Source: Alkalinema sp. FACHB-956
GTDB taxonomy: Bacteria > Cyanobacteriota > Cyanobacteriia > Leptolyngbyales > Leptolyngbyaceae
Reading direction: 5' to 3'
Assembly: GCF_014697025.1 (NCBI RefSeq)
Contig: NZ_JACJRC010000009.1
Coordinates: forward strand, 62,001 to 126,000
Length of the DNA stretch: 64,000 nt
In this document: positions 1 through 64,000 of the stretch, in pieces
Layout: each line of letters begins with the position of its first letter
How positions within the stretch are numbered: the stretch's first letter is position 1
Made by a program: the position numbers and the translations under genes
The notes under the pieces: model-generated
Told to the model about the DNA's origin: nothing
What the model saw: only the letters and a program-made list of their open reading frames with translations
Database searches by the model: none

Positions 1-2
1 GG

Positions 3-848
3 ATGCGAGTTTCCCCAGGGATTATTGGAGCGACCGTGGCAGCCTTTGCCACTTCTAGTCCAGAACTCTCTGTGGCGATTAACGCGGCTATAGAACGGCA
101 ACCCCAGATTTCTCTAGGCGATGTTTTAGGCAGTAATATCGTGAATGTTGGACTGGTTCTAGGACTATCGCTCGTCATTTCAGGGATTCAAAGTCCTCGA
201 GATAGCGTTAGGCGAGATTTTCCCATTGCCCTAATTACACCGATCGTCATAGGGGTACTGGCTCTGGATGGAATTCTTTCACGCCTAGATGGATTCATTC
301 TTTTGGGAATGTTCGGAACTTGGATGATTACCGTACTGGTTGAAGTGCGTAAACAACAAAGTGCTGCCGAGGAAATGCTAGGAGAACCTCGGTTCAAGTT
401 TGCCATTGCATTTTCTGTTGTCGGCTTGTGCTTTCTAATCACAGCAGGACATTTGATTGTGATTGCGGCTAAGGGTATTGCCCTTTCATTTGGCATTGAT
501 GAATTTGTGATTGGAGCCACGCTCGTCGCCATGGGTACCTCCGTTCCAGAATTAGCAACCGCTATTATTTCTAAGGTGCGAGGCCACGAGGAAATTGGTT
601 TGGGAACTATTTTGGGTAGCAATATTTTTAATAGCCTGTGGGTGGTGGGTATTGCTGCTATCCTGTTTCCCATTACTGTAAATTGGCAGGAAGTTGCGAT
701 CGCACTTGTATTTGGCTTGCTGTCAATCGCGTTTACCTTTCCCTCTAGCAATGGACTTATTGAACGGCGACGGGGTGTTTTATTACTCTTACTCTATGCA
801 GTCTATGTAGTGGCTATTCTACAAAAGATTTCTACTCCTATCAATTAA
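3..848 (+). CDS. Calcium/sodium antiporter (CaCA family), 5' truncated
   Basis: This is an integral membrane cation/Ca2+ exchanger of the YrbG-like CaCA family, which moves Ca2+ out against Na+ or H+. Two copies of the family's alpha-repeat signature are visible: the first near the start (GATVAAFATSSPEL, then GSNIVNVGLVLGL) and the second at about residues 168-215 (GATLVAMGTSVPEL, then LGSNIFNSLWVVG). The inverted duplication is typical. The Glu in each SPEL/VPEL motif is the ion ligand in the family. The frame is open to the left edge of the window and the first alpha repeat normally lies about 40 residues in, so the Met at position 3 is probably internal and the true start lies outside the window. 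The gene ends at a TAA followed by about 190 bp without a convincing gene. Confidence 0.85.
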   Translation: MRVSPGIIGATVAAFATSSPELSVAINAAIERQPQISLGDVLGSNIVNVGLVLGLSLVISGIQSPRDSVRRDFPIALITPIVIGVLALDGILSRLDGFILLGMFGTWMITVLVEVRKQQSAAEEMLGEPRFKFAIAFSVVGLCFLITAGHLIVIAAKGIALSFGIDEFVIGATLVAMGTSVPELATAIISKVRGHEEIGLGTILGSNIFNSLWVVGIAAILFPITVNWQEVAIALVFGLLSIAFTFPSSNGLIERRRGVLLLLLYAVYVVAILQKISTPIN

Positions 849-1036
849 TCTATTCTTACAAATTTAAGGAGCAATCAGCGCACACAGCAGTCTAGTCTGG
901 GAAAGCAGTGATCGATTAAGATGGGTATCGAAGTTAGTCATTTATTGCCGGATGAATTCCTGGAGAATACGAGCCTATTTCTCAAGAGTTTACGCATAAT
1001 GATCAGTAAGGACATTCCGATGGAGTGGTGTTGCTT

Positions 1037-1324
1037 ATGATCGAAGTGGTGCTGGTTCTGGTTTTAGGCTTGTTGCCCTGGTTTGGGTCGCTTCTATTCA
1101 TGCGGAAATTTGAGGCGCAGGCTAGGGACGATTTGCAGCGGGCGATCACGCTAGCCAATCGTCGTCAAATTCGTCATGTACTCAACGGCCCGCAATCTGA
1201 AACAGCACGCACCAGGCTGACGATCGGGGATTTGAACTGTCGGCATAATGCCCATTCGGCCTATTTACGCTGCGCAATTAATCCGATCGGCCCCTGTGAG
1301 GGCTGTCTGCATTACGAACCATGA
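1037..1324 (+). CDS. DUF6464-like small cyanobacterial membrane protein
   Basis: A protein of 95 residues with one N-terminal membrane segment (residues 2-22, rich in V, L and G) followed by a basic helix and a cysteine-containing tail: GDLNCRHNAHSAYLRCAINP and then GPCEGCLHYEP. The four Cys residues in a C-x(n)-C-x(n)-C-x2-C arrangement look like a small metal- or redox-binding knuckle. From memory this tail is the signature of the cyanobacterial family DUF6464, whose function is unknown. A GTG 12 bases upstream is in frame, but ATG at 1037 is preferred; a GGAG sits 11 bases before it. The topology suggests a cytoplasmic or thylakoid-surface tail anchored in the membrane. Confidence 0.6.
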   Translation: MIEVVLVLVLGLLPWFGSLLFMRKFEAQARDDLQRAITLANRRQIRHVLNGPQSETARTRLTIGDLNCRHNAHSAYLRCAINPIGPCEGCLHYEP

Positions 1325-1479
1325 TGGCTGAGCGATCGCACCTAGAGCTGAGAGAGAGCCAGGATGAAAGGGGCCGATCTCCAAGCTTCATCAGATGGGG
1401 GGCACTATTTGATTATGTTGAGATCTCAATAGCATTGAGGGATTCCCTATGGGTGCTCCACAGAGTGACCTGGAATTTA

Positions 1480-1523
1480 TTAGAACTAGATAGATTAGAA
1501 CTAGATAGCGTTAGAACTAGATG
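1480..1523. repeat. Short tandem repeat, AT-rich
   Basis: Three imperfect copies of a 14-17 base unit built around TTAGAACTAGATAG follow one another in the gap before the minus-strand gene at 1599. The unit is not found elsewhere in the window. Confidence 0.6.
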
Positions 1524-1598
1524 AACTTAGGAATAGATAGATATAAGAATATATTTAGAGATTGAAAGCTAAATTTCGGGAATATCGTTGATTTTTGA

Positions 1599-1847
1599 TT
1601 ATGCGGCGTAGTTCAGTTGACCGATCGGACGATCCAGAATCGTGACATCAGCTTGACTGACTAACATAAGGTCGGCTTGGCTGGATAGGAATTCTGTGTA
1701 GTCAGCCAGGGTATCTAGCCCGACGGAACCGAGTAGCCATTCCGTTGCAAGAAATAATGTGGTTTTAATCGTTAACTTAGCAACTGTTTGGAACCATTGG
1801 GGGCCGATTTGCTGGTGCGTTTGATGGTGCGTTTGATGGTGCAACAT
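1599..1847 (-). CDS. Hypothetical protein, 82 aa
   Basis: I do not recognise this protein. It reads for 82 codons without interruption. The N-terminus is a His/Gln/Thr repeat (HHQTHHQTHQQ) produced by a short tandem duplication in the DNA. The rest has an amphipathic segment (WFQTVAKLTIKTTLFLATEW) and an acidic stretch around residues 45-70. A GAGG lies about 9 bases before the ATG. It is convergent with the small gene ending at 1324 and divergent from the PHP gene that starts at 1956, so the 100-base gap could hold promoters for both. Probably real but unproven. Confidence 0.4.
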   Translation of the reverse strand: MLHHQTHHQTHQQIGPQWFQTVAKLTIKTTLFLATEWLLGSVGLDTLADYTEFLSSQADLMLVSQADVTILDRPIGQLNYAA

Positions 1848-1955
1848 TAGGGGTAACCCTCATCACTTGCTCAATCTCTCTGGTGATATATATGGAGCAA
1901 GGGGTAGGCGTTATGCAGGTTAGACTAGAACAAACACGATCCCTAGTTGCGACCT

Positions 1956-2825
1956 ATGCTGGAATTGCACTGCCATACGACGTTTTCCGATGGAACCCTC
2001 ACCCCCACGGAGCTAGTTAATGCAGCGATCGCGGCAGGGGTTCGGGCGCTGGCCATTACCGACCATGACACGATGGCCGGTTGGGATGAGGCTCGGCAGG
2101 CCGCCACAGGGCAGGATTTGGAAATTGTGCCGGGGCTGGAGTTGAGCACGGTGCACAATGGCAAATCGCTGCATGTGTTGGGGTTTTATCCCGATCGGGC
2201 ACAGCTAGAGGATCCCTTACAGGATCGGCTGTCAGGACGTAAGCGGCGGGCAGCGGCCATGCGGGATAAGTTGGCAGCATTGGGCTATCCGGTGGAGTTG
2301 CCGGAGTTGGGGCCAGGGATGGCTCCGGGCAGACCCCACCTGGCGGCAGCAATGGTGCGGGCGGGGTACGTGCCCGATTCCCAGACGGCCTTTGATAAGT
2401 TTCTGGGGGACGGCAAACCCGCCTATGTGGAGTATGAGCGCTTTGAGGCGGTAGAGGGGATCCGCTTGCTGCGATCGTGCGGTTCGGTGCCGGTCTGGGC
2501 CCATCCCTACCTGTTCCGAGGGGGTACCGTAGAAACCGTGTTGCCGGACTTGGTGGCAGCGGGGTTAATGGGACTGGAAGTTTACCATCCCTACCACAGT
2601 CCCTATCAGGTGGATAAGCTGGAGCAACTCTGTGAGGCGTTTGGGCTGATCAAAACGGGCGGAAGTGATTACCACGGCCCCAAACCGGAGGCGGAAAAGC
2701 CTGCCTACGCGGGGTCGAATACCCATGGGACGTTGAATAGTTTGCAGGTGCCGATCGAGCTTTTGGGGTCGTTGAAGGGTTTGGCCAATCGGGTCAAGCA
2801 GGAAGCGGAAACAGAAAAATTTTGA
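1956..2825 (+). CDS. PHP-domain phosphoesterase (nucleotide/RNA phosphatase-like)
   Basis: A metal-dependent phosphoesterase of the PHP superfamily, in the group that includes RNase AM / 3',5'-nucleoside-bisphosphate phosphatases (YciV/TrpH-like). Visible metal-binding motifs are HCHTTFSDG at residues 5-13, AITDHDT near 33-39, the Glu of PGLELS near 61, WAHP near 184-187 and GGSDYHG near 234-240. Together they give the usual trinuclear site. Length (289 aa) is normal for the family. ATG at 1956 is chosen over an in-frame TTG nine bases upstream because cyanobacterial homologues begin at this methionine. The last about 22 codons have a diverged duplicate at 3745-3812, beyond the following xisH-xisI pair (see findings). 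The exact substrate cannot be told from the sequence. Confidence 0.85.
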   Translation: MLELHCHTTFSDGTLTPTELVNAAIAAGVRALAITDHDTMAGWDEARQAATGQDLEIVPGLELSTVHNGKSLHVLGFYPDRAQLEDPLQDRLSGRKRRAAAMRDKLAALGYPVELPELGPGMAPGRPHLAAAMVRAGYVPDSQTAFDKFLGDGKPAYVEYERFEAVEGIRLLRSCGSVPVWAHPYLFRGGTVETVLPDLVAAGLMGLEVYHPYHSPYQVDKLEQLCEAFGLIKTGGSDYHGPKPEAEKPAYAGSNTHGTLNSLQVPIELLGSLKGLANRVKQEAETEKF

Positions 2826-2850
2826 AGAAGGAAAGGATGTTTACTTCTGA

Positions 2851-3285
2851 ATGTCAGGTAGAGATATCTTTCATGCGACGGTTCGGAATGCTTTGGTTAA
2901 AGACGGCTGGACAAACGTTGCGCCGATTACTTTGAAATATGACGACACTAGATTGGAGATTGACTTAGGAGCAGAACAGTTTTTTGCAGCACAGAAAGAC
3001 CAGATCCAAATTGCTGTGGAGGTGAAGAGTTTTGTTACACTCAGTTTAGTTTATGAATTTCATCAGGCAATCGGTCAATATATCCACTATCGAATGGTTC
3101 TAAGGAGCCTACAACCGCAACGAATTCTTTACATGGGGTTCCCAATCGAGGTTTACGATCGGTTTTTCCAGTCTCGGTTTTTCCGTGATAGCCTTGAGGA
3201 AAATCAGGTCAATTTTTTACTTGTTGATACGCGATTGGAGGAAATTGTCCAATGGTCACCCAATCCCGAAAAGTTGCTGCATTAA
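2851..3285 (+). CDS. xisH: XisH-family protein
   Basis: XisH was named as a factor needed for excision of the fdxN element in heterocystous cyanobacteria. Homologues are scattered in many cyanobacteria without any such element. The sequence has the family hallmarks: MSGRDIFHATVRNALVKDGW at the start, EIDLGAEQFFAAQ, the IAVEVKSF motif near residues 56-63 and GQYIHYR near 78. The D...E-x-K arrangement (Asp of EIDLGAE, then EVK) is that of a restriction-endonuclease-like PD-(D/E)xK core, so a nuclease role is plausible. The gene starts 25 bases after the PHP stop codon and overlaps xisI by 34 bases, indicating co-translation. Confidence 0.9.
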   Translation: MSGRDIFHATVRNALVKDGWTNVAPITLKYDDTRLEIDLGAEQFFAAQKDQIQIAVEVKSFVTLSLVYEFHQAIGQYIHYRMVLRSLQPQRILYMGFPIEVYDRFFQSRFFRDSLEENQVNFLLVDTRLEEIVQWSPNPEKLLH

Positions 3286-3638
3286 AGTCTGAGGAAAATC
3301 AGCAGTCTAGACTTGAGGTATATCGTCAGGTCATTCAAACTTTACTGACGGATTATGCAGCGCGGTCATCTACGGAGGCTGTTCAATGTATCCCGTTGAT
3401 GGATGGGCAAGGTGACCATTATCAAGTTTTAGATATTGGGTGGGATGAATCTGGGAAGCGTATTTTTAAGCCTGTACTTCATATTGATATTATTGATAAC
3501 AAAATTTGGATTCAGGAGAATATTACTGATCTTGATTTAGATACGTTGCTGGCAACCGCAGGAATCCAACCGTCGGAAATTGTTATTGGGTTTCATTCTC
3601 CGTCTTTAAGAAAATTTGGGATTTATGCGATCGAGTAA
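3252..3638 (+). CDS. xisI: XisI-family protein
   Basis: Partner of XisH, found beside it in nearly all known cases. Family features are YRQVIQTLLTDYA near residues 24-36, GDHYQVLDIGWD near 55-66, VLHIDIIDNKIWIQEN near 76-91 and the terminal EIVIGFHSPSLRKFG. The ATG lies inside xisH, 34 bases before its stop, a tight overlap typical of proteins made in fixed ratio, as in toxin-antitoxin or nuclease-inhibitor pairs. The first 20 residues before the conserved core may be an extension. Together with xisH it forms a two-gene cassette inserted behind the PHP gene. No fdxN-like element or recombinase is present in the window. Confidence 0.9.
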   Translation: MVTQSRKVAALKSEENQQSRLEVYRQVIQTLLTDYAARSSTEAVQCIPLMDGQGDHYQVLDIGWDESGKRIFKPVLHIDIIDNKIWIQENITDLDLDTLLATAGIQPSEIVIGFHSPSLRKFGIYAIE

Positions 3639-4021
3639 GGTGCGATCGCGGTAATTTCTGGTTGTAGCAGGAAGTTGTGATCTGGAGGGGCTGTCATTGT
3701 CCACTGATGTTGACACTACAAGTAATCAGGGAAGGCCGATCTCGGGTTTGCTGGGGGCGATCGATCTGTTGGGGCCATTGCAGGAACAGGCCGATCGGGT
3801 CAAGCGGGAAACTGGCGCAGGCACCCCATAAACAGGCGCACCCATAACCAGGCACACCATAACAGGCACACCATAACCCCGTGCATTACCTCCCTGACGG
3901 CTGTTTTCTTTCCCAGGGAATATTAACTTTGGTTTGAGGTAAAAAGGCACTTTTTGGGCAAATTATAGCTATCGCTAAGCAGCACATGCCCACAGGGGGC
4001 GGTCAGCCTAAGGTTCCAGGT
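3639..4021. other. Intergenic region with PHP-tail remnant and CACCATAAC tandem repeats
   Basis: No gene was found here. Bases 3745-3812 align without gaps to the last coding bases of the PHP gene (2739-2806) at roughly three quarters identity. In one frame they read AIDLLGPLQEQADRVKRE, against PIELLGSLKGLANRVKQE in the intact gene. Bases 3821-3886 hold four degenerate copies of a 14-17 base unit around CAGGC(G)CACCCATAAC. The final part before the PIG-L gene is AT-rich and may hold its promoter. Confidence 0.7.
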
Positions 4022-4822
4022 ATGCAAATATCTCGCGTTGTTGGAAAAGTTCACGGTAAGCTAGTTTGGCTGAAAAAATACAAGTTGCCTGAACTGCAAA
4101 ATCGGTTGCAGCACTATGGCCTGCTGTACTTGCTGTGTCGGCCTATGGCACTCAGCGACAAGCCCGCTATGATTATTGCACCCCATCAGGATGATGAATC
4201 CTTTGGGTGTGGTGGGCTGATTGCTCTGAAACGAAAGCAGGGCATTCCGGTCTGGGTGGTGTTTGTGACCGACGGTGCGGCGTCCCATAGCTGGCATCCC
4301 CAATTCAAATCCGGCGAAATTGCGCCCATCCGCCGGGAAGAGGCGATCGCTGCGTTGGGGGTTTTAGGCATTGAACCAGACCACATCTATTTTTTAGATC
4401 AGCCCGATGGTCGCTTGAAATACGACGAGACGACCCAGCAGGGGGCCTTAACAGCGCTGACTGAGTTGATTGCAATCTTACAGCCCGGTGAAGTTTACGT
4501 AACCCATCGCCACGATCGCAGCGCCGATCATGAGGTGACCTATCAGGTGACGCAGCAGGCGATCGCTGCCACGGGCTTAAGCATAGATTTGTATCAGTAC
4601 TATATCTGGTTGCTCTGGAAAACCTGGCTATTTCGCGAGGTGCAGTGGCAGGACTTGGCCGGGGCCTATCGTTTACCGATCGCGGCAGTCAAGACGCAAA
4701 AACGCCAAGCGGTGGAAACCTACAAATCCCAGTACCTATCGATCTACGGGGGCGGAACCCTGCTTCCTCCAGGATTTCTCAATCGGTTCTTTTTGCCCTA
4801 TGAGGTCTTTTTCAAACCATAA
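4022..4822 (+). CDS. PIG-L / LmbE-family deacetylase
   Basis: A zinc-dependent N-acetylglucosamine-type deacetylase of the PIG-L/LmbE family, which removes acetyl groups from GlcNAc-containing glycolipids or thiol precursors. The diagnostic motif MIIAPHQDDESFGCGG is at residues 44-59; His, Asp and Asp bind zinc and act in catalysis. FVTDGAASH follows near residue 80. A second zinc His lies in VTHRHDRSADHEVTY. The ATG at 4022 is preferred to one at 3986 because AAGG/AGG lies just before it and the extra 12 residues are low-complexity. The next gene is a glycosyltransferase on the same strand, so both may belong to surface-glycan synthesis; the substrate is unknown. Confidence 0.8.
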   Translation: MQISRVVGKVHGKLVWLKKYKLPELQNRLQHYGLLYLLCRPMALSDKPAMIIAPHQDDESFGCGGLIALKRKQGIPVWVVFVTDGAASHSWHPQFKSGEIAPIRREEAIAALGVLGIEPDHIYFLDQPDGRLKYDETTQQGALTALTELIAILQPGEVYVTHRHDRSADHEVTYQVTQQAIAATGLSIDLYQYYIWLLWKTWLFREVQWQDLAGAYRLPIAAVKTQKRQAVETYKSQYLSIYGGGTLLPPGFLNRFFLPYEVFFKP

Positions 4823-4939
4823 CGGTTTCATCTCCAACGTTTAATCAATCGATTCAAACAACAGCGTTCAAGTGAAAATTCAAGCGAAAGTTAAAACAGA
4901 AGTTAAAACAAAAATTAAAACAAACGGTTAAATCAATCA

Positions 4940-6028
4940 ATGGAAAATACTATGCAAATTCAAGGGAATTCTACGACTCTTCCCACCACGTTGGATGAAG
5001 TTGCTTTACCCCAAAAACTGCCGCCTTTGGTCTTAGTTGCCTTTACACGACCGGAATTACTCCAGGAAGTACTCAAGGGAATTCAAACACAATCCCTTTT
5101 ACCCCAGCAAATCATTGCCTTTGTCGATGGGGCGCGCAAGCCTGCGGATCAGGGGTTGATTGATCAATGTGTGCAGTTATTGCAGGCGTTTTCTAGCTGC
5201 GTACCCGTTAAAGTGATTGCCCGATCGCAGAATTTAGGCTGCGATCACAATGTTATTTCCGCTTTAACCGAAGTGTTGGCGACGGAGGAGTCTTTAATTT
5301 ATCTCGAAGATGATACGGTTCCAGCTCCTCACTTTTTCGATCGCATGTGTCGGTTGCTGGTGGCCTATCGCAATCAGCCTGATATTTTTTCCGTCAGTGC
5401 CTATGCCAACTTACCGGATGGGATGGACTCTCTGGCTCAGCAAGATTTGATGGTCTCCAATCGATTTTTTGCCCTGGGGTGGGGACTCTGGGCCGATCGC
5501 TGGCAGTCGATCGGGCTCATCGATCGACCTCCTGCGTTTAACCCCTTTGGCCAGTTCCACAACATCCCCGCCACGGTGCAAACCAAGCTGACTCTCGTCA
5601 ATCAATTTTGGCTAGAGAAGAACGGTCACACGGATTGGGTAATCACAACCACCTTGGCCGCCCTCGATCGGGGGATGCGCCACGTCCTCACCACCCAGTC
5701 GATGGTGCGCAATATTGGCTTTGATCACCCCGAGGCCAAAACCTATCGCGGCAAAGAGCCCGCCTGGGTCAACGCTCGCTACAATCCCGACTATCGCCCC
5801 AACCGCCTACCGATCGGTACGAACCTCCCCACTGCCTTAGCCCAACCCTTATCCGGTGTGGAGTTGGCACAATACTTACTGCACCAAGGACTGTGGCTAA
5901 GTCCGAGGGCCTTACTTTCGTTCTGGCAGCGCTATCCCGATTGGTCTAGCCGAATCGCCTTTGGCCGCTTGTTTGTCAAACGGTTGCTGGTGATGGTACG
6001 GCGGTTACGGCAGGGGCGGCCTGTGTAA
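4940..6028 (+). CDS. GT-A fold glycosyltransferase, GnT-I-like
   Basis: A cytoplasmic GT-A glycosyltransferase, 362 aa. After a poorly conserved 30-residue N-terminus, the nucleotide-sugar half shows LVLVAFTRPELLQEVLKGI, the donor-binding region VIARSQNLGCDHNVISAL near residues 92-109 and the metal-binding LIYLEDDTVPAPHFFDRM near 118-135 (the EDD motif). FALGWGLWADRW near 178 and HTDWVITTTLAA near 233 look like acceptor-side elements. The pattern fits the GnT-I/POMGnT-like group of GT2-related enzymes. A second ATG four codons downstream is possible. The 117 bases upstream contain several AAAACAAAAGTT-like repeats. It probably works on an exopolysaccharide or lipid-linked glycan with the preceding PIG-L enzyme. 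Confidence 0.7.
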   Translation: MENTMQIQGNSTTLPTTLDEVALPQKLPPLVLVAFTRPELLQEVLKGIQTQSLLPQQIIAFVDGARKPADQGLIDQCVQLLQAFSSCVPVKVIARSQNLGCDHNVISALTEVLATEESLIYLEDDTVPAPHFFDRMCRLLVAYRNQPDIFSVSAYANLPDGMDSLAQQDLMVSNRFFALGWGLWADRWQSIGLIDRPPAFNPFGQFHNIPATVQTKLTLVNQFWLEKNGHTDWVITTTLAALDRGMRHVLTTQSMVRNIGFDHPEAKTYRGKEPAWVNARYNPDYRPNRLPIGTNLPTALAQPLSGVELAQYLLHQGLWLSPRALLSFWQRYPDWSSRIAFGRLFVKRLLVMVRRLRQGRPV

Positions 6029-6062
6029 AGGCTGATCTTTTAGATACCAGGTAGGCACAAGA

Positions 6063-6833
6063 CTAAAGGGTCGCAGCCGTGATCACGAGGACGCCCATCG
6101 TGCCACCGGCGATCGGGTAATGTTTCGCGTCGGCAAATCCTGCTTGCTTTGCGAGTTGCACCTGTTCCGGGCCGATCGGGAAGCGATCGAGGCTGGGGCC
6201 AATGTAGGCATATTCTTCGGTTAATCCGTGGCGCTGGGCCGCAGGCACGACCACCCGATCGAGGTACCATTGCTGGAACTGTCGTACCCAAGCACTATCC
6301 GGGCGATGCATATCCAAAATCGCGGCTTTGGCTCCCGGTTTCAGCACCCGATGCAACTCGCGCAGGGCAGCGGGAATATCCACGACATTCCGGAGGCCGT
6401 AGCTCATCGTGGCGCAGTCAAAGGTGTTCTCCGCAAAGGGCAACTGCAACACGTCCGACTGTACCCAATGGAACTGCGATCGACCGTGCCCCTTGGCTTC
6501 TGTGCGTTTACGAGCTACTTCCAACTGCGCTGCGGCAAAATCGACACCATAGACCTGACCCGTTGCGCCAACCCGATCGCCCAGCATTTCCGCCACATCG
6601 CCACTGCCACAGCACAGATCCAGTGCCACATCTCCTGGCTTGGGCTCGCACCACTTCACCGTCATTAACTTCCAAATCTTGTGCTGCCCCAGACTAAGCC
6701 ACTGGTTTAGTTCATCGTAGACCGGCGCAATGCGATCGAAGAGTGCCTGCACTTCTGTGGACTGTACAGACGTTGACTGTCCAGATGTTGAAGCGGTAGA
6801 GGGATTGGCAGAAGAACGATCGACAAAATGCAT
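6063..6833 (-). CDS. menG: Demethylphylloquinone / 2-phytyl-1,4-naphthoquinone methyltransferase
   Basis: A SAM-dependent C-methyltransferase of the UbiE/MenG family that catalyses the last step of phylloquinone (vitamin K1) synthesis in cyanobacteria, needed for photosystem I. Motifs: FDRIAPVYDELNQWLSLGQH near residues 31-50 (UbiE signature 1), SAM motif I LDLCCGSGDVAEML near 71-84, ATMSYGLRNVVD near 141-152 (UbiE signature 2) and RVLKPGAKAAILD near 161. The length of 256 aa is about 25 longer than usual because of a Ser/Thr-rich N-terminal extension (STASTSGQSTSVQSTEV) that may not be structured. The gene is monocistronic on the minus strand and converges with the glycosyltransferase ending at 6028. 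Confidence 0.9.
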   Translation of the reverse strand: MHFVDRSSANPSTASTSGQSTSVQSTEVQALFDRIAPVYDELNQWLSLGQHKIWKLMTVKWCEPKPGDVALDLCCGSGDVAEMLGDRVGATGQVYGVDFAAAQLEVARKRTEAKGHGRSQFHWVQSDVLQLPFAENTFDCATMSYGLRNVVDIPAALRELHRVLKPGAKAAILDMHRPDSAWVRQFQQWYLDRVVVPAAQRHGLTEEYAYIGPSLDRFPIGPEQVQLAKQAGFADAKHYPIAGGTMGVLVITAATL

Positions 6834-6937
6834 AGATAAAAACTAATGAAATGTTAAACGGATAAAGGGGAAGTCTAATCCTCGCGATCGGGCAATCCCC
6901 AAACAATACCCAAAACAGTACCAAAAAAGGCGGGACT

Positions 6938-6968
6938 AAAAAAGGCGGAGCATTGCCCCACCTTTTTT
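6938..6968 (-). terminator. Rho-independent terminator of the peroxiredoxin gene
   Basis: The plus strand reads AAAAAAGG-C-GG-A-GC, a 3-base loop ATT, then GC-C-CC-A-CC-TTTTTT. It is symmetric apart from two C/A oppositions. Read on the minus strand it follows the peroxiredoxin stop by about 50 bases and ends in a run of T, so it fits that gene. The A and T runs on both sides mean it could also work in the other direction. Confidence 0.75.
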
Positions 6969-7020
6969 CTAAGTATTGAACGCCAGGATTGAACGCTGAA
7001 TGCGTCAAACCTCAATTCGC

Positions 7021-7662
7021 TTATTTATTAGGCTGGGGGGTCATCCGCAGGTAGGGCTTGATTTCCGTGACGCCTTTGGGGAATTTCTCGCGGGCTGCAT
7101 CGGTCGGAATCGAAGGCACCACTACGCAGTCGCCACCATCGGTCCAGTTAGCAGGGGTCGCCACGCTATAGTTATCGGTCAGTTGCAGGGAATCGATCAC
7201 CCGCAGCAACTCATCAAAGTTCCGGCCTGTGCTGGCGGGATAGGTGATGCTGAGGCGCAGCTTTTTGTTGTTATCGATAATGAAGACCGATCGAACTGTC
7301 AGCGTGTTACCCGTGCTGGAGTTGGGGTGAATCATGTCGTATAGTTCCGACACTTTTTTATCTTCATCCGCCAGGATGGGATAGTTCACAGAGCAGCTTT
7401 GGGTCTCGTTGATGTCACCAATCCAACCCTTGTGGGATTCTGCGCTATCGACGCTGAGGGCGATGACTTTCACATTGCGCTTTTCAAATTCGGGCTTGAG
7501 CTTAGCCACCATGCCTAGCTCAGTGGTGCAGACGGGGGTGTAGTCCGCAGGGTGGGAAAAGAGAACCACCCAGCTATCACCGGCCCAATCGTGAAAATTG
7601 ATCGTTCCTTCCGAGGAGTCTTGGGTAAAGTTGGGGACGGTATCGCCTAAACGGAGAGACAT
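7021..7662 (-). CDS. 1-Cys peroxiredoxin (Prx6 type)
   Basis: A thiol peroxidase that reduces hydrogen peroxide and alkyl hydroperoxides. The catalytic motif SHPADYTPVCTTE puts the peroxidatic cysteine at residue 45. Only one other Cys in the mid-region (QSCSVNYP, near residue 89) and one in the C-terminal domain (GGDCVVVP) are seen, and the long C-terminal domain ending YLRMTPQP is typical of the 1-Cys/Prx6 class rather than of typical 2-Cys enzymes. The length of 213 aa matches the family. It is monocistronic, with a clear terminator behind it and a 375-base divergent promoter region shared with the foldase gene at 8038. Confidence 0.9.
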   Translation of the reverse strand: MSLRLGDTVPNFTQDSSEGTINFHDWAGDSWVVLFSHPADYTPVCTTELGMVAKLKPEFEKRNVKVIALSVDSAESHKGWIGDINETQSCSVNYPILADEDKKVSELYDMIHPNSSTGNTLTVRSVFIIDNNKKLRLSITYPASTGRNFDELLRVIDSLQLTDNYSVATPANWTDGGDCVVVPSIPTDAAREKFPKGVTEIKPYLRMTPQPNK

Positions 7663-8037
7663 AGCCGAGGTTTCCTGTTTGTTGTACGTTTGACAAAATT
7701 GCCTAATAAAAGATCATGCCATAAAACCCCGGTTCTCCGGTCGGAGTTTAGATCTTTTTAGGAAGTCTGGTTAGGAAGTCTGGTTAGGAAGTCTGTCAGT
7801 GAGGTCATCTAGGAGAGTCTCTCTCAACTCAAAAAGCCTATTGGATCCAAGTAATCCTGTGGGCAGCAGTTGGTGAGAGGCCCCAATCCCTCTATCGTCA
7901 TCGGTCAACTCTGCGAAGTTTCTAAGATTTTTCCCGGACGTTTTGTCTCGTCATGTGTTTTTTTGGGCAAGATAGACATCAGCATTGGTGAATACCTTCT
8001 TCTAAACTGTCCCCCTTCTAAACTGTAAGTGTTATTC
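7663..8037. other. Divergent promoter region with 13-bp tandem repeat
   Basis: No gene was found between the peroxiredoxin (minus) and the parvulin (plus). Bases 7758-7796 hold three copies of the 13-base unit TTAGGAAGTCTGG, the last incomplete. Just before the parvulin gene, CTTCTAAACTGT is repeated. Promoters for both genes should lie here, but I cannot place them with confidence. Confidence 0.55.
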
Positions 8038-8802
8038 ATGGAATCTAAAGCGTTTCTCACGATCGACGATCAAGATCTGTCCCTGCGGGAATGTATGCGC
8101 TACCTGCAAGCATCCGGTAAGCTACAGGATTTTCTGGCTGGGATCTTGCGGCAGCATATTTTGCAGCAGGAAGTTGATACCCGCGAAGATCTAGAGATTG
8201 GAGAGGGAATTATCGAGCAGGCGATCATTGATTTCCGCTTACAAAATCAATTAACTGAGCCCCAAGCCTTCCAAGAGTTCCTGAATCGGAATGGCTCAGA
8301 CTACACCACCTTCCATAAACAAATTAGTAATAACTTTAAGGTGGAGAAGCTGAAAGCAGTGGTGACTGAACCGAAGCTGCAAGAGTACTTTATCGAGCGT
8401 AAGGTATTCCTCGATCGGGTCGTTCTCTCCCGCATCATTGTGGATAATGCTGACCTCGCAGAAGAACTGAAAACCCAAATCCAAGAAGAAGGCGCAAGCT
8501 TTGAGGCTCTAGCTAAACAATATTCTTTGACCGACGACAAAATGGTGAATGGCATGATGGGGCCGGTCAGCCGAGGGACGTTGCCCGATGCCATCCGTGC
8601 CCAAATCGACGCTGCCAACCCTGGCGACCTGCTAGGGCCGATCGAATTGGAAAACCGTTGGGGGCTTTTCCGGGTGGAGCAGAAGATGGACGCAACCCTA
8701 GATGATGTGCAGCTTCAGCAAGCCCTACGCAATGAATTATTTGAACGCTGGATTGCCGACAAAATCCAGAAAATGACGGTGAAGTTACAAGTTGGAGAAT
8801 AG
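8038..8802 (+). CDS. Parvulin-type peptidyl-prolyl isomerase (SurA-like foldase)
   Basis: A 254-aa foldase with an N-terminal SurA-like helical chaperone part (residues about 1-120, rich in Gln and Leu) and a C-terminal parvulin rotamase domain (about 125-235). The latter shows VVLSRIIVD, the segment EGASFEALAKQYSLTD and the core GMMGPVSRGTLPDAIRAQI followed by GDLLGPIELENRWGLFRVE. There is no signal peptide, so it acts in the cytoplasm. In cyanobacteria such proteins often sit next to HlyB-like exporters and may keep their cargo unfolded, and here the exporter gene follows at 9236. ATG at 8038 is preferred to an in-frame GTG nine bases earlier. A terminator at 8944 ends this transcript before the exporter gene. 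Confidence 0.8.
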   Translation: MESKAFLTIDDQDLSLRECMRYLQASGKLQDFLAGILRQHILQQEVDTREDLEIGEGIIEQAIIDFRLQNQLTEPQAFQEFLNRNGSDYTTFHKQISNNFKVEKLKAVVTEPKLQEYFIERKVFLDRVVLSRIIVDNADLAEELKTQIQEEGASFEALAKQYSLTDDKMVNGMMGPVSRGTLPDAIRAQIDAANPGDLLGPIELENRWGLFRVEQKMDATLDDVQLQQALRNELFERWIADKIQKMTVKLQVGE

Positions 8803-9235
8803 GGATCTCACGGGAGTCGCTGTGCATTGTGCATTGGAATCACGGTCTCACCGGACTAGTTGCCCCGATCGAGTCGCGATCTGACTGGACTAGAGCGACC
8901 TTCCCTGGCTGGCCTGACTGGTTGAATCCATTGCCGCCAGATTAGCCCCCAAACCCCATGTTGGGGGCTTTTACACTGGTTAAACATTTGCAACTCAAAC
9001 CTTAGGTTAAAAACTTTGACGGTAAGAATGCTGTAATTTCAGTACTCTATTAGAAATTAGAAACGAGTCCAGTGCTGAATGTCAAAATAGTTGCATTCCC
9101 TGTGCACTATTTTGACCAGCCAACTTTGATTTGACCAGCCAGCTTTGATTTCTAACCTTTGATTTCTAACCTTTGACTGCTTTCCATTGACTGCCTTCCA
9201 TTGCTCCAACCACTGTATCGATCGCTGCTGCCCCT
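8803..9235. other. Intergenic region between foldase and exporter
   Basis: No gene was found. It contains the terminator at 8944-8973 and, at about 9112-9205, overlapping short repeats (TTTGACCAGCCA twice, TTTGATTTCTAACC twice, TTTCCATTGACTGCC-like twice) directly upstream of the exporter start. The exporter promoter is probably between 8980 and 9110. Confidence 0.5.
8944..8973 (+). terminator. Rho-independent terminator after the foldase gene
   Basis: A perfect 9-base stem, AGCCCCCAA pairing with TTGGGGGCT, an 8-base loop and a TTTT tail. It lies about 140 bases after the foldase stop codon. Confidence 0.8.
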
Positions 9236-11764
9236 ATGATAACCAACGATATTTCTACCAAGTTTCCCTGGGATAAGCCGCCGCTGTGTTATCTCACGCC
9301 CGAACAGCAGGTTCTCTTCAAAACCCAAGGGGAATTACGACGATATCGCCTAGGGGAACCCCTCTGGTCAGCGGATAATCCAGGGGATATCATCCTGATT
9401 CTGGCGGGGAAAGTGCGCCTGGTGACGGATGAAGGCAAATCCCTGATGTTGCAGCCTGGAGACTGGATTGGAGATTTGCTGGATCTATCAGGCTATAAAG
9501 CCCGATCGGCGGCGGATGGGGTCGAGGCGATCGTCTGGCCGACGCCCCTGTGGGAAACGGTGAACACCCAGGAGATGAGCCGTTTCTGGGCAACCCAACG
9601 CACACAATACCAGCCCCAAACCGATCGATCGCCCCAGCCCACCCAAGGCTTTCCCTTTGTTGCCGGCATCAACACCGCCGCCGCCTGCCTCACCATGGTG
9701 GCTAACCATTTGCAAAATCCGGCTCAGTTGGAATGGGTGCAGCGCCAAGTGCGCAGCCAAAAGCCCAGCAGTGTCGTGGAAGCAGCGGAAAAGCTGGGTC
9801 TGCATTTGCGACGGATTACGATCGACTGGCAAGGGATGCGGTTGCTGGAATTTCCAGCGTTAATGCTGAAACAGGGCGATGAAGATCCCTATTGGCTGGT
9901 GGTCTATGGGATTCGGGGCGATCGCATGATCGTAGCGGATCCCATGAATCCTGCGGCCACCTGTGAAGCCATCCATCGATCGCAGATTGAACCGACTTGG
10001 GATCGGCAACTGTGGCAAGTTGAGATGATTCAAAAGCAGGAACGGTTCAACCTGGGCTGGTTCCTGCCTGCGGTCTGGAAGTATCGCGGTTTGCTGGGGG
10101 AGGTGCTGTTTGCCTCGCTGACGCTGCAATTGCTAGGGCTAGCGACGCCCATGATTACCCAAGTCATCATTGACCGGGTGATGGTGCAGGGCAGTATCTC
10201 CACCCTGGATGTCATGGCGATCGCGATGTTGGGGGTTGCCGTCTTCGAAGCGACCTTGGGTTGCTTGCGGTTGTTCATCTTTACCCACACTGCACGGCGG
10301 TTGGATCTCTCCCTCTCGGCCCAGTTGTTCCGCCACCTGATGCGCTTGCCCTTGGCCTACTTTGAATCCCGCCGGGTGGGGGATACGGTGGCGCGGGTGC
10401 AGGAGTTGGAAAATATTCGCCAATTCCTGACGGGGACTGCGCTGACGGTGGTCTTGGACTCCATTTTTGCGGTGGTTTATCTGGGGTTGATGGCCTACTA
10501 CAACCTCTTCCTGACGGGAGTCGCGCTGGCGGTGTTGCCCCTGTTCGCGATTTTGACCCTGACCACGACCCCGATTCTGCGTAACTGGCTCAACGAAACC
10601 TTTAACCGCAATGCCGATAGTCAGTCCTTCCTGGTGGAGACGGTAACGGGGATCCATTCGGTCAAAGCCCATACGGCAGAGAAAGCCTCCCGCGATCGCT
10701 GGGAAGGGTTGTTCGCCCGCTATATTCGCACCAGCTTCAAAGCCTCGACCACGCAAAATATCAGCGGCAGTATTGCGGACTTTCTCACCAAGTTTTCCTA
10801 TCTGCTCATCCTGTGGGTGGGGGCGACGCTGGTGATCAAGCAGGAACTCACCGTGGGGCAATTGGTGGCATTCCAAATGCTGTCCGGCCAAGTGACTGGG
10901 CCGCTGCTGCGCCTGGTGCAACTCTGGCAGAACCTACAACAGGTCTTGCTCTCGGTCGATCGGATCGGCGATATCCTCAATGCGTCCCCAGAAGCGGAAC
11001 CGGGTTCGGGCTTGGTGCTGCCTACGCTGCAAGGGGAAGTAAAGTTTGAGCAGGTCTTTTTTCGGTATAACCAGAGCCAAGAGCCCGTTCTGAAGGGCAT
11101 TTCCTTTGAGGTGAAGCCGGGAATGCTCGTCGGTGTTGTGGGTCGAAGCGGATCCGGTAAGAGTACCCTGTCTAAGTTATTGCAACGGTTGTACCTGCCG
11201 GAGTCCGGTCGGATTCTGGTGGATGGCTTCGATGTCAAGAGTGCCGATCTGCACTCTCTACGAACCCAGATGGGGGTGGTGTTGCAGGAAGACTTTATCT
11301 TCAATGGCAACATCATTGAAAACATTAGCCTAGGTCGTCCTGATATTTCTGCCGAGCAGGTGGTGGAAGCAGCGCGACTGGCTGCGGCCCATGACTTTGT
11401 GAGCGAACTGCCCCACGGCTATGAAACCAATGTGGGTGAGCGGGGAACGGCGCTGTCCGGTGGTCAGCGGCAACGCATTGCCCTAGCGCGCTTGTTCCTC
11501 TCCGATGCGCCGTTGATGATTTTGGATGAGGCGACTAGTGCTTTGGATAGTGAAACGGAGCAACAGGTCTTGCAAAATCTGCAACAGGTGTCGGGGAACC
11601 GTACGATCTTTATGATTGCCCACCGGTTTGCGCCATTGCGTCGGGCGGATCTGATTCTGGTGATGGAGAAGGGCGTGGTAGCTGAGAAAGGCACCCATGA
11701 TGAGCTTTTGCGCAAGAAGGGGCTGTATTACTCACTGTATCAACGTCAACAAGCAGCCGTTTAA
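9236..11764 (+). CDS. HlyB/PatB-type ABC exporter with cNMP-binding-like and inactive C39-like domains
   Basis: An 842-aa half-size ABC exporter of the type I secretion class. Domain order: a Crp-like cyclic-nucleotide-binding fold (about residues 20-120), a C39 peptidase-like domain (about 135-275), six membrane helices (about 285-570) and an ATPase domain (about 610-840). The ATPase has Walker A GRSGSGKST, the signature LSGGQRQRIALARL, Walker B LMILDEATSALD and the switch His in IAHRF. The C39-like domain has GINTAAACLTMV where active peptidases have DCGAACL, so the catalytic Cys is a Thr, and the catalytic His before the VVY strand is also absent. It should therefore bind rather than cleave its cargo. 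No HlyD adaptor gene is present nearby. The next gene, 150 bases on, is a muramidase that could be cargo. Confidence 0.88.
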   Translation: MITNDISTKFPWDKPPLCYLTPEQQVLFKTQGELRRYRLGEPLWSADNPGDIILILAGKVRLVTDEGKSLMLQPGDWIGDLLDLSGYKARSAADGVEAIVWPTPLWETVNTQEMSRFWATQRTQYQPQTDRSPQPTQGFPFVAGINTAAACLTMVANHLQNPAQLEWVQRQVRSQKPSSVVEAAEKLGLHLRRITIDWQGMRLLEFPALMLKQGDEDPYWLVVYGIRGDRMIVADPMNPAATCEAIHRSQIEPTWDRQLWQVEMIQKQERFNLGWFLPAVWKYRGLLGEVLFASLTLQLLGLATPMITQVIIDRVMVQGSISTLDVMAIAMLGVAVFEATLGCLRLFIFTHTARRLDLSLSAQLFRHLMRLPLAYFESRRVGDTVARVQELENIRQFLTGTALTVVLDSIFAVVYLGLMAYYNLFLTGVALAVLPLFAILTLTTTPILRNWLNETFNRNADSQSFLVETVTGIHSVKAHTAEKASRDRWEGLFARYIRTSFKASTTQNISGSIADFLTKFSYLLILWVGATLVIKQELTVGQLVAFQMLSGQVTGPLLRLVQLWQNLQQVLLSVDRIGDILNASPEAEPGSGLVLPTLQGEVKFEQVFFRYNQSQEPVLKGISFEVKPGMLVGVVGRSGSGKSTLSKLLQRLYLPESGRILVDGFDVKSADLHSLRTQMGVVLQEDFIFNGNIIENISLGRPDISAEQVVEAARLAAAHDFVSELPHGYETNVGERGTALSGGQRQRIALARLFLSDAPLMILDEATSALDSETEQQVLQNLQQVSGNRTIFMIAHRFAPLRRADLILVMEKGVVAEKGTHDELLRKKGLYYSLYQRQQAAV

Positions 11765-11786
11765 GGGTTGTTTAGATAGAAAAATT

Positions 11787-11820
11787 GCACGATCGCCGCT
11801 TTCTTCTGGCAATCGTGCTT
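11787..11820 (+). terminator. Terminator hairpin after the exporter
   Basis: GCACGATCGCC pairs with GGCAATCGTGC (11 positions, one C/A opposition) around a 10-base loop, followed by TTAAAATTTT. It lies 22 bases after the exporter stop. The downstream muramidase therefore probably has its own promoter or is reached by read-through. Confidence 0.65.
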
Positions 11821-11913
11821 AAAATTTTGAGAGGCCAAGTTGCAACGCTCAACTGGAACGCTCAACTGCATTGCAACTGTATTGCAACGCCAATTTTAGA
11901 AAGGGCTGGAACT

Positions 11914-13773
11914 ATGAACTTACAGGATCTTGTCAAAAACATGACCACTTGGTCTGTGGCCACCCTGCAAAACGATCGCGTCTTTGTCAGCGATTTGCAA
12001 CAGCGTTTGATCTATTGGGGCTACCAGCCTGGGTTAGTGGATGGTTTTTGGGGGCAAAGAACCCAAGCGGCTTACGCTGCTTTTGCGAATGCCAATGGGT
12101 TTAAAGCCAATGAGTTCTCCCCCCAAGCGGCCCAAAAGTTGTTGCAATTGCCTAAGCTTAGCCTCCAGCAGGTCGGCAATGGAACCATAAATTGGCCTGT
12201 AGCGGTGCTTGTTGATGATCCCAATATTGTTCGAGAAATTCAGCAACGGTTGACCGATCGCGGGTTACAACCGGGGCCAGTCGATGGTGACTGGGGCAAA
12301 CGCACCCAAGCGGCCTATGAATCCTTTGCACGGTCAAATTCCTACCCAATTGATAGGCTTACGCCCTTAGCGGCCCAGAAATTACTGTTTCCGACTAAGC
12401 CAACACTGCAACAGGTGGCTAACGGGACAGTCAATTGGATCCTTGCGATCGTGACTGCTGATCCGACGATTACCCGCGAAATCCAACAGCGTTTAACGGT
12501 ATGGAGGTACCAACCGGGTGTTGTGGATGGAGATTGGGGCGCAAGAACCCAAAGCGCCTACGTTGCGTTTACGAAAGCCAATAATCTCAGAGCAGAGACC
12601 CTAACGCCTCAAACTGCCAAGCTTCTTCTGCAAGCTCCGCCTGCGTCTCTCACCCCGACCCCAACCCCGACACCCACTCCTACCCCGACACCCACTCCTA
12701 CTCCGACACCTCCCCCAACACCCACTCCGACACCCACTCCAACACCAACACCCACTCCAACACCAACACCCACTCCAACACCAACACCCACTCCAACACC
12801 AACACCCACTCCTACTCCGACACCCACTCCAACACCAACACCCACTCCTACTCCGACACCCACTCCTACTCCGACACCTACTCCTACCCCAACACCCACT
12901 CCTACCCCTCCTACGGCAAAGCCCGATCGCTTACCCGCAGGATTGCGAGCTTTATCTCAGGGCACCTATGCTTGGCCGACGACCGAAATTCAGCCGAACC
13001 GCGCGATCGCGGCTCAGGTACAGGAATCTCTGAATGCACTGGGCTATGGGCTGGGTGCGGCGGATGGCCTATGGGGGCCCCGAACTCAGCGTGCTTATGT
13101 TGCGTTTTGTGGAATCTATGGGTTGGATCCTGCTACTGTTTCTCCCCGTGCGGCTAAGCTACTCTTGGAACCGGAAGTACCAGGCATTCCTGTTGTGGCG
13201 AACCCACCCGCCTTATCGCTCAATGACTATCGTGCCGTGGCCAATACGATCGGCTGTGAAGTCGCCGCAGTTCGAGCGGTTGTTTCTGTGGAAGCGGCTG
13301 GATCGGGATTTCATCGAGATGGTCGTCCTAAAATTCTTTTTGAAGCCCATTGGTTTTCTGACTTTACCAATAGCCGCTATGACTTCAGCAATTCCAATAT
13401 CTCTAGCCCCGTGTGGAACCGGAACCTTTACATCGGGGGCCTAGGGGAATGGGATCGTTTGTATCAGGCGGTCAATCTCGATCGGGCGGGGGCACTCAAA
13501 TCCGCTTCCTGGGGATTGGGGCAAGTTATGGGCTTTAACCACCGGGCCGCAGGGTATGCCGATGTGGAAACTTTTGTGCGGGACATGCACCAGAGCGAAG
13601 GCAAGCAACTCATGGCGATGTTTAGCTTCATCAGAACCAATGGCCTCGATCGTTTTCTCATTCGTCGGGATTGGGCGGGATTTGCACTGCGGTACAACGG
13701 TGAAAGCTACCGTGCCAACCGCTACGATGAAAAATTAGCAGACTCCTATGAATACTGGTCAACCATTACCTAG
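11914..13773 (+). CDS. Peptidoglycan-binding N-acetylmuramidase with Thr-Pro linker
   Basis: A 619-aa cell-wall hydrolase. Three peptidoglycan-binding type 1 repeats come first (about residues 15-75, 80-160 and 165-245; each carries a DG-x-WG-x-RTQ-x-AY core). Then comes a Thr-Pro linker of about 85 residues, a fourth PG-binding repeat (about 335-420) and a C-terminal N-acetylmuramidase domain (DUF3380 type, about 430-619). The last has [11 protein letters not shown] with the likely catalytic Glu, [21 protein letters not shown] and FALRYNG. This catalytic domain is best known from phage endolysins. I see no Sec signal peptide. The ATG at 11914 has AAAGGG eight bases upstream. Its position behind a type I exporter suggests secretion by that route, as inference. 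Confidence 0.82.
12651..12909 (+). repeat. Thr-Pro-encoding 6/12-bp minisatellite
   Basis: About 43 copies of a hexamer of the form CCNACN, arranged mainly as 12-base units CCGACACCCACT, CCAACACCAACA and CCTACTCCGACA. It encodes the Thr-Pro linker of the muramidase. Blocks of identical 12-mers suggest recent expansion. The complement is an open frame of Gly-Val repeats, which is a shadow. Confidence 0.95.
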
Positions 13774-13841
13774 TTGATCTGTACCTAGTTAACCTGCTAA
13801 ATCCCCTGTCTGGGAACTGAATACCCTGCCTGGAAAACGCT

Positions 13842-13876
13842 AACCCCTTTAGCCGCTTGGCTTGGCTGGAGGGGTT
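13842..13876. terminator. Hairpin between convergent muramidase and protease genes
   Basis: AACCCCTTTAGCC pairs with GGCTGGAGGGGTT (13 positions, two T-G pairs) around a 9-base loop. There is no clear T run on the plus strand. It lies in the gap between two convergent genes and could end either transcript. Confidence 0.45.
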
Positions 13877-13976
13877 ACATTCTGGGCGAGTGGTCTTCAG
13901 ATGAGCAATTTGACGGGCGCTGTATGATCGATCGCTGCTGTATGGCGGAATCATGCTGCTAATGACTAGCCTGCTA

Positions 13977-14549
13977 CTAATTACTTTGGGGATGAAATTC
14001 GATCGAATTGCGTTTGATTTTGACATCGTAGCGACCGAAGAAATCGTGACCGAGTAAACCCACATCGGCTTTGTCCGCGATCGTCACTTTCAAATTCTTG
14101 GTAGTTAAGCCCCCTGTAGACACGGAGCCGATCGAACCGACTGGAAACTGCACCACACTACCATCCGCAATGATGACCTTCCGGACTCCGATCGGTTTTA
14201 GCCCCAAAGCATTGGCCATATCGCGCGTAATCAAAGTGCTGCTGGCCCCTGTATCAAGAATCATCTCAAAGGGCTTACCATTAAACGTCACATCAATCAC
14301 GGGGGTCGAAGCTAGCCGTCGCTTGATTTTGACGCGATAAATTCCATCCTTAGGCGTTTTGCTGGCTTTTTCCGGGGGTTCCTCTCCACAGAGTGTGCCC
14401 AAACTCACCCGTTGCCCCGATGATGTCACCATGTAACAAGTATTTTGCGCGATCGCGGGGAAGGAGGGTCCGATAACCGTTGCGATCCCTGTAGTTAAGC
14501 CAAGACCGACGAGAGCCGTAGGAAAGAATTGAAAGCACGGACGTTTCAT
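13977..14549 (-). CDS. Retropepsin-like aspartic protease, exported
   Basis: A 190-aa protein with an N-terminal signal sequence (MKRP, then a hydrophobic stretch ending near SFPAIAQ) and a single-domain clan AA aspartic protease fold. The active-site motif is MILDTGASSTLI near residues 96-107, and the flap and second-half elements are VIIADGSVVQFPVGSI and VGLLGHDFFGRYDV near 165-178. One-domain retropepsin-like enzymes work as homodimers. The family is common in cyanobacteria, but substrates are unknown. Cys at residues 38 and 54 in the mature N-terminal part could form a disulfide, consistent with a periplasmic location. It is transcribed toward the muramidase gene, and no partner gene is evident. 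Confidence 0.8.
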   Translation of the reverse strand: MKRPCFQFFPTALVGLGLTTGIATVIGPSFPAIAQNTCYMVTSSGQRVSLGTLCGEEPPEKASKTPKDGIYRVKIKRRLASTPVIDVTFNGKPFEMILDTGASSTLITRDMANALGLKPIGVRKVIIADGSVVQFPVGSIGSVSTGGLTTKNLKVTIADKADVGLLGHDFFGRYDVKIKRNSIEFHPQSN

Positions 14550-14858
14550 GACACAGTTTCCAGGAGAGTAGTACCGAGGAACAGTATGGGTGGAAGCGGA
14601 ATAGATGGAGGCAGAATCGCGGAAATAGCCTTCAGTCAGATTTGACCAGAGGGACGAGTTTCACAAGTTGCCTCTCTCCAGTTTGCCTAATGTTCAGGGG
14701 ATTGTCGAAAATTATCTTCCCGTAGTTTTTTTGACTGATTAACAAGTCTGATAGTGATCGATACCAGTCAAGGGTTGAGCTGCGAATTCTCTTCCAGCGC
14801 TGATATCTGCGTTGCCCAGACAGGCTGTCAAGGCAGGGAGGACATGCAATCTTAGGAA
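14550..14858. other. Intergenic region between protease and response regulator
   Basis: About 310 bases without a convincing gene. An open frame at 14632-14892 on the minus strand has no recognisable features and runs into the regulator stop codon. The region should contain the protease promoter. Confidence 0.4.
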
Positions 14859-15359
14859 TCAAAGATTGGGTAACTGAACCATCGATAGCCAAAAATGGTT
14901 AATGGTAGCGTAAACTTCCGAAAATTCAGCTAAGTTAGTTGGCTTGGTGATGTAGCAATTCGTGTGTAAATCGTATGCCCGTAGAATATCGACTTCACTG
15001 GACGAGGTGGTCAGAATGATGACTGGAATTTTCTTTAGAATGGGATCTGTCTTGATATGGGCAAGCACTTCACACCCATCTAACCCCGGCAGATTTAAAT
15101 CGAGCAAAATCAGCCGGGGAAGCTGCACCGCTGCATAGTCTCCCCGTTGGTGCAAGTAATCCAGTGCGGATTCTCCATCTTGCACCCAATGAATCTGACA
15201 CTGTGTAATAGAACGATCGGTGCTGTCTGAAAGATTAGTGCTGTCTGAACTGTTTGGATTGTTCCGTTGTCTAAAGTATCGAGTCAACAGATAGGCATCG
15301 CTAGGTGAGTCTTCAACAAGGAGAATTTCGATCGACGAACCTACAGGCTGATCATTCAT
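14859..15359 (-). CDS. CheY/Rcp1-like response regulator
   Basis: A single receiver domain of about 166 aa, of the Rcp1 subfamily that serves phytochrome-like kinases. It keeps the acidic pair (ILLVEDSPSD), the phosphoacceptor Asp in LILLDLNLPGLDG, the Thr in VIILTTSS and the Lys in YITKPTN, and ends with the subfamily helix around INHFWLSMVQLP. An insertion near residues 33-47 (SSDSTNLSDSTD) between helix 1 and strand 2 is encoded by a 15-18 base tandem duplication at about 15217-15250. An in-frame GTG start at 15386 is possible. The gene lies 246 bases behind the giant histidine kinase on the same strand and is its likely partner. Confidence 0.85.
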   Translation of the reverse strand: MNDQPVGSSIEILLVEDSPSDAYLLTRYFRQRNNPNSSDSTNLSDSTDRSITQCQIHWVQDGESALDYLHQRGDYAAVQLPRLILLDLNLPGLDGCEVLAHIKTDPILKKIPVIILTTSSSEVDILRAYDLHTNCYITKPTNLAEFSEVYATINHFWLSMVQLPNL

Positions 15360-15632
15360 GACGGTTGCAACTTGATCCTTCGTCACACATTAGGGAAACA
15401 CATACTACATAGTAGATAAATACTACAAGAAAGAACGACTGGATACGTGACCTGCGCTAGGGTTCACCTGAATGAGGGAATTGTCGTCTATCAGGGTGAG
15501 TTCTATAAAAATTGGTGTTCTATGAAATAGGATTCTTGTTGTCCTATTTTCTCCTAGCAATGCACCTGAAAATTTACTCTGAGAAATTAGTTTATTTATT
15601 TTTTCCTTGAGGTTTAGTTTAATTCTAAGTAC

Positions 15633-18600
15633 CTAATTCAGAATTGTGAAATAAATGGTGGTGCCTACACCCAATTCAGATTCCGCCCAGATTTTACCAC
15701 CATATAATTCAACAATTTTTTTGCAAATTGCTAACCCAATCCCTGTTCCAGGAAATTTGGTTCGGGGATGTAATCGACGAAAAATATCAAAAATACGATC
15801 GAGGTACTGTGGCTTCATCCCAATGCCATTATCTTGTATGGCAAACTGCCAGCCTTGGGTGGGAAGTGGAATGGCTGTGATGTGAATGCGAGGCGGATTG
15901 GCTTGTGGGCTAGATTGGCGAAACTTGATTGCATTATCCACAAGATTTTGTAAAAGCTGGATCATTTGGGTGCGATTGGCCTGCAGTGTTGGCAATGGAT
16001 CAACAATGATGGTGGCTTGATTATCTACGATCGCAACATGTAGGTTTCTCAAAACCTCTTCTATGACTTCTTGACAATTCAAGGAACCCCGTTCTAATTC
16101 GCGATAGCTAAGACGCGCATAGATTAAGAGATCTTGAATTAACTGCTGCATCCGTAAGCCCCCATCCTGGATGTAGTGCAAGCATTCCAGCATCCCCTCA
16201 TCTAAGGACTGGGCTTGGGCTATTTCTTGGAGGATTTGGGTGTGGCTAACGATCGCCCTCAGGGGTTCTCGTAGATCGTGAGATGCCACGTAGGCAAAAT
16301 TTTCTAATTCCTGGTTCGATCGCAAGAGTTCTTGATTTAAAGTTTGCAGTTCCGCTTGGCTTTGACGGAGCGCTTCGGTACGTTCTGCAACCTGTTGTTC
16401 GAGGCGATAGTTATAGTCCTGCAATAACTGTTCCGATCGCTGCCGTTGCAATGCATGACTAATTGCAACACTAAATTGTTCTAAGGCCATTACTTCTGTG
16501 GTAGACCACCGATGTTCATGGCTGCGATCGATGAAGCAGACCCAGCCTGTAATGTCTCCTGCATAGGAAAGCGGAAACACGAGCAAAGATTTGATGTCCA
16601 GCCTACGCCAATGGTGACGATCGATCGCTGCTTCCGGGGGCAGAGCCTCGAGACAAGGTAAATAGACAAACTCGCTGACCTGTACTTGTGCTTCTGTCCA
16701 AGGGAAGTCGTGCAAAGGATGGTGAAGGGGTGAAAAATTTTGGAATTCTGGAACGATCGCAGGAAATTCAGTGGCCCCCCGTGGAGATGGCCCCGGTTGA
16801 TACAGCAGCGTAACCGGTTGACTAGAATCCGCAAAATTCATTACATAGATCAAGTCAACCGGCCCTAATTCTCCGATTACCTGCAAGGCTGACTGGATGG
16901 CGCTAGGAATTTCATCGAATGTGGTGTTGATAAATGAATTGGAAAAATTGGTAATGATGCGATTGAATTCAATTTGTTTTTGCAATGCTTGTTCAGCTCG
17001 TTTGCGATCGCTAATATCAGTAATAGTGCCAACGTAACTAATCACGTCTCCATGGGAGTTACGTTCTGCAACCGCTTGGCCGTAGACCCAGGTGATTTGC
17101 TGATCAGGCCGTTGCAATCGATACTCCAGTTGAAAGGGATGATCACTATCAAGAAACTGTTGCCACGCTGCAAATACCTGGCTTCGATCCTCCAGATACA
17201 GGGATGCAATCCAGCCTTCACCCAACGCAGCTTCAGCCGAGAGACCGGCAATTTCGCACCAGCGTTCATTGACGTAAATACAATGTCCCTCCGCATCCGT
17301 GCGAAAAATGCCAACGGGGGCAGCGGCAGCTAAGGAAGCATAGCGTTGTTCACTGTCTTGGAGGGCTTCCTCCACCAATTTACGTTGGGTGATATCTTCC
17401 AACAGTCCACTCAAGCGATAGACTTGGCCCGAGGCATCACGAATGGGGAACGATCGGGCATACATCCAACGAAGCGTCCCATCAGGCTTGAACGATCGAT
17501 ATTCCAACGCTTGCGGTGCTTCCAACATATGCTCAAAGGCTTGGCGGAGCTTGGGATGATCTGCAATATGAACCGATTGGAGACAATGCTCGATCGATTT
17601 AAATAGCGGTTGCTGCTCTTTGGGCCAGATACGCTGATAGGCCGGACTGATATAGAGCAGTTGATGATTCAGATCTGTTAACCAAAAAACAGCATTGATA
17701 TGTTCTGCTAACTGGCGAAATTTTTCCTCACTTTGTTGCAATGCATGGGTACGTTGTGTGATCTGTTGTTCTAAGGTGAGGTTAGTGGACTGAATGAGTG
17801 ATTCTGCTTGTTTGCGCTCAGTAATGTCGAGGCGGATTCCCAATACGTTGATCGGATTGCCAGCCGAGTCATAGGTCAGTTGTCCAATATCCGTCAGCCA
17901 GCGACAGGTTCCATCAGGCCACAGGACTCGATATTCCAAGTTGAGATCTGATTGGGTAGCGATGTCAGATTGTACTTGTTGAATGACTCGATCGCGATCG
18001 TCGGGATGGATAGCCTGTAACCAAGCTTCATAGGAGGCTGAACACGCATTGACCGCATAGCCGAGCAGCGCAAAATTTTCATCCGACCAAGTCATGGTGC
18101 GATCGGTCAAGTTCCATTCCCACATCCCAGCATCCGCTGCTTTGAGAGCTAGGGTCACTTTGGCCTGTTTTTCCTGTTCTAAGTAAGTCACTCTGTTGTG
18201 GAGCACCTCCAGGACTTGATAAAGCTGACTCGGATTCAAAAGATTCAACAAACTGGTTTGGGTGATGAGACCCGTTAAATGGCCCTGCTGATTGACGACA
18301 ACAATCCGGCTGATGCGATAGGTTTGCAGTCTTTGATGGGCTACTAGAATTGACTCTTCGGGATACACCGTAAATACAGGCCGACTCATAACCTCTTGGA
18401 CAGCAATTCGCTCTAGTGGAAGTTGCAATGTCTGATAGTGAACAATATCTTTTTCGGTAACGATACCGATCGGTCGCAATGCAGGTGGTGGCGCTTCTAG
18501 GCAAGGGGATGCTTGAGGGGTTGTGCTGGGTGTGGCAAAAGGCTGCTCAATCTCCGCCGCAGGTTCAGCAACCACAATACAGCTAATACGATGCTGGGTC

Positions 18601-19181
18601 ATGAGCTGAGCCACTTGCAAAATCGAAACCTCAGCGGAGACTGAAATCACTTGGCTTACCATAACTTCAGACACACAGCGCATTCGCAGTAAATCTACAG
18701 GTTGCAATAACTGCTGAATGCTCTCATGGGTGATGATGCCCACAACAGAACCGTCTGCTTCCAAAATGCCGAGGTGCCGAATCCGATGCTGTCTAAACAG
18801 ATTTAAGGGAACGAAAATATCTTTCAAGTCCGATCGTTGCAGGGTTTGCACAGGATGGGACATCGCTTCTGCCATCGTCACCGTGGCCAAATCCCGGTTT
18901 TCTCCACTCAAGCGCACCACATCTCGTTCTGTTAAGATGCCGACTAATTGATTCTCTGCAATCACGAGGACACAGCTCGCTCTAGCATCCGCCATTGCAG
19001 CGAGAGAGGCTGGATTCAAGGGGGACTCATGGCTGGTGAGTGAACAGAGTAGTGAACAACTGAATTTCTCTGCACTCATCAACTGAAGCGCCTCGATGAC
19101 CGAGGCCGTAGGCGCGATCGTTAAGGGGTTGTCAATAATCGCTCGGCTAATATCAAACCCTTCAGTATGGATGGAGAACAT
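15633..19181 (-). CDS. CBS-PAS-GAF multi-sensor histidine kinase
   Basis: A soluble 1182-aa sensor kinase. Domain order: two CBS pairs (about residues 10-160 and 165-330, with a Pro/Thr-rich insertion near 205-230), a first PAS (about 345-460, ending DITERKQAE), a coiled coil, a second PAS (about 485-605, ending DITQRKLVE), a third PAS (about 610-735, ending DISDRKRAE), a GAF domain (about 745-900), a coiled coil, and the kinase core. The core has the phospho-His at 968 (VASHDLREPLRA), the N box LLQNLVDNAIKF, DNGIGMKP and GTGIGLAICKKI. CBS pairs usually bind adenine nucleotides, so the kinase may read energy or c-di-AMP status. The GAF lacks a phytochrome-type chromophore Cys that I can recognise. 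The response regulator gene follows. Confidence 0.88.
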   Translation of the reverse strand: MFSIHTEGFDISRAIIDNPLTIAPTASVIEALQLMSAEKFSCSLLCSLTSHESPLNPASLAAMADARASCVLVIAENQLVGILTERDVVRLSGENRDLATVTMAEAMSHPVQTLQRSDLKDIFVPLNLFRQHRIRHLGILEADGSVVGIITHESIQQLLQPVDLLRMRCVSEVMVSQVISVSAEVSILQVAQLMTQHRISCIVVAEPAAEIEQPFATPSTTPQASPCLEAPPPALRPIGIVTEKDIVHYQTLQLPLERIAVQEVMSRPVFTVYPEESILVAHQRLQTYRISRIVVVNQQGHLTGLITQTSLLNLLNPSQLYQVLEVLHNRVTYLEQEKQAKVTLALKAADAGMWEWNLTDRTMTWSDENFALLGYAVNACSASYEAWLQAIHPDDRDRVIQQVQSDIATQSDLNLEYRVLWPDGTCRWLTDIGQLTYDSAGNPINVLGIRLDITERKQAESLIQSTNLTLEQQITQRTHALQQSEEKFRQLAEHINAVFWLTDLNHQLLYISPAYQRIWPKEQQPLFKSIEHCLQSVHIADHPKLRQAFEHMLEAPQALEYRSFKPDGTLRWMYARSFPIRDASGQVYRLSGLLEDITQRKLVEEALQDSEQRYASLAAAAPVGIFRTDAEGHCIYVNERWCEIAGLSAEAALGEGWIASLYLEDRSQVFAAWQQFLDSDHPFQLEYRLQRPDQQITWVYGQAVAERNSHGDVISYVGTITDISDRKRAEQALQKQIEFNRIITNFSNSFINTTFDEIPSAIQSALQVIGELGPVDLIYVMNFADSSQPVTLLYQPGPSPRGATEFPAIVPEFQNFSPLHHPLHDFPWTEAQVQVSEFVYLPCLEALPPEAAIDRHHWRRLDIKSLLVFPLSYAGDITGWVCFIDRSHEHRWSTTEVMALEQFSVAISHALQRQRSEQLLQDYNYRLEQQVAERTEALRQSQAELQTLNQELLRSNQELENFAYVASHDLREPLRAIVSHTQILQEIAQAQSLDEGMLECLHYIQDGGLRMQQLIQDLLIYARLSYRELERGSLNCQEVIEEVLRNLHVAIVDNQATIIVDPLPTLQANRTQMIQLLQNLVDNAIKFRQSSPQANPPRIHITAIPLPTQGWQFAIQDNGIGMKPQYLDRIFDIFRRLHPRTKFPGTGIGLAICKKIVELYGGKIWAESELGVGTTIYFTILN

Positions 19182-19630
19182 AAATTAGTAGGATGCATGA
19201 AGTAGGGGGGATACAGGAAGCAGGGGGAATAGATCAAGATTGTAGGTATCAACAAGGCTCAAGGGTTACCAGCAATTACAACTTGTATCGATCGGGGCGA
19301 TCGTCATCAGGATGTTGTATTAGCACCATGACCAGGATGCTGTATTGGCACCGTATTTATTGACACCATGTTGTATTGGCACCATGATATCGCATTGCTA
19401 CCATACGGTCGCTTGACAGACTGTCTTTGCAGACTAGCTTTTCAGATTAGCTTTGCAAACAATAACAAGGGTGCATTCTTGCCTGTCCACAGCAGAACCG
19501 ACTGCTAAGAATAAAAATTTTTATTCATTTCTTCCCCAAAATTCAATTTGGCTTGTATCCTGACACAGACGCTTTTATTTAAGGGCTCCTCACTACCAAT
19601 TTCCTATCTATACAAAAGGTTGACACAACC
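19182..19630. other. Divergent intergenic region with repeats
   Basis: 450 bases between the kinase (minus) and a lipoprotein gene (plus), with no gene found. Bases 19315-19400 hold three to four degenerate copies of a 17-22 base unit around GTATTGGCACCATGA. AT-rich sequence before the lipoprotein (about 19505-19560) may hold its promoter. TGACACA lies 13 bases before the ATG. Confidence 0.5.
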
Positions 19631-20095
19631 ATGAAGAAGACATTTCTAGGAACCTTAGTTGGTTTGACATTGGCGGCGACTTTGACGGCTTGCACCTCTG
19701 AGCCCGAAACTCCAGAAGCTTCGCCTGCGCCCTCTGCCCAGCCGGTTGAAGCCATCAAACAAAAGGCTGGTGATGCGGCTAAAAAAGCGGGTGAAGCTGC
19801 GGGTAAGGCTGGTGAAGCTGCGGGTAAAGCTGGTGAAGCGGCTAAAACGGTAGGGGGTGAAGCGGGCAAGAAGGCTGGCGAAGCAGCAGGTAAGGCTGGT
19901 GAGGCCGCTAAGCAAGCTGGTGAAGCCGCTAAACAAGCTGGTGAAGCCGCTAAGAGCAAGACCGGTGAAGCGGCCAAAGATGCTATGAACAAAGCTGGCG
20001 AAGCTGCGGGTAAGGCCGGTGAAGCGGCTAAACAGGCTGGCGAAGCAGCCAAAGGTGCAGGGGACGCGGCAAAGGACTCTATGAAGAAAAACTAA
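19631..20095 (+). CDS. Ala/Lys-rich heptad-repeat lipoprotein (LEA-like)
   Basis: A 154-aa protein with a lipoprotein signal peptide (lipobox LTAC, Cys at residue 21), a short Pro/Glu/Ser linker and then about 110 residues of heptads of the form KAGEAAx, with variants KQAGEAA and KSKTGEAA. The repeats are rich in Ala, Lys, Glu and Gly and lack bulky or aromatic residues. This composition is that of group 3 LEA proteins and of apolipoprotein-like amphipathic helices, which protect membranes or proteins during drying, freezing or salt stress. No enzyme domain is present. It should be anchored in the outer or plasma membrane facing the periplasm. It is monocistronic, with a terminator at 20348. 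Confidence 0.7.
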   Translation: MKKTFLGTLVGLTLAATLTACTSEPETPEASPAPSAQPVEAIKQKAGDAAKKAGEAAGKAGEAAGKAGEAAKTVGGEAGKKAGEAAGKAGEAAKQAGEAAKQAGEAAKSKTGEAAKDAMNKAGEAAGKAGEAAKQAGEAAKGAGDAAKDSMKKN

Positions 20096-20347
20096 GTTTC
20101 GGCTAGCGTAACGGTCGGCTAGCGTAACAGTAGGTGTTGCTTTATCAATGCAGTCGATCGAAGTTTTATGTCTCGACAACTAACGTTCTGATCACCCTAA
20201 CTGTTCGATCACGCTAACTGTGTGTTACCTAGCTACGTTTTAGTTGACCAAATTTTTAGCTAAAACGGTTAACTGTATTAGTTAACAACTGTAGTTAACT
20301 AATACAGTTACAATCACGTTTTTGTTAACCTACGCCTATGTTTTGTT

Positions 20348-20384
20348 AACCTACGATCGGCCTGCGATCGTAGGTTATTGTTTT
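20348..20384 (+). terminator. Terminator after the heptad-repeat lipoprotein
   Basis: A perfect 12-base stem (AACCTACGATCG with CGATCGTAGGTT), loop GCCTG, followed by ATTGTTTT. Confidence 0.7.
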
Positions 20385-20400
20385 AGAACAATCTTCCAGA

Positions 20401-20431
20401 AAAAAGCCCTCCACCAGATACGGTGAGGGCA
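20401..20431 (-). terminator. Minus-strand terminator without a close gene
   Basis: On the minus strand GCCCTCACC pairs with GGTGGAGGGC (one bulge) and is followed directly by TTTTTT. The nearest minus-strand gene ends 725 bases upstream of it, so it marks a long 3' UTR or a separate RNA. Confidence 0.65.
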
Positions 20432-20607
20432 AAGAACTAGCCTTAATACAAAACTTTTTTTCTTTAAAGAGATTGTGCGATGGCTGATCAGTGACTCATT
20501 AAGGGATCTGTCAACCATCGACAAAAACGTGGGAAAGAACTGGACGGAGAATCAGAACTCAAATCAAAAAAGGATGTGGTGGAAAAATCAAAGGAAAAAG
20601 ACAGAGA

Positions 20608-20660
20608 AAGATCAAAGGATGGAGAAAGATCAAAGGATGGAGAAAGATCAAAGGACAAAA
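20608..20660. repeat. 18-bp tandem repeat, three copies
   Basis: Consecutive copies of GAGAAAGATCAAAGGATG, the last diverging. This gives low-complexity reading frames on both strands that should not be taken as genes. Confidence 0.85.
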
Positions 20661-21155
20661 CCCTCCTCAGAAACAAAGATGCTTATCACAGTTTTTGCTT
20701 CCTTTAGGACTTGTTATCACTAGTATCCTGTGATTTAGGTCACAAGTCTTCCGTGGTTAAACGGACTTATTCATGAGGATCCTTTGAAGAATCAGGTGAC
20801 TAAAGTCCTGATTTTCTAGGAGTGTTTTGGGCTTGGGGTAGGAATTTCGTAAAGTAAGTCGCCATTGGCTCAAATCTTTCATCAACCTTTTCCAGAAATT
20901 CGTTGATTTACCCTTGTCAAAAAAATCGCTGGCAAAAGTATTTTGATGTAGACAAGATTTTGGCAGCCCCCTGGTTTCAACGGTGTCAGCATTACCACGA
21001 CAGTAGTGCCAGCATTACCAACACTGCCAAAATTACCAACAGTGTCAGCAGTGCCAGCGTTACCAACACTGCCAAAATTACCAACGCTGCCAACACTGCC
21101 AAAATTCCAGGGGGAGAATTGTCTGGAGGTGGGTTGTGCAATCCCTGAATCGCGA

Positions 21156-23108
21156 TTAATCCAAGTTCGCAATTTCGATCGGCTCAATCGCCTCCGCCGG
21201 TTGGAACCCAAAGACCCGAGAATAGAAATAAAATTCGCCATCCAGTACCCGACGAATATTTTCCGCTTTACGGAATCCGTGCTGCTCCCCTTCAAACAGC
21301 ACATAGGCAACGGGTAAGCCCTTCTGTTTCAGCGCTTCCACCATGCGCTCAGCTTGGTTAGGCGGAACAATTTTGTCTTCATCCCCCTGGAAGAAAATCA
21401 CAGGGCAGGCGAGTCGATCGACAGCATTAATGGGCGATCGCTCCTGATATAACTGGGCTTCCTGGGGATAGGGGCCAATCAGACTGTCCAAATAGCGAGA
21501 TTCAAACTTATGGGTGTCCTCCGCCAACACCTTGAGATCACTGACGCCATAGTAGCTAGCTCCTGCCTTAAACACCTTGTGAAAGGTGAGGGCACAGAGG
21601 GTGGTATAGCCCCCCGCGCTACCGCCATTAATCACCAAGCGATCGCCATCCACTTCCCCTTGTTCGGCTAAGTATTTTGCCCCATTGGCACAGTCATCCA
21701 CATCCACAATGCCCCAGTTGCCATTCAACCGTTGCCGATAGGCCCGTCCATAGCCCGTACTGCCCCCGTAGTTCACATCCAAAACGGCAAAGCCTCGACT
21801 CGTCCAGTACTGAATGCGTAAATCAAAGGAAGCGCTGGTGGCCGCCGTGGGGCCGCCGTGACTCTTGACTAATAATGGTGGACGTTCCCCCGCTGGAGCC
21901 TGGTAGTCTTGATTGTTTGGTGGGTAGAAAAAGGCATGGGCGGTTAAACCGTGACTGGTGGGAAATTCGATCGGACGGGGAATGGATAAATAACCCGGAT
22001 CCACCTTAAGTTCTGTTGCCCGTCTCACCACCTGCATCGTCTGGGCGACTAAGTCCACCCGAACAATGCAAGTCGGTTCCGTGGCCGATCCCCCTAGGAA
22101 AGCTACCCAATTGGGACTGGTTTGCACTCCGGTGATGCTGGTGTAGGGCGTTGGAATTTCGGTCAATACTAGGTCATCTAAATTGAGGTGCGCCAGATGG
22201 CTAATGCCTTGCTCGCTATAGGTACAAATCAGATCCCGATCGCTGGTAAACCCATAGTTCGACATGCCAAAGACCCATTGAGGCTGGCCAAATTCTGCAT
22301 CTTTGGGAAAAAGAGCAGTGATTTCTGACGTGGTAGGCGACCAGCGATAGAGATTCCACCAACCGAGGCGATCGCTGACAAAATACAGTTGACCATCCGG
22401 CCCCCACTGCGGCTGAAAGATGGATTCCTCCGCACTCCCCGCTAAACATTCCAGATTGGCTAAGGTGCCGTCAGCTTGAAAGGTGCCGATCCAGAGTTCC
22501 GTGCCATCCCAGGGCATATTGGGATGGTTCCAAGTAATCCAGGCCAGGGTTGTGCCATCGGGACTTAGGGTGGGAGATGCATAGAAGTCATTGCCGCTGA
22601 CCAGGATCGTTTGACGACCATCGGCCTGAATGGCCACGATCGTATTGCTGGCTTCTTGCGTATTACTAGCTTCCTGGCCTATTGGACGGTGATCCTCCCG
22701 AATGGCAATCCAGCGATCGCGGGGACGATCGGCAATCATATCGGCATAGCGCAAGTTTTCTTCGGTGGTAACGGCCTTAGGCGAGGCTGGATAGGTTTGG
22801 CAATAGAGTTGCTGATCCCGATAGTTTGTGAAATACATCACGCCATCCACAACCCGGTAGGCTCCACCGCCGTACTCATGGACACGGGTTCGTACATTGA
22901 AATCCGCTGGCGTTATTTCTACCAGGTCTCCGCTGGCCGTTTGCATCATGACGACATTGCGCCCACCTTCCGTCGGACGGGACTCGCTCCAGTACAGGTT
23001 GGCTCCATCTAGACACAATTGGCCAAGACCGATCGACCCCGCCACGATCAAATCTGAGGTAATCGGCGATTTCCATTCACCAAAGGGAACAATTTTTTGA
23101 GCTGTCAT
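21156..23108 (-). CDS. S9-family prolyl oligopeptidase-like peptidase
   Basis: A cytoplasmic serine peptidase of 650 aa, S9C/acylaminoacyl-peptidase type. The N-terminal two-thirds forms a beta-propeller (WD-like strands around LYWSESRPTEGG, LYFVSDRLGWWNLYRW) and the C-terminal third an alpha/beta hydrolase. The nucleophile is in VINGGSAGGYTTLCAL (about residue 508), the acid in FFQGDEDKIVPP (about 590) and the His in FEGEQHGFRKAENI (about 622). It degrades short peptides. ATG at 23108 is chosen because homologues begin there; a GTG seven codons upstream is unlikely. The gene is monocistronic and its 3' side enters the gene-poor region. Confidence 0.88.
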   Translation of the reverse strand: MTAQKIVPFGEWKSPITSDLIVAGSIGLGQLCLDGANLYWSESRPTEGGRNVVMMQTASGDLVEITPADFNVRTRVHEYGGGAYRVVDGVMYFTNYRDQQLYCQTYPASPKAVTTEENLRYADMIADRPRDRWIAIREDHRPIGQEASNTQEASNTIVAIQADGRQTILVSGNDFYASPTLSPDGTTLAWITWNHPNMPWDGTELWIGTFQADGTLANLECLAGSAEESIFQPQWGPDGQLYFVSDRLGWWNLYRWSPTTSEITALFPKDAEFGQPQWVFGMSNYGFTSDRDLICTYSEQGISHLAHLNLDDLVLTEIPTPYTSITGVQTSPNWVAFLGGSATEPTCIVRVDLVAQTMQVVRRATELKVDPGYLSIPRPIEFPTSHGLTAHAFFYPPNNQDYQAPAGERPPLLVKSHGGPTAATSASFDLRIQYWTSRGFAVLDVNYGGSTGYGRAYRQRLNGNWGIVDVDDCANGAKYLAEQGEVDGDRLVINGGSAGGYTTLCALTFHKVFKAGASYYGVSDLKVLAEDTHKFESRYLDSLIGPYPQEAQLYQERSPINAVDRLACPVIFFQGDEDKIVPPNQAERMVEALKQKGLPVAYVLFEGEQHGFRKAENIRRVLDGEFYFYSRVFGFQPAEAIEPIEIANLD

Positions 23109-23562
23109 GGGCAGTGCATCTCCAAACAATGAGCAATGGCTACGATCACGGTTGAATCTGGCGGTTGAATCTGGCGGTTCAATCTGTTGAATCTGCGGTT
23201 GAGGCCATCGAAAACAATCTGATCCCCAGTTAGAATAGCCCCTACCTTGGAAGGCAGCGGATGGCGCTCCTCCGGCGAAAAGGCAGAATCCCTGCGGATC
23301 TTATTGATTAGATATGTTACGGTATTAGCTAGAGATATTAAATTCGGTTGGGTCGTTTGTTTCAGGAAAGGCTGTTCTCGATCGTCTGAATCGCCATCGA
23401 GTGCAGCTTGTGCTTCGTCGGCTGTCGCGATGCGCCCCAAGCATGGTTTAACACCCAGTTCAAGATCGTCAGTTCACAAGATCGTCAGTTCAGCAGTTTC
23501 TAGCAGGCATTTCTCCCGAAGCTTAACCATCTCTTTTTTCTTTCCAGTTGTGGAGATTTGCG
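23109..23562. other. Upstream region of the RNA-binding protein gene
   Basis: About 450 bases between the S9 peptidase (minus) and the rbp gene (plus). At 23149-23212 there are copies of CGGTTGAATCTGG (13 bases, two exact and two diverged). An open frame of 111 codons on the minus strand (23105-23440) has no recognisable motif and runs into the peptidase start, and I do not count it. Long leaders are common for cold-regulated cyanobacterial rbp genes. Confidence 0.5.
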
Positions 23563-23901
23563 ATGTCGATTTATGTAGGCAATCTTGCCTATAGTGTGAC
23601 TTCTGAAGAAGTGACCACGGTGTTTGCGGAATACGGTACGGTGAAGCGGGTACAAATTCCTATCGATCGTGAGACCGGTCGAGCACGTGGGTTTGGCTTT
23701 GTGGAAATGGGGAGCGAGGAAGAAGAAGCTGCCGCGATCGAAGCCCTAGACGGTGCAGAGTGGATGGGGCGAGATATGCGGGTGAGCAAGGCAAAACCCA
23801 AGGAAGATCGTCCTCAAGGCGATCGGCCCCAAGCGGGTGGAAACCGAGGGAGCTGGTCCAATGCTGGTTCCGGCGGTGGCGGTTACTCCCGTCGTTACTA
23901 A
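23563..23901 (+). CDS. Single-RRM RNA-binding protein (Rbp type)
   Basis: A 112-aa protein with one RNA recognition motif and a Gly-rich tail. RNP-2 is IYVGNL at residues 3-8, RNP-1 is RGFGFVEM at about 45-52, and the tail has NAGSGGGGYSRRY. Cyanobacterial Rbp proteins are abundant, often cold-induced, and bind mRNAs, including those directed to thylakoid membranes. ATG at 23563 begins the standard MSIYVGNL start; an in-frame Met five codons earlier is not used in the family. A terminator follows at 24026. Confidence 0.92.
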   Translation: MSIYVGNLAYSVTSEEVTTVFAEYGTVKRVQIPIDRETGRARGFGFVEMGSEEEEAAAIEALDGAEWMGRDMRVSKAKPKEDRPQGDRPQAGGNRGSWSNAGSGGGGYSRRY

Positions 23902-24025
23902 ATGCCTCGTGATTGAATCCATGGGTTCCTAAGATTTTGGATCCCGAACCTAGATCCCGAACCTGGATCCCTAAGTCGGTTGACTCGCTGGACGAGATCA
24001 CTCGCTGGACGAGATCATTTGTGAT

Positions 24026-24053
24026 GAGGCGCTGAATAGCGTCTCTCTTTATT
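24026..24053 (+). terminator. Terminator after the RNA-binding protein gene
   Basis: GAGGCGCT pairs with AGCGTCTC (one G-T pair), tetraloop GAAT, followed by TCTTTATTT. Confidence 0.7.
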
Positions 24054-24058
24054 TGAAG

Positions 24059-24190
24059 CAAATTTAAGGTTGAGGCAAATTTAAGGTTGAGGCAAATTTA
24101 AGGTTGAGGCAAATTTAAGGTTGAGGCAAATTTAAACTTGCAACTGGGTTTGACTGTGTAACTGGGTTTGACTGTGTAACTGGGTTTGAC
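24059..24190. repeat. Two adjacent tandem arrays (17 bp and 18 bp)
   Basis: Bases 24059-24135 hold four and a half exact copies of the 17-base unit CAAATTTAAGGTTGAGG. They are followed at 24142-24190 by two and a half copies of the 18-base unit AACTGGGTTTGACTGTGT. The arrays end 27 bases before the next start codon. Confidence 0.95.
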
Positions 24191-24217
24191 TTTTAGGCTA
24201 GGGCTTAGGCTGGCTGC

Positions 24218-24511
24218 ATGCGATCGCGGATTGACAACGAGATTTTATACCTGCATTACGAAGATGTCCCCACTTACAAAAAAGATGGGTCTGTGGTTCG
24301 CAATAGCTACTTCTGGGCGTTGAAATCGATCGCGGGACGGGCAAGGCGCGATCGGGAGTGGGAATTTGAACCCGAAGTCTGGTTTGCCTTAGCGCGTATG
24401 CTGCTTTCCTTTGCTGAGTCGGGTTATTTAGGCTTTCGAGAAACCCTGTTGGAGTTTCCTCCGGACACTCCCATTCCCGATGTTTTGAGATCGATCGCCA
24501 CTTGGGAGTAG
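24218..24511 (+). CDS. Hypothetical protein, 97 aa
   Basis: I do not recognise the family. The protein is hydrophilic with a conserved-looking aromatic and acidic composition (ILYLHYEDVPTYKKDG near residues 9-24, WEFEPEVWFALARMLLSFAE near 48-67) and no membrane segment or metal motif. Codon use matches the neighbours and the stop is followed by repeats. No good ribosome-binding site is seen before the ATG. It stands between two repeat arrays and is followed by the convergent lpxB. Confidence 0.5.
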   Translation: MRSRIDNEILYLHYEDVPTYKKDGSVVRNSYFWALKSIAGRARRDREWEFEPEVWFALARMLLSFAESGYLGFRETLLEFPPDTPIPDVLRSIATWE

Positions 24512-24530
24512 TGGGTGGAGTAATGGGTGA

Positions 24531-24585
24531 GGGGGTGTTTAGTGACCCTGGTGTTTAGTGACCCTGGTGTTTAGTGACCCTGGAG
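24531..24585. repeat. 17-bp tandem repeat, three copies
   Basis: GTGTTTAGTGACCCTGG occurs three times in direct succession between the hypothetical gene and lpxB. Confidence 0.9.
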
Positions 24586-24602
24586 CCGTCTCATTTCAGG
24601 TC

Positions 24603-25808
24603 TCATTTCAGCAAACTAAAAATCGATCGTGCCGCCCGATCGCAGACACCGGGTTCCCCTAAGCTCTGACGCACCTCAACGTAGTCCTGTAGCATTTTCT
24701 GCCGTGCTTCACCCTGTAGAAGCTGAACTGCGTGGTGGTAAAGGGCTTCGGCGGTGACTTGGTCTTGCAACAATTCCGGGACCACGGCTCGCATGGGGAC
24801 TAGGTTAACGGGCGATGCAAAGGAAATTTTGAGCTTAATCACATAACGAGCCAGCCACGCCGTGAGCGCACTGAGGCGATAAATCACCACCTGTGGCACA
24901 TTCAACAATGCCATTTCTAGATTAGTCGTGCCCGATTTGGTTAAAGCTAAATCCGCTGCGGCGATCGCCACTTGATTGAGCTCCTTGGGGACGATCGTGG
25001 CCCGTAGCCCATAGGCGGCAATAGCCTTCTCCAGAGCAGGTCGATAGCGATCGAGGGCCAAGGGAACCCAAAAATGGATCTGCGGAAACTGCTGTTGTAG
25101 CCGTTGGGCCGCAGTAAACATCGGGGGAAGTAGGTACTTCAATTCCTGCTTGCGCGAGGCCGGGGACAGCACCACGGCCCAGTCTTGATCCGCAATACCC
25201 AATTTATTCCGAGCGTCTTCTCGACTCGGGGATATTTGCAAGCGATCGACTAAGGGATGCCCGACCCATTCCACCGTTGCCCCCTGCTTTTCGTAATAGC
25301 GTGCTTCCTCTGGAAAGATGGCCAGTAAGCGATCGGTAACGGCTCTGATCTGCTGGGTGTTGCGATCGTTGAGTGACCAAACCCATTCCTGGGGGGCAAT
25401 GTAGTAGACGATCGGCAACTTGGGAAACGACTGACGGACAAAATGGCCCACACTCAGGTTTGCGCCCATATAGTCAATCAAAATTACCAAGTCCGGTGGA
25501 TGTTCCAGCAAATACCGTTTGGCTTGGCGTTGTAGTAACAGTGTGGGCAAGATGTAGGGCAGCGCTTCAAAAACACCGATCGAACCGATGGCGCTGGTAT
25601 TACCCAGCAGCGTTGCACCTGCCGCTGCCATACGATCGCCGCCGAGGGCGATAATCTCAAGATCAATCCCCTGGGCCTGGGCTTGGCGGTACAGTGCTTC
25701 CACCAACATGGCCCCTTGGAGATCGCCGGACACTTCGCCCGTGCTCATAAAAATTCTGCGTTTCACAGATGGATGCCCCAACTTAGCTTCTTCCAGGAAC
25801 CAACCCAC
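24603..25808 (-). CDS. lpxB: Lipid-A-disaccharide synthase
   Basis: A membrane-associated GT19 glycosyltransferase that joins UDP-diacylglucosamine to lipid X to make the lipid A disaccharide. Family motifs: FMSTGEVSGDLQGAML near residues 20-35, PPDLVILIDYMGANL near 103-117, YYIAPQEWVWSLND near 134-147, LLAIFPEEARYYEKQG and LTKSGTTNLEMALLNVPQVV near 285-304. With the ATG at 25808 it overlaps lpxA by 26 bases; a GTG at 25763 would give no overlap and begins MKRRIFMSTGE, which is closer to the usual start. It is the last gene of the minus-strand run lpxC-fabZ-lpxA-lpxB. Confidence 0.93.
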   Translation of the reverse strand: MGWFLEEAKLGHPSVKRRIFMSTGEVSGDLQGAMLVEALYRQAQAQGIDLEIIALGGDRMAAAGATLLGNTSAIGSIGVFEALPYILPTLLLQRQAKRYLLEHPPDLVILIDYMGANLSVGHFVRQSFPKLPIVYYIAPQEWVWSLNDRNTQQIRAVTDRLLAIFPEEARYYEKQGATVEWVGHPLVDRLQISPSREDARNKLGIADQDWAVVLSPASRKQELKYLLPPMFTAAQRLQQQFPQIHFWVPLALDRYRPALEKAIAAYGLRATIVPKELNQVAIAAADLALTKSGTTNLEMALLNVPQVVIYRLSALTAWLARYVIKLKISFASPVNLVPMRAVVPELLQDQVTAEALYHHAVQLLQGEARQKMLQDYVEVRQSLGEPGVCDRAARSIFSLLK

Positions 25809-26589
25809 GACGCCCCGGTAACTGAGACATCAAGATAAATTGGCGAAGATGCCGCAGGTAGTCATTATCTGGGAGCGTTTCCAACTGCTCCACGGCTTGG
25901 GCAAAGGTGGTTTGCGATCGATACAGGAGACGAAACGCTTGTTTCAATGACTTCAACACCTCTCCATCTTGCAAATCCGCAACCCCAGCCCGTTGCAGTC
26001 CAATCAGATTGAGCGATCGCACGCGGGAAGGATTACCCTCGATCATCATGTATGGCGGCACATCCCGATCGATACGCGCCATGCCACCCACCATGGCTAA
26101 CCGGCCAATCCGCACAAACTGGTGCACCCCCAAAACCCCACTCAGTCGCGCCTGGGACTCGATATAGACATGGCCTGCTAGGGCGACGGAATTGGCAATA
26201 ATCACATGATCTTCAATCACACTGTTGTGGCCCACATGGGTATAGGCCATTAGTAGATTGTTATTCCCAAGACGGGTGACATCATCGTCATGGGTTGGGC
26301 GGTGAATCGTCACGTATTCCCGAATTTGATTGCCATCACCAATCCGCACAGGACCACAGGATCCGTCATACTTCAAGTCTTGGGGTTCCAGCCCGATCGC
26401 CGCCCCTGGAAAGATTTGATTGCGTTCCCCCACCCGCGTATCCCCGTCTAGGACCACATGAGGCCCAATGACGGTGCCTGCTCCGACCTTAACTTTGGCT
26501 CCAATAACAGCATATGCCCCTACTTGCACAGTTGGATGTAATTCAGCACCAGGATGGATAACAGCAGTCGGGTGGATTAGGGTTGCCAT
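25783..26589 (-). CDS. lpxA: Acyl-ACP--UDP-N-acetylglucosamine O-acyltransferase
   Basis: The first enzyme of lipid A synthesis: a trimeric left-handed beta-helix acyltransferase that moves a 3-hydroxyacyl chain from ACP to the 3-OH of UDP-GlcNAc. The hexapeptide repeats begin at residue 4 (IHPTAVIHPGAELHPT). The catalytic His lies in TRLGNNNLLMAYTHVGHNSV (about residue 120-125), and the acyl-chain ruler region HQFVRIGRLAMVGGMARI follows. The C-terminal helical domain is complete (268 aa, normal length). The next upstream gene in the cluster is fabZ, but a 589-base gap separates them, so lpxA-lpxB may have its own promoter. Confidence 0.95.
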   Translation of the reverse strand: MATLIHPTAVIHPGAELHPTVQVGAYAVIGAKVKVGAGTVIGPHVVLDGDTRVGERNQIFPGAAIGLEPQDLKYDGSCGPVRIGDGNQIREYVTIHRPTHDDDVTRLGNNNLLMAYTHVGHNSVIEDHVIIANSVALAGHVYIESQARLSGVLGVHQFVRIGRLAMVGGMARIDRDVPPYMMIEGNPSRVRSLNLIGLQRAGVADLQDGEVLKSLKQAFRLLYRSQTTFAQAVEQLETLPDNDYLRHLRQFILMSQLPGRRGLVPGRS

Positions 26590-27178
26590 ATCAGCTATGC
26601 GTGGTGAATATTGCCGGAACGAACAGGCTAGCTTGAGGTACGGCCTCAGCAGTCTTCCACTCAGCCAGGATTGCCAAACATGACCGGTTGGAGTGCTGCC
26701 TCAAGTTAACAAGCGTCGGCAGTTGGAAGGGAGGAAGGTGTAAGGAGCAAAGAGAACTGGTAAGCCAGTGAGCCTATTCTAGACGGATAAGTCCTGAAGA
26801 CCACCCGTCATTCGCGGTGCTCCCTGTCAGGAGATCTGCGATCGGCCAACCCACTGTTGCGGCCCCATTCGGATTGAACTGCTTGATTGAACGCCGGGTT
26901 GAACTGCTTGGTTAAACTGCTTGGTTGAACTGCTTGATCAAACGACCTGATTAAACTGCCGGGTTACACTGCCTGAAGGAGGTTATTGACAAATCCTGCG
27001 TACAGCCTGGATGGAAACCCAAACTCGTTCAGTGGACTCGTTACATAGACACGCTCAGGGCGCAAAACCAGCGGTTAGGCATTCATTGCGTTCGGCAGGG
27101 CGGAACGATTAGGCAACCGTGAGAATGGGAACTTGACTTAACCATTCGTGTGAGGGTTTGGCAAGAGATTAGCGGAAG
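26590..27178. other. Gap between fabZ and lpxA with 15-bp repeats
   Basis: No gene was found in 589 bases. At 26872-26974 there are about six degenerate copies of a 14-16 base unit around GGTTGAACTGCTT. The rest shows no clear feature. The lpxA promoter should lie between 26590 and about 26870. Confidence 0.5.
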
Positions 27179-27670
27179 TTAGTCTACTAATGCAAACATT
27201 AATTCACCTTCGCAGGCCAGTTGTCCATCCACTTCAGCACGACCTTGCATCTTCCCAAATCGACGGCCCTTCACCGACAACAGTTCCACCGTCATAACCA
27301 GTTGGTCGCCTGGCACAACCGGGCGACGGAATCGCACTTTATCAATTCCCGCAAACATAAACAGTCCATCGGGGACATCCGCCATTTGGGTCAAGACAAT
27401 ACCACCAACCTGCGCCATCGCTTCTACGATCAAAACGCCCGGCATGATGGGACGACCGGGAAAATGGCCTTGGAACTGCGGCTCGTTAAAGGAAATATTC
27501 TTAATCCCCACTGCAAGCTTGCCGGGAACAAAATCAATGATTCGATCGACTAAAGCAAAGGGATAGCGATGGGGCAAGAGCTTATGAATCTCTTCCACAG
27601 AAAAAGTGGTTTTCATGGGCGCAGGTTCGGAGGTCGTCTCAGCCGGTTTAAGGTCAGTCAGGATGGTCAT
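27179..27670 (-). CDS. fabZ: 3-hydroxyacyl-ACP dehydratase
   Basis: A hot-dog-fold dehydratase of fatty acid synthesis type II that converts (3R)-hydroxyacyl-ACP to trans-2-enoyl-ACP and competes with LpxA and LpxD for hydroxyacyl substrate. The core begins with [19 protein letters not shown]. The catalytic His is in [20 protein letters not shown], where the Glu is the second catalytic residue, and [15 protein letters not shown] follows. ATG at 27670 is used; another at 27616 starts just before the conserved core, and a GTG at 27691 is also in frame. The gene follows lpxC by about 45 bases, consistent with one transcript. Confidence 0.93.
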
Positions 27671-27713
27671 TGGATTCGGTTTTGGATACACAGAACGAAG
27701 CGAAACTAACGAG

Positions 27714-28628
27714 CTAGCCTGGATTCACGATCGCCGCGAGTTGCTGGGCCAGCTGGGTATGCAGGTGATGACTCGCTTTGTAGGCTAAGTAGTGAGCCTT
27801 GGGCAAATATCCCACCAAGCTTAAATCCCCTACTAAGTCTAAAAGCTTATGACGGACTGGCTCATTTGAAAATCGTAATGGCGGATTTAACCACCCAGTT
27901 TGGCTACAAACCAAGGCATTTTCCAAACTGCCCCCTTTGATTAATCCCGCCGCTTGGAGGTGCTCAATTTGATGGGCAAGGCCAAAGGTACGGGCTGGGG
28001 CAATGTCCTGGAGAAAGGAACATTGACTGGGAGCCCAACTATGCCACTGATTCCCGATCGCTGGAACGTCAAAATCAATGCCATAGCTAAAGCGCAACTC
28101 TGGTGCAGGTAGGGCTGCGACGAAAGCATCCCCCTGGCGTACCCAGATCGGTTCTGTCAGCTCCCACTGGGGGCGAGGGGCGGATTGAACCGCCACACCC
28201 GCTTGGGTGATTGCCGTGGCCCAATCCTGGGCAGAACCGTCCAGGAGGGGCACTTCTCCACCATCAATTTCCAGGTGGACGTTATCAATGCCGAACCCAA
28301 AGAGGGCAGCGAGTAAATGCTCCACTGTGCGGACTTGGGCCGTTCCCGCAACCAGTTCCGTGGAGAGAACGGTTTGCTGCACAGCGGACACCTGGGCTGG
28401 AATGGTGGGTGCGTTCGGTAAATCGGTGCGGACAAAGCAACGACCCGTCCCCGCTGGCGCTGGCACGAGGCGCACAGTCGTGGTCACACCGGAATGCAGA
28501 CCCACCCCTGTGCAGGCGATCGCCCGGGCGATCGTGCATTGGCGATCGCCCAGGAAGCAGTCCTCGGAACCCATCTCGTCTGAAGCCTGAGCCAGCATGG
28601 CCGATGGGTTGGTCCCAGCCTCTTCCAT
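27714..28628 (-). CDS. lpxC: UDP-3-O-acyl-N-acetylglucosamine deacetylase
   Basis: The committed zinc-dependent deacetylase of lipid A synthesis, 304 aa. Motifs: [17 protein letters not shown] near residues 37-53, the first zinc His in [17 protein letters not shown] (about 102), the substrate region [16 protein letters not shown], and [19 protein letters not shown] near 250-268, which carries the second zinc His and the Asp ligand. The C-terminal helix has [12 protein letters not shown] with the catalytic His. The ATG at 28628 directly follows the bamA stop codon (TAAATG), so translation is coupled. The first 20 residues are a non-conserved acidic extension. Confidence 0.95.
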
Positions 28629-31037
28629 TTAGAAACGCTCCCCGATGCCAAAGTGCAGACGACTATCTCCTTGGTCATTGAACCCATAGTCTACACGAAT
28701 TGGGCCGAGGGGAGACTGGACCCGAACGCCTAAACCGTAGCCAATCCCGCTTCCTGGCTTGCCCCGTAGCCCCGCAGGATTACCTTTGACGCTATCTCCG
28801 GTTCCCAAGTCCGTGGCTGCATCCACGAACAATGCCCCGGAAATGATCGAGAACAGGGGGAAGCGATATTCCGCAGAGGCTTGTAGGAAACTCTTGCCGC
28901 TGCCCACATCCCCTTCCTCAAAGCCCCGGACGGAGTTACTGCCGCCCAAGGAGAAGGCTTCGTAGGGCGGTAAATCGCCGAGAACGGTGCCACCTTGGAT
29001 GTTAAAGGCAAAGGTTTGGGGACAATCCACCAGTTTTGGATCCTTAGTTTGACAGCCCTTGGTGAATTTGGTTAACCGGGTGGGGATGTAGAAGCTGTAG
29101 CTTCCCCGCAGGCGGTTGAACAGGATGCTGCCTTGCCCGATCGGGATGGATTGTTCAGTCCCAAACCGCAGAACGGAACCCCGCGTAGGTTTCAGGGCAT
29201 CGTTGCGGGTGTCCTTGACAAAGCCGAGCTGGACGGTGAGCAGGTCATCGGTGCCTGCGCCACTAAAGCTGAGATCTCGCCCAAAGCCGACGGTTTGACC
29301 GGCCTCGTTCACCAACGGTGTATTTTCTTCAACCTTGTCACCATCGGCATTTTGAATTTTCACCCGTTGGTATTGCAAGCCCAGGGACGCCGACCAGGGA
29401 GAGCGCTTGAAGACATCCTTGGACAGTGGCCGAGAGAAGCTGATGCCGCCCCCGGTGCGGACAACCCGAGGCCGATCGCGATCGCCGCCGTTGAGAATCC
29501 GCACTTCATCTTCGCCCCCGTCAAAAATCAGGGAAATGCTGCGACGACGGAAGCCATTGATGGTGTAGGAGGTGCGATAGGGATCGCCCGCAATCCAAGG
29601 ATCGGAGAAGCTGGCATCAAACAGCAGTTCCCGTTGCCCCACTTGCAGTTCAGCCCCGAGTTTTTGGTTGTTGCCGCCCAGGTTTTGCTGCTGGTAGCTG
29701 ACGGTTCCGAACAGGCCGCTGGCGGAACTAATCCCTGCCCCTGCGGCGATCGATCCAGTGTTACGCTCAACCACGTTGACATTGACGATCGCTTTTTTGG
29801 GATCGGAACCTGGGTCGAGGGACAGCTTCACATCTTCAAAAATGCCGACGCCAAAGACCCGCTGCAAGTCCCGTTCAGCGGTCTTGCGGTTAAACACCTG
29901 TCCCGGTTTGGTTTCCATTTCCCGCAGGACAATAAATTCGCGGGTACGGCCCTTGGGTTTGCCATTTTTGTCGAGCTGTTCTTCGCCTTCTTTGTTTAAG
30001 AAGCGCACGCGGACGGACTCAATATCCCCTTCCGCAACTTGCAGGGTGACGGTGCCATCGGGATCCACCTTGGGCAGATCAACCACCTGCGCTAGGACAT
30101 AGCCTTCGTCCTGGTAGCGTTTGGTGAGATCCTGGATGCCCCGTTGCAGGTTGCGGTAGTTGAGGGTGGATCCGTACTGTTCTTGGAAAACTTTGTCTAC
30201 ATCCGCCTGTTTGACGATCGAGCTGCCTTCAATGCGCACCCCTTTCAACGTCGGGTTCGGTTGCACGTCAAAGACCACACGAACGCCCAAGGACGTATCT
30301 TCTGGCTTGGCTTGGACGTTGGCAAAAAAGCCCGTCGCAAAGATGGCATTGATATCTTCTTGCAACTGCGATCGGGTCGTTGTCTGACCGGGCCGGGTGC
30401 GAATGACGCGATAGACCTCATCTTCCAGGTTGCCTGTGGCTCCGGTCACTTGCACTTCTGCGACCAAAACTCGCGGTTCCGGCTGTTCGCCTGCGCTGGG
30501 AGCGGGCTGACCCGCAGGCGGTTGCCCCGTGGGTAAGGGTGGCGCTTGGGATGGGGTTGGCGTGACCTGGGGCGTGGTTTGAGGCGCAACTTGAATGGTG
30601 GGATCCTGGGGAGTCGTAGGAACCGGAGCCTCGGGTGTAATTTTGATCTGATTGGGGGTTTCCTGCTCGGGAATGCCCCCCTGGGCGATTAACAGCGCAG
30701 CGACTTTGGGTTTAACTTGGGGTTCAACAGCGTCCACCGGGGCTGCTTCGATCGCTTCAGTGTCAACGATCACTTCAGGAATGGCGGAGGCAATCTTCGG
30801 AACCGCCGTCTTAGGCTGTCCTGCCTTCGGTGAGAGCGCTTTGGGGGCAATCGCTTTAGATTCAGCCCCCTGCACTTCAGAACTCGGTTGACTCGGTTCC
30901 CGATCGGTCTGGGTCGGTACCCCGGTCAATTTCACCGTATCTTCAGCGGAGGCTGCTTGGGCCGCTGAGGAATAACCAAAGCTTGCAGTGGCTGCAAGCG
31001 CCGCTAGCCAAACGGGAGAGAATCTCAGATAACGCAC
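28629..31037 (-). CDS. bamA: Omp85/BamA outer-membrane assembly factor
   Basis: The cyanobacterial Omp85, an outer-membrane beta-barrel insertase related to chloroplast Oep80/Toc75. An N-terminal signal peptide (about 28 residues, AAQAAS cleavage region) is followed by an about 150-residue low-complexity Pro/Ala/Gln/Thr stretch. Three POTRA domains come next (about residues 190-430; LVAEVQVTGATGNLEDEVY starts the first), then the 16-strand barrel (about 450-802). The barrel has the L6 signature as VRGFEEGDVGSG near 715-726 and ends in IGERF with terminal Phe. The length of 802 aa is normal. It sits between purC and lpxC, a conserved cyanobacterial order that joins outer-membrane protein and lipid A synthesis. 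Confidence 0.93.
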   Translation of the reverse strand: MRYLRFSPVWLAALAATASFGYSSAAQAASAEDTVKLTGVPTQTDREPSQPSSEVQGAESKAIAPKALSPKAGQPKTAVPKIASAIPEVIVDTEAIEAAPVDAVEPQVKPKVAALLIAQGGIPEQETPNQIKITPEAPVPTTPQDPTIQVAPQTTPQVTPTPSQAPPLPTGQPPAGQPAPSAGEQPEPRVLVAEVQVTGATGNLEDEVYRVIRTRPGQTTTRSQLQEDINAIFATGFFANVQAKPEDTSLGVRVVFDVQPNPTLKGVRIEGSSIVKQADVDKVFQEQYGSTLNYRNLQRGIQDLTKRYQDEGYVLAQVVDLPKVDPDGTVTLQVAEGDIESVRVRFLNKEGEEQLDKNGKPKGRTREFIVLREMETKPGQVFNRKTAERDLQRVFGVGIFEDVKLSLDPGSDPKKAIVNVNVVERNTGSIAAGAGISSASGLFGTVSYQQQNLGGNNQKLGAELQVGQRELLFDASFSDPWIAGDPYRTSYTINGFRRRSISLIFDGGEDEVRILNGGDRDRPRVVRTGGGISFSRPLSKDVFKRSPWSASLGLQYQRVKIQNADGDKVEENTPLVNEAGQTVGFGRDLSFSGAGTDDLLTVQLGFVKDTRNDALKPTRGSVLRFGTEQSIPIGQGSILFNRLRGSYSFYIPTRLTKFTKGCQTKDPKLVDCPQTFAFNIQGGTVLGDLPPYEAFSLGGSNSVRGFEEGDVGSGKSFLQASAEYRFPLFSIISGALFVDAATDLGTGDSVKGNPAGLRGKPGSGIGYGLGVRVQSPLGPIRVDYGFNDQGDSRLHFGIGERF

Positions 31038-31139
31038 GATCGAGTTGCTCCTTACACCAACACCAATCCAAACAACACAATACCAAGAAAGGATAAGGGG
31101 AAATGCTCAGAAAAGCTATTCTGTTCCACTTCACCCGAC

Positions 31140-31925
31140 CTAAACCGCTTGGCCGAGGACTCGATCCAACACCTGACGATAGCCGCCTTCGACATCGCCC
31201 AAGTCCTGACGGAAGCGATCCTTGTCTAGGACGCGCTTTTGTGGATCGGGTTCCCCTTGCTTCCATAACCGGCAGGTATCGGGGCTAATTTCATCGGCCA
31301 GCAGGATTTGACCCGTGCGATCGCGACCAAATTCCAGCTTGAAGTCCACGAGGGTAATTTCGCACTGATTGAAGAAATCCCGCAGCACGTCGTTGATGGT
31401 CAAGGCCAGACGGGTCAAGGTTTCGACTTCTTCCGGGGTGGCGAGGTTGAGCAGCCGCAGGCGATCGGGCGTCAGCAACGGATCACCCAAGGCATCATCC
31501 TTAAGGTAGAACTCGACGAGGGGGGGCTGAATGTTGGTGCCGAGGGCCAAGCCGGTTTGCTTGCAGAGGCTACCGGCGGCAATGTTGCGCACGACGACTT
31601 CCAGGGGAATAATCGTCACGGCTTTGACCAGCATTTGGGTGGGGGATGGCAGGCTGATGAAGTGGGTGGGAACGCCTTTGGAGGCCATCAGTTTAAATAA
31701 GTGGGCAGAGATGGCGTTGTTGATTTCGCCTTTACCTCGGATGCTGCCTTTTTTCTGGGCGTTGAAGGCGGTGGCGTCATCTTTAAAGAAGGTCAGTAAT
31801 TGATCGGGGACATCCGTTGCGTAGAGAATTTTTGCCTTCCCTTCGTAGAGTTTTTCGCCCAACTTAATCTCCGCTGGAGCATTGTCGCGATTATCATCAA
31901 CTGGGGCATCAACTGGGCTAGACAT
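31140..31925 (-). CDS. purC: Phosphoribosylaminoimidazole-succinocarboxamide synthase
   Basis: SAICAR synthetase, step 8 of de novo purine synthesis, which joins aspartate to CAIR using ATP. Features: LYEGKAKILYATDVPDQLL near residues 26-44 (ATP-binding loop), FNAQKKGSIRGKGEINNAI near 54-72, LVKAVTIIPLEVVVRNIAAG near 97-116 (PurC signature 1), LVDFKLEFG (signature 2) and LADEISPDTCRLW near 214-226. The length of 261 aa is slightly above the usual 240 because of an acidic N-terminal extension. It is the first gene upstream of bamA, about 100 bases away. Confidence 0.95.
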   Translation of the reverse strand: MSSPVDAPVDDNRDNAPAEIKLGEKLYEGKAKILYATDVPDQLLTFFKDDATAFNAQKKGSIRGKGEINNAISAHLFKLMASKGVPTHFISLPSPTQMLVKAVTIIPLEVVVRNIAAGSLCKQTGLALGTNIQPPLVEFYLKDDALGDPLLTPDRLRLLNLATPEEVETLTRLALTINDVLRDFFNQCEITLVDFKLEFGRDRTGQILLADEISPDTCRLWKQGEPDPQKRVLDKDRFRQDLGDVEGGYRQVLDRVLGQAV

Positions 31926-32074
31926 AGAAAAGCCACCTTCAACTGGAGCGTCAATACAGCGTCAATTATTTTAACGCTCTCAGTCCCGATTCCAAGGAGA
32001 GTTTCCCTTTCTTCCCCAGATTGAGGCGCTATTCTATGGGGGCAGTCGTTCGGGGGGCAGCGTTCGGGGGGGCT

Positions 32075-32644
32075 CTAATATTTGGAGAGGTGGCGTAGAC
32101 CGAAGTAGATGCCGACTAGCCCAAGCGGAATGAGAAAGAAGAGGGGATAGGTGGTCAATAGGTATGCAAACCCGATCGAAGCCCAGATCAACGCAAAGAT
32201 AAACAGCGTCAGAAGCACGCCATAAATCTGCATCCGGGTTTTGAGGCTGAGGTGGCTCCAGAAGGTTTTGGGTTGGGATGGGGATCCGTTGTTGGTGAAG
32301 GTTTGCCCTGAGTAAGTATGGTGGGCGTGAGGGGAGTAGGCTCCTGGGTTGGCTTGGCTGCCTGGACTACCGGTCGATCGAGTTTGGGGGGGGGTGGGGC
32401 GTTGGGAGGGGCGTTGGGAATAGGCTTGTTGGGCAAGGGCTTGCTGTGTGAGCAGGGGCTCTAGGGACTCGTAGGCGAGGTTGATTTGTTTGAGTTTCTC
32501 TTCGGCTTTTTGGCGGAGGCGGGGATTGTGGGAGAAGCGATCGGGGTGCCAGACCTGGACGAGGTCTTTGTAGGCTTGTTTGAGGTCGTCTGGAGAGACG
32601 GGGGGATTGAGTTCTAGTACTTCGTAGCACTGTCGAATGTTCAT
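32075..32644 (-). CDS. J-domain protein with C-terminal membrane anchor
   Basis: A 189-aa DnaJ-like co-chaperone. The J domain occupies residues 3-65, with the HPD tripeptide in LVQVWHPDRFSHNP near 29-42. A Gln/Pro/Ser/Thr-rich linker follows (about 70-125), then two hydrophobic segments (about 135-157 and 160-180) that anchor the protein in a membrane. There is no zinc-finger or client-binding domain, so it is a type III J protein that brings a DnaK to the membrane. It is monocistronic. Confidence 0.82.
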   Translation of the reverse strand: MNIRQCYEVLELNPPVSPDDLKQAYKDLVQVWHPDRFSHNPRLRQKAEEKLKQINLAYESLEPLLTQQALAQQAYSQRPSQRPTPPQTRSTGSPGSQANPGAYSPHAHHTYSGQTFTNNGSPSQPKTFWSHLSLKTRMQIYGVLLTLFIFALIWASIGFAYLLTTYPLFFLIPLGLVGIYFGLRHLSKY

Positions 32645-32740
32645 AGAAATCCCCTAGTCACTCACCCCTAAACTCCATTGCACCGCATTCCTAGCGTTCC
32701 CAGAAGTGTAGGCGACTTTGCACGATCGAGCGTTTCACGC

Positions 32741-33226
32741 CTAACCCATGATCAATTTCCACACTAAGCCAACCACAAGGGTGGCTAGGGCTGCAAAGCT
32801 AAGGACGATGAGCAGGAGAACGATCGCAAGGACGAAGATGAAGCGGCGATCGACTTTGCGTTGCAGGGTGCCGTTGGTGACGTGGGATTCCAGGAGGGCG
32901 ACGTTGCGGCTGTTGGATTTCCAAGCGAAGTCGAACAGATCTCCCACGACGGGAATGGCTCCGACGCTGGAATCGAGCAGAATGTTTAGCACCATGCGGA
33001 TCAGGGTGGATTTGGGCACTCCGAAGCGGGCGGCTTCCAGAACAATGTAGGCGGACACCACAATGCCAACCATATCGCCACCGCCGGGAAGGAGACCGAG
33101 CAACGGATCCAGGCCAACTCGATAATTAGTGCCGGGAATGGCGATCGCGTTATCGAGCAGTTGTCCCACAGCGCGGACTCGTTGCAGGGCTTGGTCGCGG
33201 GAGGCCATTTTTTCGAGGGAATGCAT
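32741..33226 (-). CDS. DUF4112 membrane protein
   Basis: A 161-aa protein matching the DUF4112 pattern: LDNAIAIPGTNYRVGLDPLLGLLPGGGDMVGI near residues 22-53 (given here as one conserved block), NILLDSSVGAIPVVGDLFDFAWKSN near 84-108 and a C-terminal membrane segment (about 132-157). The repeated GxxPxxGD motifs are typical. The function is unknown. It is not in an obvious operon; the GST-like gene 40 bases upstream is on the same strand and may be co-transcribed. Confidence 0.85.
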   Translation of the reverse strand: MHSLEKMASRDQALQRVRAVGQLLDNAIAIPGTNYRVGLDPLLGLLPGGGDMVGIVVSAYIVLEAARFGVPKSTLIRMVLNILLDSSVGAIPVVGDLFDFAWKSNSRNVALLESHVTNGTLQRKVDRRFIFVLAIVLLLIVLSFAALATLVVGLVWKLIMG

Positions 33227-33268
33227 GGTGGCAGGGGGGATGATGACTTCCCTCCAGAATAGCGGATT

Positions 33269-34279
33269 TTATTGGTTGGGGCGATTGGGCGAGAAGTTGC
33301 GCTGGGAGGGTTGATGCAGCCAATGGAGATCGGGGCTGATGGGGATGAGGCCGCCGGGGTTGAGGGGAAAGAGGTTGCCGTAGTAGTCGCGGCGGATGGT
33401 TTCGAAGTCGCAGGTGTCGGCGATGCCGGGAAGTTGGTAGAGGTCTTGGACGTAGCCGCGCAGGTGGGGATAGTCCTGGATGCGACGGTAGCTACATTTG
33501 AAGAGGCCATGGTAGGCGATGTCAAAGCGGATCAGGGTGGTGAAGAGGCGCACGTCGGCGAGGGTGAGGCGATCGCCGCAGAGATAGGGCTGGGTGGCGA
33601 GGCTGGCGTCGATTTCATCTAAGGTGCGGAAGAGTTCGGTGACGGCTTCTTGGTAGGCGGTTTGGGTTTGGGCGAAGCCACAGCGATAGACGCCGTTGTT
33701 GACGGTGTTGTAGATTTTATTGTTCCAGGTGTCAATCGCCGATCGTTGGTCTTCGGGATAGAGATCGATTTCGGGATTGGTTGCTAAGGAATTAAATTCA
33801 CTGTTTAAGATTTCGATGATTTCTGAGCTTTCATTGTTGACGATCGTGTTGGTTTTTCCATCCCAGAGGACGGGGACGGTCGATCGGCCTGGGTAATCGG
33901 GTTGGGCGATTTGGTAGAGTTGTGCCAAGCTCTGACATCCAGCAAAAGGTTCGAGAAAAATCCAGCCCCCGTTTTCTGGGGAGGGTTGGACAATGACGAT
34001 CGAGATGGCGTCTTGCAATCCTTTGAGGACGCGCACGATTAGGGTTCGGTGCGCCCAGGGGCAACCCATGCCGACGATGAGGCTGTAGCGATCGGGGGCT
34101 GGGGGGAAGCGGGCGTCGGGTTGGGCGGAGATGCGATCGCGGAATTGGCTGGTGGGGCGTTGGTAGGCTCCGGAGGTGCTGCGGGGTGCCATTTGGGACA
34201 TCATGGTTTGCCAGAGGGTTGTCCAAACCCAGCGGCCTGTTTGGATGATGAGTTTGGGGGGAAGTGCTTTTTTCGCCAT
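33269..34279 (-). CDS. Glutathionyl-hydroquinone reductase-like GST (ECM4/YqjG type)
   Basis: A 336-aa xi-class glutathione transferase. The thioredoxin-like half has the active-site motif VGMGCPWAHRTLIVR near residues 69-83, where the Cys reduces glutathionyl-hydroquinones to hydroquinones. TVPVLWDGKTNTIVNNES near 133-150 follows, with the cis-Pro and the Glu-Ser glutathione contact. The helical half has YLCGDRLTLADVRLFTTLIRFD and YHGLFKCSYRRIQDYPHL, typical of the class. Homologues act on quinone adducts and in oxidative stress defence. It may share a transcript with the DUF4112 gene that follows. Confidence 0.88.
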   Translation of the reverse strand: MAKKALPPKLIIQTGRWVWTTLWQTMMSQMAPRSTSGAYQRPTSQFRDRISAQPDARFPPAPDRYSLIVGMGCPWAHRTLIVRVLKGLQDAISIVIVQPSPENGGWIFLEPFAGCQSLAQLYQIAQPDYPGRSTVPVLWDGKTNTIVNNESSEIIEILNSEFNSLATNPEIDLYPEDQRSAIDTWNNKIYNTVNNGVYRCGFAQTQTAYQEAVTELFRTLDEIDASLATQPYLCGDRLTLADVRLFTTLIRFDIAYHGLFKCSYRRIQDYPHLRGYVQDLYQLPGIADTCDFETIRRDYYGNLFPLNPGGLIPISPDLHWLHQPSQRNFSPNRPNQ

Positions 34280-34341
34280 GGGGACTGAGTTGTTGGGGCT
34301 AGCAATACAATCTAATCCACTTAGTTTAAACCATAGCTTTC

Positions 34342-36762
34342 CTATCCCAACTGAGAGAATGGTAATAGTAATGTCTCTTCAATCTCCTGTCTCACTTGTG
34401 GGCTGACACTGCATTCACCATTCAGACAATCTACTAGAAACTTATTTGTATCATAGTATTGATTTAGCTCATACTCTTGTGATTTTTTAAATCGCCAATT
34501 ATGACTAATATTATGATGCTCTTTAAGGATCGTTTCATATTCCCGAACCCAATTATCACTATAACACTTCCACCAAATTCGAAAATTTTCTTGGTTATTC
34601 TCAGAATACTCCGGAATTCTTTCTTTAAGAGTTACTAATTTAATGTATAAATCATAATCGCGATCGTGGGCGAGGCTAAGGGCGCGATCAAGGGCACTGG
34701 CAAAATCTTGGATAAAGTTAAGGTCGAAGTCATCGTCAAGATCAATGGCAAGGTTGCGGGTGTGGTTGAAGGCAAGGTCGTGTTTAAGGGCATGCTCAAA
34801 GTCGGATTTGAGGGCGGAGTCAAGCTTGCAAGCAAGGATAAAGTTTTGGTCAAGGGCAAAGTTGAGGTTAAAGTCAAAGGCAAGAGCAGAGTCGAGGGTA
34901 AAGGCAAAATCACGGGCAAGGTCGAAGTCGAGGTTGAGGGCAAAGTCGAGATCACGGGTAAGGGCAAAGTAGAAGGCTCGAACAGCAGCAGGTTTGTAGG
35001 GAGTATTTGCTGATCGTGCTTTCCCATCCACCCATTTCAGAAATTTCTGAAGTTTTGGATCTCCAGCAAGTAATTCATCAATTTGTCGTTTTATCCGTAA
35101 GAGCAGTTCATCCGGATGTTCCATGCGGCTGAGTGCTAGGTGAAACACCTCTCGCCAACGTTTATCTGTGATAGAACCTAAAAGTGCTTGTTTATCCAGC
35201 TTAGTTAATTCCCGAGCCACAAAGTATTCCTGGAACGTTAGGTGGGAGAAGGAATAGACTGTATTCGCTCTCCGAATTAGCAGTCCATTACATTCTTCAA
35301 TCGTTTTAAGAATGGATTCACTGTCTAACTGGGAGACATCGCAATGTGAACTGATCAAAGCATGTAATTCGGATTGTTCAAATAGAACAAAGTTTCCTTC
35401 TTGCTGAAATTTATATAACGCTAAAGCTCCCAGTAAATCTTGTTTTTCCTCTAAGGTTAGGTTGTGATAGTAGTCGCTTCCCCAAGTACGTGGTCGCAAA
35501 TCTCGCTGTTGATCCCACTTTTCCAAGAGAAGTTCAATTCCTTTTTGGTAGAGTTGGCCCCGTCGGGCGGGCAGGTCTTCAGAATCGCGAAATACCAGGC
35601 AAGTTAGTCCCAGTAGAATCGGTGTAATCGCTAGTTCCCGGATGGGAGGATACTGCTCCAGCGTTGTTAGAAATTTCTCAGTTTGCTGCTCAGCACTGGC
35701 CGGATTATCTGCCCTAAACCACTTGCGGGCAAAAGCTTCCACCTGATTACGGGCAGAAGGTTCCACCTGATCTGGATTAAAATCCGCTACTTCCAAAAAT
35801 GCAAAATTCCCCAAGTTATATTCCACTGTCTGGGTTCGACAGGTGACAATCATGCCGACTTGGTAGTAATCTTGCGCAAATTGCTCGATCTCTTGCTTTA
35901 CCGACTTCTGAAATTGCTCTGGCACCTCATCCAGTCCATCCAGCAACAGCAACACTCGCCCTGAATTTAAGATCTCCCCTAAGGTTTGCTGATCTACCCA
36001 CCATTCCTGTTGCAAGCGTTGCTCTAGGTTGAATTCCGCTGTTTGAATATTCCGCAACAAAACCAAACTCGGGATCCGATCGGCAAAAATCTCCCCTAAA
36101 CAGCAACCGACCATCAACCGCTGCATAAAGGTAGACTTCCCGGAACCCGGCTTACCCACAATCACCGATCGACGATAGCGATTTTCCTTTACCGTCTCCT
36201 CGCCATCCCGCCGATCGCTCTCCCGTTGCCCCATAGCCACGCGATCGTTCTTGCGATCGTAAGTCCGCAATATATTTATGGCGTTATCTTGATAATCCGC
36301 ACTTAAGCGCGTCAGAACATAGACATCGACGTAGAGATCCTGCACGTCCACCTGTTGGTGTGTCAGGGGTAAGCGAATTTGCCCATATAGGTTAATCAAT
36401 TTCGGGCATTGTCGTGCTCGAATTTCTTGGATCCGCTGGCTGATGCGATCGATAGGTTCTGATAACTTTGGGGAGGATGGAGCGATCGTTGCAGGTTCAG
36501 CCACAGGTGACCATCGTTTGTATCGTTCAATCAGAATGTCCTTTAATCGAGATTCTTTGACGGGGCCAACATCGTGAATATTGAACTTGCCATAAATCCC
36601 AGTGAGCCGAGTACGGACAGCACCTTCAGTCACTCCCAAGCTCATGGCAATCTGTACGCGAGTCTTCCCTTGCCCAAACAGCAAGTGGAAAACTTCTTTT
36701 TGTTTATCAGTTAACTTCTTTTCCTTGGCAATTGCATCTAGGAAGTCTGCGGGGAAAGACAT
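34342..36762 (-). CDS. HTH-NACHT STAND ATPase (candidate defence or signalling protein)
   Basis: An 806-aa STAND NTPase. The N-terminus (about residues 1-75) is a LuxR/sigma-like HTH: LTDKQKEVFHLLFGQGKTR then VTEGAVRTRL, of a kind fused to NTPases in cyanobacteria. A linker is followed by the NACHT core: Walker A VIVGKPGSGKSTF near 200-212, Walker B VLLLLDGLDEVP near 270-281, and the sensor region MIVTCRTQTVE. The winged-helix and NACHT-tail region includes SFSHLTFQEYFVAREL near 513-528. The C-terminus (about 580-700) is a long Ala/Asp/Leu/Phe helical repeat (DLDFALNLDFDLARDF and variants), then a charged tail. Bacterial NACHT proteins are known in anti-phage defence. Start: ATG at 36762 rather than GTG at 36783. 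No partner effector is adjacent. Confidence 0.82.
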   Translation of the reverse strand: MSFPADFLDAIAKEKKLTDKQKEVFHLLFGQGKTRVQIAMSLGVTEGAVRTRLTGIYGKFNIHDVGPVKESRLKDILIERYKRWSPVAEPATIAPSSPKLSEPIDRISQRIQEIRARQCPKLINLYGQIRLPLTHQQVDVQDLYVDVYVLTRLSADYQDNAINILRTYDRKNDRVAMGQRESDRRDGEETVKENRYRRSVIVGKPGSGKSTFMQRLMVGCCLGEIFADRIPSLVLLRNIQTAEFNLEQRLQQEWWVDQQTLGEILNSGRVLLLLDGLDEVPEQFQKSVKQEIEQFAQDYYQVGMIVTCRTQTVEYNLGNFAFLEVADFNPDQVEPSARNQVEAFARKWFRADNPASAEQQTEKFLTTLEQYPPIRELAITPILLGLTCLVFRDSEDLPARRGQLYQKGIELLLEKWDQQRDLRPRTWGSDYYHNLTLEEKQDLLGALALYKFQQEGNFVLFEQSELHALISSHCDVSQLDSESILKTIEECNGLLIRRANTVYSFSHLTFQEYFVARELTKLDKQALLGSITDKRWREVFHLALSRMEHPDELLLRIKRQIDELLAGDPKLQKFLKWVDGKARSANTPYKPAAVRAFYFALTRDLDFALNLDFDLARDFAFTLDSALAFDFNLNFALDQNFILACKLDSALKSDFEHALKHDLAFNHTRNLAIDLDDDFDLNFIQDFASALDRALSLAHDRDYDLYIKLVTLKERIPEYSENNQENFRIWWKCYSDNWVREYETILKEHHNISHNWRFKKSQEYELNQYYDTNKFLVDCLNGECSVSPQVRQEIEETLLLPFSQLG

Positions 36763-36838
36763 CGTAGGTTCATAGCAGGTCACATTAATGCTAGTTTAAC
36801 GACTTTTCTTCTGACGCAATCACCCTAGTTGGCAGACG

Positions 36839-36915
36839 AAGTCAGGCTAAGTCACGTCAAGTCAGCCAAATCAGGCTAAGTCAGGCTAAGTCAGTTTTCA
36901 AGTCAGTATAAGTCA
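36839..36915. promoter_or_regulatory. Helically phased AAGTCA array between NACHT gene and small ORF
   Basis: The hexamer AAGTCA (once AAATCA) starts at 36839, 36849, 36859, 36868, 36878, 36888, 36900 and 36910: eight direct copies with spacings 10, 10, 9, 10, 10, 12 and 10, mostly as AAGTCAGGCT. One copy per helical turn puts all copies on one face of the DNA, as in an operator for a cooperatively binding protein. It lies in the divergent region between the HTH-NACHT start (36762) and a small gene (36980). Confidence 0.6.
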
Positions 36916-36979
36916 AGGAAATAGGTCTGGAATGGCTTGTGTTCAATGGATTTAGACAAGCAAGTTGAGGTTCTAAATC

Positions 36980-37195
36980 ATGAAACTGCATAACGCAATC
37001 ACCCGCACTCAGAAAACCAGCCCTACTCAATCAGTTCCCGAAAAATCGATCGACAAGAAAAAGTGGCTCAAAGTGATCGAATTTGCCGTCGTTGGATTTG
37101 CCACCTGGTGCGATCCCACCGCAGGCGGACTGATCTTTCTGCTCCGGTTCTGCTTCCAAATTCTACAAGCCCTACAAAACGATCGCCCCAAGTAA
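36980..37195 (+). CDS. Small membrane protein, 71 aa
   Basis: A 71-aa protein of unknown family. A basic N-terminal half (about residues 1-30) precedes a hydrophobic segment (about 31-62, VIEFAVVGFATWCDPTAGGL then IFLLRFCFQILQAL) with two Cys and a mid-segment Asp-Pro, followed by a short basic tail. GAGG lies about 9 bases before the ATG. It is divergent from the NACHT gene and could be its regulated partner, because the AAGTCA array lies between them. A strong hairpin follows at 37214. Confidence 0.55.
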   Translation: MKLHNAITRTQKTSPTQSVPEKSIDKKKWLKVIEFAVVGFATWCDPTAGGLIFLLRFCFQILQALQNDRPK

Positions 37196-37213
37196 CACTG
37201 CGCACAACGCAAT

Positions 37214-37249
37214 CAAGCGATCGGAGGGCACCTGTCCTTCGATCGCTTG
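37214..37249 (+). terminator. Stable hairpin after the small membrane gene
   Basis: CAAGCGATCGGAGG pairs with CCTTCGATCGCTTG (14 positions, one G-T pair) around an 8-base loop. There is no T run, so it may be a transcript-end stabiliser rather than an intrinsic terminator. The stem is built on a CGATCG motif. Confidence 0.5.
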
Positions 37250-37317
37250 CAAGTCAAACATAGCAGTTATTAAATGATTGAACCAAGCAATTCCAACAAG
37301 GTATTAGAAGCCAGGAA

Positions 37318-38949
37318 TTAAACCTCTGCCGTCGCAGCGATCGTAGCTTCCATCTTTGCCCCAGCTAGAGTCTCAGCCTGCAATCGCGCTTCCTCCGCCA
37401 AGAACGCCGCTACTTGCGCTTCAATTTGCTCCTTCACGATCGTGCGATACTCCAGAAAATGTTCAATCTGGGCACAGACCGACAGGTAACTACTCACCCC
37501 ACCGGGATTGTATTTAAGCATTTGGCTGAGGTTCCACCAGAATTTCCACCGCGTCGATCGCACAACCCCCTGCCGCCAAGCGATCGTCAGCAACGCCCGG
37601 ATCGCCACCCAAGTCACACGCTTGCTATTTCCACTAATTTCCCGAGTCCGAATTTTCTTAGGATAGGTCGCCTCACCCAACAGACGGTAGTGGCGATAGG
37701 TGCGATCGAGAAACGCCGATGGTTCATACAGCCGCCAGAAAGCATCAACATATTCCCCCGCAATATCCTCCAGAGGCCGCGTCGGCACAAAATTCATCAG
37801 CGTTGTTTGATTAATATTCGCCGATCGACTGCGTAACCGATCTTCCTTAATTAAACGATGCCACAACGCCGTATCGGGCAACGCTTGCAACATACTGAAC
37901 AATGCCGTCGGAATCGAGGTCTGCTCAACAAACTGAACAATACGATCGCCCGCACCCTTCGCCTCACCATCAAATCCAATAATAAATCCCGCCATTACCC
38001 GCAATCCTGTCCGCGTAATCGCCAACACCGCATCGCTAAGAGAATCACGAGTATTTTGGTGCTTTTGGGTCAAGGTCAGACTGGCTTCATCGGGCGTTTC
38101 AATGCCCAGAAAAACCGCCCCAAAGTTGCAAGCCACCATTTGCTCCATCAATTCCTGATCTTGCGCCAGATCGACCGATGCCTCGGTGGCAAAGGAGAAC
38201 GGATATTCATGGGCCACCATCCAAGGCAATAACTCTTTGAGAAACAGTTTGACATTGCGCTTATTGCCAATGAAATTATCATCCACCATGAAAATGCTGC
38301 GTCGCCAGCCTAACTCATAGAGACGATCGAGTTCGGCAATCAGTTGTGCAGGGGATTTAGTACGAGGTTTGCGACCATAGAGCACAATAATGTCACAAAA
38401 TTCGCATTGAAACGGACACCCGCGCGAAAATTGCACCGACATTTCCGCATACGCATCAAATTCCAACAGATCAAACCGAGGAATGGGGGTGCCAGTCACA
38501 TCCGGCTTTTCCCCATTGGCGCGAAAGGTTCCCCTGCGTTGTCCTTGCTCGATCGCTGCAACAAACAGCGGCAACGTAATTTCACCCTCATCTAGGATCA
38601 AAAAGTCAGCCCCAGCCTCAGCCGCATCTTCCGGCAAAGCAGTGGGATACGGCCCACCCACCGCAACGGATTTATTGCGGCGCTTGGCTTCCCGGATTTG
38701 ACTGAGCAAATCTTCTTTCTGAACAATCATCGCAGACAAGATAACCATGTCTGCCCAGTCCCATTCCGCCTCCGTGACCGTGCGAATATTGCGATCGACC
38801 AGCTTGTATTCCCAGGTTTGGGGCAAAATCGCAGCAACGGTGACTAACCCTAGTGGCGGCAGCATGGCTTTGCGCCCCACCAAGGCTAGGGTTTTCTCAA
38901 AGGACCAAAAACTTTTGGGAAACTGCGGATAGAGCAAGAGAACGTTCAT
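37318..38949 (-). CDS. B12-binding-domain radical SAM protein
   Basis: A 543-aa radical SAM enzyme with an N-terminal cobalamin-binding-type Rossmann domain (residues 1-135; MNVLLLYPQFPKSFWSFEKT at the start and VAVGGPYPTALPEDA near 99), then the radical SAM barrel. The [4Fe-4S] cluster motif is CPFQCEFCDII near 184-194 (C-x3-C-x2-C) and a further conserved stretch is MVDDNFIGNKRNVKL. A C-terminal DUF4070 part follows. The family is common in cyanobacteria and relates to the hopanoid methylase HpnP group, but this member cannot be assigned a substrate. ATG at 38949 matches the family start; an upstream in-frame start at 38991 is unlikely. It is monocistronic on the minus strand. Confidence 0.88.
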   Translation of the reverse strand: MNVLLLYPQFPKSFWSFEKTLALVGRKAMLPPLGLVTVAAILPQTWEYKLVDRNIRTVTEAEWDWADMVILSAMIVQKEDLLSQIREAKRRNKSVAVGGPYPTALPEDAAEAGADFLILDEGEITLPLFVAAIEQGQRRGTFRANGEKPDVTGTPIPRFDLLEFDAYAEMSVQFSRGCPFQCEFCDIIVLYGRKPRTKSPAQLIAELDRLYELGWRRSIFMVDDNFIGNKRNVKLFLKELLPWMVAHEYPFSFATEASVDLAQDQELMEQMVACNFGAVFLGIETPDEASLTLTQKHQNTRDSLSDAVLAITRTGLRVMAGFIIGFDGEAKGAGDRIVQFVEQTSIPTALFSMLQALPDTALWHRLIKEDRLRSRSANINQTTLMNFVPTRPLEDIAGEYVDAFWRLYEPSAFLDRTYRHYRLLGEATYPKKIRTREISGNSKRVTWVAIRALLTIAWRQGVVRSTRWKFWWNLSQMLKYNPGGVSSYLSVCAQIEHFLEYRTIVKEQIEAQVAAFLAEEARLQAETLAGAKMEATIAATAEV

Positions 38950-39256
38950 CTGAGCCTCACGGAAAACAATGGAGACAAGATCTGTCAGCAACCACCCTCA
39001 GCTTAGGTGTTTTACGGAGGTTCTGGGAAAACATTAAGAAAATCTGATGATCCTAGTAGCTCGATCGATATTAAGGGCGGCGATCGCGCTTGGGCTAAGG
39101 ACAGTGGCGTAATGCTCCTGATCACTCCCCCGATCGCTCAAATTAACACCTACCGATGGCGGAATCGTGCGATCGAAGGACAGGTGCCATTCGATCGCTT
39201 GCGACGGCAGCGTAACAGTAGTTGAATAAAGACATCAAGAGGTGGATTCAAATTGT
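38950..39256. other. Upstream region of the radical SAM gene
   Basis: About 300 bases with several CGATCG motifs and no gene that I can support. A 15-base duplication (GTATGAATCAGGATT twice) lies at its end and overlaps the start of the small gene at 39257. Confidence 0.4.
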
Positions 39257-39400
39257 ATGAATCAGGATTGTATGAATCAGGATTTACAAGCTTTTCTCAT
39301 TGGCGTACTGGTGTTGCTGCTCTACCTGATCTTCTCAGCGATGACGGAAATGGGAACGAAATGGCCAGGACGGAGGGGAGAGGAGGAGGAGGAAGGGTAG
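39257..39400 (+). CDS. Putative small single-span membrane protein, 47 aa
   Basis: The reading frame encodes 47 residues: a short polar start duplicated by a DNA repeat (MNQDCMNQD), one hydrophobic segment (LQAFLIGVLVLLLYLIFSAM, residues 10-29) and a charged tail ending in a run of Glu. A second ATG five codons in (39272) removes the duplication. No strong ribosome-binding site is seen. The hydrophobic helix and sensible codon use make it plausible, but homologues would be needed to accept it. Confidence 0.35.
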   Translation: MNQDCMNQDLQAFLIGVLVLLLYLIFSAMTEMGTKWPGRRGEEEEEG

Positions 39401-39405
39401 GAGGC

Positions 39406-40095
39406 TTAGGGGAAGGTGATTTTGTAGAGGTTAAATAGGGGGCCGGGTTGTTGTTTTTGAATTTTAGCCCCGATCGATTTAATCAACGCTTCCCATTTGC
39501 TCAATGGTTCTAGGAACACTTCTGCGCCCAGATAGGTTTCCAAAATTGCCCAATTTTCCGCCAACTCCGTTTCAGGATTCAGCAAATCAAAAACAAAGCT
39601 GCCACCAGGTTTCAGTGATTTCTTAACGACAGTCAATACCGCTTCCCAGTATTCGATCGAATAATAACAACTGAACCCCGTCGCGATCGCGCTATCGAAT
39701 TGCACCTCATTGTAAGCACACACATGGGCTGGCGCATAGGCAACTCCCTTGAAAAGCTTGGAGTTGAGTTGCGAACCTCGGGAATCCAGAAATTCCTTGG
39801 CAAAGGTACTGACTTCCTGCCCGTAAAAATAAGCATCCCAGTCACGCCAGCAGGGGTAGACCAGAAAACTCAAGCCACAACCCAAATCCAAAATGCGATC
39901 GTTCTTCTTCGGTTTCATCAAGTCCCAAAAGGGCGAAGTCAGCTTCGGTTGCAACTTCCCAGCAGCCCACTCCTGGAAAATTGGCATCGACTCCACTTCC
40001 GGCGGCAGGTTAAAGGGTTCTCGACGAAATTCCCGATCGAATCGTTGCGCGATCGCTTGGATTGAGGGTTGCCATTGATCGACTGGAATGCTCAT
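39406..40095 (-). CDS. Class I SAM-dependent methyltransferase
   Basis: A 229-aa methyltransferase. SAM motif I is RILDLGCGLSFLVYP near residues 67-81, the acidic end of strand 2 is in FYGQEVS, and motif III-like sequences are KKSLKPGGSFVFDLLNPE near 158-175. The substrate is unknown. The conserved Cys-rich YPCWRDWDAYF near 80-90 and the YYSIEYWEAV stretch are family-specific. The last part (SKWEALIKSIGAK) resembles related cyanobacterial proteins of unknown role. It is followed upstream by the 59-aa gene at 40158-40337 on the same strand with a 60-base gap, so co-transcription is likely. Confidence 0.8.
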   Translation of the reverse strand: MSIPVDQWQPSIQAIAQRFDREFRREPFNLPPEVESMPIFQEWAAGKLQPKLTSPFWDLMKPKKNDRILDLGCGLSFLVYPCWRDWDAYFYGQEVSTFAKEFLDSRGSQLNSKLFKGVAYAPAHVCAYNEVQFDSAIATGFSCYYSIEYWEAVLTVVKKSLKPGGSFVFDLLNPETELAENWAILETYLGAEVFLEPLSKWEALIKSIGAKIQKQQPGPLFNLYKITFP

Positions 40096-40157
40096 TCAGT
40101 TGTGGATAACGAGTATGGGTAAATCTTGACCGTTCGGTAGATGAAATGCTGGAGAGC

Positions 40158-40337
40158 CTAGCCTTTCAGCGCTTTATTGAAATTTTGACGATAGGATTTA
40201 TTGACAGCAAAGAACAACGGCCACAGTAGCGTTAAAGGCACTTTATTATCCTGGAAGTTAGTACGCTGAAAACCAGTCCAAAACTTCCAAGCCCCTCCCG
40301 CATAAACGCCCAAAACCAGTAGCTCTAAGATTCCCAT
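40158..40337 (-). CDS. Conserved small cyanobacterial protein, 59 aa
   Basis: The minus strand reads an uninterrupted 59-codon protein, MGILELLVLGVYAGGAWKFW... ending KSYRQNFNKALKG, with GGAG seven bases before the ATG. A hydrophobic first 20 residues is followed by a second hydrophobic stretch (VPLTLLWPLFFAV, residues 33-45) and a basic end. From memory, very similar small proteins of unknown function occur widely in cyanobacteria, beginning MGLLELLVLGVYAGGAWKFW. It is probably a small thylakoid or plasma-membrane protein and may be co-transcribed with the methyltransferase. Confidence 0.7.
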   Translation of the reverse strand: MGILELLVLGVYAGGAWKFWTGFQRTNFQDNKVPLTLLWPLFFAVNKSYRQNFNKALKG

Positions 40338-40810
40338 GGATTTTCTCCAGCATTTTCTATGAATTGTTTATTTGCTCTATCTTATCTCGCTTGATTTCGG
40401 AAGGGCAAGCGACCCGTTACCTATGGTTCCGTTACCTATGGTTCCGTTACCTATGGTTGGTAGCCCATTGCTCACCCCGTTGCTCACCCATTGCTCACCC
40501 ATTGCTCACCCGTTGCTCACCCATTGCTCACCCAATTTGGCAACCCGTTTGGGAACCCGTTGATTATCTATTGCTCACCACCCAAAGAGAGCAGCCCAAA
40601 TATAACTATTCTTTGCAAAATACATCGAAAAGCTACATGAAATCAAAATTTTCAACAAATTTCACCCAGGAACAAATTGCAGACCCTATCAGTATAAAAA
40701 CTTAAATATAAACAACTCCACGATCGGGATCAGGGGGGCGATCGGGGAAAGCATCAGGAATCGGCAAATTCTGCAAATTTAGTGGTGTGGGAGCAGCGAA
40801 GTTGGAGCGT
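40338..40810. other. Repeat-rich intergenic region
   Basis: No gene was found. Bases 40411-40460 contain three copies of a 15-base unit CCGTTACCTATGGTT, then 40467-40535 about seven copies of a 10-11 base unit CATTGCTCACC (or CGTTGCTCACC). The last 150 bases are AT-rich and probably hold the promoter of the pseudo-receiver gene. Confidence 0.7.
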
Positions 40811-41251
40811 ATGAATGCAACGGATATCGTGAAGACGGTTCTGGTGGTCGAACCTTGTGCTGAACATTTGCCCGTGATTGAACAGGCTTTTCAATCCAGC
40901 ACCATTCCCCATCACTTGGTTCCGTTGAACCAGGGAGAACAGGCATTGGACTTTCTAGAGCGCCGTGGATCCTATAGCAATGCGCCGCGCCCCGACTTGA
41001 TTTTGTTGGAATTGGAGTTTCCGGAGTCCAATGGCATGGATATTTTGTCGGAAATCAAACAAAATTCTCAATTTAAACGCATTCCAGTGATTATTCTGAC
41101 CGCGATCGATCAGCCCCAACAGGTATTACAAAGTTATTTACTACAAGGCAATAGTTACGTCGTCAAATCTGGCGAATTGGATTGCCTATTTCAACTGATT
41201 CGGCGGATTGATGAATTTTGGCTAGGAATTGTAACTTTACCAGTAGAGTGA
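40811..41251 (+). CDS. Degenerate Rcp1-like receiver (pseudo-receiver)
   Basis: A 146-aa single receiver-domain protein that aligns along its length with the Rcp1 protein encoded 3.5 kb downstream. The phosphoacceptor Asp67 of Rcp1 is Glu67 here (LILLELEFPES), and the second acid of the Mg2+-binding pair is Pro (VVEPC in place of VEDN). The Thr (VIILTAID) and the conserved Lys (YVVKSGE) are kept, as is the Rcp1-type C-terminal helix (RIDEFWLGIVTLP). It therefore cannot be phosphorylated in the normal way; Glu can mimic phospho-Asp. ATG at 40811 lines up exactly with Rcp1; an in-frame GTG-type start eight codons earlier is less likely. Confidence 0.85.
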   Translation: MNATDIVKTVLVVEPCAEHLPVIEQAFQSSTIPHHLVPLNQGEQALDFLERRGSYSNAPRPDLILLELEFPESNGMDILSEIKQNSQFKRIPVIILTAIDQPQQVLQSYLLQGNSYVVKSGELDCLFQLIRRIDEFWLGIVTLPVE

Positions 41252-42076
41252 AAACTCAGACAATTAAAAACTTTCGTAAGAGATGACTAGTTTTCCTAGG
41301 ATTTTTTAGTTTTTTTTAAGATGGCTTGCCAAAAATGATCCGGTTGTCTCCTGATTCCCTCCCCATCCAACTCGTCGCCGGATTTTCACCACAAACTTCT
41401 GATTTATTTAATGTTTTTGCTCTACTCGCCCTTGCTAACCTGGGATATGCTCAAAGCAGGATTTGTCTTTATATCACTTCATTAACTGGATTGACTGAAA
41501 TTAGCTGGAAAATTTAGTTGGGATGAATGCAATTGGAATAAATCTGGTTGGAATTAGTCTAGTTGGAATGTAGGTCTTTTCCCCATCCCTTGCTTCAGTG
41601 GAGGGATGAGGAGTTTAGTGCACCTGCGATCGACCATACTTTTCATCTCGTGAGACTGTCCAGATTCCGGATCATTTGTGACTGTATCCGTTCAAAATCT
41701 GGCGGTTTTAACTAAATCAGTTCGCTGAGATTTTTGGTTGCTTTGACTTGAATGAATTCGTTTTTTATTTGCTTATTTTTTAGTGGTTTGAATTTTTAGT
41801 GGCTTCTCAGCCAATTACGTTGAGGCCAATTACGTTGAGGCCAATTACGTTGAGGCCAATCACTTCATCCAGAATTGGAGTTAGTAAACGATTAGAGAAC
41901 AATTAGAGTAAGTCAATAGATTAGATTAGAGCGGGTTGAAGTGGGGGCATCTCGCACCACCGATATATCGCCTCGTGATTATCCCGTCATGATCGTCGCA
42001 TCATTTGTACCGTAGTGCTTACCCGTCTTGACGGTTCCTTCCCTTGTCTACATCTCTACGTTGGGTAGTGTAAACC
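41252..42076. other. 825-base region upstream of the phytochrome operon
   Basis: No gene was accepted. It contains a hairpin CATCCCT/AGGGATG near 41587-41612; short repeats around TTGGAAT(A/T) near 41525-41572; and four copies of the 15-base unit CCAATTACGTTGAGG at 41812-41862. An open frame at 41326-41517 has weak hydrophobicity and no ribosome-binding site. The cph1 promoter should lie in the last 200 bases. Confidence 0.5.
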
Positions 42077-44395
42077 ATGACCAGTCTTCCTTTTAACGTT
42101 CATTCCTTAGCGACAGAAGAAATTAATCTCACCCATCTCAAACAGCCTTCCATTCACATCCTGACGCAAATTCAGCCCCATGGTGTGCTGCTGGTGCTGC
42201 AAGAGCCGGAGCTAACGGTGCTGCAAGTCAGTCGCAATGCCTCCCGACTCTTGGGGATCACCCCGGAACAACTGTTGGGTCAACCGCTGGATGACCTCCT
42301 GGATTCCTTCCAAATCGATCGACTGCGGCAGGGACTGTCCTATCAAAATCTGGACTTTATTAATCCCACCAAAATTTGGGTGCGGCTAGCTGGGGATCAG
42401 TACAGTGTCTTCGATGCCGTGTTCCATCGCAGTGCCGATGGCTTTTTAGTGGCGGAACTGGAGCCAGCACTGTCCCAAAATAACATTCCGTTTTTGAGCT
42501 TTTACCACTTGGCGCGGGCTTCCATTAACCAACTGGAAACCACCGCGAATCTCAAAGCGTTCTATCAAATCATTGTCCAGGAGGTTCGCAACGTCACGGA
42601 CTTCGATCGGGTCATGCTGTACAAATTTGACGATGATGGCCATGGGGAAGTCGTCGCGGAAGCTAAGCTAGCTGAAATGGAATCCTACATGGGCTTGCAT
42701 TTCCCGGAATCCGACATCCCCAAACCCGCCCGCAAACTCTTCGTCTCCAACTGGATTCGGGTGATCCCCGACAGCCAAGCAGCACCGATCGACCTCTATC
42801 CCGCCCAAAATCCCGTTACCCATCAACCCACCGACCTCACCCAATCCATCCTGCGCAGCGCCTACAGTTGCCACCGCGAATACCTGCACAACATGGGCGT
42901 GGGCGCATCCTTGACCATTTCCCTAATGAAGGATCAAAAACTCTGGGGACTGATTGCCTGCCACCACCGCACCGCAAAACCCGTGCCCTATGAACTACGG
43001 AAAGCCTGCGAATTTTTAGGTCGGGTGATTTTCTCAGAAATTGCGACGCGGGAAGAAGAAGCGGACTACCTCTACCGCACCCAACTGGCACAGGTGCAGT
43101 CAGCGTTGATTGAACAAATGTCTGAAGCCGAGCACTTCATTGCGGGTCTGGTACAGCAGGAACCCAATCTGCTCGATCTGGTGAATGCAACGGGTGCAGC
43201 CATCTATTTCAATGGCCGCTGGACGACGATCGGCCAAACTCCCGCCGAGGAAGAACTGAGCTACCTGGGCAAATGGCTCGGTAAAAACATTGAAGAAGAC
43301 GTGTTTTACACCGACTCCCTGCCGTTGCTCTACACCGATGGGGAACGGTTTAAGGACGTGGCCAGCGGTCTGTTGGCGATCGCGATTTCCAAACGCAGTT
43401 ACGTGCTGTGGTTCCGGCCAGAGGTGCTGCAAACCGTGAACTGGGGCGGCAATCCTAACCAAGCCTATGAATTGCAGCAATCGGGCAGCGATCTCCGTCT
43501 CTGTCCCCGCAAGTCCTTTGATCTGTGGAAGGAAACGGTGCATCTCAAGTCGCTCCCTTGGCAAGCGATCGAAGTGAAAGCGGTTTTGGAATTGAAAAAG
43601 GCGATCGTCAATATCGTCCTGCGGCAGGCGGAAGAATTAGCGCTGTTGGCCCAGGATTTGGAGCGATCGAACGCAGAACTGAAAAAGTTTGCCTACGTGG
43701 CTTCCCATGACTTGCAGGAACCGCTGAACCAGGTGGCCAATTATGTGCAACTGCTGGAAATGCGTTATGACCAGCAACTGGATCAGGATGCCAAGGAATT
43801 CATTGATTTCGCGGTGGAAGGGGTGAGCCTGATGCAAACGCTGATTGATGATGTCTTGGCCTATTCCAAGGTGGATTTGAAGGGGGTGGAATGGCAGTTA
43901 ACCCAGGTAGAAACGTCGCTGAACCAAGCCCTGAGCAACCTGCGCAGCCGCATTAGTGAAACCGATGCCGTCATCACCTACGATGCCATGCCCACGATCG
44001 TCGCCGATGGCACTCAGCTAATGCAGATGTTCCAAAACCTGATCGGCAACGCGATCAAATTCCGCAAGCCCCACGTCTCGCCACGGATTCACATTACCGC
44101 AGAACGGCAGGAGGAGGAGTGGCTGTTCTCCGTGCAAGATAATGGCATTGGCATTGATCCCCAATTTAGCGATCGCATTTTCGTCATCTTCCAACGGCTG
44201 CATACGCGGGATGAATACGCCGGATCGGGCATGGGATTGGCCATCTGCAAAAAGATTGTGGAATGCCACCGGGGCCGCATTTGGGTAGACTCCCAACTGG
44301 GCCAAGGGGCCACCTTCTATTTCACGATTCCCGTAGGAGGACGCGATCGCCATCATGCCAACGCCCAACGGAAGCAAAATTATCCTTTTGGTTGA
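42077..44395 (+). CDS. cph1: Cph1-type cyanobacterial phytochrome histidine kinase
   Basis: A red/far-red photoreceptor kinase, 772 aa, of the Cph1/CphA group. Order: PAS-like (about residues 20-130), GAF (about 140-320), PHY (about 340-515), HisKA and HATPase. In the GAF domain FDRVMLYKFDDDGHGEVVAE and HFPESDIP (208-215) are kept, and the bilin-attachment Cys is at 265 (SAYSCHREYL), as in Cph1, so phycocyanobilin binding is expected. The phospho-His is at 544 (VASHDLQEP), and DNGIGIDPQF and GMGLAICKKI complete the kinase. The N-terminal arm MTSLPFNVHSLATEE precedes the knot region. The stop codon lies 41 bases inside rcp1. An ATG with weak spacing starts the gene. Confidence 0.95.
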   Translation: MTSLPFNVHSLATEEINLTHLKQPSIHILTQIQPHGVLLVLQEPELTVLQVSRNASRLLGITPEQLLGQPLDDLLDSFQIDRLRQGLSYQNLDFINPTKIWVRLAGDQYSVFDAVFHRSADGFLVAELEPALSQNNIPFLSFYHLARASINQLETTANLKAFYQIIVQEVRNVTDFDRVMLYKFDDDGHGEVVAEAKLAEMESYMGLHFPESDIPKPARKLFVSNWIRVIPDSQAAPIDLYPAQNPVTHQPTDLTQSILRSAYSCHREYLHNMGVGASLTISLMKDQKLWGLIACHHRTAKPVPYELRKACEFLGRVIFSEIATREEEADYLYRTQLAQVQSALIEQMSEAEHFIAGLVQQEPNLLDLVNATGAAIYFNGRWTTIGQTPAEEELSYLGKWLGKNIEEDVFYTDSLPLLYTDGERFKDVASGLLAIAISKRSYVLWFRPEVLQTVNWGGNPNQAYELQQSGSDLRLCPRKSFDLWKETVHLKSLPWQAIEVKAVLELKKAIVNIVLRQAEELALLAQDLERSNAELKKFAYVASHDLQEPLNQVANYVQLLEMRYDQQLDQDAKEFIDFAVEGVSLMQTLIDDVLAYSKVDLKGVEWQLTQVETSLNQALSNLRSRISETDAVITYDAMPTIVADGTQLMQMFQNLIGNAIKFRKPHVSPRIHITAERQEEEWLFSVQDNGIGIDPQFSDRIFVIFQRLHTRDEYAGSGMGLAICKKIVECHRGRIWVDSQLGQGATFYFTIPVGGRDRHHANAQRKQNYPFG

Positions 44396-44816
44396 GGATA
44401 ATCGAGCGGATATTCGTCTGATTCAGGAAGCCCTGAAAAACACCACCACGCCCTGCGAAATTTTCGTAGTGCGGGATGGCATGGAGGCGATGGACTATTT
44501 GCGGCAAGCGGGGGCATTCCAGGGTGCCCTCTGCCCCGATTTAATTCTGTTGGATCTGAATTTGCCCCGTAAGGATGGGCGAGAGGTTTTGGCGGAAATC
44601 AAATCCGATCCCCATCTGATGCATATTCCCGTCGTGGTCTTAACCACTTCGCGCAATGAGGAGGACATTACCCATAGCTATGATCTCCACGTCAATTGCT
44701 ATATTTCCAAGTCCCGTAACCTCAGTCAACTTTTTAAAATTGTGCGGGGGATTGAGGAATTTTGGTTAGAGACGGCAACGCTTCCATCCAGGCCAACGGC
44801 GATCGAGCCCGCGTGA
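44355..44816 (+). CDS. rcp1: Rcp1 response regulator
   Basis: The cognate regulator of Cph1. It is a 153-aa single receiver domain with a complete active site: LLVEDNRAD (Glu14, Asp15), phosphoacceptor Asp67 in LILLDLNLPRKDG, Thr in VVVLTTSRNEED and Lys in YISKSRN. The C-terminal helix RGIEEFWLETATLP is the Rcp1 dimerisation element. The gene overlaps cph1 by 41 bases, which ties their expression together, and ends two bases before the next start codon, so a three-gene operon is clear. Confidence 0.95.
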   Translation: MPTPNGSKIILLVEDNRADIRLIQEALKNTTTPCEIFVVRDGMEAMDYLRQAGAFQGALCPDLILLDLNLPRKDGREVLAEIKSDPHLMHIPVVVLTTSRNEEDITHSYDLHVNCYISKSRNLSQLFKIVRGIEEFWLETATLPSRPTAIEPA

Positions 44817-44818
44817 AA

Positions 44819-46828
44819 ATGGATGTCACTGTGCTATTGATTGAGGATAATTTGGCGGAGGCCCGTCTGCTCCAGGAATTCCTCAAGGGTAGCGTGGTGC
44901 AACGGTTTCACCTCTGCCATAGGCAACGCTTAAGTGAAGGCATCCAACAACTGGCAACGGCCACGTTTGATATTGTTTTGCTGGACTTGACCCTGCCGGA
45001 TAGTCAGGGGTTAAGTTCCTTGGATGCGTTGACCCAGCGGGCGTCGAAGTTGCCGATCGTCGTCCTCACGAATACCAACGATGATGAGTTAGCCCTAGAA
45101 GCGGTCCGGCGGGGGGCGCAGGATTACTTAGTCAAACGCACGGTCAATCAGGATTTGCTCGTGCGGGCTTTGTGTTACGCGATCGAACGCAAACAGGCCC
45201 AGGAAGCCCTGCGGGAAGTCAATGAAAGTTTGGAATTGCGAGTCCAGGAACGCACCGCAGAACTCGCCACCGCCAATGCATCCCTAATTCAGGAAATCAC
45301 AGAACGACAAAATATTCAAGAACGCTTGGAACTGGCTCAAAAAGCGGGAAAAATTGGGACGTTTGAATGGCAAATTGCCTCAAATCAGATTACCTGGAGT
45401 CCGGAACTGGAAATGCTGTACGGCTATCCAGTGGATCAATTCCGTAATTGCTACGAAGATTGGCTACAAACTTTACACCCCGACGATCGAGACCAGGTAC
45501 ACCAGGAATTTTGGCAAGCCGTACAACGGGAACAAGCCTTAGATATTGAATTTCGAATTTTGACCCCCCAGGGGGAGATTCGCTGGATTGCCGCTAAAAG
45601 CCAGGTGTTTGCGGCCCGATCGGGGAATCCTTGCCGGATGATTGGCGTTCACATTGACATTACGGAAAAGAAGCAACTGGAAGCCCAGTTCCTCAAGGCA
45701 CAACGGTTGGAAAGTTTAGGAACGCTAGCCAGTGGCATTGCCCATGACATTAATAATATTTTGACCCCTGTGTTGGCAGTGGCGCAACTGTTGCCGATCA
45801 AGTTACCGAATCTCGATGCGCGGAATTTGCAACTCCTGTCCTTGCTGGAAAACAGTGCCCATCGGGGTTCAGACTTGGTGAAACAAATTCTGTCCTTTAC
45901 CCGTGGTATGGAAGGGCAGCGGGGCATTCTCCAGGTCAGTTATTTGCTCAAGGAGATTATTCAAATTATTCAACAGACATTGCCCAAAACGATCGAGGTT
46001 CAAGCCCAGATCAACTCGGATCTCTGGCCTGTCTATGCCGACAGTACCCAGTTGCATCAGGTATTTATGAATCTCTGTGTCAATGCGCGGGATGCCATGC
46101 CCCAGGGTGGCCTGTTGAGGATCTCAGTGGATAATCAGCAGGTCGATGAGGCGATCGCGCGCTTGCATTTGGATGCGGAGGTGGGAAATTACGTGGTGGT
46201 GACGATCGCGGATACGGGCACCGGCATGGCTCCGGAGATTTTGCATCGTATTTTCGATCCGTTTTTTACCACGAAGGACATTGGCCAAGGAACCGGCTTA
46301 GGTCTGTCAGCGGTGCTGGGCATTGTCAAAAGCCATGGTGGATTTATTGTAGTGCAGAGTGAGGTGGGTCAGGGCAGCCAGTTCCAAGTCTTTTTACCAG
46401 TCTGTGAGTCTGAACCCATTCCGCCCAAAAATCCTGAATTTACGGGATTGGGGCAGCAAGAATTAATTTTAGTGGTGGATGATGAAGCAACGATTTGCGA
46501 AAGCATTCGCAATATTTTAACGGTGCATAACTACCAAGTTTTAACCGCAACCTCTAGCAAGATCGCGATCGAGTTATTCCACACCTATCTGACGGACATT
46601 CGGTGTGTCTTTCTGGATATGATGATGCCTGGGATGGACGGTTTATCAACCCTTGATGTATTGAGACAGTTAACCCCCCACATTCCAGCTATTTTAATGA
46701 GTGGCTTGCATTCCACTGAGGTCGTATCCCAAGCAGAAGCAGCAGGCTTCCAGGAATTTATCCCGAAGCCATTCACAACAGAAATGCTATTGAGTGCATT
46801 ACAGCGATCGCTTCAGGCTACGGTGTGA
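44819..46828 (+). CDS. Hybrid histidine kinase (REC-PAS-HisKA-HATPase-REC)
   Basis: A soluble 669-aa hybrid kinase. Order: N-terminal receiver (about residues 1-125; phospho-Asp in DIVLLDLTLPDSQG), a coiled coil, PAS (about 165-285, ending DITEKKQLE), HisKA (TLASGIAHDINNIL near 305, with the phospho-His), HATPase (LCVNARDAM, DTGTGMAP, GTGLGLSAV) and a C-terminal receiver (about 545-669; FLDMMMPGMDG). The HisKA is of the LASGIAHDINNxL class that differs from Cph1's. It is the third gene of the cph1-rcp1 operon (start two bases after rcp1) and its N-terminal receiver could take phosphate from Cph1. No output domain is present, so signal must leave through the C-terminal receiver. Confidence 0.9.
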   Translation: MDVTVLLIEDNLAEARLLQEFLKGSVVQRFHLCHRQRLSEGIQQLATATFDIVLLDLTLPDSQGLSSLDALTQRASKLPIVVLTNTNDDELALEAVRRGAQDYLVKRTVNQDLLVRALCYAIERKQAQEALREVNESLELRVQERTAELATANASLIQEITERQNIQERLELAQKAGKIGTFEWQIASNQITWSPELEMLYGYPVDQFRNCYEDWLQTLHPDDRDQVHQEFWQAVQREQALDIEFRILTPQGEIRWIAAKSQVFAARSGNPCRMIGVHIDITEKKQLEAQFLKAQRLESLGTLASGIAHDINNILTPVLAVAQLLPIKLPNLDARNLQLLSLLENSAHRGSDLVKQILSFTRGMEGQRGILQVSYLLKEIIQIIQQTLPKTIEVQAQINSDLWPVYADSTQLHQVFMNLCVNARDAMPQGGLLRISVDNQQVDEAIARLHLDAEVGNYVVVTIADTGTGMAPEILHRIFDPFFTTKDIGQGTGLGLSAVLGIVKSHGGFIVVQSEVGQGSQFQVFLPVCESEPIPPKNPEFTGLGQQELILVVDDEATICESIRNILTVHNYQVLTATSSKIAIELFHTYLTDIRCVFLDMMMPGMDGLSTLDVLRQLTPHIPAILMSGLHSTEVVSQAEAAGFQEFIPKPFTTEMLLSALQRSLQATV

Positions 46829-46862
46829 AAGTCAGTTATGAATCACACCTCGGATTGAACCA

Positions 46863-48404
46863 TCAGAACCGAGGTAACCAGGTTCTGGCTTGGCGATTGA
46901 GCGATCGTAAAACCTGAATATGCGGTTCATCGGCTTCTACGGGAATAATCGGTGCAGCTTGTCCGCCCCATTGCTGAATCACCGCATTGGCCGCTTCCAA
47001 CCCCGTGACGTAGGCTTTTTCCTGGGACCAAGAGCCGTGTTGAGTAATAATCCAATCGCCGCTCATATATAGGTTAGGTAGGCTGGTGGTGCCGCGCAAC
47101 ATGTATTGGTAACTGCCGGGGGAGAAATGGGTAACGGCTTTGGGCAGGCGCACGACGCTGTAGTCCACAACTTTTGCGGCCTGGAAGTCTGGAATACAGG
47201 TAATCAAATCCTGATGCACCCGATCGACAATGGCCCGATCGTCCATGGGCAAAAACTGATTGGCATGGTAAAAGTCCGCTTCAATCACGGTACCGGGTTC
47301 GTCCCGGAATTCATCGTGCAGCGCATTGAGATCAAAAAATGTCCAGCCGGTGGTGGGGGTGAAGCCGAAACAGGCATTGGACGGCAGCGGCACAGGAATT
47401 TTCCGATCGAACCACAGGCGCGTCGCCAACACATCGATCGACCCTAGGTTCATCACATCGCGAAACTCTGCAAACTGCGCTAGGGTTTTGCTATTGGCAA
47501 TGATTTTTTGCATACCCGAGATGCCAACTGCAAAAATCACTGCATCGGCCTCAAACCGCTCGCCACCGCAAATTACGGTTTTCACTTGCTGCGTTCGAGG
47601 ATCTAACTCTAAATCACTCACCCGTTTCTGGGTCAGAACTTTGCCGCCGAGGGCTTTGATTTTATCGACCCAGGGTTGAAAGATGCGATCGCCCACCGTG
47701 CCTCGACACCACACTACATCAAAGTCCGCTTGGTGGGCCAGGATGAAGTAGTAGAGCATTCCCAGGGTGGCCGCAGCGGAACATTGCTCCCCCGGTGCAA
47801 ACAGTCCCACCAGCAGCATCGCTTCAAAGGCATCTTTATACAGCCGTTCCGAGACGCCATATTGTTGGAACAATTCCCGCGCGGTCATTTTGTCGTAGCG
47901 TTGCCAAGCTTCGTCGGAATTGTCAAAATCGACGATCGCGTATAGCAGGGGTAAGGCCGTCAGCCGATCCCACAGGGGCAAGCGTTCAAATTGCGTGTAA
48001 ACAAAGGTTCCCAAGGGCATGGGCAGGCGGGGCATGTGCTGGAAAATGGGCGAGGTCACTTCCAAGCCAGCGGGGGAATATTGGTGCGATCGGGTCCAGG
48101 GGGTGAAGGGATCGAGGCCCAGTTCTTTCACCAGGGCGAAGATGTTGTTGTAGGGGTACCAAAAGCCATGGATACCCGCTTCCACCGATCGGCCCCCCGG
48201 CGTTTTCCAACCCGCCACTAGGCCACCGGGATAGGCTCCCGCTTCCAGTAAGGTCACGTCGTAGCCCTGTTTAGCCAGGTGGTAGGTGGCTCCTAGGCCC
48301 GCCCAGCCCGCTCCGACAACCACAACCTTTTTGCCCTGTCCACCTTTGCCCTGTCCGCCCGTTCCAGTGTGCCCTGCTCCAACCATACCCCGTCCCAAAC
48401 CCAT
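46863..48404 (-). CDS. FAD-dependent oxidoreductase, carotenoid-desaturase-like
   Basis: A 513-aa flavoprotein of the amine oxidase/phytoene desaturase superfamily. The FAD-binding Rossmann motif is VVVVGAGWAGLGATYHLAKQG near residues 27-47, with LLEAGAYPGG following. The C-terminal FAD loop is LPNLYMSGDWIITQHGSW near 435-452, which resembles the PDS/ZDS type. The central part has FDVVWCRGTVGDRIFQPW. It is related to plant-type zeta-carotene and phytoene desaturases but is not clearly either, so substrate stays open. The first 25 residues are a Gly/Gln/Lys repeat (GTGGQGKGGQGKK) from a DNA tandem duplication, so the true start may be near residue 22. It converges with the phytochrome operon. 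Confidence 0.75.
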   Translation of the reverse strand: MGLGRGMVGAGHTGTGGQGKGGQGKKVVVVGAGWAGLGATYHLAKQGYDVTLLEAGAYPGGLVAGWKTPGGRSVEAGIHGFWYPYNNIFALVKELGLDPFTPWTRSHQYSPAGLEVTSPIFQHMPRLPMPLGTFVYTQFERLPLWDRLTALPLLYAIVDFDNSDEAWQRYDKMTARELFQQYGVSERLYKDAFEAMLLVGLFAPGEQCSAAATLGMLYYFILAHQADFDVVWCRGTVGDRIFQPWVDKIKALGGKVLTQKRVSDLELDPRTQQVKTVICGGERFEADAVIFAVGISGMQKIIANSKTLAQFAEFRDVMNLGSIDVLATRLWFDRKIPVPLPSNACFGFTPTTGWTFFDLNALHDEFRDEPGTVIEADFYHANQFLPMDDRAIVDRVHQDLITCIPDFQAAKVVDYSVVRLPKAVTHFSPGSYQYMLRGTTSLPNLYMSGDWIITQHGSWSQEKAYVTGLEAANAVIQQWGGQAAPIIPVEADEPHIQVLRSLNRQARTWLPRF

Positions 48405-48447
48405 CCGTGAATGCCAACCCCTTCAGGCTAGCAGAGGATTGGAGTTT

Positions 48448-49563
48448 CTACCAATCGCAGCCGCCACCCCCACCGTCGCTACTGCCTCCACCGAAATCAC
48501 TGGAGCTGTAATCGCTGGAACTGCTGGAGCTATAGTCGCTAGAGCTGTAATCGCTGGAGCTGTTGGAGCTGCTGGAGCTATAGTCACTGTAACTATAATC
48601 GTTGGGACTATAATCATTTGAACGAGAGTAATTATTCCCATTAGCATTCCAGGAATTGTGTTGGCTAGTATCCCAACTACTGTTATCGCTGGAGCTATGG
48701 GAACTTTTGTGATTCGATTTCTTACCTTGATATTTTTTCGCTTTCTTTTTACGGCTTTTTTTCGTTTTCTGGGCCTTATTTTTTTGAGGGGGTGGGGCAC
48801 TGACGGCTAGGGGGGGAGTGGCAATTGGAGTGGGCGTGGCAATTGGAGTGGGCGTGGCAATTGGAGTGGAGATGCTGGGCGGCTCGGCCTGTTGCGGCTG
48901 GGCCTGTTGCCGTCTGCGGGAGACCCATAACAATGCGCCACCGGAGACAATGCAAAATGCAAACATACCGCCAACAATCTCCGATCGGTCAGAAGTAACT
49001 GGCTCCGATCGATCAGCAATCACCCTGCCGGATTCGGGATTGCTCTGTTCCAACCGAGTCAAAATAGCCTGCACTCCGTCGATCGTGCCTTGGTTGAAAT
49101 TCCCCTGACGGAACTGAGGTGCCACTGTTTGCGCCAATAACTCCGTGACCGCGCGATCGGGCAGTACCGTTTGCAAACCCCGCCCCACTTCCACTTCCAC
49201 CCGTCGATCGGCATTGGAAATTAAAAACAGTACTCCATTATTCGCTTGTTTTTTGCCGATGCCCCAGGTGTTGAACAGTTCGGTGGCAAAGGCTTTGGGC
49301 GATCGACTCGGTTGAGTATCGGGAACAGTGACGATCGCAATTTCGCTCCCGTTTTTGGCTTCTAAGGCCGTCGCAGCCTGGTTGAGTTGGGCTTCGGTGG
49401 CAGGAGTAAGCAGATCGGCGGCATCGGTCACCCAGCCGCTATGGAGTTTGCGAGGATTGGGAACTTCGTGAATGGGAATAGCGAAGCTAGGCGGTAGGAT
49501 TCCCAGCCAGAGTACGCTGATGACCATCAAGCCCAGACACGATTGAAGGATTGATTTCTGCAT
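48448..49563 (-). CDS. TPM-domain protein (Psb32/YgcG type)
   Basis: A 371-aa exported membrane protein. After a signal peptide (residues 1-28), a TPM domain (about 40-165) shows GWVTDAADLLTPATEAQLN, NGSEIAIVTVPDT, WGIGKKQANNGVLFLIS and the RRVEVEVGRGLQ strand. A membrane segment (about 199-219) is followed by a Pro/Thr/Ala linker, a Lys-rich stretch (about 262-285) and a long Ser/Asp/Tyr tail with DYSSSDYSSSS repeats, ending FGGGSSDGGGGGCDW. TPM proteins protect or repair photosystem II in cyanobacteria and plants (Psb32, TLP18.3). The tail is far longer than usual and may be an inter-membrane spacer. Confidence 0.82.
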   Translation of the reverse strand: MQKSILQSCLGLMVISVLWLGILPPSFAIPIHEVPNPRKLHSGWVTDAADLLTPATEAQLNQAATALEAKNGSEIAIVTVPDTQPSRSPKAFATELFNTWGIGKKQANNGVLFLISNADRRVEVEVGRGLQTVLPDRAVTELLAQTVAPQFRQGNFNQGTIDGVQAILTRLEQSNPESGRVIADRSEPVTSDRSEIVGGMFAFCIVSGGALLWVSRRRQQAQPQQAEPPSISTPIATPTPIATPTPIATPPLAVSAPPPQKNKAQKTKKSRKKKAKKYQGKKSNHKSSHSSSDNSSWDTSQHNSWNANGNNYSRSNDYSPNDYSYSDYSSSSSNSSSDYSSSDYSSSSSSDYSSSDFGGGSSDGGGGGCDW

Positions 49564-49830
49564 AAAGGCCCATGCTCACGAAAGAAGATGGATTGGGTTT
49601 CAGAGAAGGCTGGTTGTTTTTAAACAATATGGCTGCTTTTAAATAATTCGAGGCTAGGAGTAACTAATGCAGGGTTACCCAAGATTCCGCGAAAAAAGTA
49701 AGTACTCTGCAAAACACAGCATTAAGGATCCCTACTAATTTGCCCTAAATTTTGACAGTTTTTCTCAATAGGCTGCCAGTCAGTAGAGGGCTCTGGTATC
49801 ATCACAAAGAGCGAGATAAGGAGAAATGAG

Positions 49831-50115
49831 ATGGCTGGAGATGTGATTACCCCTGCAATTAGCGATCGAATCTGTGCCCACATGAATGATGATCATGCCG
49901 ATGCGGTACTGATCTACGCCAAGGTGTTTGGTAATGCGTCCGAGGCCACCGCTGCCAAAATGTTAGCGATCGATCCCGAGGGCATGGACATCAGTGCGGA
50001 GGTGGATGGTCAGGAACAGGCTGTGCGGGTGGCCTTTGACCATACTTTGGCGGATTCGGAAGATGCGCACCAAACGTTGATTGCCATGATTAAGCAGGCG
50101 CGGCAGAAGGGATAG
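49831..50115 (+). CDS. DUF2470 protein
   Basis: A 94-aa protein consisting only of a DUF2470 domain, the fold found at the C-terminus of HugZ-like heme-utilisation proteins and in plant HO-like proteins. Features: ISDRICAHMNDDHADAVLIYAK near residues 10-31, the central MLAIDPEGMDISAEVDG near 43-59, and RVAFDHTLADSEDAHQTLIAMI near 66-87. The His residues of HMNDDHAD are conserved in the family. AAGGAG lies eight bases before the ATG. It is a free-standing gene with a hairpin-rich 3' region: the first 119-bp element lies 54 bases after its stop. Confidence 0.88.
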   Translation: MAGDVITPAISDRICAHMNDDHADAVLIYAKVFGNASEATAAKMLAIDPEGMDISAEVDGQEQAVRVAFDHTLADSEDAHQTLIAMIKQARQKG

Positions 50116-50168
50116 GAGATATTTGTCTAACGGGATAGCGATTGGAGGAACTCGTGAGTTGCGCGATC

Positions 50169-50287
50169 GTCGGGGCTGCTGCGCAGCGAAGATCGGGGAA
50201 CTTCTCCCCTCAAGGCAGTTTACTCTGGCAGAGCGTCAGAGAAACCACCTTGCCCCCTGACATGGCAGGGGACTCTACTCCCCCGAC
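50169..50287 (+). repeat. 119-bp five-way-junction element, copy 1
   Basis: A closing stem GTCGGGG/CCCCGAC encloses four hairpins: GCTG/CAGC; GGGGA/TCCCC (loop ACTTC); a compound stem AAGG-GTTT-CTCTGGC with GTCAGAG-AAAC-CCTT (loop AGAGC); and CCCCTG/CAGGGG. It matches copy 2 at 118 of 119 positions. The flanks are also related, but much more diverged, out to about 50390. See findings. Confidence 0.85.
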
Positions 50288-50436
50288 ACCCCCCGAAAGT
50301 GAATCCTGCGTCCAAGCACAGGGAATTTGTGAGGGACAAATAGCAGCCGTTGAATCCACATTAACGCGAGTTCTGGGGTGGGAGTGGGTATCCTGAGAGG
50401 GTTCCATCCTGCCCCACGTTTTTTGCTGGTCGTCCT

Positions 50437-51540
50437 ATGCAACGCTATGCCTTTGTCTTTTTGGAAATTCTGAGCTGTGAAGGCGGCATTCAGTCCTACG
50501 TGCGCGATATTTTGCGGGCCTATCCTGGGGCGGTGCCAGCGGATGTCTTTTTGCTGCGGGATGGGCCGGAGGTGGAGAATCCCTTTGCCAGCGATCGCCT
50601 GCGCTTCCATTACCTGAAAACAAAGCCTGCGAGTTTGGGACGGCTGCGGCTGGCGGTGCAATTTTTAGCGTATTTAATCCGTTGTCGTCCGCAGCGGGTG
50701 TTCTGTGGTCACATTCATCTTGCACCGTTAATTTCGCCGTTGTGCCAAGCGTTGGGGATTCCGTTGACGATCTTGACCTACGGGAAGGAAGTCTGGGAAC
50801 CGTTACCCCCCCCAAAACAAAAGGCTTTGCAAACCGCCGATCGGGTCTGGACGATTAGCCGCTATTCCCGCGATCGCCTCTGTGCGGCCAATGGTGTGCA
50901 GCCCGATCGGGTGGAGTTTCTCTACTGTGCAGTGGATGGGCAGACATTTCGACCGATGGAGCCGCAGCGATCGTGGCTGGAGCAATACGGTTTAGCAAAC
51001 CATCGGGTCATGATGACGGTGGCGCGGCTGTGGTCAGGGGATCCCTACAAGGGCGTCGATGTGACGATTCGAGCCTTGCCGAAGATTTTGGCGCAGTATC
51101 CCGATGTCAAATATTTAGTGATTGGGCGGGGGGATGACCAGCCCAGGTTGGCGCAGTTGGCAGCGGAATTGGGCGTGGCCGATCGGGTCGTGTTTGCGGG
51201 GTTTGTGCCCACGGCAGAATTACCCCAGCATTACAACTTGGCGGATATCTACGTGATGCCGTCCCAGGAAGGGTTTGGCATTGTCTATTTGGAGGCGATG
51301 GCCTGCGGGGTTCCGGTGCTGTCGGGGGATGGGGACGGATCGGCGGATCCCTTACAGGATGGGCATTTGGGCTGGCGCGTCCCCTATCGCGATCCGGAGG
51401 CCGTGGCGATCGCCTGTTGTGAGATGTTAGCGGGGCAAGATCCGCGCTGTAATGGTGCGATGCTGCGGGAGAAGGTGTTGCATTTGTTCGATCGATCGGC
51501 ATTACAGGCGCGATTAGCAGAATTACTGGCGCAAGGATAG
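50437..51540 (+). CDS. GT4-family glycosyltransferase
   Basis: A retaining GT-B glycosyltransferase of 367 aa. The N-terminal domain begins YAFVFLEILSCEGGIQSYVR (acceptor-side Gly loop near residues 13-16). The C-terminal donor half starts around 180 with VMMTVARLWSGDPYKGVD, has VIGRGDDQPRLAQLA and the family's E-x7-E motif as SQEGFGIVYLEAMACGVPVL near 277-296. It is likely involved in surface or lipid glycan synthesis; sugar specificity is unknown. The gene is bracketed on both sides by nearly identical 119-bp structured elements in direct orientation. No ribosome-binding site is visible before the ATG. Confidence 0.85.
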   Translation: MQRYAFVFLEILSCEGGIQSYVRDILRAYPGAVPADVFLLRDGPEVENPFASDRLRFHYLKTKPASLGRLRLAVQFLAYLIRCRPQRVFCGHIHLAPLISPLCQALGIPLTILTYGKEVWEPLPPPKQKALQTADRVWTISRYSRDRLCAANGVQPDRVEFLYCAVDGQTFRPMEPQRSWLEQYGLANHRVMMTVARLWSGDPYKGVDVTIRALPKILAQYPDVKYLVIGRGDDQPRLAQLAAELGVADRVVFAGFVPTAELPQHYNLADIYVMPSQEGFGIVYLEAMACGVPVLSGDGDGSADPLQDGHLGWRVPYRDPEAVAIACCEMLAGQDPRCNGAMLREKVLHLFDRSALQARLAELLAQG

Positions 51541-51572
51541 GAGTTAACGTGAGTGCGTGGTGTAGCGCGATC

Positions 51573-51691
51573 GTCGGGGCTGCTGCGCAGCGAAGATCGG
51601 GGAACTTCTCCCCTCAAGGCAGTTTACTCTGGCAGAGCGTCAGAGAAACCACCTTGCCCCCTGCCATGGCAGGGGACTCTACTCCCCCGAC
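51573..51691 (+). repeat. 119-bp five-way-junction element, copy 2
   Basis: Same orientation and same fold as copy 1. The single difference (A to C) makes the last hairpin a perfect palindrome, CCCCTGCCATGGCAGGGG. It starts 32 bases after the GT4 stop codon. The flanks remain similar to those of copy 1 out to about 51775. Confidence 0.85.
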
Positions 51692-51773
51692 ACCCAAGTG
51701 AATTTTCTGTCCCAGTACAGGGGATTTGTGAGAGACACTGTCGTTGTCGAACTCCCATCGAATTTACGTGGGG

Positions 51774-52325
51774 TTAGGCACAACCTTCGACGTATTCCAC
51801 TTCTGGGAGCTTGCCCGATCGGAAACGGGTGACTTTTTGGCCGTCGGTTTCAAAGACAACGCGGAAGTTGCGATCGGCTTTATCCTTGGGGACGAAGACT
51901 AGGTAATGACCTTTGGGATCATATTCGTGCTGCTGTACCTGGATTTGCTTGCCGTAGAGCTGTTTGATCCGGGCTTCGCTGTCGCCAATTTTTGCGCCGC
52001 GAAAGGTTGTGATTTTGCGGTTGCTCCACACGTCAATGCGGGCAATTCTGCCATCCACCACCATGAACCCAATGCCAGGGAGCCCTTGGGGTTGGCTGTA
52101 GAGGCAGGTCATACCCGCAGGGCCTTCTTTGTCGGTGTTGAATTTCCGTCCGGCGGCTTTTTCGGCTTCGGCGACGGTCATGCCGACCAGTACCGGGCCG
52201 AGACCATTGGTGCCCACTTGCGAGGCTTCGGTCAGTTTAGGGGACTGTTTAGGGGGCTGAGCGATCGCAATTCCTACGGGTAAGAGACATAAACCCACGA
52301 TCGTTCCCACGAAAGCCTGACGCAT
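51774..52325 (-). CDS. Exported hypothetical protein
   Basis: A 183-aa protein with a signal peptide (about residues 1-22, cleavage near AIAQP). The mature part has TNGLGPVLVGMTVAEAEKAAG near 39-59, AGMTCLYSQPQGLPGIGFMV near 70-89, IARIDVWSN and HYLVFVPKD near 144-152. The two Cys (about 74 and 182) could form a disulfide. Similar exported proteins of unknown function occur in many bacteria; I know no role. It is transcribed toward copy 2 of the structured element, whose flank abuts its stop codon. Confidence 0.6.
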   Translation of the reverse strand: MRQAFVGTIVGLCLLPVGIAIAQPPKQSPKLTEASQVGTNGLGPVLVGMTVAEAEKAAGRKFNTDKEGPAGMTCLYSQPQGLPGIGFMVVDGRIARIDVWSNRKITTFRGAKIGDSEARIKQLYGKQIQVQQHEYDPKGHYLVFVPKDKADRNFRVVFETDGQKVTRFRSGKLPEVEYVEGCA

Positions 52326-52561
52326 AGAATGACTCCAAGAAATTTGTAGGGGCGACTTGCAGAGGATTGCTTCCCTTCTGGATCTACAGCGGTGGCCTGG
52401 GGAATCCCTGGGAACCTAGCAGAGACTTAATATTTGCTTATGCCATTGTTCAGAAACGAAAACATAAGGACTGTCTATGATTCGTTCCTATTCGCGATAT
52501 ATTGATCTATTGCAGGTCAAGCTGTACCTTGCAATCTATCGTTGCGCGGGAGCGTCGTCTC

Positions 52562-52873
52562 ATGGCAATGGCCGTTGGAATGATTGAAACTGTGGGCTAT
52601 CCGGCTGTCTTGGCAGCGTCGGATGCCATGCTGAAGGCGGGTCGAGTGGCGTTGGTCAACTACGAAAGCTGTGCCAGCGGTCGCTATATGGTCTCGATTC
52701 GTGGCCCCATTTCTGAGGTGCGATCGGCGATCGAGGCGGGGCTGGAAACGGTGGAGAAGATGCCCGGTGATGCGGAAGTGGTAACCCACGTAATCATCCC
52801 CAATCCCCCGGATAATATTGAAGCGGTGTTGCCGATTTTCTATACGGCTGCTGCTGAACCTTTCCGCATCTAG
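52562..52873 (+). CDS. ccmK: Carboxysome shell protein, CcmK3-like (BMC-H)
   Basis: A 103-aa hexameric shell protein of the beta-carboxysome. The BMC fold is complete: AVGMIETVGYPAVLAASDAM at the start, GRVALVNY, the pore-side loop ESCASGRYMVSI, RGPISEVRSAIEAGLETV and THVIIPNPPDNIEAVLPIFY. The NPPDN segment where CcmK1/2/4 have RPHEN, and RGPISEV in place of RGDVSEV, resemble CcmK3. ATG at 52562 gives the normal MAxAVG start; the frame extends 20 codons upstream but without support. It is the first of three ccmK genes in a row. Confidence 0.88.
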   Translation: MAMAVGMIETVGYPAVLAASDAMLKAGRVALVNYESCASGRYMVSIRGPISEVRSAIEAGLETVEKMPGDAEVVTHVIIPNPPDNIEAVLPIFYTAAAEPFRI

Positions 52874-52942
52874 GTCTACGGATTTTGGACGCGGGAGTTG
52901 AACTGGAACGCTGAATTGGAAGGATTTTTTTAGGAGTTGGTT

Positions 52943-53299
52943 ATGCCACAGGCCGTTGGATCACTGGAGACGAAGGGGTTCCCCGCTATTCTCGCTGCTG
53001 CGGATGCGATGATTAAGGCAGGGCGGGTGACGTTGGTGAGCTATGTCAAGGCGGGAAGTGCCCGGTTTGCGGTGAATATTCGCGGGGATGTGTCGGAAGT
53101 GAAGCGGGCCATGGAAGCGGGCATTGCTGCGGTTGAGACGACCCCTGGCGGCGTGTTGGAAACCTGGGTAATCATTCCCCGGCCCCACGAAAACGTAGAA
53201 GCGGTGATGGATATTGAGTACACCGAGGCGGTGGAAGAGTTCCGGCAGGCGGTGAATGGCTACAGTCTGATTCGGCAGAGTCAGCAGCAATCGTCCTAA
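52943..53299 (+). CDS. ccmK: Carboxysome shell protein, CcmK4-like (BMC-H)
   Basis: A 118-aa BMC-domain protein of the CcmK4 type: MPQAVGSLETKGFPAILAAA, the pore loop VKAGSARFAVNI, RGDVSEVKRAMEAGIAAVET and WVIIPRPHENVEAVMDIEYT. A C-terminal extension of about 20 residues (NGYSLIRQSQQQSS) is longer than in its neighbour. AGGAG lies seven bases before the ATG. It follows the CcmK3-like gene by 69 bases. CcmK3 and CcmK4 form mixed hexamers in other cyanobacteria and adjust shell permeability. Confidence 0.9.
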   Translation: MPQAVGSLETKGFPAILAAADAMIKAGRVTLVSYVKAGSARFAVNIRGDVSEVKRAMEAGIAAVETTPGGVLETWVIIPRPHENVEAVMDIEYTEAVEEFRQAVNGYSLIRQSQQQSS

Positions 53300-53322
53300 G
53301 CTGGGCTGGAGTTAAAGCAATC

Positions 53323-53658
53323 ATGAGCCAAAAAGCTGTTGGGTCTTTAGAGACGATCGGGTGGCCGGGGGTTCTGGCGGCGTCCGATGCGATGGTGAAG
53401 GCGGGCCGGGTGACGCTGGTGAGCTATGTCCGGGCTGGGAGTGCGCGGTTTACGATTAACATCCGTGGGGACGTGTCGGAGGTGGCACGGGCCATGGAAG
53501 CGGGAGTCGAAGCAGCGCAAAATACGCCGGGTGCCCATTTGGTGACCTGGGTCGTGATTCCACGTCCCCATGAGAATGTGGAGGCGGTGCTGAGTATTAA
53601 GTACAACGATAAGGTTGAAGGTTTCCGGCGGAATGTGGAGGGGTTTGGAACGTTCTAG
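53323..53658 (+). CDS. ccmK: Second carboxysome shell protein, CcmK4-like (BMC-H)
   Basis: A 111-aa BMC-domain protein closely similar to the preceding one: SQKAVGSLETIGWPGVLAAS, pore loop VRAGSARFTINI, RGDVSEVARAMEAGVEAAQN and WVVIPRPHENVEAVLSIKYN. GGAG precedes the ATG by 12 bases. It starts 23 bases after the previous stop, and a strong terminator follows at 53742, so the three ccmK genes form one transcript. Satellite loci usually hold one ccmK3 and one ccmK4; here the ccmK4 member is duplicated. Confidence 0.9.
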   Translation: MSQKAVGSLETIGWPGVLAASDAMVKAGRVTLVSYVRAGSARFTINIRGDVSEVARAMEAGVEAAQNTPGAHLVTWVVIPRPHENVEAVLSIKYNDKVEGFRRNVEGFGTF

Positions 53659-53741
53659 GATGATGGGTTTTCCTAGGTCTTGAGGGTGTTTCGAGTCCCC
53701 TAAAGTTTGATTCCTTTCAGATCTCCTCGAAAGTTCAGTTT

Positions 53742-53783
53742 CCTAATTCCTTGCTTGCTTGAAGCGAGGAGTTAGGTTTTTTT
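53742..53783 (+). terminator. Terminator of the ccmK operon
   Basis: CCTAATTCCTTGCTT pairs with AAGCGAGGAGTTAGG (15 positions, two T-G pairs), loop GCTTG, followed by seven T. Confidence 0.9.
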
Positions 53784-53944
53784 GTTGTGTTTAGAGCCGA
53801 TTTCCACGGTTACCGATTTCCACCATTGCGCAGTGTCTCTCAGTCGCCCTCAGGGTGACTGCATCAAAAAAAACAGCATCCTCAGGTTAGCCCCAAGGAT
53901 GCCGATCGTTAAGCCAGGGTCAAGTCAATTCTTTACAACTGTCC

Positions 53945-54015
53945 AGTCATTAGTTGTGACAGATTGTTTGACAGGTTGTTATTTCGACAGGTTGTTATTT
54001 CGACAGGCTGTTATT
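53945..54015. repeat. 16-bp tandem repeat, three copies
   Basis: GACAGGTTGTTATTTC and close variants occur three times in direct succession, preceded by a more diverged copy. The array overlaps the end of the antiporter gene by a few bases. Confidence 0.8.
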
Positions 54016-55426
54016 TACTAGCTGATTCCACTGAAGGTGATGCTTCGATCGCTGGTGTCTCGCCGTTCGTATTTCCAAAGGCCACCCGGAGAAAGGGAGG
54101 CGCTAGGAACGTGGTCAAAATCACCATGATGATAATGGAGACTTCCAACGGCTTATCCAAAATGCCACTGGCTGAACCAATGCCAGCAAAGACTAAACCC
54201 ACTTCGCCCCGAGGAATCATACCCACCCCGATCGCGAGGCGATTAATGCCCGGTTGCCCAAACACCGCCCAACCTGTAACGAGTTTGCCGACGATTGCCA
54301 CTGCCACTAAAAAAACTGCAATCAGCAGGCCAGCACGGTTTTCGGGGATAGCTGGATTGAGCACTGTCAGATCCGCGCGTGCTCCCACCGTCACAAAGAA
54401 AATCGGCACTAGCAAATCTGCGATCGGCTTGATAAGTTCATCTAATTCATTCCGGGCATCGGTTTCATCCAGCACCAATCCCGCAGCAAAGGCCCCTAAA
54501 ATCGCCTCAAGATGAATCGCATTCCCTAAAAATGCCATGAAAAAGGCAAAGATAAACGCTGGAATAACCACGTTTCCACGGGTTTTTAATTTCTCGACGA
54601 TCGCGACAAAACTTTTGTTGAAAATGCCACCCAAGGCAATTGAGCCAAACAAAAAGGCCGTCGCACCCACAATTAAATAAATGACATTGGTAACGTCGAT
54701 TTCACCCGTTTTGGCTAAACTGGCTACTACGGCTAAAACAATAATTCCCAACACATCATCAATGACCGCCGCACCAACGATGATTTGACCTTCCTTCGAT
54801 TTAAGCTGTCCTAGCTCGGACAACACCTTAGAGGTAATGCCAATACTGGTCGCGGTTAACGCTGCCCCCGCAAAAATCGCTGGAATTGCTGCCACATGAA
54901 ATAGCACCATGGCTCCTGCGGTACCGGCTGCGAAAGGTACTGCTACCCCAACACAGGCAACCACCGTCGCTTGAATGCCGACTTCCTTGAGCTGCCGGAG
55001 GTCAGACTCTAGCCCAATTTCAAACAACAGAATAATGACGCCAATTTCAGCGAGCACTGAAATGATTTCACTTTGGGACTCAAAGATTCGCGTTACGGCA
55101 TCCGGCGTGAGGGGGTTTAACCCCTGCAAAGCGGTCATGATCAGCGAGTCAGAGGCCGCGAGGCCGCCTTCGGGAAAAATGACCAGGTGCAATGCCGACA
55201 CACCGACAATCACCCCTGCAACTAGCTCCCCCAACACGGGCGGAAAATCAAAGCGTCTAGCCGCTTCTGCGCCCAGTTTACTAGCGAGATAAATAACCAC
55301 CAGCGTCAGCAATACGCCAGACAGAATAATCGGTGAATCCTCAGCAACAACGGCTAGTACGGGCCAAGGTGGTATTAGGGAGGCAATACCAAGATTGCAA
55401 TGGGAAAGAAAACTGTTCAAAATCAT
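54011..55426 (-). CDS. Na+/H+ antiporter, CPA2 family (NhaS3-like)
   Basis: A 471-aa cation:proton antiporter with about 12-13 membrane segments. Key features: FDFPPVLGELVAGVIVGVSA near residues 60-79, LAEIGVIILLFEIGLESDL near 122-140, ALTATSIGITSKVL near 185-198, AAVIDDVLGIIVLA with the ion-binding Asp pair near 213-226, and LEAILGAFAAGLVLDET. It resembles Synechocystis NhaS3, a thylakoid Na+/H+ antiporter. ATG at 55426 is preferred; the frame allows a start up to 55501. It lies 165 bases behind bicA on the same strand. Because BicA imports Na+ with bicarbonate, an adjacent antiporter would restore the Na+ gradient. Confidence 0.88.
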   Translation of the reverse strand: MILNSFLSHCNLGIASLIPPWPVLAVVAEDSPIILSGVLLTLVVIYLASKLGAEAARRFDFPPVLGELVAGVIVGVSALHLVIFPEGGLAASDSLIMTALQGLNPLTPDAVTRIFESQSEIISVLAEIGVIILLFEIGLESDLRQLKEVGIQATVVACVGVAVPFAAGTAGAMVLFHVAAIPAIFAGAALTATSIGITSKVLSELGQLKSKEGQIIVGAAVIDDVLGIIVLAVVASLAKTGEIDVTNVIYLIVGATAFLFGSIALGGIFNKSFVAIVEKLKTRGNVVIPAFIFAFFMAFLGNAIHLEAILGAFAAGLVLDETDARNELDELIKPIADLLVPIFFVTVGARADLTVLNPAIPENRAGLLIAVFLVAVAIVGKLVTGWAVFGQPGINRLAIGVGMIPRGEVGLVFAGIGSASGILDKPLEVSIIIMVILTTFLAPPFLRVAFGNTNGETPAIEASPSVESASK

Positions 55427-55590
55427 AGTCCAACGGTGATCAGGGAAAGGATGAATAGTATAAAAAAGACAACCGAATGCACAAATCATAGAATAGAGCA
55501 TCGGTTATCTTTCTCATTGGATGAAAGGGCTAGCAAGCGCACGATCGCTGAGTATCACTTGCGCTGAGTGTCACTGGACTTGGTATTGAC

Positions 55591-57252
55591 TTAGATTGCT
55601 GTACCCTTCAAATAGACTTGATCGACTGCTTGGCGGAGCGCTTCGGTTCGATCTCCGATCACATGCTCTGGATGAATCATCTCCAAAAGTCCTAGCTTGT
55701 TCAAGCGATGCTGAACTTTCTCACTCGCTCCCACAAGGTACACTTGGAGTCCTTTATCCACAGCATCTCGAATCACATTTTCGATCGCTAAGGACGCTGT
55801 TACTCCCATGGTGGGAACTTCTTTCAGATCGACAATCAAGACATCGGCCTCTTTCATCGCATTATGCTCGCGCGCGATCGCCTTAGATAACCCAAAAATC
55901 ATGGGGCCACTGAGGCAAAAGAGCAAAACACGTCCTTGTCCTTTGTCCAGCAGATACTTTTGTTCATCCGTTAACCGAATATCATCATCCGTATCCGTAA
56001 TTAGCTTGACTTCGGAAGATTGCATTTCGCTCAATCGCTCGATCGTCAGAATATTGGCAATGAAGACCCCTACCCCAACTGCTACAATCAAATCCACAAA
56101 AACCGTCAAGAGTAAGACTCCATACATAATGATGGAACCCTTGAGGGAGACTTTGTGTGATCGCTTTAAGAAGCTCCAGTCCAGAATATCAATCCCGACC
56201 TTGAGAGCAATCCCCGCTAACACTGCCATTGGAATGGGTTGGGTTAATTTCGCTGCGCCTAAGACGACCACCAAAAGAACCAGTGCTCGTGTAATCCCAG
56301 AAAGGGCTGATGTAGCGCCCGTTTGGATATTCACAACGGTTCCCATCGTGGCCCCTGCACCCGGCAAACCACCACACAGCCCAGATACAATGTTACCGAT
56401 GCCTTGACCAATCAACTCCTTATTCGACTTGTGCTCTGTCCGTGTCAGGCTATCTGCCACCACAGCAGTTAACAGAGTGTCAATACAACCTAGCATCCCG
56501 AGCATAACCCCATCGACAAACATGACCGTTATTTGACCGGGGCTAAAGGTCGGGAATTGCAACGGAGGCAGGCCGACAGGAATTTCGCCAATTCGCCGGA
56601 TCTCTGCACCTTGAAACAGCGTGAGAGAAATGACCGTTCCTGCAATGAGCGCAACTAGTTGCGGCGGTACCACTTTCTTCCACTTTTTAGGCATTAGAAA
56701 GATAATGGCCAAGGTCAGTGCACCCAAAATGGCTTCTGGTGGATTGACATTGGCAACAAGCTGCGGAATTGCCAGGAACGTTCCGACAACGCCACCCTTA
56801 GGGGCAGATTGACCTAGAAAGGGTGCAATTTGCAGGATGATGAGAATCACCCCAATCCCAGACATAAAGCCGGAGATAACGCTGTAGGGCATCAGCGTAA
56901 TGTATTTTCCTAGCTTGAAGACCCCAAAAATAATTTGGAATAACCCCGCCAACATCACCACGGTAAAGGCCATGGCTAACCCATTTTCTGGGTTGCTCGC
57001 GGTCATGCTGGCCACGATCGCGGTCATAACCACGGTCATTGGGCCAGTCGGTTCGGAAATTAGTGTGGGTGTACCGCCAAATAAGGCAGCAAACAATCCG
57101 ACACAAATTGCGCCATACAATCCTCCAATTGGGCCGACACCAGATGCGACCCCGAAAGCTAGGGCTAAGGGTAAGGAAACAATCGCGGCAGTGACACCAC
57201 CAAAGATATCCCCTCGCAGGTTATTAAACTGAATCAGATTGGTGACTTTCAT
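55591..57252 (-). CDS. bicA: Sodium-dependent bicarbonate transporter BicA (SulP family)
   Basis: A 553-aa SulP/SLC26-type transporter. Membrane part (about residues 1-415): FNNLRGDIFGGVTAAIVSLP at the start, FGVASGVGPIGGLYGAICVG, and LISEPTGPMTVVMTAIVA near 63-80, the substrate-site helix. A cytoplasmic STAS domain follows (about 440-550) with VLIVDLKEVPTMGVTASLAI. The whole pattern matches cyanobacterial BicA, a high-flux Na+/HCO3- symporter, rather than a sulfate carrier. The upstream region is about 1 kb long with two inverted repeats (57525-57593) that may bind a LysR-type regulator of the carbon-concentrating genes. Confidence 0.92.
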   Translation of the reverse strand: MKVTNLIQFNNLRGDIFGGVTAAIVSLPLALAFGVASGVGPIGGLYGAICVGLFAALFGGTPTLISEPTGPMTVVMTAIVASMTASNPENGLAMAFTVVMLAGLFQIIFGVFKLGKYITLMPYSVISGFMSGIGVILIILQIAPFLGQSAPKGGVVGTFLAIPQLVANVNPPEAILGALTLAIIFLMPKKWKKVVPPQLVALIAGTVISLTLFQGAEIRRIGEIPVGLPPLQFPTFSPGQITVMFVDGVMLGMLGCIDTLLTAVVADSLTRTEHKSNKELIGQGIGNIVSGLCGGLPGAGATMGTVVNIQTGATSALSGITRALVLLVVVLGAAKLTQPIPMAVLAGIALKVGIDILDWSFLKRSHKVSLKGSIIMYGVLLLTVFVDLIVAVGVGVFIANILTIERLSEMQSSEVKLITDTDDDIRLTDEQKYLLDKGQGRVLLFCLSGPMIFGLSKAIAREHNAMKEADVLIVDLKEVPTMGVTASLAIENVIRDAVDKGLQVYLVGASEKVQHRLNKLGLLEMIHPEHVIGDRTEALRQAVDQVYLKGTAI

Positions 57253-57524
57253 GGATGGTGAATGAACAGTAAATCAGATCCTGATTGAGAGCGAGTTGTC
57301 TTGCTTAAGATGACTAAATACGCTAAGGCTGGATGCAAATAAAATTCGCAACCATGCTGGATATCACCCAACATCTAATGTCATAAAACACTCGATGCTA
57401 TTACAAAGGCTCTCTTCGTTTCAAGGTCAGAGAGGTTGTAAGGTTGACAGCCGGGGAACGCATTTAGATTTGCGCAATAGCATAAGAATTATGATGTCTA
57501 TTACATTACGCTAATCTATGACTT

Positions 57525-57593
57525 AATGGTTTCTAAAAATGCAGAAAAAACCATTTCTTCCATAGGAAACTTCTATTCTAGCTATAGAAGTTT
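57525..57593. promoter_or_regulatory. Paired inverted repeats upstream of bicA
   Basis: Two perfect inverted repeats: AATGGTTT...AAACCATT (8-base arms, 57525-57555) and AAACTTCTAT-N7-ATAGAAGTTT (10-base arms, 57567-57593). The centre CTAT-N7-ATAG has the geometry of a LysR-type binding site. They lie about 270-340 bases before the bicA start codon. The binding protein is inference. Confidence 0.45.
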
Positions 57594-58177
57594 GTGGAAA
57601 GTTTTGATGAACTTAGTTTGTAATCTATTGTGTTGATAGGAACTAACATAAATCAAGCCTATACCAAGCAACACGAAGCAAAAGATAATAAAGCGTTATA
57701 AGAATTATTGGGTAACTATAATATGGGTAGCTGTAATACAGGTTGCGAGAAGTTGCATGATCAACCTTTTGATACGATCAGAATAACTGCTGTATGAATC
57801 CTGCTAGGTGGGCAAGACTCATACCAAACTGCATAAGTTCTCAAGGTCGATTCCCGAGAGGAGTCCTCGCATGAATCCATAGAGAAACAGCATTGCTTGA
57901 TCTTCAAGAAGTTGATGGATGGATATTCAACAAATTATTGTTGCCAAATATCACAGGATTGCAAGCAATCGCAAAATAGTTGACAGCGCCTCACTTTCCC
58001 CCTAGGCTTATTTTTCATAGCTGAATGCAATCGTGTCGCAAAGTCCCGCTTGGCATCAGCTACGACCCCAAAAATTAAGGCGCTACCCAGCGTTGGTTCC
58101 AAGCAACAAAGGGTAGCTAAACCCCAAGCTGAGTCTGGCAGCTAGGCGGTCTGACACGGATTTTAGCATTCGATCGG

Positions 58178-58219
58178 GCCACCCTACTTGTCCTGCGCAA
58201 AAGGGTGGCTTTAATTTTT
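58178..58219 (+). terminator. Terminator-like hairpin before the 75-aa gene
   Basis: GCCACCCT pairs with AGGGTGGC (8 bases, perfect), 16-base loop, followed by TTTAATTTTT. There is no plus-strand gene upstream within 900 bases, so it may end a small RNA or act as a leader attenuator for the gene at 58257. Confidence 0.55.
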
Positions 58220-58256
58220 GGGATTTCCTCCCATCACCCCATTTAGGAGAAATCCC

Positions 58257-58484
58257 ATGTTTACTGGCTTTGGCGGCAACGATCGCCCAGAAACTTCGAT
58301 CGACGATTCCCGCAGACCCTTCCAAATCTACCTGCTCGGCACCCGCGAAGAAATCCAAACCACCATTAACCAACTACAAGTAGTGCGGTTTTGCGAGCGC
58401 ATTCGTTGGAGTCCACCTATCCCCGTCCTTGGCTCCGATTGGAAATACATCAGCATGATGGAACGCGATCGGGCTGGGGAGTAA
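58257..58484 (+). CDS. Hypothetical protein, 75 aa
   Basis: A 75-aa soluble protein of unknown function. The central part (PFQIYLLGTREEIQTTINQL near residues 21-40) predicts a small alpha/beta unit, and the end (RWSPPIPVLGSDWKYISMMER) is Pro- and Trp-rich. AGGAG lies seven bases before the ATG, which decides the start. I have a faint recollection of similar short proteins in cyanobacteria but cannot name a family. Its TAA is the start of a 24-base direct repeat that flanks a MITE-like element. Confidence 0.6.
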   Translation: MFTGFGGNDRPETSIDDSRRPFQIYLLGTREEIQTTINQLQVVRFCERIRWSPPIPVLGSDWKYISMMERDRAGE

Positions 58485-58661
58485 GGTCGATCGATCGGTT
58501 GTCCCAATGCGTGAGGATCCCCCCTCCCCCCCTTAAAAAGGGGGGGATTCAGTCAAATTCTTTCAAAGTCCCCCTTATTAAGGGGGATTTAGGGGGATCG
58601 CTATGTGTTGCAATCACAAGTTGATTGGGTATGAGGTCGATCGATCGATCGGTTGTCCCAA
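58484..58661. mobile_element. MITE-like element, copy A, with flanking direct repeats
   Basis: The core (58516-58599) begins GATCCCCCC and ends GGGGGATC, and holds two hairpins (CCCCCC/GGGGGG and CCCCC/GGGGG). Homology to copy B extends to about 58633. A 24-base sequence, AGGTCGATCGATCGGTTGTC followed by CCAA, precedes the element (58484-58507) and recurs after it (58634-58661) with one extra GATC. Elements of this look are widespread in cyanobacterial genomes, from memory. Confidence 0.7.
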
Positions 58662-58690
58662 GGGTTTTTGGAGCTACCCCTTCTTGCCCA

Positions 58691-59110
58691 TTATTTACCC
58701 CAACGGTGGAGCCAGGGGAGGATCTGTTGTGCCACGATCGTGCCCCCTTGCACCGCCAGCAACCCCAACGCCGCACTCCCCAAACCATAGCCTGCGGCAA
58801 TCACAAGTCGATCGAGACGGATTAAATTGACCGTATCCAGCCCATAGGTCGAAAACGTCGTGTAGGCTCCCAAAAATCCTGTGGTCAGCAACAGCCGCAT
58901 CTCCGGAGCAATAAACCGTTCATCCAACGCCAAAGTTGCAATTAAGCCCATGAAAAAGCAACCGCTAACGTTAATGAAAAAAGTGCCATAGGGAAAATCT
59001 GCGCCCAAACGCTGAGTACACCATAGGGTTAAATAGTACCGAGCTAAAGCCCCGGCGATCGCACCTAGGGCAATGGCGATCGGGGCACGGAGTTGAGGAT
59101 CTAGCGTCAT
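58691..59110 (-). CDS. crcB: Fluoride ion channel CrcB/FluC
   Basis: A 139-aa four-helix membrane protein that exports fluoride as a dual-topology dimer. Motifs: GAIAGALARYYLTLW near residues 16-30, the pore sequence GTFFINVSGCFFMGL near 42-56, GFLGAYTTFSTYGLDTV near 78-94 with the Phe-box and the central Na+ site. No fluoride riboswitch of the crcB-motif type is seen in the 128 bases upstream. It is divergent from the DUF2887 gene. Confidence 0.93.
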   Translation of the reverse strand: MTLDPQLRAPIAIALGAIAGALARYYLTLWCTQRLGADFPYGTFFINVSGCFFMGLIATLALDERFIAPEMRLLLTTGFLGAYTTFSTYGLDTVNLIRLDRLVIAAGYGLGSAALGLLAVQGGTIVAQQILPWLHRWGK

Positions 59111-59238
59111 TATCTTTTCAGTATTTCAGGCTGATGGATATAGGTATGATAGTACTGACGATCGAACTCTTAAAAGGACTGAAATTCTAATTGAGTTAGT
59201 AATACGGTTGTTTAAATGTGATCTAGGACTTTGCTGTA

Positions 59239-60102
59239 ATGCGTCGCGACTCGATTTTCTACAAACTGTTTCAACAATCGCCTGCACTATTGTTTGATCT
59301 TTTGCCTGAAGCACCCAGCAATGCGGATGCCTATAAATTTGATTCGATCGAGGTCAAGGAAACCAGCTTTCGCATTGATGGGGTGTTTCTACCTCCCGAC
59401 CCATCCGGCGTTGTCTTTTTCGCCGAAGTGCAATTTCAGCACGATCCCTTGCTGTATGAACGCCTAGTCTGCGAAGCTGCTTTGTATTTTTACCGCAATC
59501 GCGATCGCTGCCGGGACTGGAAACTGGTTGCCATTTACCCAGACACAGCCACAGAACAAGCGGACTGTGAACCCCACCAATATTTAATTGACACAGGCAA
59601 ATTAACGCGCATTTATCTGGATCAGGTGCGATCGTGGGCAGACCTTTCGATCGGCATCCAATTAATGATCTTGACAACCTTGGAGGAAACAGCAGCCATT
59701 ACAGCGGCCAGAACCCTAGTCCAGCAGACCCAAAATGACCGTGCAATAATAGAAATGATTTCCACCATCATGGTCTACAAGTTCACTAACCTTACCCGTG
59801 ACGAGGTCGCAGCAATGATTGGAATTACGCTAGAAAATACACCGATCTATCGCAGTATTTTTGCAGAGGGAGAGCAAGCTGGAGAGCAACATGGGGGAGC
59901 AACCGTTATTCTTAAGCAGCTAAGACGGCGGTTTGGGGAGTTACCCGAGGCGATCGTGACGCAAATCTCCGGGCTGCCGATCGTGCAGTTGGAGGAAATG
60001 GCAGAACTATTATTGGATTGGCAAAATTTACAGGAGTTAGTTACCTGGTTAGCCCAGGCCCAGGGCGACGCCCCAGCCGCACCTTCACCTGAAGCCCAAT
60101 GA
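59239..60102 (+). CDS. DUF2887/Rpn-like PD-(D/E)xK protein with DUF4351 tail
   Basis: A 287-aa protein of the Rpn/PDDEXK-transposase-like group. The nuclease-like domain (about residues 1-200) starts MRRDSIFYKLFQQSPALLFD and has FRIDGVFLPP with the core Asp and VVFFAEVQFQHD with the E-x-Q motif. The C-terminal DUF4351 (about 220-270) is LKQLRRRFGELPEAIVTQI and LEEMAELLLDWQNLQELVTW. Such proteins are numerous in cyanobacteria, often in many copies, and may promote recombination or act as defence nucleases; no transposase ends are seen here. It ends in a short Ala/Pro-rich tail. Confidence 0.82.
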   Translation: MRRDSIFYKLFQQSPALLFDLLPEAPSNADAYKFDSIEVKETSFRIDGVFLPPDPSGVVFFAEVQFQHDPLLYERLVCEAALYFYRNRDRCRDWKLVAIYPDTATEQADCEPHQYLIDTGKLTRIYLDQVRSWADLSIGIQLMILTTLEETAAITAARTLVQQTQNDRAIIEMISTIMVYKFTNLTRDEVAAMIGITLENTPIYRSIFAEGEQAGEQHGGATVILKQLRRRFGELPEAIVTQISGLPIVQLEEMAELLLDWQNLQELVTWLAQAQGDAPAAPSPEAQ

Positions 60103-60271
60103 AGCCCAAGCTGATACACCAGCGTAATCTTCGGGCCAGTGATCGTGCGTCCCAATTGACTGCAACGATTGATTGCAACTGTTGCAAACTCTTAATTTTT
60201 ACGATCATCCCCCCCAAACTGCAAAACACAGGTTGAAATGTAGAAAGAAGACCTGTGCAGAGGACAACGGT

Positions 60272-62806
60272 ATGCGAGCAGTATTGATGGCTGGAGGTTC
60301 AGGAACTCGGCTACGCCCCCTCACCTGTGATTTACCCAAACCGATGGTGCCGATCCTGAATCGCCCGATCGCGGAGCATATCGTTAATCTGCTGAAACAC
60401 CACGGCATCACCGAAATCATCGTCACGCTGCACTACCTACCTGACCTACTGCGCGATTACTTCCAAGATGGCAGCGATTTTGGCGTTCAGATGATTTATG
60501 CCGTCGAAGAAGATAAACCCCTAGGAACAGCGGGTTGCGTCAAAAATATTTCAGAATTGCTGGACGAAACCTTTATCGTCATCAGTGGTGATAGCGTTAC
60601 CGATTTTGATCTCCAAGCCGCGATCGCCTTTCACCATCAGCGACAGGCAAAAGCCACACTCGTCCTGACCCATGTGCCCAATCCCTTGGAATTTGGCGTC
60701 GTGATTACCGATGAAACAGGACGCATCCGCCGCTTCTTGGAAAAACCATCGACGAGTGAAATTTTTTCCGACACCGTAAATACGGGAATTTATATCCTGG
60801 AACCAGAGGTTTTAGATTATTTGCCAGGGGATTGTGAAACAGATTTTTCAAAGGATCTCTTTCCCCTGCTCCTCGAAAAAGATGAGCCGATGTATGGCTA
60901 CGTGGCGGATGGCTATTGGTGTGATGTTGGCCACTTGGATGCCTACCGGGAAGCGCAATACGCGGCCCTCTCCCAACAGGTGAAACTGCAAATCGACTAC
61001 ACCTGCCGATCGCCGGGAATTTGGGTGGGTGAAGACACTTGGATTGATCCCAGTGCACGGCTGGAAGCACCGGTGTTGATTGGCAATAACTGCCGAATTG
61101 GGTCGCGGGTTTACGTGGAAGCGGGGACGATCGTCGGGGATAACGTGATTGTCGGATCGGATGCCGATCTGAAACGCCCGATCATTTGGAATGGCTCTGT
61201 GATTGGAGAAGAAGCCCATTTACGGGCCTGTGTCCTAGCGCGGGGGGTGCGGGTGGCCCGTCGTGCCCATGTTTTGGAAGGGTCGATCGTCGGCCCCCTC
61301 TGCACGATCGGCGAAGAAGCCAAAATCAGCCCCAATATCCGCATTTGGCCCAGCAAAGATGTGGAACCGGGGGCCACACTGAACAGCAACCTGATTTGGG
61401 GCTATACGGCCCACCGCAACCTATTTGGGCAGCGGGGGGTGGCGGGCATTGCCAATGTGGACATCATTCCGGAATTTGCGGTGAAATTGGGTGCGGCCTA
61501 CGGGTCTACCCTGAAGCCGGGATCGCAAGTCACGGTTTCGCGGGATCAACGCAGCATTTCCTGGATGGTGTCGCGATCGCTGATTGCAGGGTTAATGTCC
61601 GTGGGCATTAATGTGCAGAACTTAGAAGCGACGGCGATTCCCGTATCCCGATCGGTGGTGCCGATTCTGGGTGTGGCGGGGGGCATCCATGTGCGGTTTG
61701 ATCCAGAGCGATCGAACTACATCTTGATTGAATTTCTCGATGATAAAGGCATCAATATTTCCAAAGTCATGGAAAAGAAAATTGAAGGTGCTTTTTTCAA
61801 GGAAGATTTTCGCCGTGCTTCGATTACGGAAATTGGCAATGTGGTGGAAGTGAACCATGCCCTGGATATCTACAGTCGCGTCTTTTCCCAAAACCTCAAT
61901 GTACAAGTGCTGCAACACAGCGGTGGCAAGGTTGTGATTGACTATGCCTATGCTGTTTCGGGGGCGGTTCTGCCGCAGTTGTTAGCGAAGTTTGGCTGTG
62001 ATGCGGTGGTGCTGAATGCGAGTTTGACCCAAAATGCCCCCACCCAGGCCGATCGGGAAACCCTGCTCAACCAACTGGGCCATGTGGTGGAAGCGTTGCG
62101 GGCCACCTTTGGGGTGCAGGTTTCGGCCAATGGGGAATTGCTGGTGCTGGTCGATGAAACGGGAAGTCCCATCCGTGGGGAAACGCTAACGGCATTGGTG
62201 GTGGAACTGATGTTAAATGCCTATCCTCGCAGTGCCGTGGTGGTTCCGGTGCAAACCTCCAGCGCGATCGAAGATATTGCCCGTCGCCATGACGCCCAAG
62301 TGATCCGTACCAAGGCCAATCCAACAGCTTTAATGGAAGCCTGCTATAACAATTCCAATGTTGTCTTAGGCGGCAGTGGCGATATGGGTTTTATTTTTCC
62401 GCAGCTCCATCCCGGCTTTGATGCGATGTTTTGCATTGCCAAGTTGATTGAGTTATTGACGATGCAGGAACGAACCCTGGGGGAAATCCGGGCCTCCTGT
62501 CCCCGCATCACCCACAAAACCTATACGGTGCGCTGTCCCTGGGGCATGAAAGGTTCGTTAATGCGCCATTTGGTGGAAACCCACGCCAATGATGATTTGG
62601 AATTAATCGACGGGGTCAAGATTTTCAATAACCAGCATGACAGTTGGGTGTTGGTCTTGCCGGATGCCAGCGAACCCCAGATTCATATTTGTGCCAATGG
62701 CCGCGATCGGGCTTGGGTGGATGAGACGCTGCGGGAATATCGCTTGCAAGTGCAGGAATTTGTGATTCAGCAGCAGGGCATCGAAGAGAGTCGGCAAGTT
62801 GTTTAA
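60272..62806 (+). CDS. Mannose-1-phosphate guanylyltransferase fused to degenerate phosphomannomutase
   Basis: An 844-aa cytoplasmic protein. The nucleotidyltransferase half (about residues 1-230) has the signature [13 protein letters not shown] at 6-18, [10 protein letters not shown] and the Lys in FLEKPST. A left-handed beta-helix with hexapeptide repeats follows (about 250-370). The rest is a phosphohexomutase fold, but the phosphoserine loop (TASHNP in active enzymes) reads GGIHVRFDP, and the metal loop (DGDADR) reads GGSGDMGF, so mutase activity is unlikely. Related fusions are common in cyanobacteria, annotated as mannose-1-phosphate guanylyltransferase. ATG at 60272 begins the standard MRAVLMAGG; the frame runs further upstream without support. 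Confidence 0.85.
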
Positions 62807-63178
62807 TCTTTAACCAGGGGTGGAATGATTAATACCAAATTGATTTATCAATGCGACAGATCCGATCCCCCCTACCCTCCTGAAAAAGGAGGGAATTCAG
62901 TCAGATTCTTTCAAAGTTCCCCTTATTAAGGGAGATTTTTGGGGATCGTTATGGGTTGCAATCACAAATTAATTGGGTATGACCAATTGAAAAAGCGGCC
63001 CATGGCTGTCGCAACTTTCATCGCAACTTTTCAGTAGTCGCTGAGTCATAGCTTGTAGGTAGCAATATCTGGCCCGATCCCCCTCAGAACGCTCTACCTC
63101 AGAACGCTCTACCTCAGAACGCTAGAACCCTGAAAATGCTAGGACACTGAAAACGCTAGGACCCTTTGAAAATCTGCT
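62807..63178. other. Intergenic region with MITE copy B and a 16-bp tandem array
   Basis: Holds the MITE-like element at 62832-62980, then at 63085-63125 nearly three copies of the 16-base unit CTCAGAACGCTCTACC, and two copies of an AAAACGCTAGGAC-like sequence up to the serpin start. No gene was found. Confidence 0.7.
62832..62980. mobile_element. MITE-like element, copy B
   Basis: 149 bases with imperfect 15-base terminal inverted repeats, ATACCAAATTGATTT and AAATTAATTGGGTAT. Inside is the same core as copy A (62864-62947): GATCCCCC ... GGGGATC with two hairpins. The first hairpin is CCCTCC/GGAGGG where copy A has CCCCCC/GGGGGG, a compensatory pair change. It carries no reading frame of its own. 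Confidence 0.7.
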
Positions 63179-64000
63179 ATGACTTCCCATCCCTCTACCC
63201 TACTCAGTACCGCACTCCTGACCCTTTGGTTGGGGGTTGGCATGGTCAGTTGTTCCCAGGCTGCGCCCATCCCATCGCTGCCGGGTTCTCCGTCCAGTAT
63301 GCCGCGCCCATCCCAAGCCAGCCCCACCCGCCCCGTTGCCAGCCCATCCCCCACGCCCTCGACGCCTGCAAAACCCGTGAATCCCAAACTCATCGCTGCG
63401 AACAACCGCTTTAGCTTCAATCTATTGGCTGCCGTGCGGCAACAGGATCGATCGCGCAATGTGTTTATTTCGCCTTCCAGCGTAGCGATCGCGCTGTCGA
63501 TGCTGTACAACGGAGCTGCTGGGGAAACTCAAAAGGCGATGGCAGAAGCATTACAACTGCAAGACTTAAGCCTAGACGCAGTAAACGCAGCTAATGAGAC
63601 GTTGAAAACGCGACTGGAATCGGATAATGCTAAGGTCAAGTTAACGATCGCTAATTCCCTCTGGCTCAAGCAGGGCATGACATTTAACCCGGAATTTCTC
63701 AGCCGTAATCAGAGGTTTTATCAGGCTAAAGTTGCATCCTTGGATTTTGCCGATCCCCAATCGCCACAGGTGATGAATAACTGGGTGAAACGCAATACCA
63801 ACGGACGGATTGAAAAAATCGTCGATCGGCTCAATCCCCAAGATGTGTTGTATTTGATGAATGCGATTTACTTCAAAGGGAGTTGGGAAAAACCATTTAA
63901 CAAACAACAGACGCGGGAGCAGCCGTTTCGGCTAGCCAATGGTCAAACCAAACCGCATCCGATGATGCAGCAGTTTGGTAAGTATTCCTATGCCGAAACG
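63179..64000 (+). CDS. Serpin-family lipoprotein, 3' truncated by the window
   Basis: 274 codons are visible and the frame is open at the right edge. An N-terminal lipoprotein signal (GVGMVSC, lipid Cys at residue 25) is followed by a Pro/Ser/Thr linker (about 26-68). Then comes a serpin fold: FSFNLLAAVRQ, VFISPSSVAIALSMLYNGA near 94-112, IANSLWLKQG, MNNWVKRNTNGRIEKIV and YLMNAIYFKGSWEKPF near 229-244. The reactive-centre loop lies beyond the window, so the target protease and whether it is inhibitory cannot be told. Bacterial serpins are rare, and lipid anchoring would put this one on the periplasmic or outer surface. Confidence 0.88.
   Translation, partial: MTSHPSTLLSTALLTLWLGVGMVSCSQAAPIPSLPGSPSSMPRPSQASPTRPVASPSPTPSTPAKPVNPKLIAANNRFSFNLLAAVRQQDRSRNVFISPSSVAIALSMLYNGAAGETQKAMAEALQLQDLSLDAVNAANETLKTRLESDNAKVKLTIANSLWLKQGMTFNPEFLSRNQRFYQAKVASLDFADPQSPQVMNNWVKRNTNGRIEKIVDRLNPQDVLYLMNAIYFKGSWEKPFNKQQTREQPFRLANGQTKPHPMMQQFGKYSYAET

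Follow-up and report, generated by a model that had tools for sequence, protein, structure and literature searches.

Why does one 119-bp sequence, with the potential to form several hairpins, stand twice and almost unchanged on either side of a single glycosyltransferase gene? The locus lies in a stretch of 64,000 nucleotides from Alkalinema sp. FACHB-956 (assembly GCF_014697025.1, contig NZ_JACJRC010000009.1, positions 62,001 to 126,000 of the forward strand), referred to here as the window. The first-pass annotation of this DNA offered two readings, a functional structured RNA or a recently copied non-autonomous element, and considered that the pair might also delimit a cassette movable by recombination. 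The analysis reported here favours a reading that draws on both of the first two: the features are probably two copies of an IS982-type MITE that is moved in trans and carries a structure-constrained, modular core shared across different carriers, as judged from sequence comparison. The features on which this reading depends are listed in Table 1.

Table 1. Features of the locus, in coordinates of the window.
Feature	Coordinates	Strand	Basis or remarks
Copy 1: long form of the conserved structured core, optional hairpin included	50169..50287	+	118/119 positions identical to copy 2; fold z -4.29
Copy 2: long form of the conserved structured core, optional hairpin included	51573..51691	+	Fold z -4.98
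Copy 1, optional 43-nt hairpin domain	50210..50252	+	16 pairs computed; loop region GCAGAGCGT
Copy 2, optional 43-nt hairpin domain	51614..51656	+	As for copy 1
Copy 2, whole putative MITE, 212 bp	51547..51758	+	Family alignment with flanks; coordinates read off the sequence
Copy 2, TIRs	5' remnant ACGTGAGT, 51547-51554; 3' TIR TGTCGAACTCCCAT, 51745-51758	+	
Copy 1, putative MITE, approximate extent	50133..50361	+	Family alignment; limits inferred
DUF2470 protein gene, upstream of copy 1	49831..50115	+	PF10615, 98 bits
GT4 glycosyltransferase gene between the copies, resident, not part of the element	50437..51540	+	PF13692, PF00534

The two copies are in direct orientation and, as first described, differ at a single position. 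Each is predicted to fold as a closing stem around four hairpins, the longest of them in three segments, which agrees with the fold originally drawn by hand except that this hairpin has one computed pair more than the 15 then counted. The closing stem has 6 pairs in the computed fold of each copy, and the sole mismatch adds a seventh pair to the 6 of the last hairpin, in keeping with the effect ascribed to it. Computed folding energies are -56.5 kcal/mol for copy 1 and -59.4 kcal/mol for copy 2, and none of 200 shuffled sequences folds as well as either. The opposite strand of copy 1 folds as well (z -3.56, equalled by 1 of 200 shuffles). The exact five-way junction is a prediction to which comparison lends no support, since the closing stem has no compensatory change among the copies within this genome and, in other genera, the strand on its 3' side finds a local partner instead (GTGGGG with CCCCAC, TTGGGG with CCCCAA). 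The sequences next to the two copies are moderately similar, as had been observed, with aligned bases equal at 21 of 34 positions on the 5' side and 48 of 65 on the 3' side; they had been taken for decayed flanks and are instead the arms of the MITE itself, not outside sequence.

The twin pair is not private to this locus. A family search of the source assembly (6.16 Mb, 59 contigs) found 22 matching places: 5 full-length copies (119 bp, 2 of them in the window), 1 truncated copy, 14 short copies that consist of a 78-bp core without the long hairpin and 2 that are mostly deleted. Copies occur in both orientations. In two of the full-length copies (L003 and L004) the region of the first hairpin is tandemly duplicated, just 5' of the core. 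The copies had first been found via the core, which could bias a comparison of core with arms; a second search, with the 3' arm and the C-rich tail, returned 22 places, 19 already among those found with the core and 3 new. Averaged over pairs of copies, identity reaches 95.2% for the core, 65.2% for the 5' arm and 77.8% for the 3' arm, calculated over 19 of 21 aligned copies (L006 and L021, with truncated or deleted cores, were left out) and with the arm values lowered by the inclusion of copies whose arms are lost or replaced. Within the core, 4 of 46 stem positions vary among the copies of this genome, against 11 of 33 unpaired positions (Fisher p 0.0085). The unpaired stretches ACTTC, CTCTACTC and the C-rich tail are conserved as strongly as the stems, which argues that sequence as well as fold is constrained.

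When the copies are aligned together with their flanks, the 119-bp unit appears as the interior of a longer element, 141-226 bp in copies with clear ends, that is bounded by TIRs in inverted orientation, 5' ACGTGAGTTCGA (ACGTGAGTTCGAT) and 3' TCGAACTCACGT. Exact 7-bp target duplications (e.g. CGTATTA, CAGGTCA and TAAAATT) adjoin 7 of the 15 copies for which a script could place both ends and were not found at the other 8; among these 15, the ends assigned to the most decayed copies are unreliable. Two reduced derivatives keep the ends and have a shortened interior (C4:91549 and C10:23120), and the second of these also has an exact 7-bp duplication. In the window, the ends of copy 2 are still recognisable; copy 1 is more decayed, with degraded outer arms, an uncertain 5' limit and a 3' TIR remnant near 50349-50361. 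A clear target duplication is seen at neither.

A search with the end sequences located an intact IS on contig C17 in which 12-13 bp at both ends are the same as the ends of the MITE. Its 303-aa transposase belongs to the IS982 family (252 bits against a cut-off of 130; PF13612). An 8-bp repeat, TCGGGTTA, adjoins the ends of this IS and is weak evidence of a target duplication, since the same sequence recurs in nearby tandem repeats. The interior of the MITE bears no resemblance to this IS by eye and only the ends are shared, so that the true partner may be a different IS982 relative. A second IS982-family transposase in the genome (C11, 51% identical, one stop) has different ends, also judged by eye. 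The assignment to IS982-type MITEs is based on TIRs that match an IS of the same genome, on target-site duplications that are present in the family and not clear at the window copies, and on a short element without a transposase gene, the only ORFs of at least 80 aa that overlap a window copy being two of 84 and 128 aa, against the approximately 300 aa needed. The original suggestion of a recently copied non-autonomous element is therefore upheld by the TIRs, by the target duplications of other copies and by a likely IS982 partner in the genome.

The core extends well beyond this genome. A search with the whole element against 58 genomes, including the source genome, gave matches in 9, and outside the source genome these covered about 50-70 nt of the core. 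With a 64-nt core as query, the core proved dispersed in relatives, with 20 matches in G014, 12 in G020, a few in G003, G005 and G028 and at least 40 in G009, and there was no match in G007. A covariance model was then built from an alignment, A1, of 49 sequences picked by the analyst; it excludes near-duplicates, second frames of a locus and any copy that carries the optional hairpin, takes two or more rows from several genomes and has some rows that are visibly one column out of register. A covariance-model search of cyanobacterial genomes, built from the two copies, had been proposed in the first-pass annotation. The present model finds homologous cores in 33 of 291 genomes (the source genome included) from 24 of 130 sampled genera, with no match in the remaining 258 genomes at the threshold used. 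Copies per genome range from 1 to at least 40 (G009), the counts from the covariance model being lower bounds, with at most 17 candidates scored per genome. Over the family, the core measures 64-119 nt. Against this model the scores of the window copies are low, at 26.7 and 12.8 bits (E 0.003 and 0.95), as the optional hairpin interrupts it; they are linked to the wider family through the short copies of this genome, for which E is about 1e-8. A broad contig scan gave at least 101 matches, among them some in unrelated G/C-rich bacteria that were set aside. Carriage on phages or plasmids was rejected, given that a 96-nt stretch around a relative's core found no match there and that a 19-nt core pattern had no exact match in IMG/VR.

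Evidence that the fold is under constraint comes from the comparison between genera, in which stems are kept by compensatory change. In A1, both sides have changed in 5 of 13 pairs, and 30 cells are double-changed against a shuffle mean of 8.7, a count reached by 0 of 500 shuffles and approached by no slid structure (7 at most). These controls ignore the relatedness of the sequences; two of the five measures, the number of double-change pairs (5, attained in 92 of 500 shuffles) and that of additional pair types (9, attained in 313 of 500), do not exceed the shuffles, and one slid structure comes close to the covariation score (0.127 against 0.146). The structured part of the initial proposal of a functional structured RNA is thereby supported. 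A match to IS ends, or many copies without covariation, had been named as findings that would speak against that proposal; an IS-end match is present, and the copies are many but do covary.

Hairpins homologous to the optional one occupy the same place in G012, in two genomes of a single genus (G003 and G032) and in Leptolyngbya sp. ES-bin-22. The optional hairpin thus recurs in at least two other genera, with a covarying stem and a near-constant loop, GCANAGCGW, to which L005 is the exception (GCATTGCGT). Among 9 distinct hairpins, 132 of 144 cells are paired, where 2000 shuffles average 114.7 and reach 125 at best, and 21 are double-changed (mean 7.2, best 14), and the number of pair types is reached by 258 of 2000 shuffles; for this test the window hairpins, which contain a bulge, were placed by hand, identical hairpins were merged, and L006 and the insert of L334 were left out. 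With the window's genome excluded, the 6 remaining hairpins have both sides changed in 6 of 16 pairs and in 11 cells, where 2.9 and 3.7 are expected, the pair count being reached by 2 of 500 shuffles and the cell count by none of 500. A pattern search for the hairpin gave 15 matches, of which the 6 outside the module (L336, L337, L338, L340, L344 and L345) look like chance, and the reversed pattern gave 7. The idea that the 43-nt hairpin also exists on its own in this genome was rejected, as 6 of its 7 pattern matches are inside the element and the remaining one has 3 mismatches. A locus of another genome (L334, in G013:C69) has a different short hairpin, TTCGGCTGAGCGCTCAAGTCGAAG, close to where the optional one would stand, which suggests that the junction at this site tolerates unrelated hairpins.

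In other genera the core is found between other inverted repeats, namely GCTACYGTGTAYACA in elements of 293-323 bp (L117 and L134) and AGCAGGGTGGTTTCA in an element of 291 bp (L149). Of 41 loci examined for such repeats, 11 attained the score limit, some of them (L121 and L132) unconvincing, and many loci were short of flank. In L116, L134, L151 and similar loci (G014 and G009), a G-rich module, CCTTCTGGAGGGGGT...GGGGGACGCAGCCGTCCCC, is situated approximately 75 nt downstream of the core in opposite sense; by eye it looks like a partner of the core, inverted and diverged, that belongs to the same larger repeats.

The core is also present within a protein-coding gene. Six genomes of one genus have it twice in a common stretch of about 3.5 kb, approximately 2 kb apart and in opposite orientation, and in G020 this stretch encodes CobN of the vitamin-B12 pathway (PF02514, 864 bits). 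The inverted pair was considered as the ends of an autonomous element and rejected, as the DNA between is CobN coding sequence. Both copies in L326 (G020:C2) are in-frame without stops and have equivalent places in L327-L331; the CobN reading frame of G028 is likewise open. At the first site the residues between aligned parts number 10 in G000 and 17 in G014, against 84 and 75 in G020. At the second site there are 4 in G014 against 60 in G020, and G000 and G007 align straight through, not shortened.

Two alternatives account for the conservation of the core differently, and both appear unlikely. The core could be a host-functional structured RNA, such as a 3' UTR stabiliser or terminator, that was trapped in a MITE and is kept by regulation at each site. 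A core maintained while the arms decay would suit this idea, as would the covariation of the stems and of the optional hairpin, and both window copies sit after the 3' end of a gene with neither centred in an ORF of at least 100 aa (such an ORF is absent over the element centre in 14 of 21 loci, the window copies included, and measures 101-215 aa in the other 7). Regulation at each site is hard to reconcile with a copy number that varies from 1 to at least 40, with the 258 of 291 genomes that have none at the threshold, and with copies in both orientations and in-frame in CobN, where a terminator would do harm. Known Rfam RNAs were rejected as well, covariance-model searches having returned no match in the window at gathering scores and, for 7 loci at E up to 5, only a snoRNA family (E 3.8) outside the element.

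The second alternative, judged improbable to a like degree, is that near-identity arises mostly from gene conversion or recent duplication among dispersed repeats and that the fold has no function. The two window cores do have variants in common that are absent from the other three full-length copies (A in GTTTACTC and GG in CATGGCAGG), even though their arms differ. Against it stand the compensatory changes that two stems and the optional hairpin show from genus to genus, and stem positions that vary less than unpaired ones within the genome. That the cores are near-identical and the arms divergent suggests that, in addition to constraint, the core has undergone local conversion; gene conversion could contribute part of the core identity.

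The third alternative, in which the two copies and the glycosyltransferase gene between these direct repeats form a mobile cassette, can be dismissed as extremely improbable, since the glycosyltransferase ortholog directly follows the DUF2470 gene in 15 of 15 relatives with fetched loci, just as in the window, and the three remaining full-length copies are on other contigs, one on each. The orthologs are 66-70% identical. The alignment gap between the two genes is 104-232 bp in the relatives and 325 bp in the window, and this greater width fits an insertion. A 183-aa gene downstream was not found in the 15 relatives within the locus DNA examined. Further downstream (52502-53658, + strand), the window has three consecutive ORFs whose products resemble carboxysome shell proteins of the CcmK type.

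In the favoured reading of an IS982-type MITE, an IS982-family transposase would act in trans on the TIRs to move the element, and two copies would have inserted on either side of a resident glycosyltransferase gene. Between the arms, the core comprises H1, H2 (GGGGAACTTCTCCCC), the optional 43-nt hairpin, H3/H4 around CAGGGG...CCCCCGAC and the C-rich tail, and this modular unit is common to repeats with other inverted repeats in other cyanobacteria. The fold would most likely act in a transcript or in single-stranded DNA, where it would stabilise or insulate the element and aid its persistence. A bolder proposal, which is rather less likely than not, is that the core is a portable structured RNA or single-stranded DNA module needed for or favouring spread, passed between unrelated transposon termini, with an optional hairpin whose GCANAGCGW loop may bind a factor.

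Searches of open-access full texts in PubMed Central brought up no description of the core, in line with the first-pass annotation, which knew of no RNA or repeat with this architecture, and the family is apparently undescribed. By analogy, the element is comparable to the modular BOX repeats. BOX elements of Streptococcus are described as small, dispersed, structured and modular, with a middle module that is absent or repeated, and in S. suis the outer pairs boxAC and boxEF surround the same inner module, with TIRs and target duplications (PMC3049150). The family described here similarly has an inner module in common, an optional module and exchangeable outer ends, a likeness in the way they work; unlike in BOX, the common module is a G/C-rich core, the optional part is a single hairpin and the ends of the window family are of IS982 type. 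With IS982-type MITEs it shares ends that match an IS982-family element of the same genome and the 7-bp duplications, and it differs from them in its unrelated interior (as judged by eye) and in a core common to repeats with other ends. The SDRs of Nostoc, which Elhai et al. are said to have reported in 2008, are reportedly dispersed repeats of 21-27 nt with covarying folds, often inside mini-transposons. Compared by description, the present core is longer (64-119 nt).

Other small repeats offer partial parallels. ERIC/RU and Rickettsia palindromic elements, described as small mobile sequences that can also sit in-frame within genes (PMC2759123, PMC3733652), resemble the core within CobN when compared by description, and belong to other phyla. 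REPs are defined in one account as palindromes of 20-40 bp that carry a terminal tag, GTAG or CGTC, on one side (PMC3733652); a tagged REP was rejected here, as the unit is 78-119 bp, has several hairpins and lies inside TIRs. A remote link to tagged REPs may exist, since CGTC precedes the first hairpin. G/C-rich intrastrand triplex motifs, described as abundant in some cyanobacteria (PMC4666352), are likewise G/C-rich repeats, but the covariation found here fits ordinary stems. A covarying, dispersed module that occurs with different ends in 24 of 130 genera provides a comparative handle on why small bacterial repeats keep their folds, and the copies that lie in-frame in CobN suggest that elements of this kind can turn into parts of conserved proteins.
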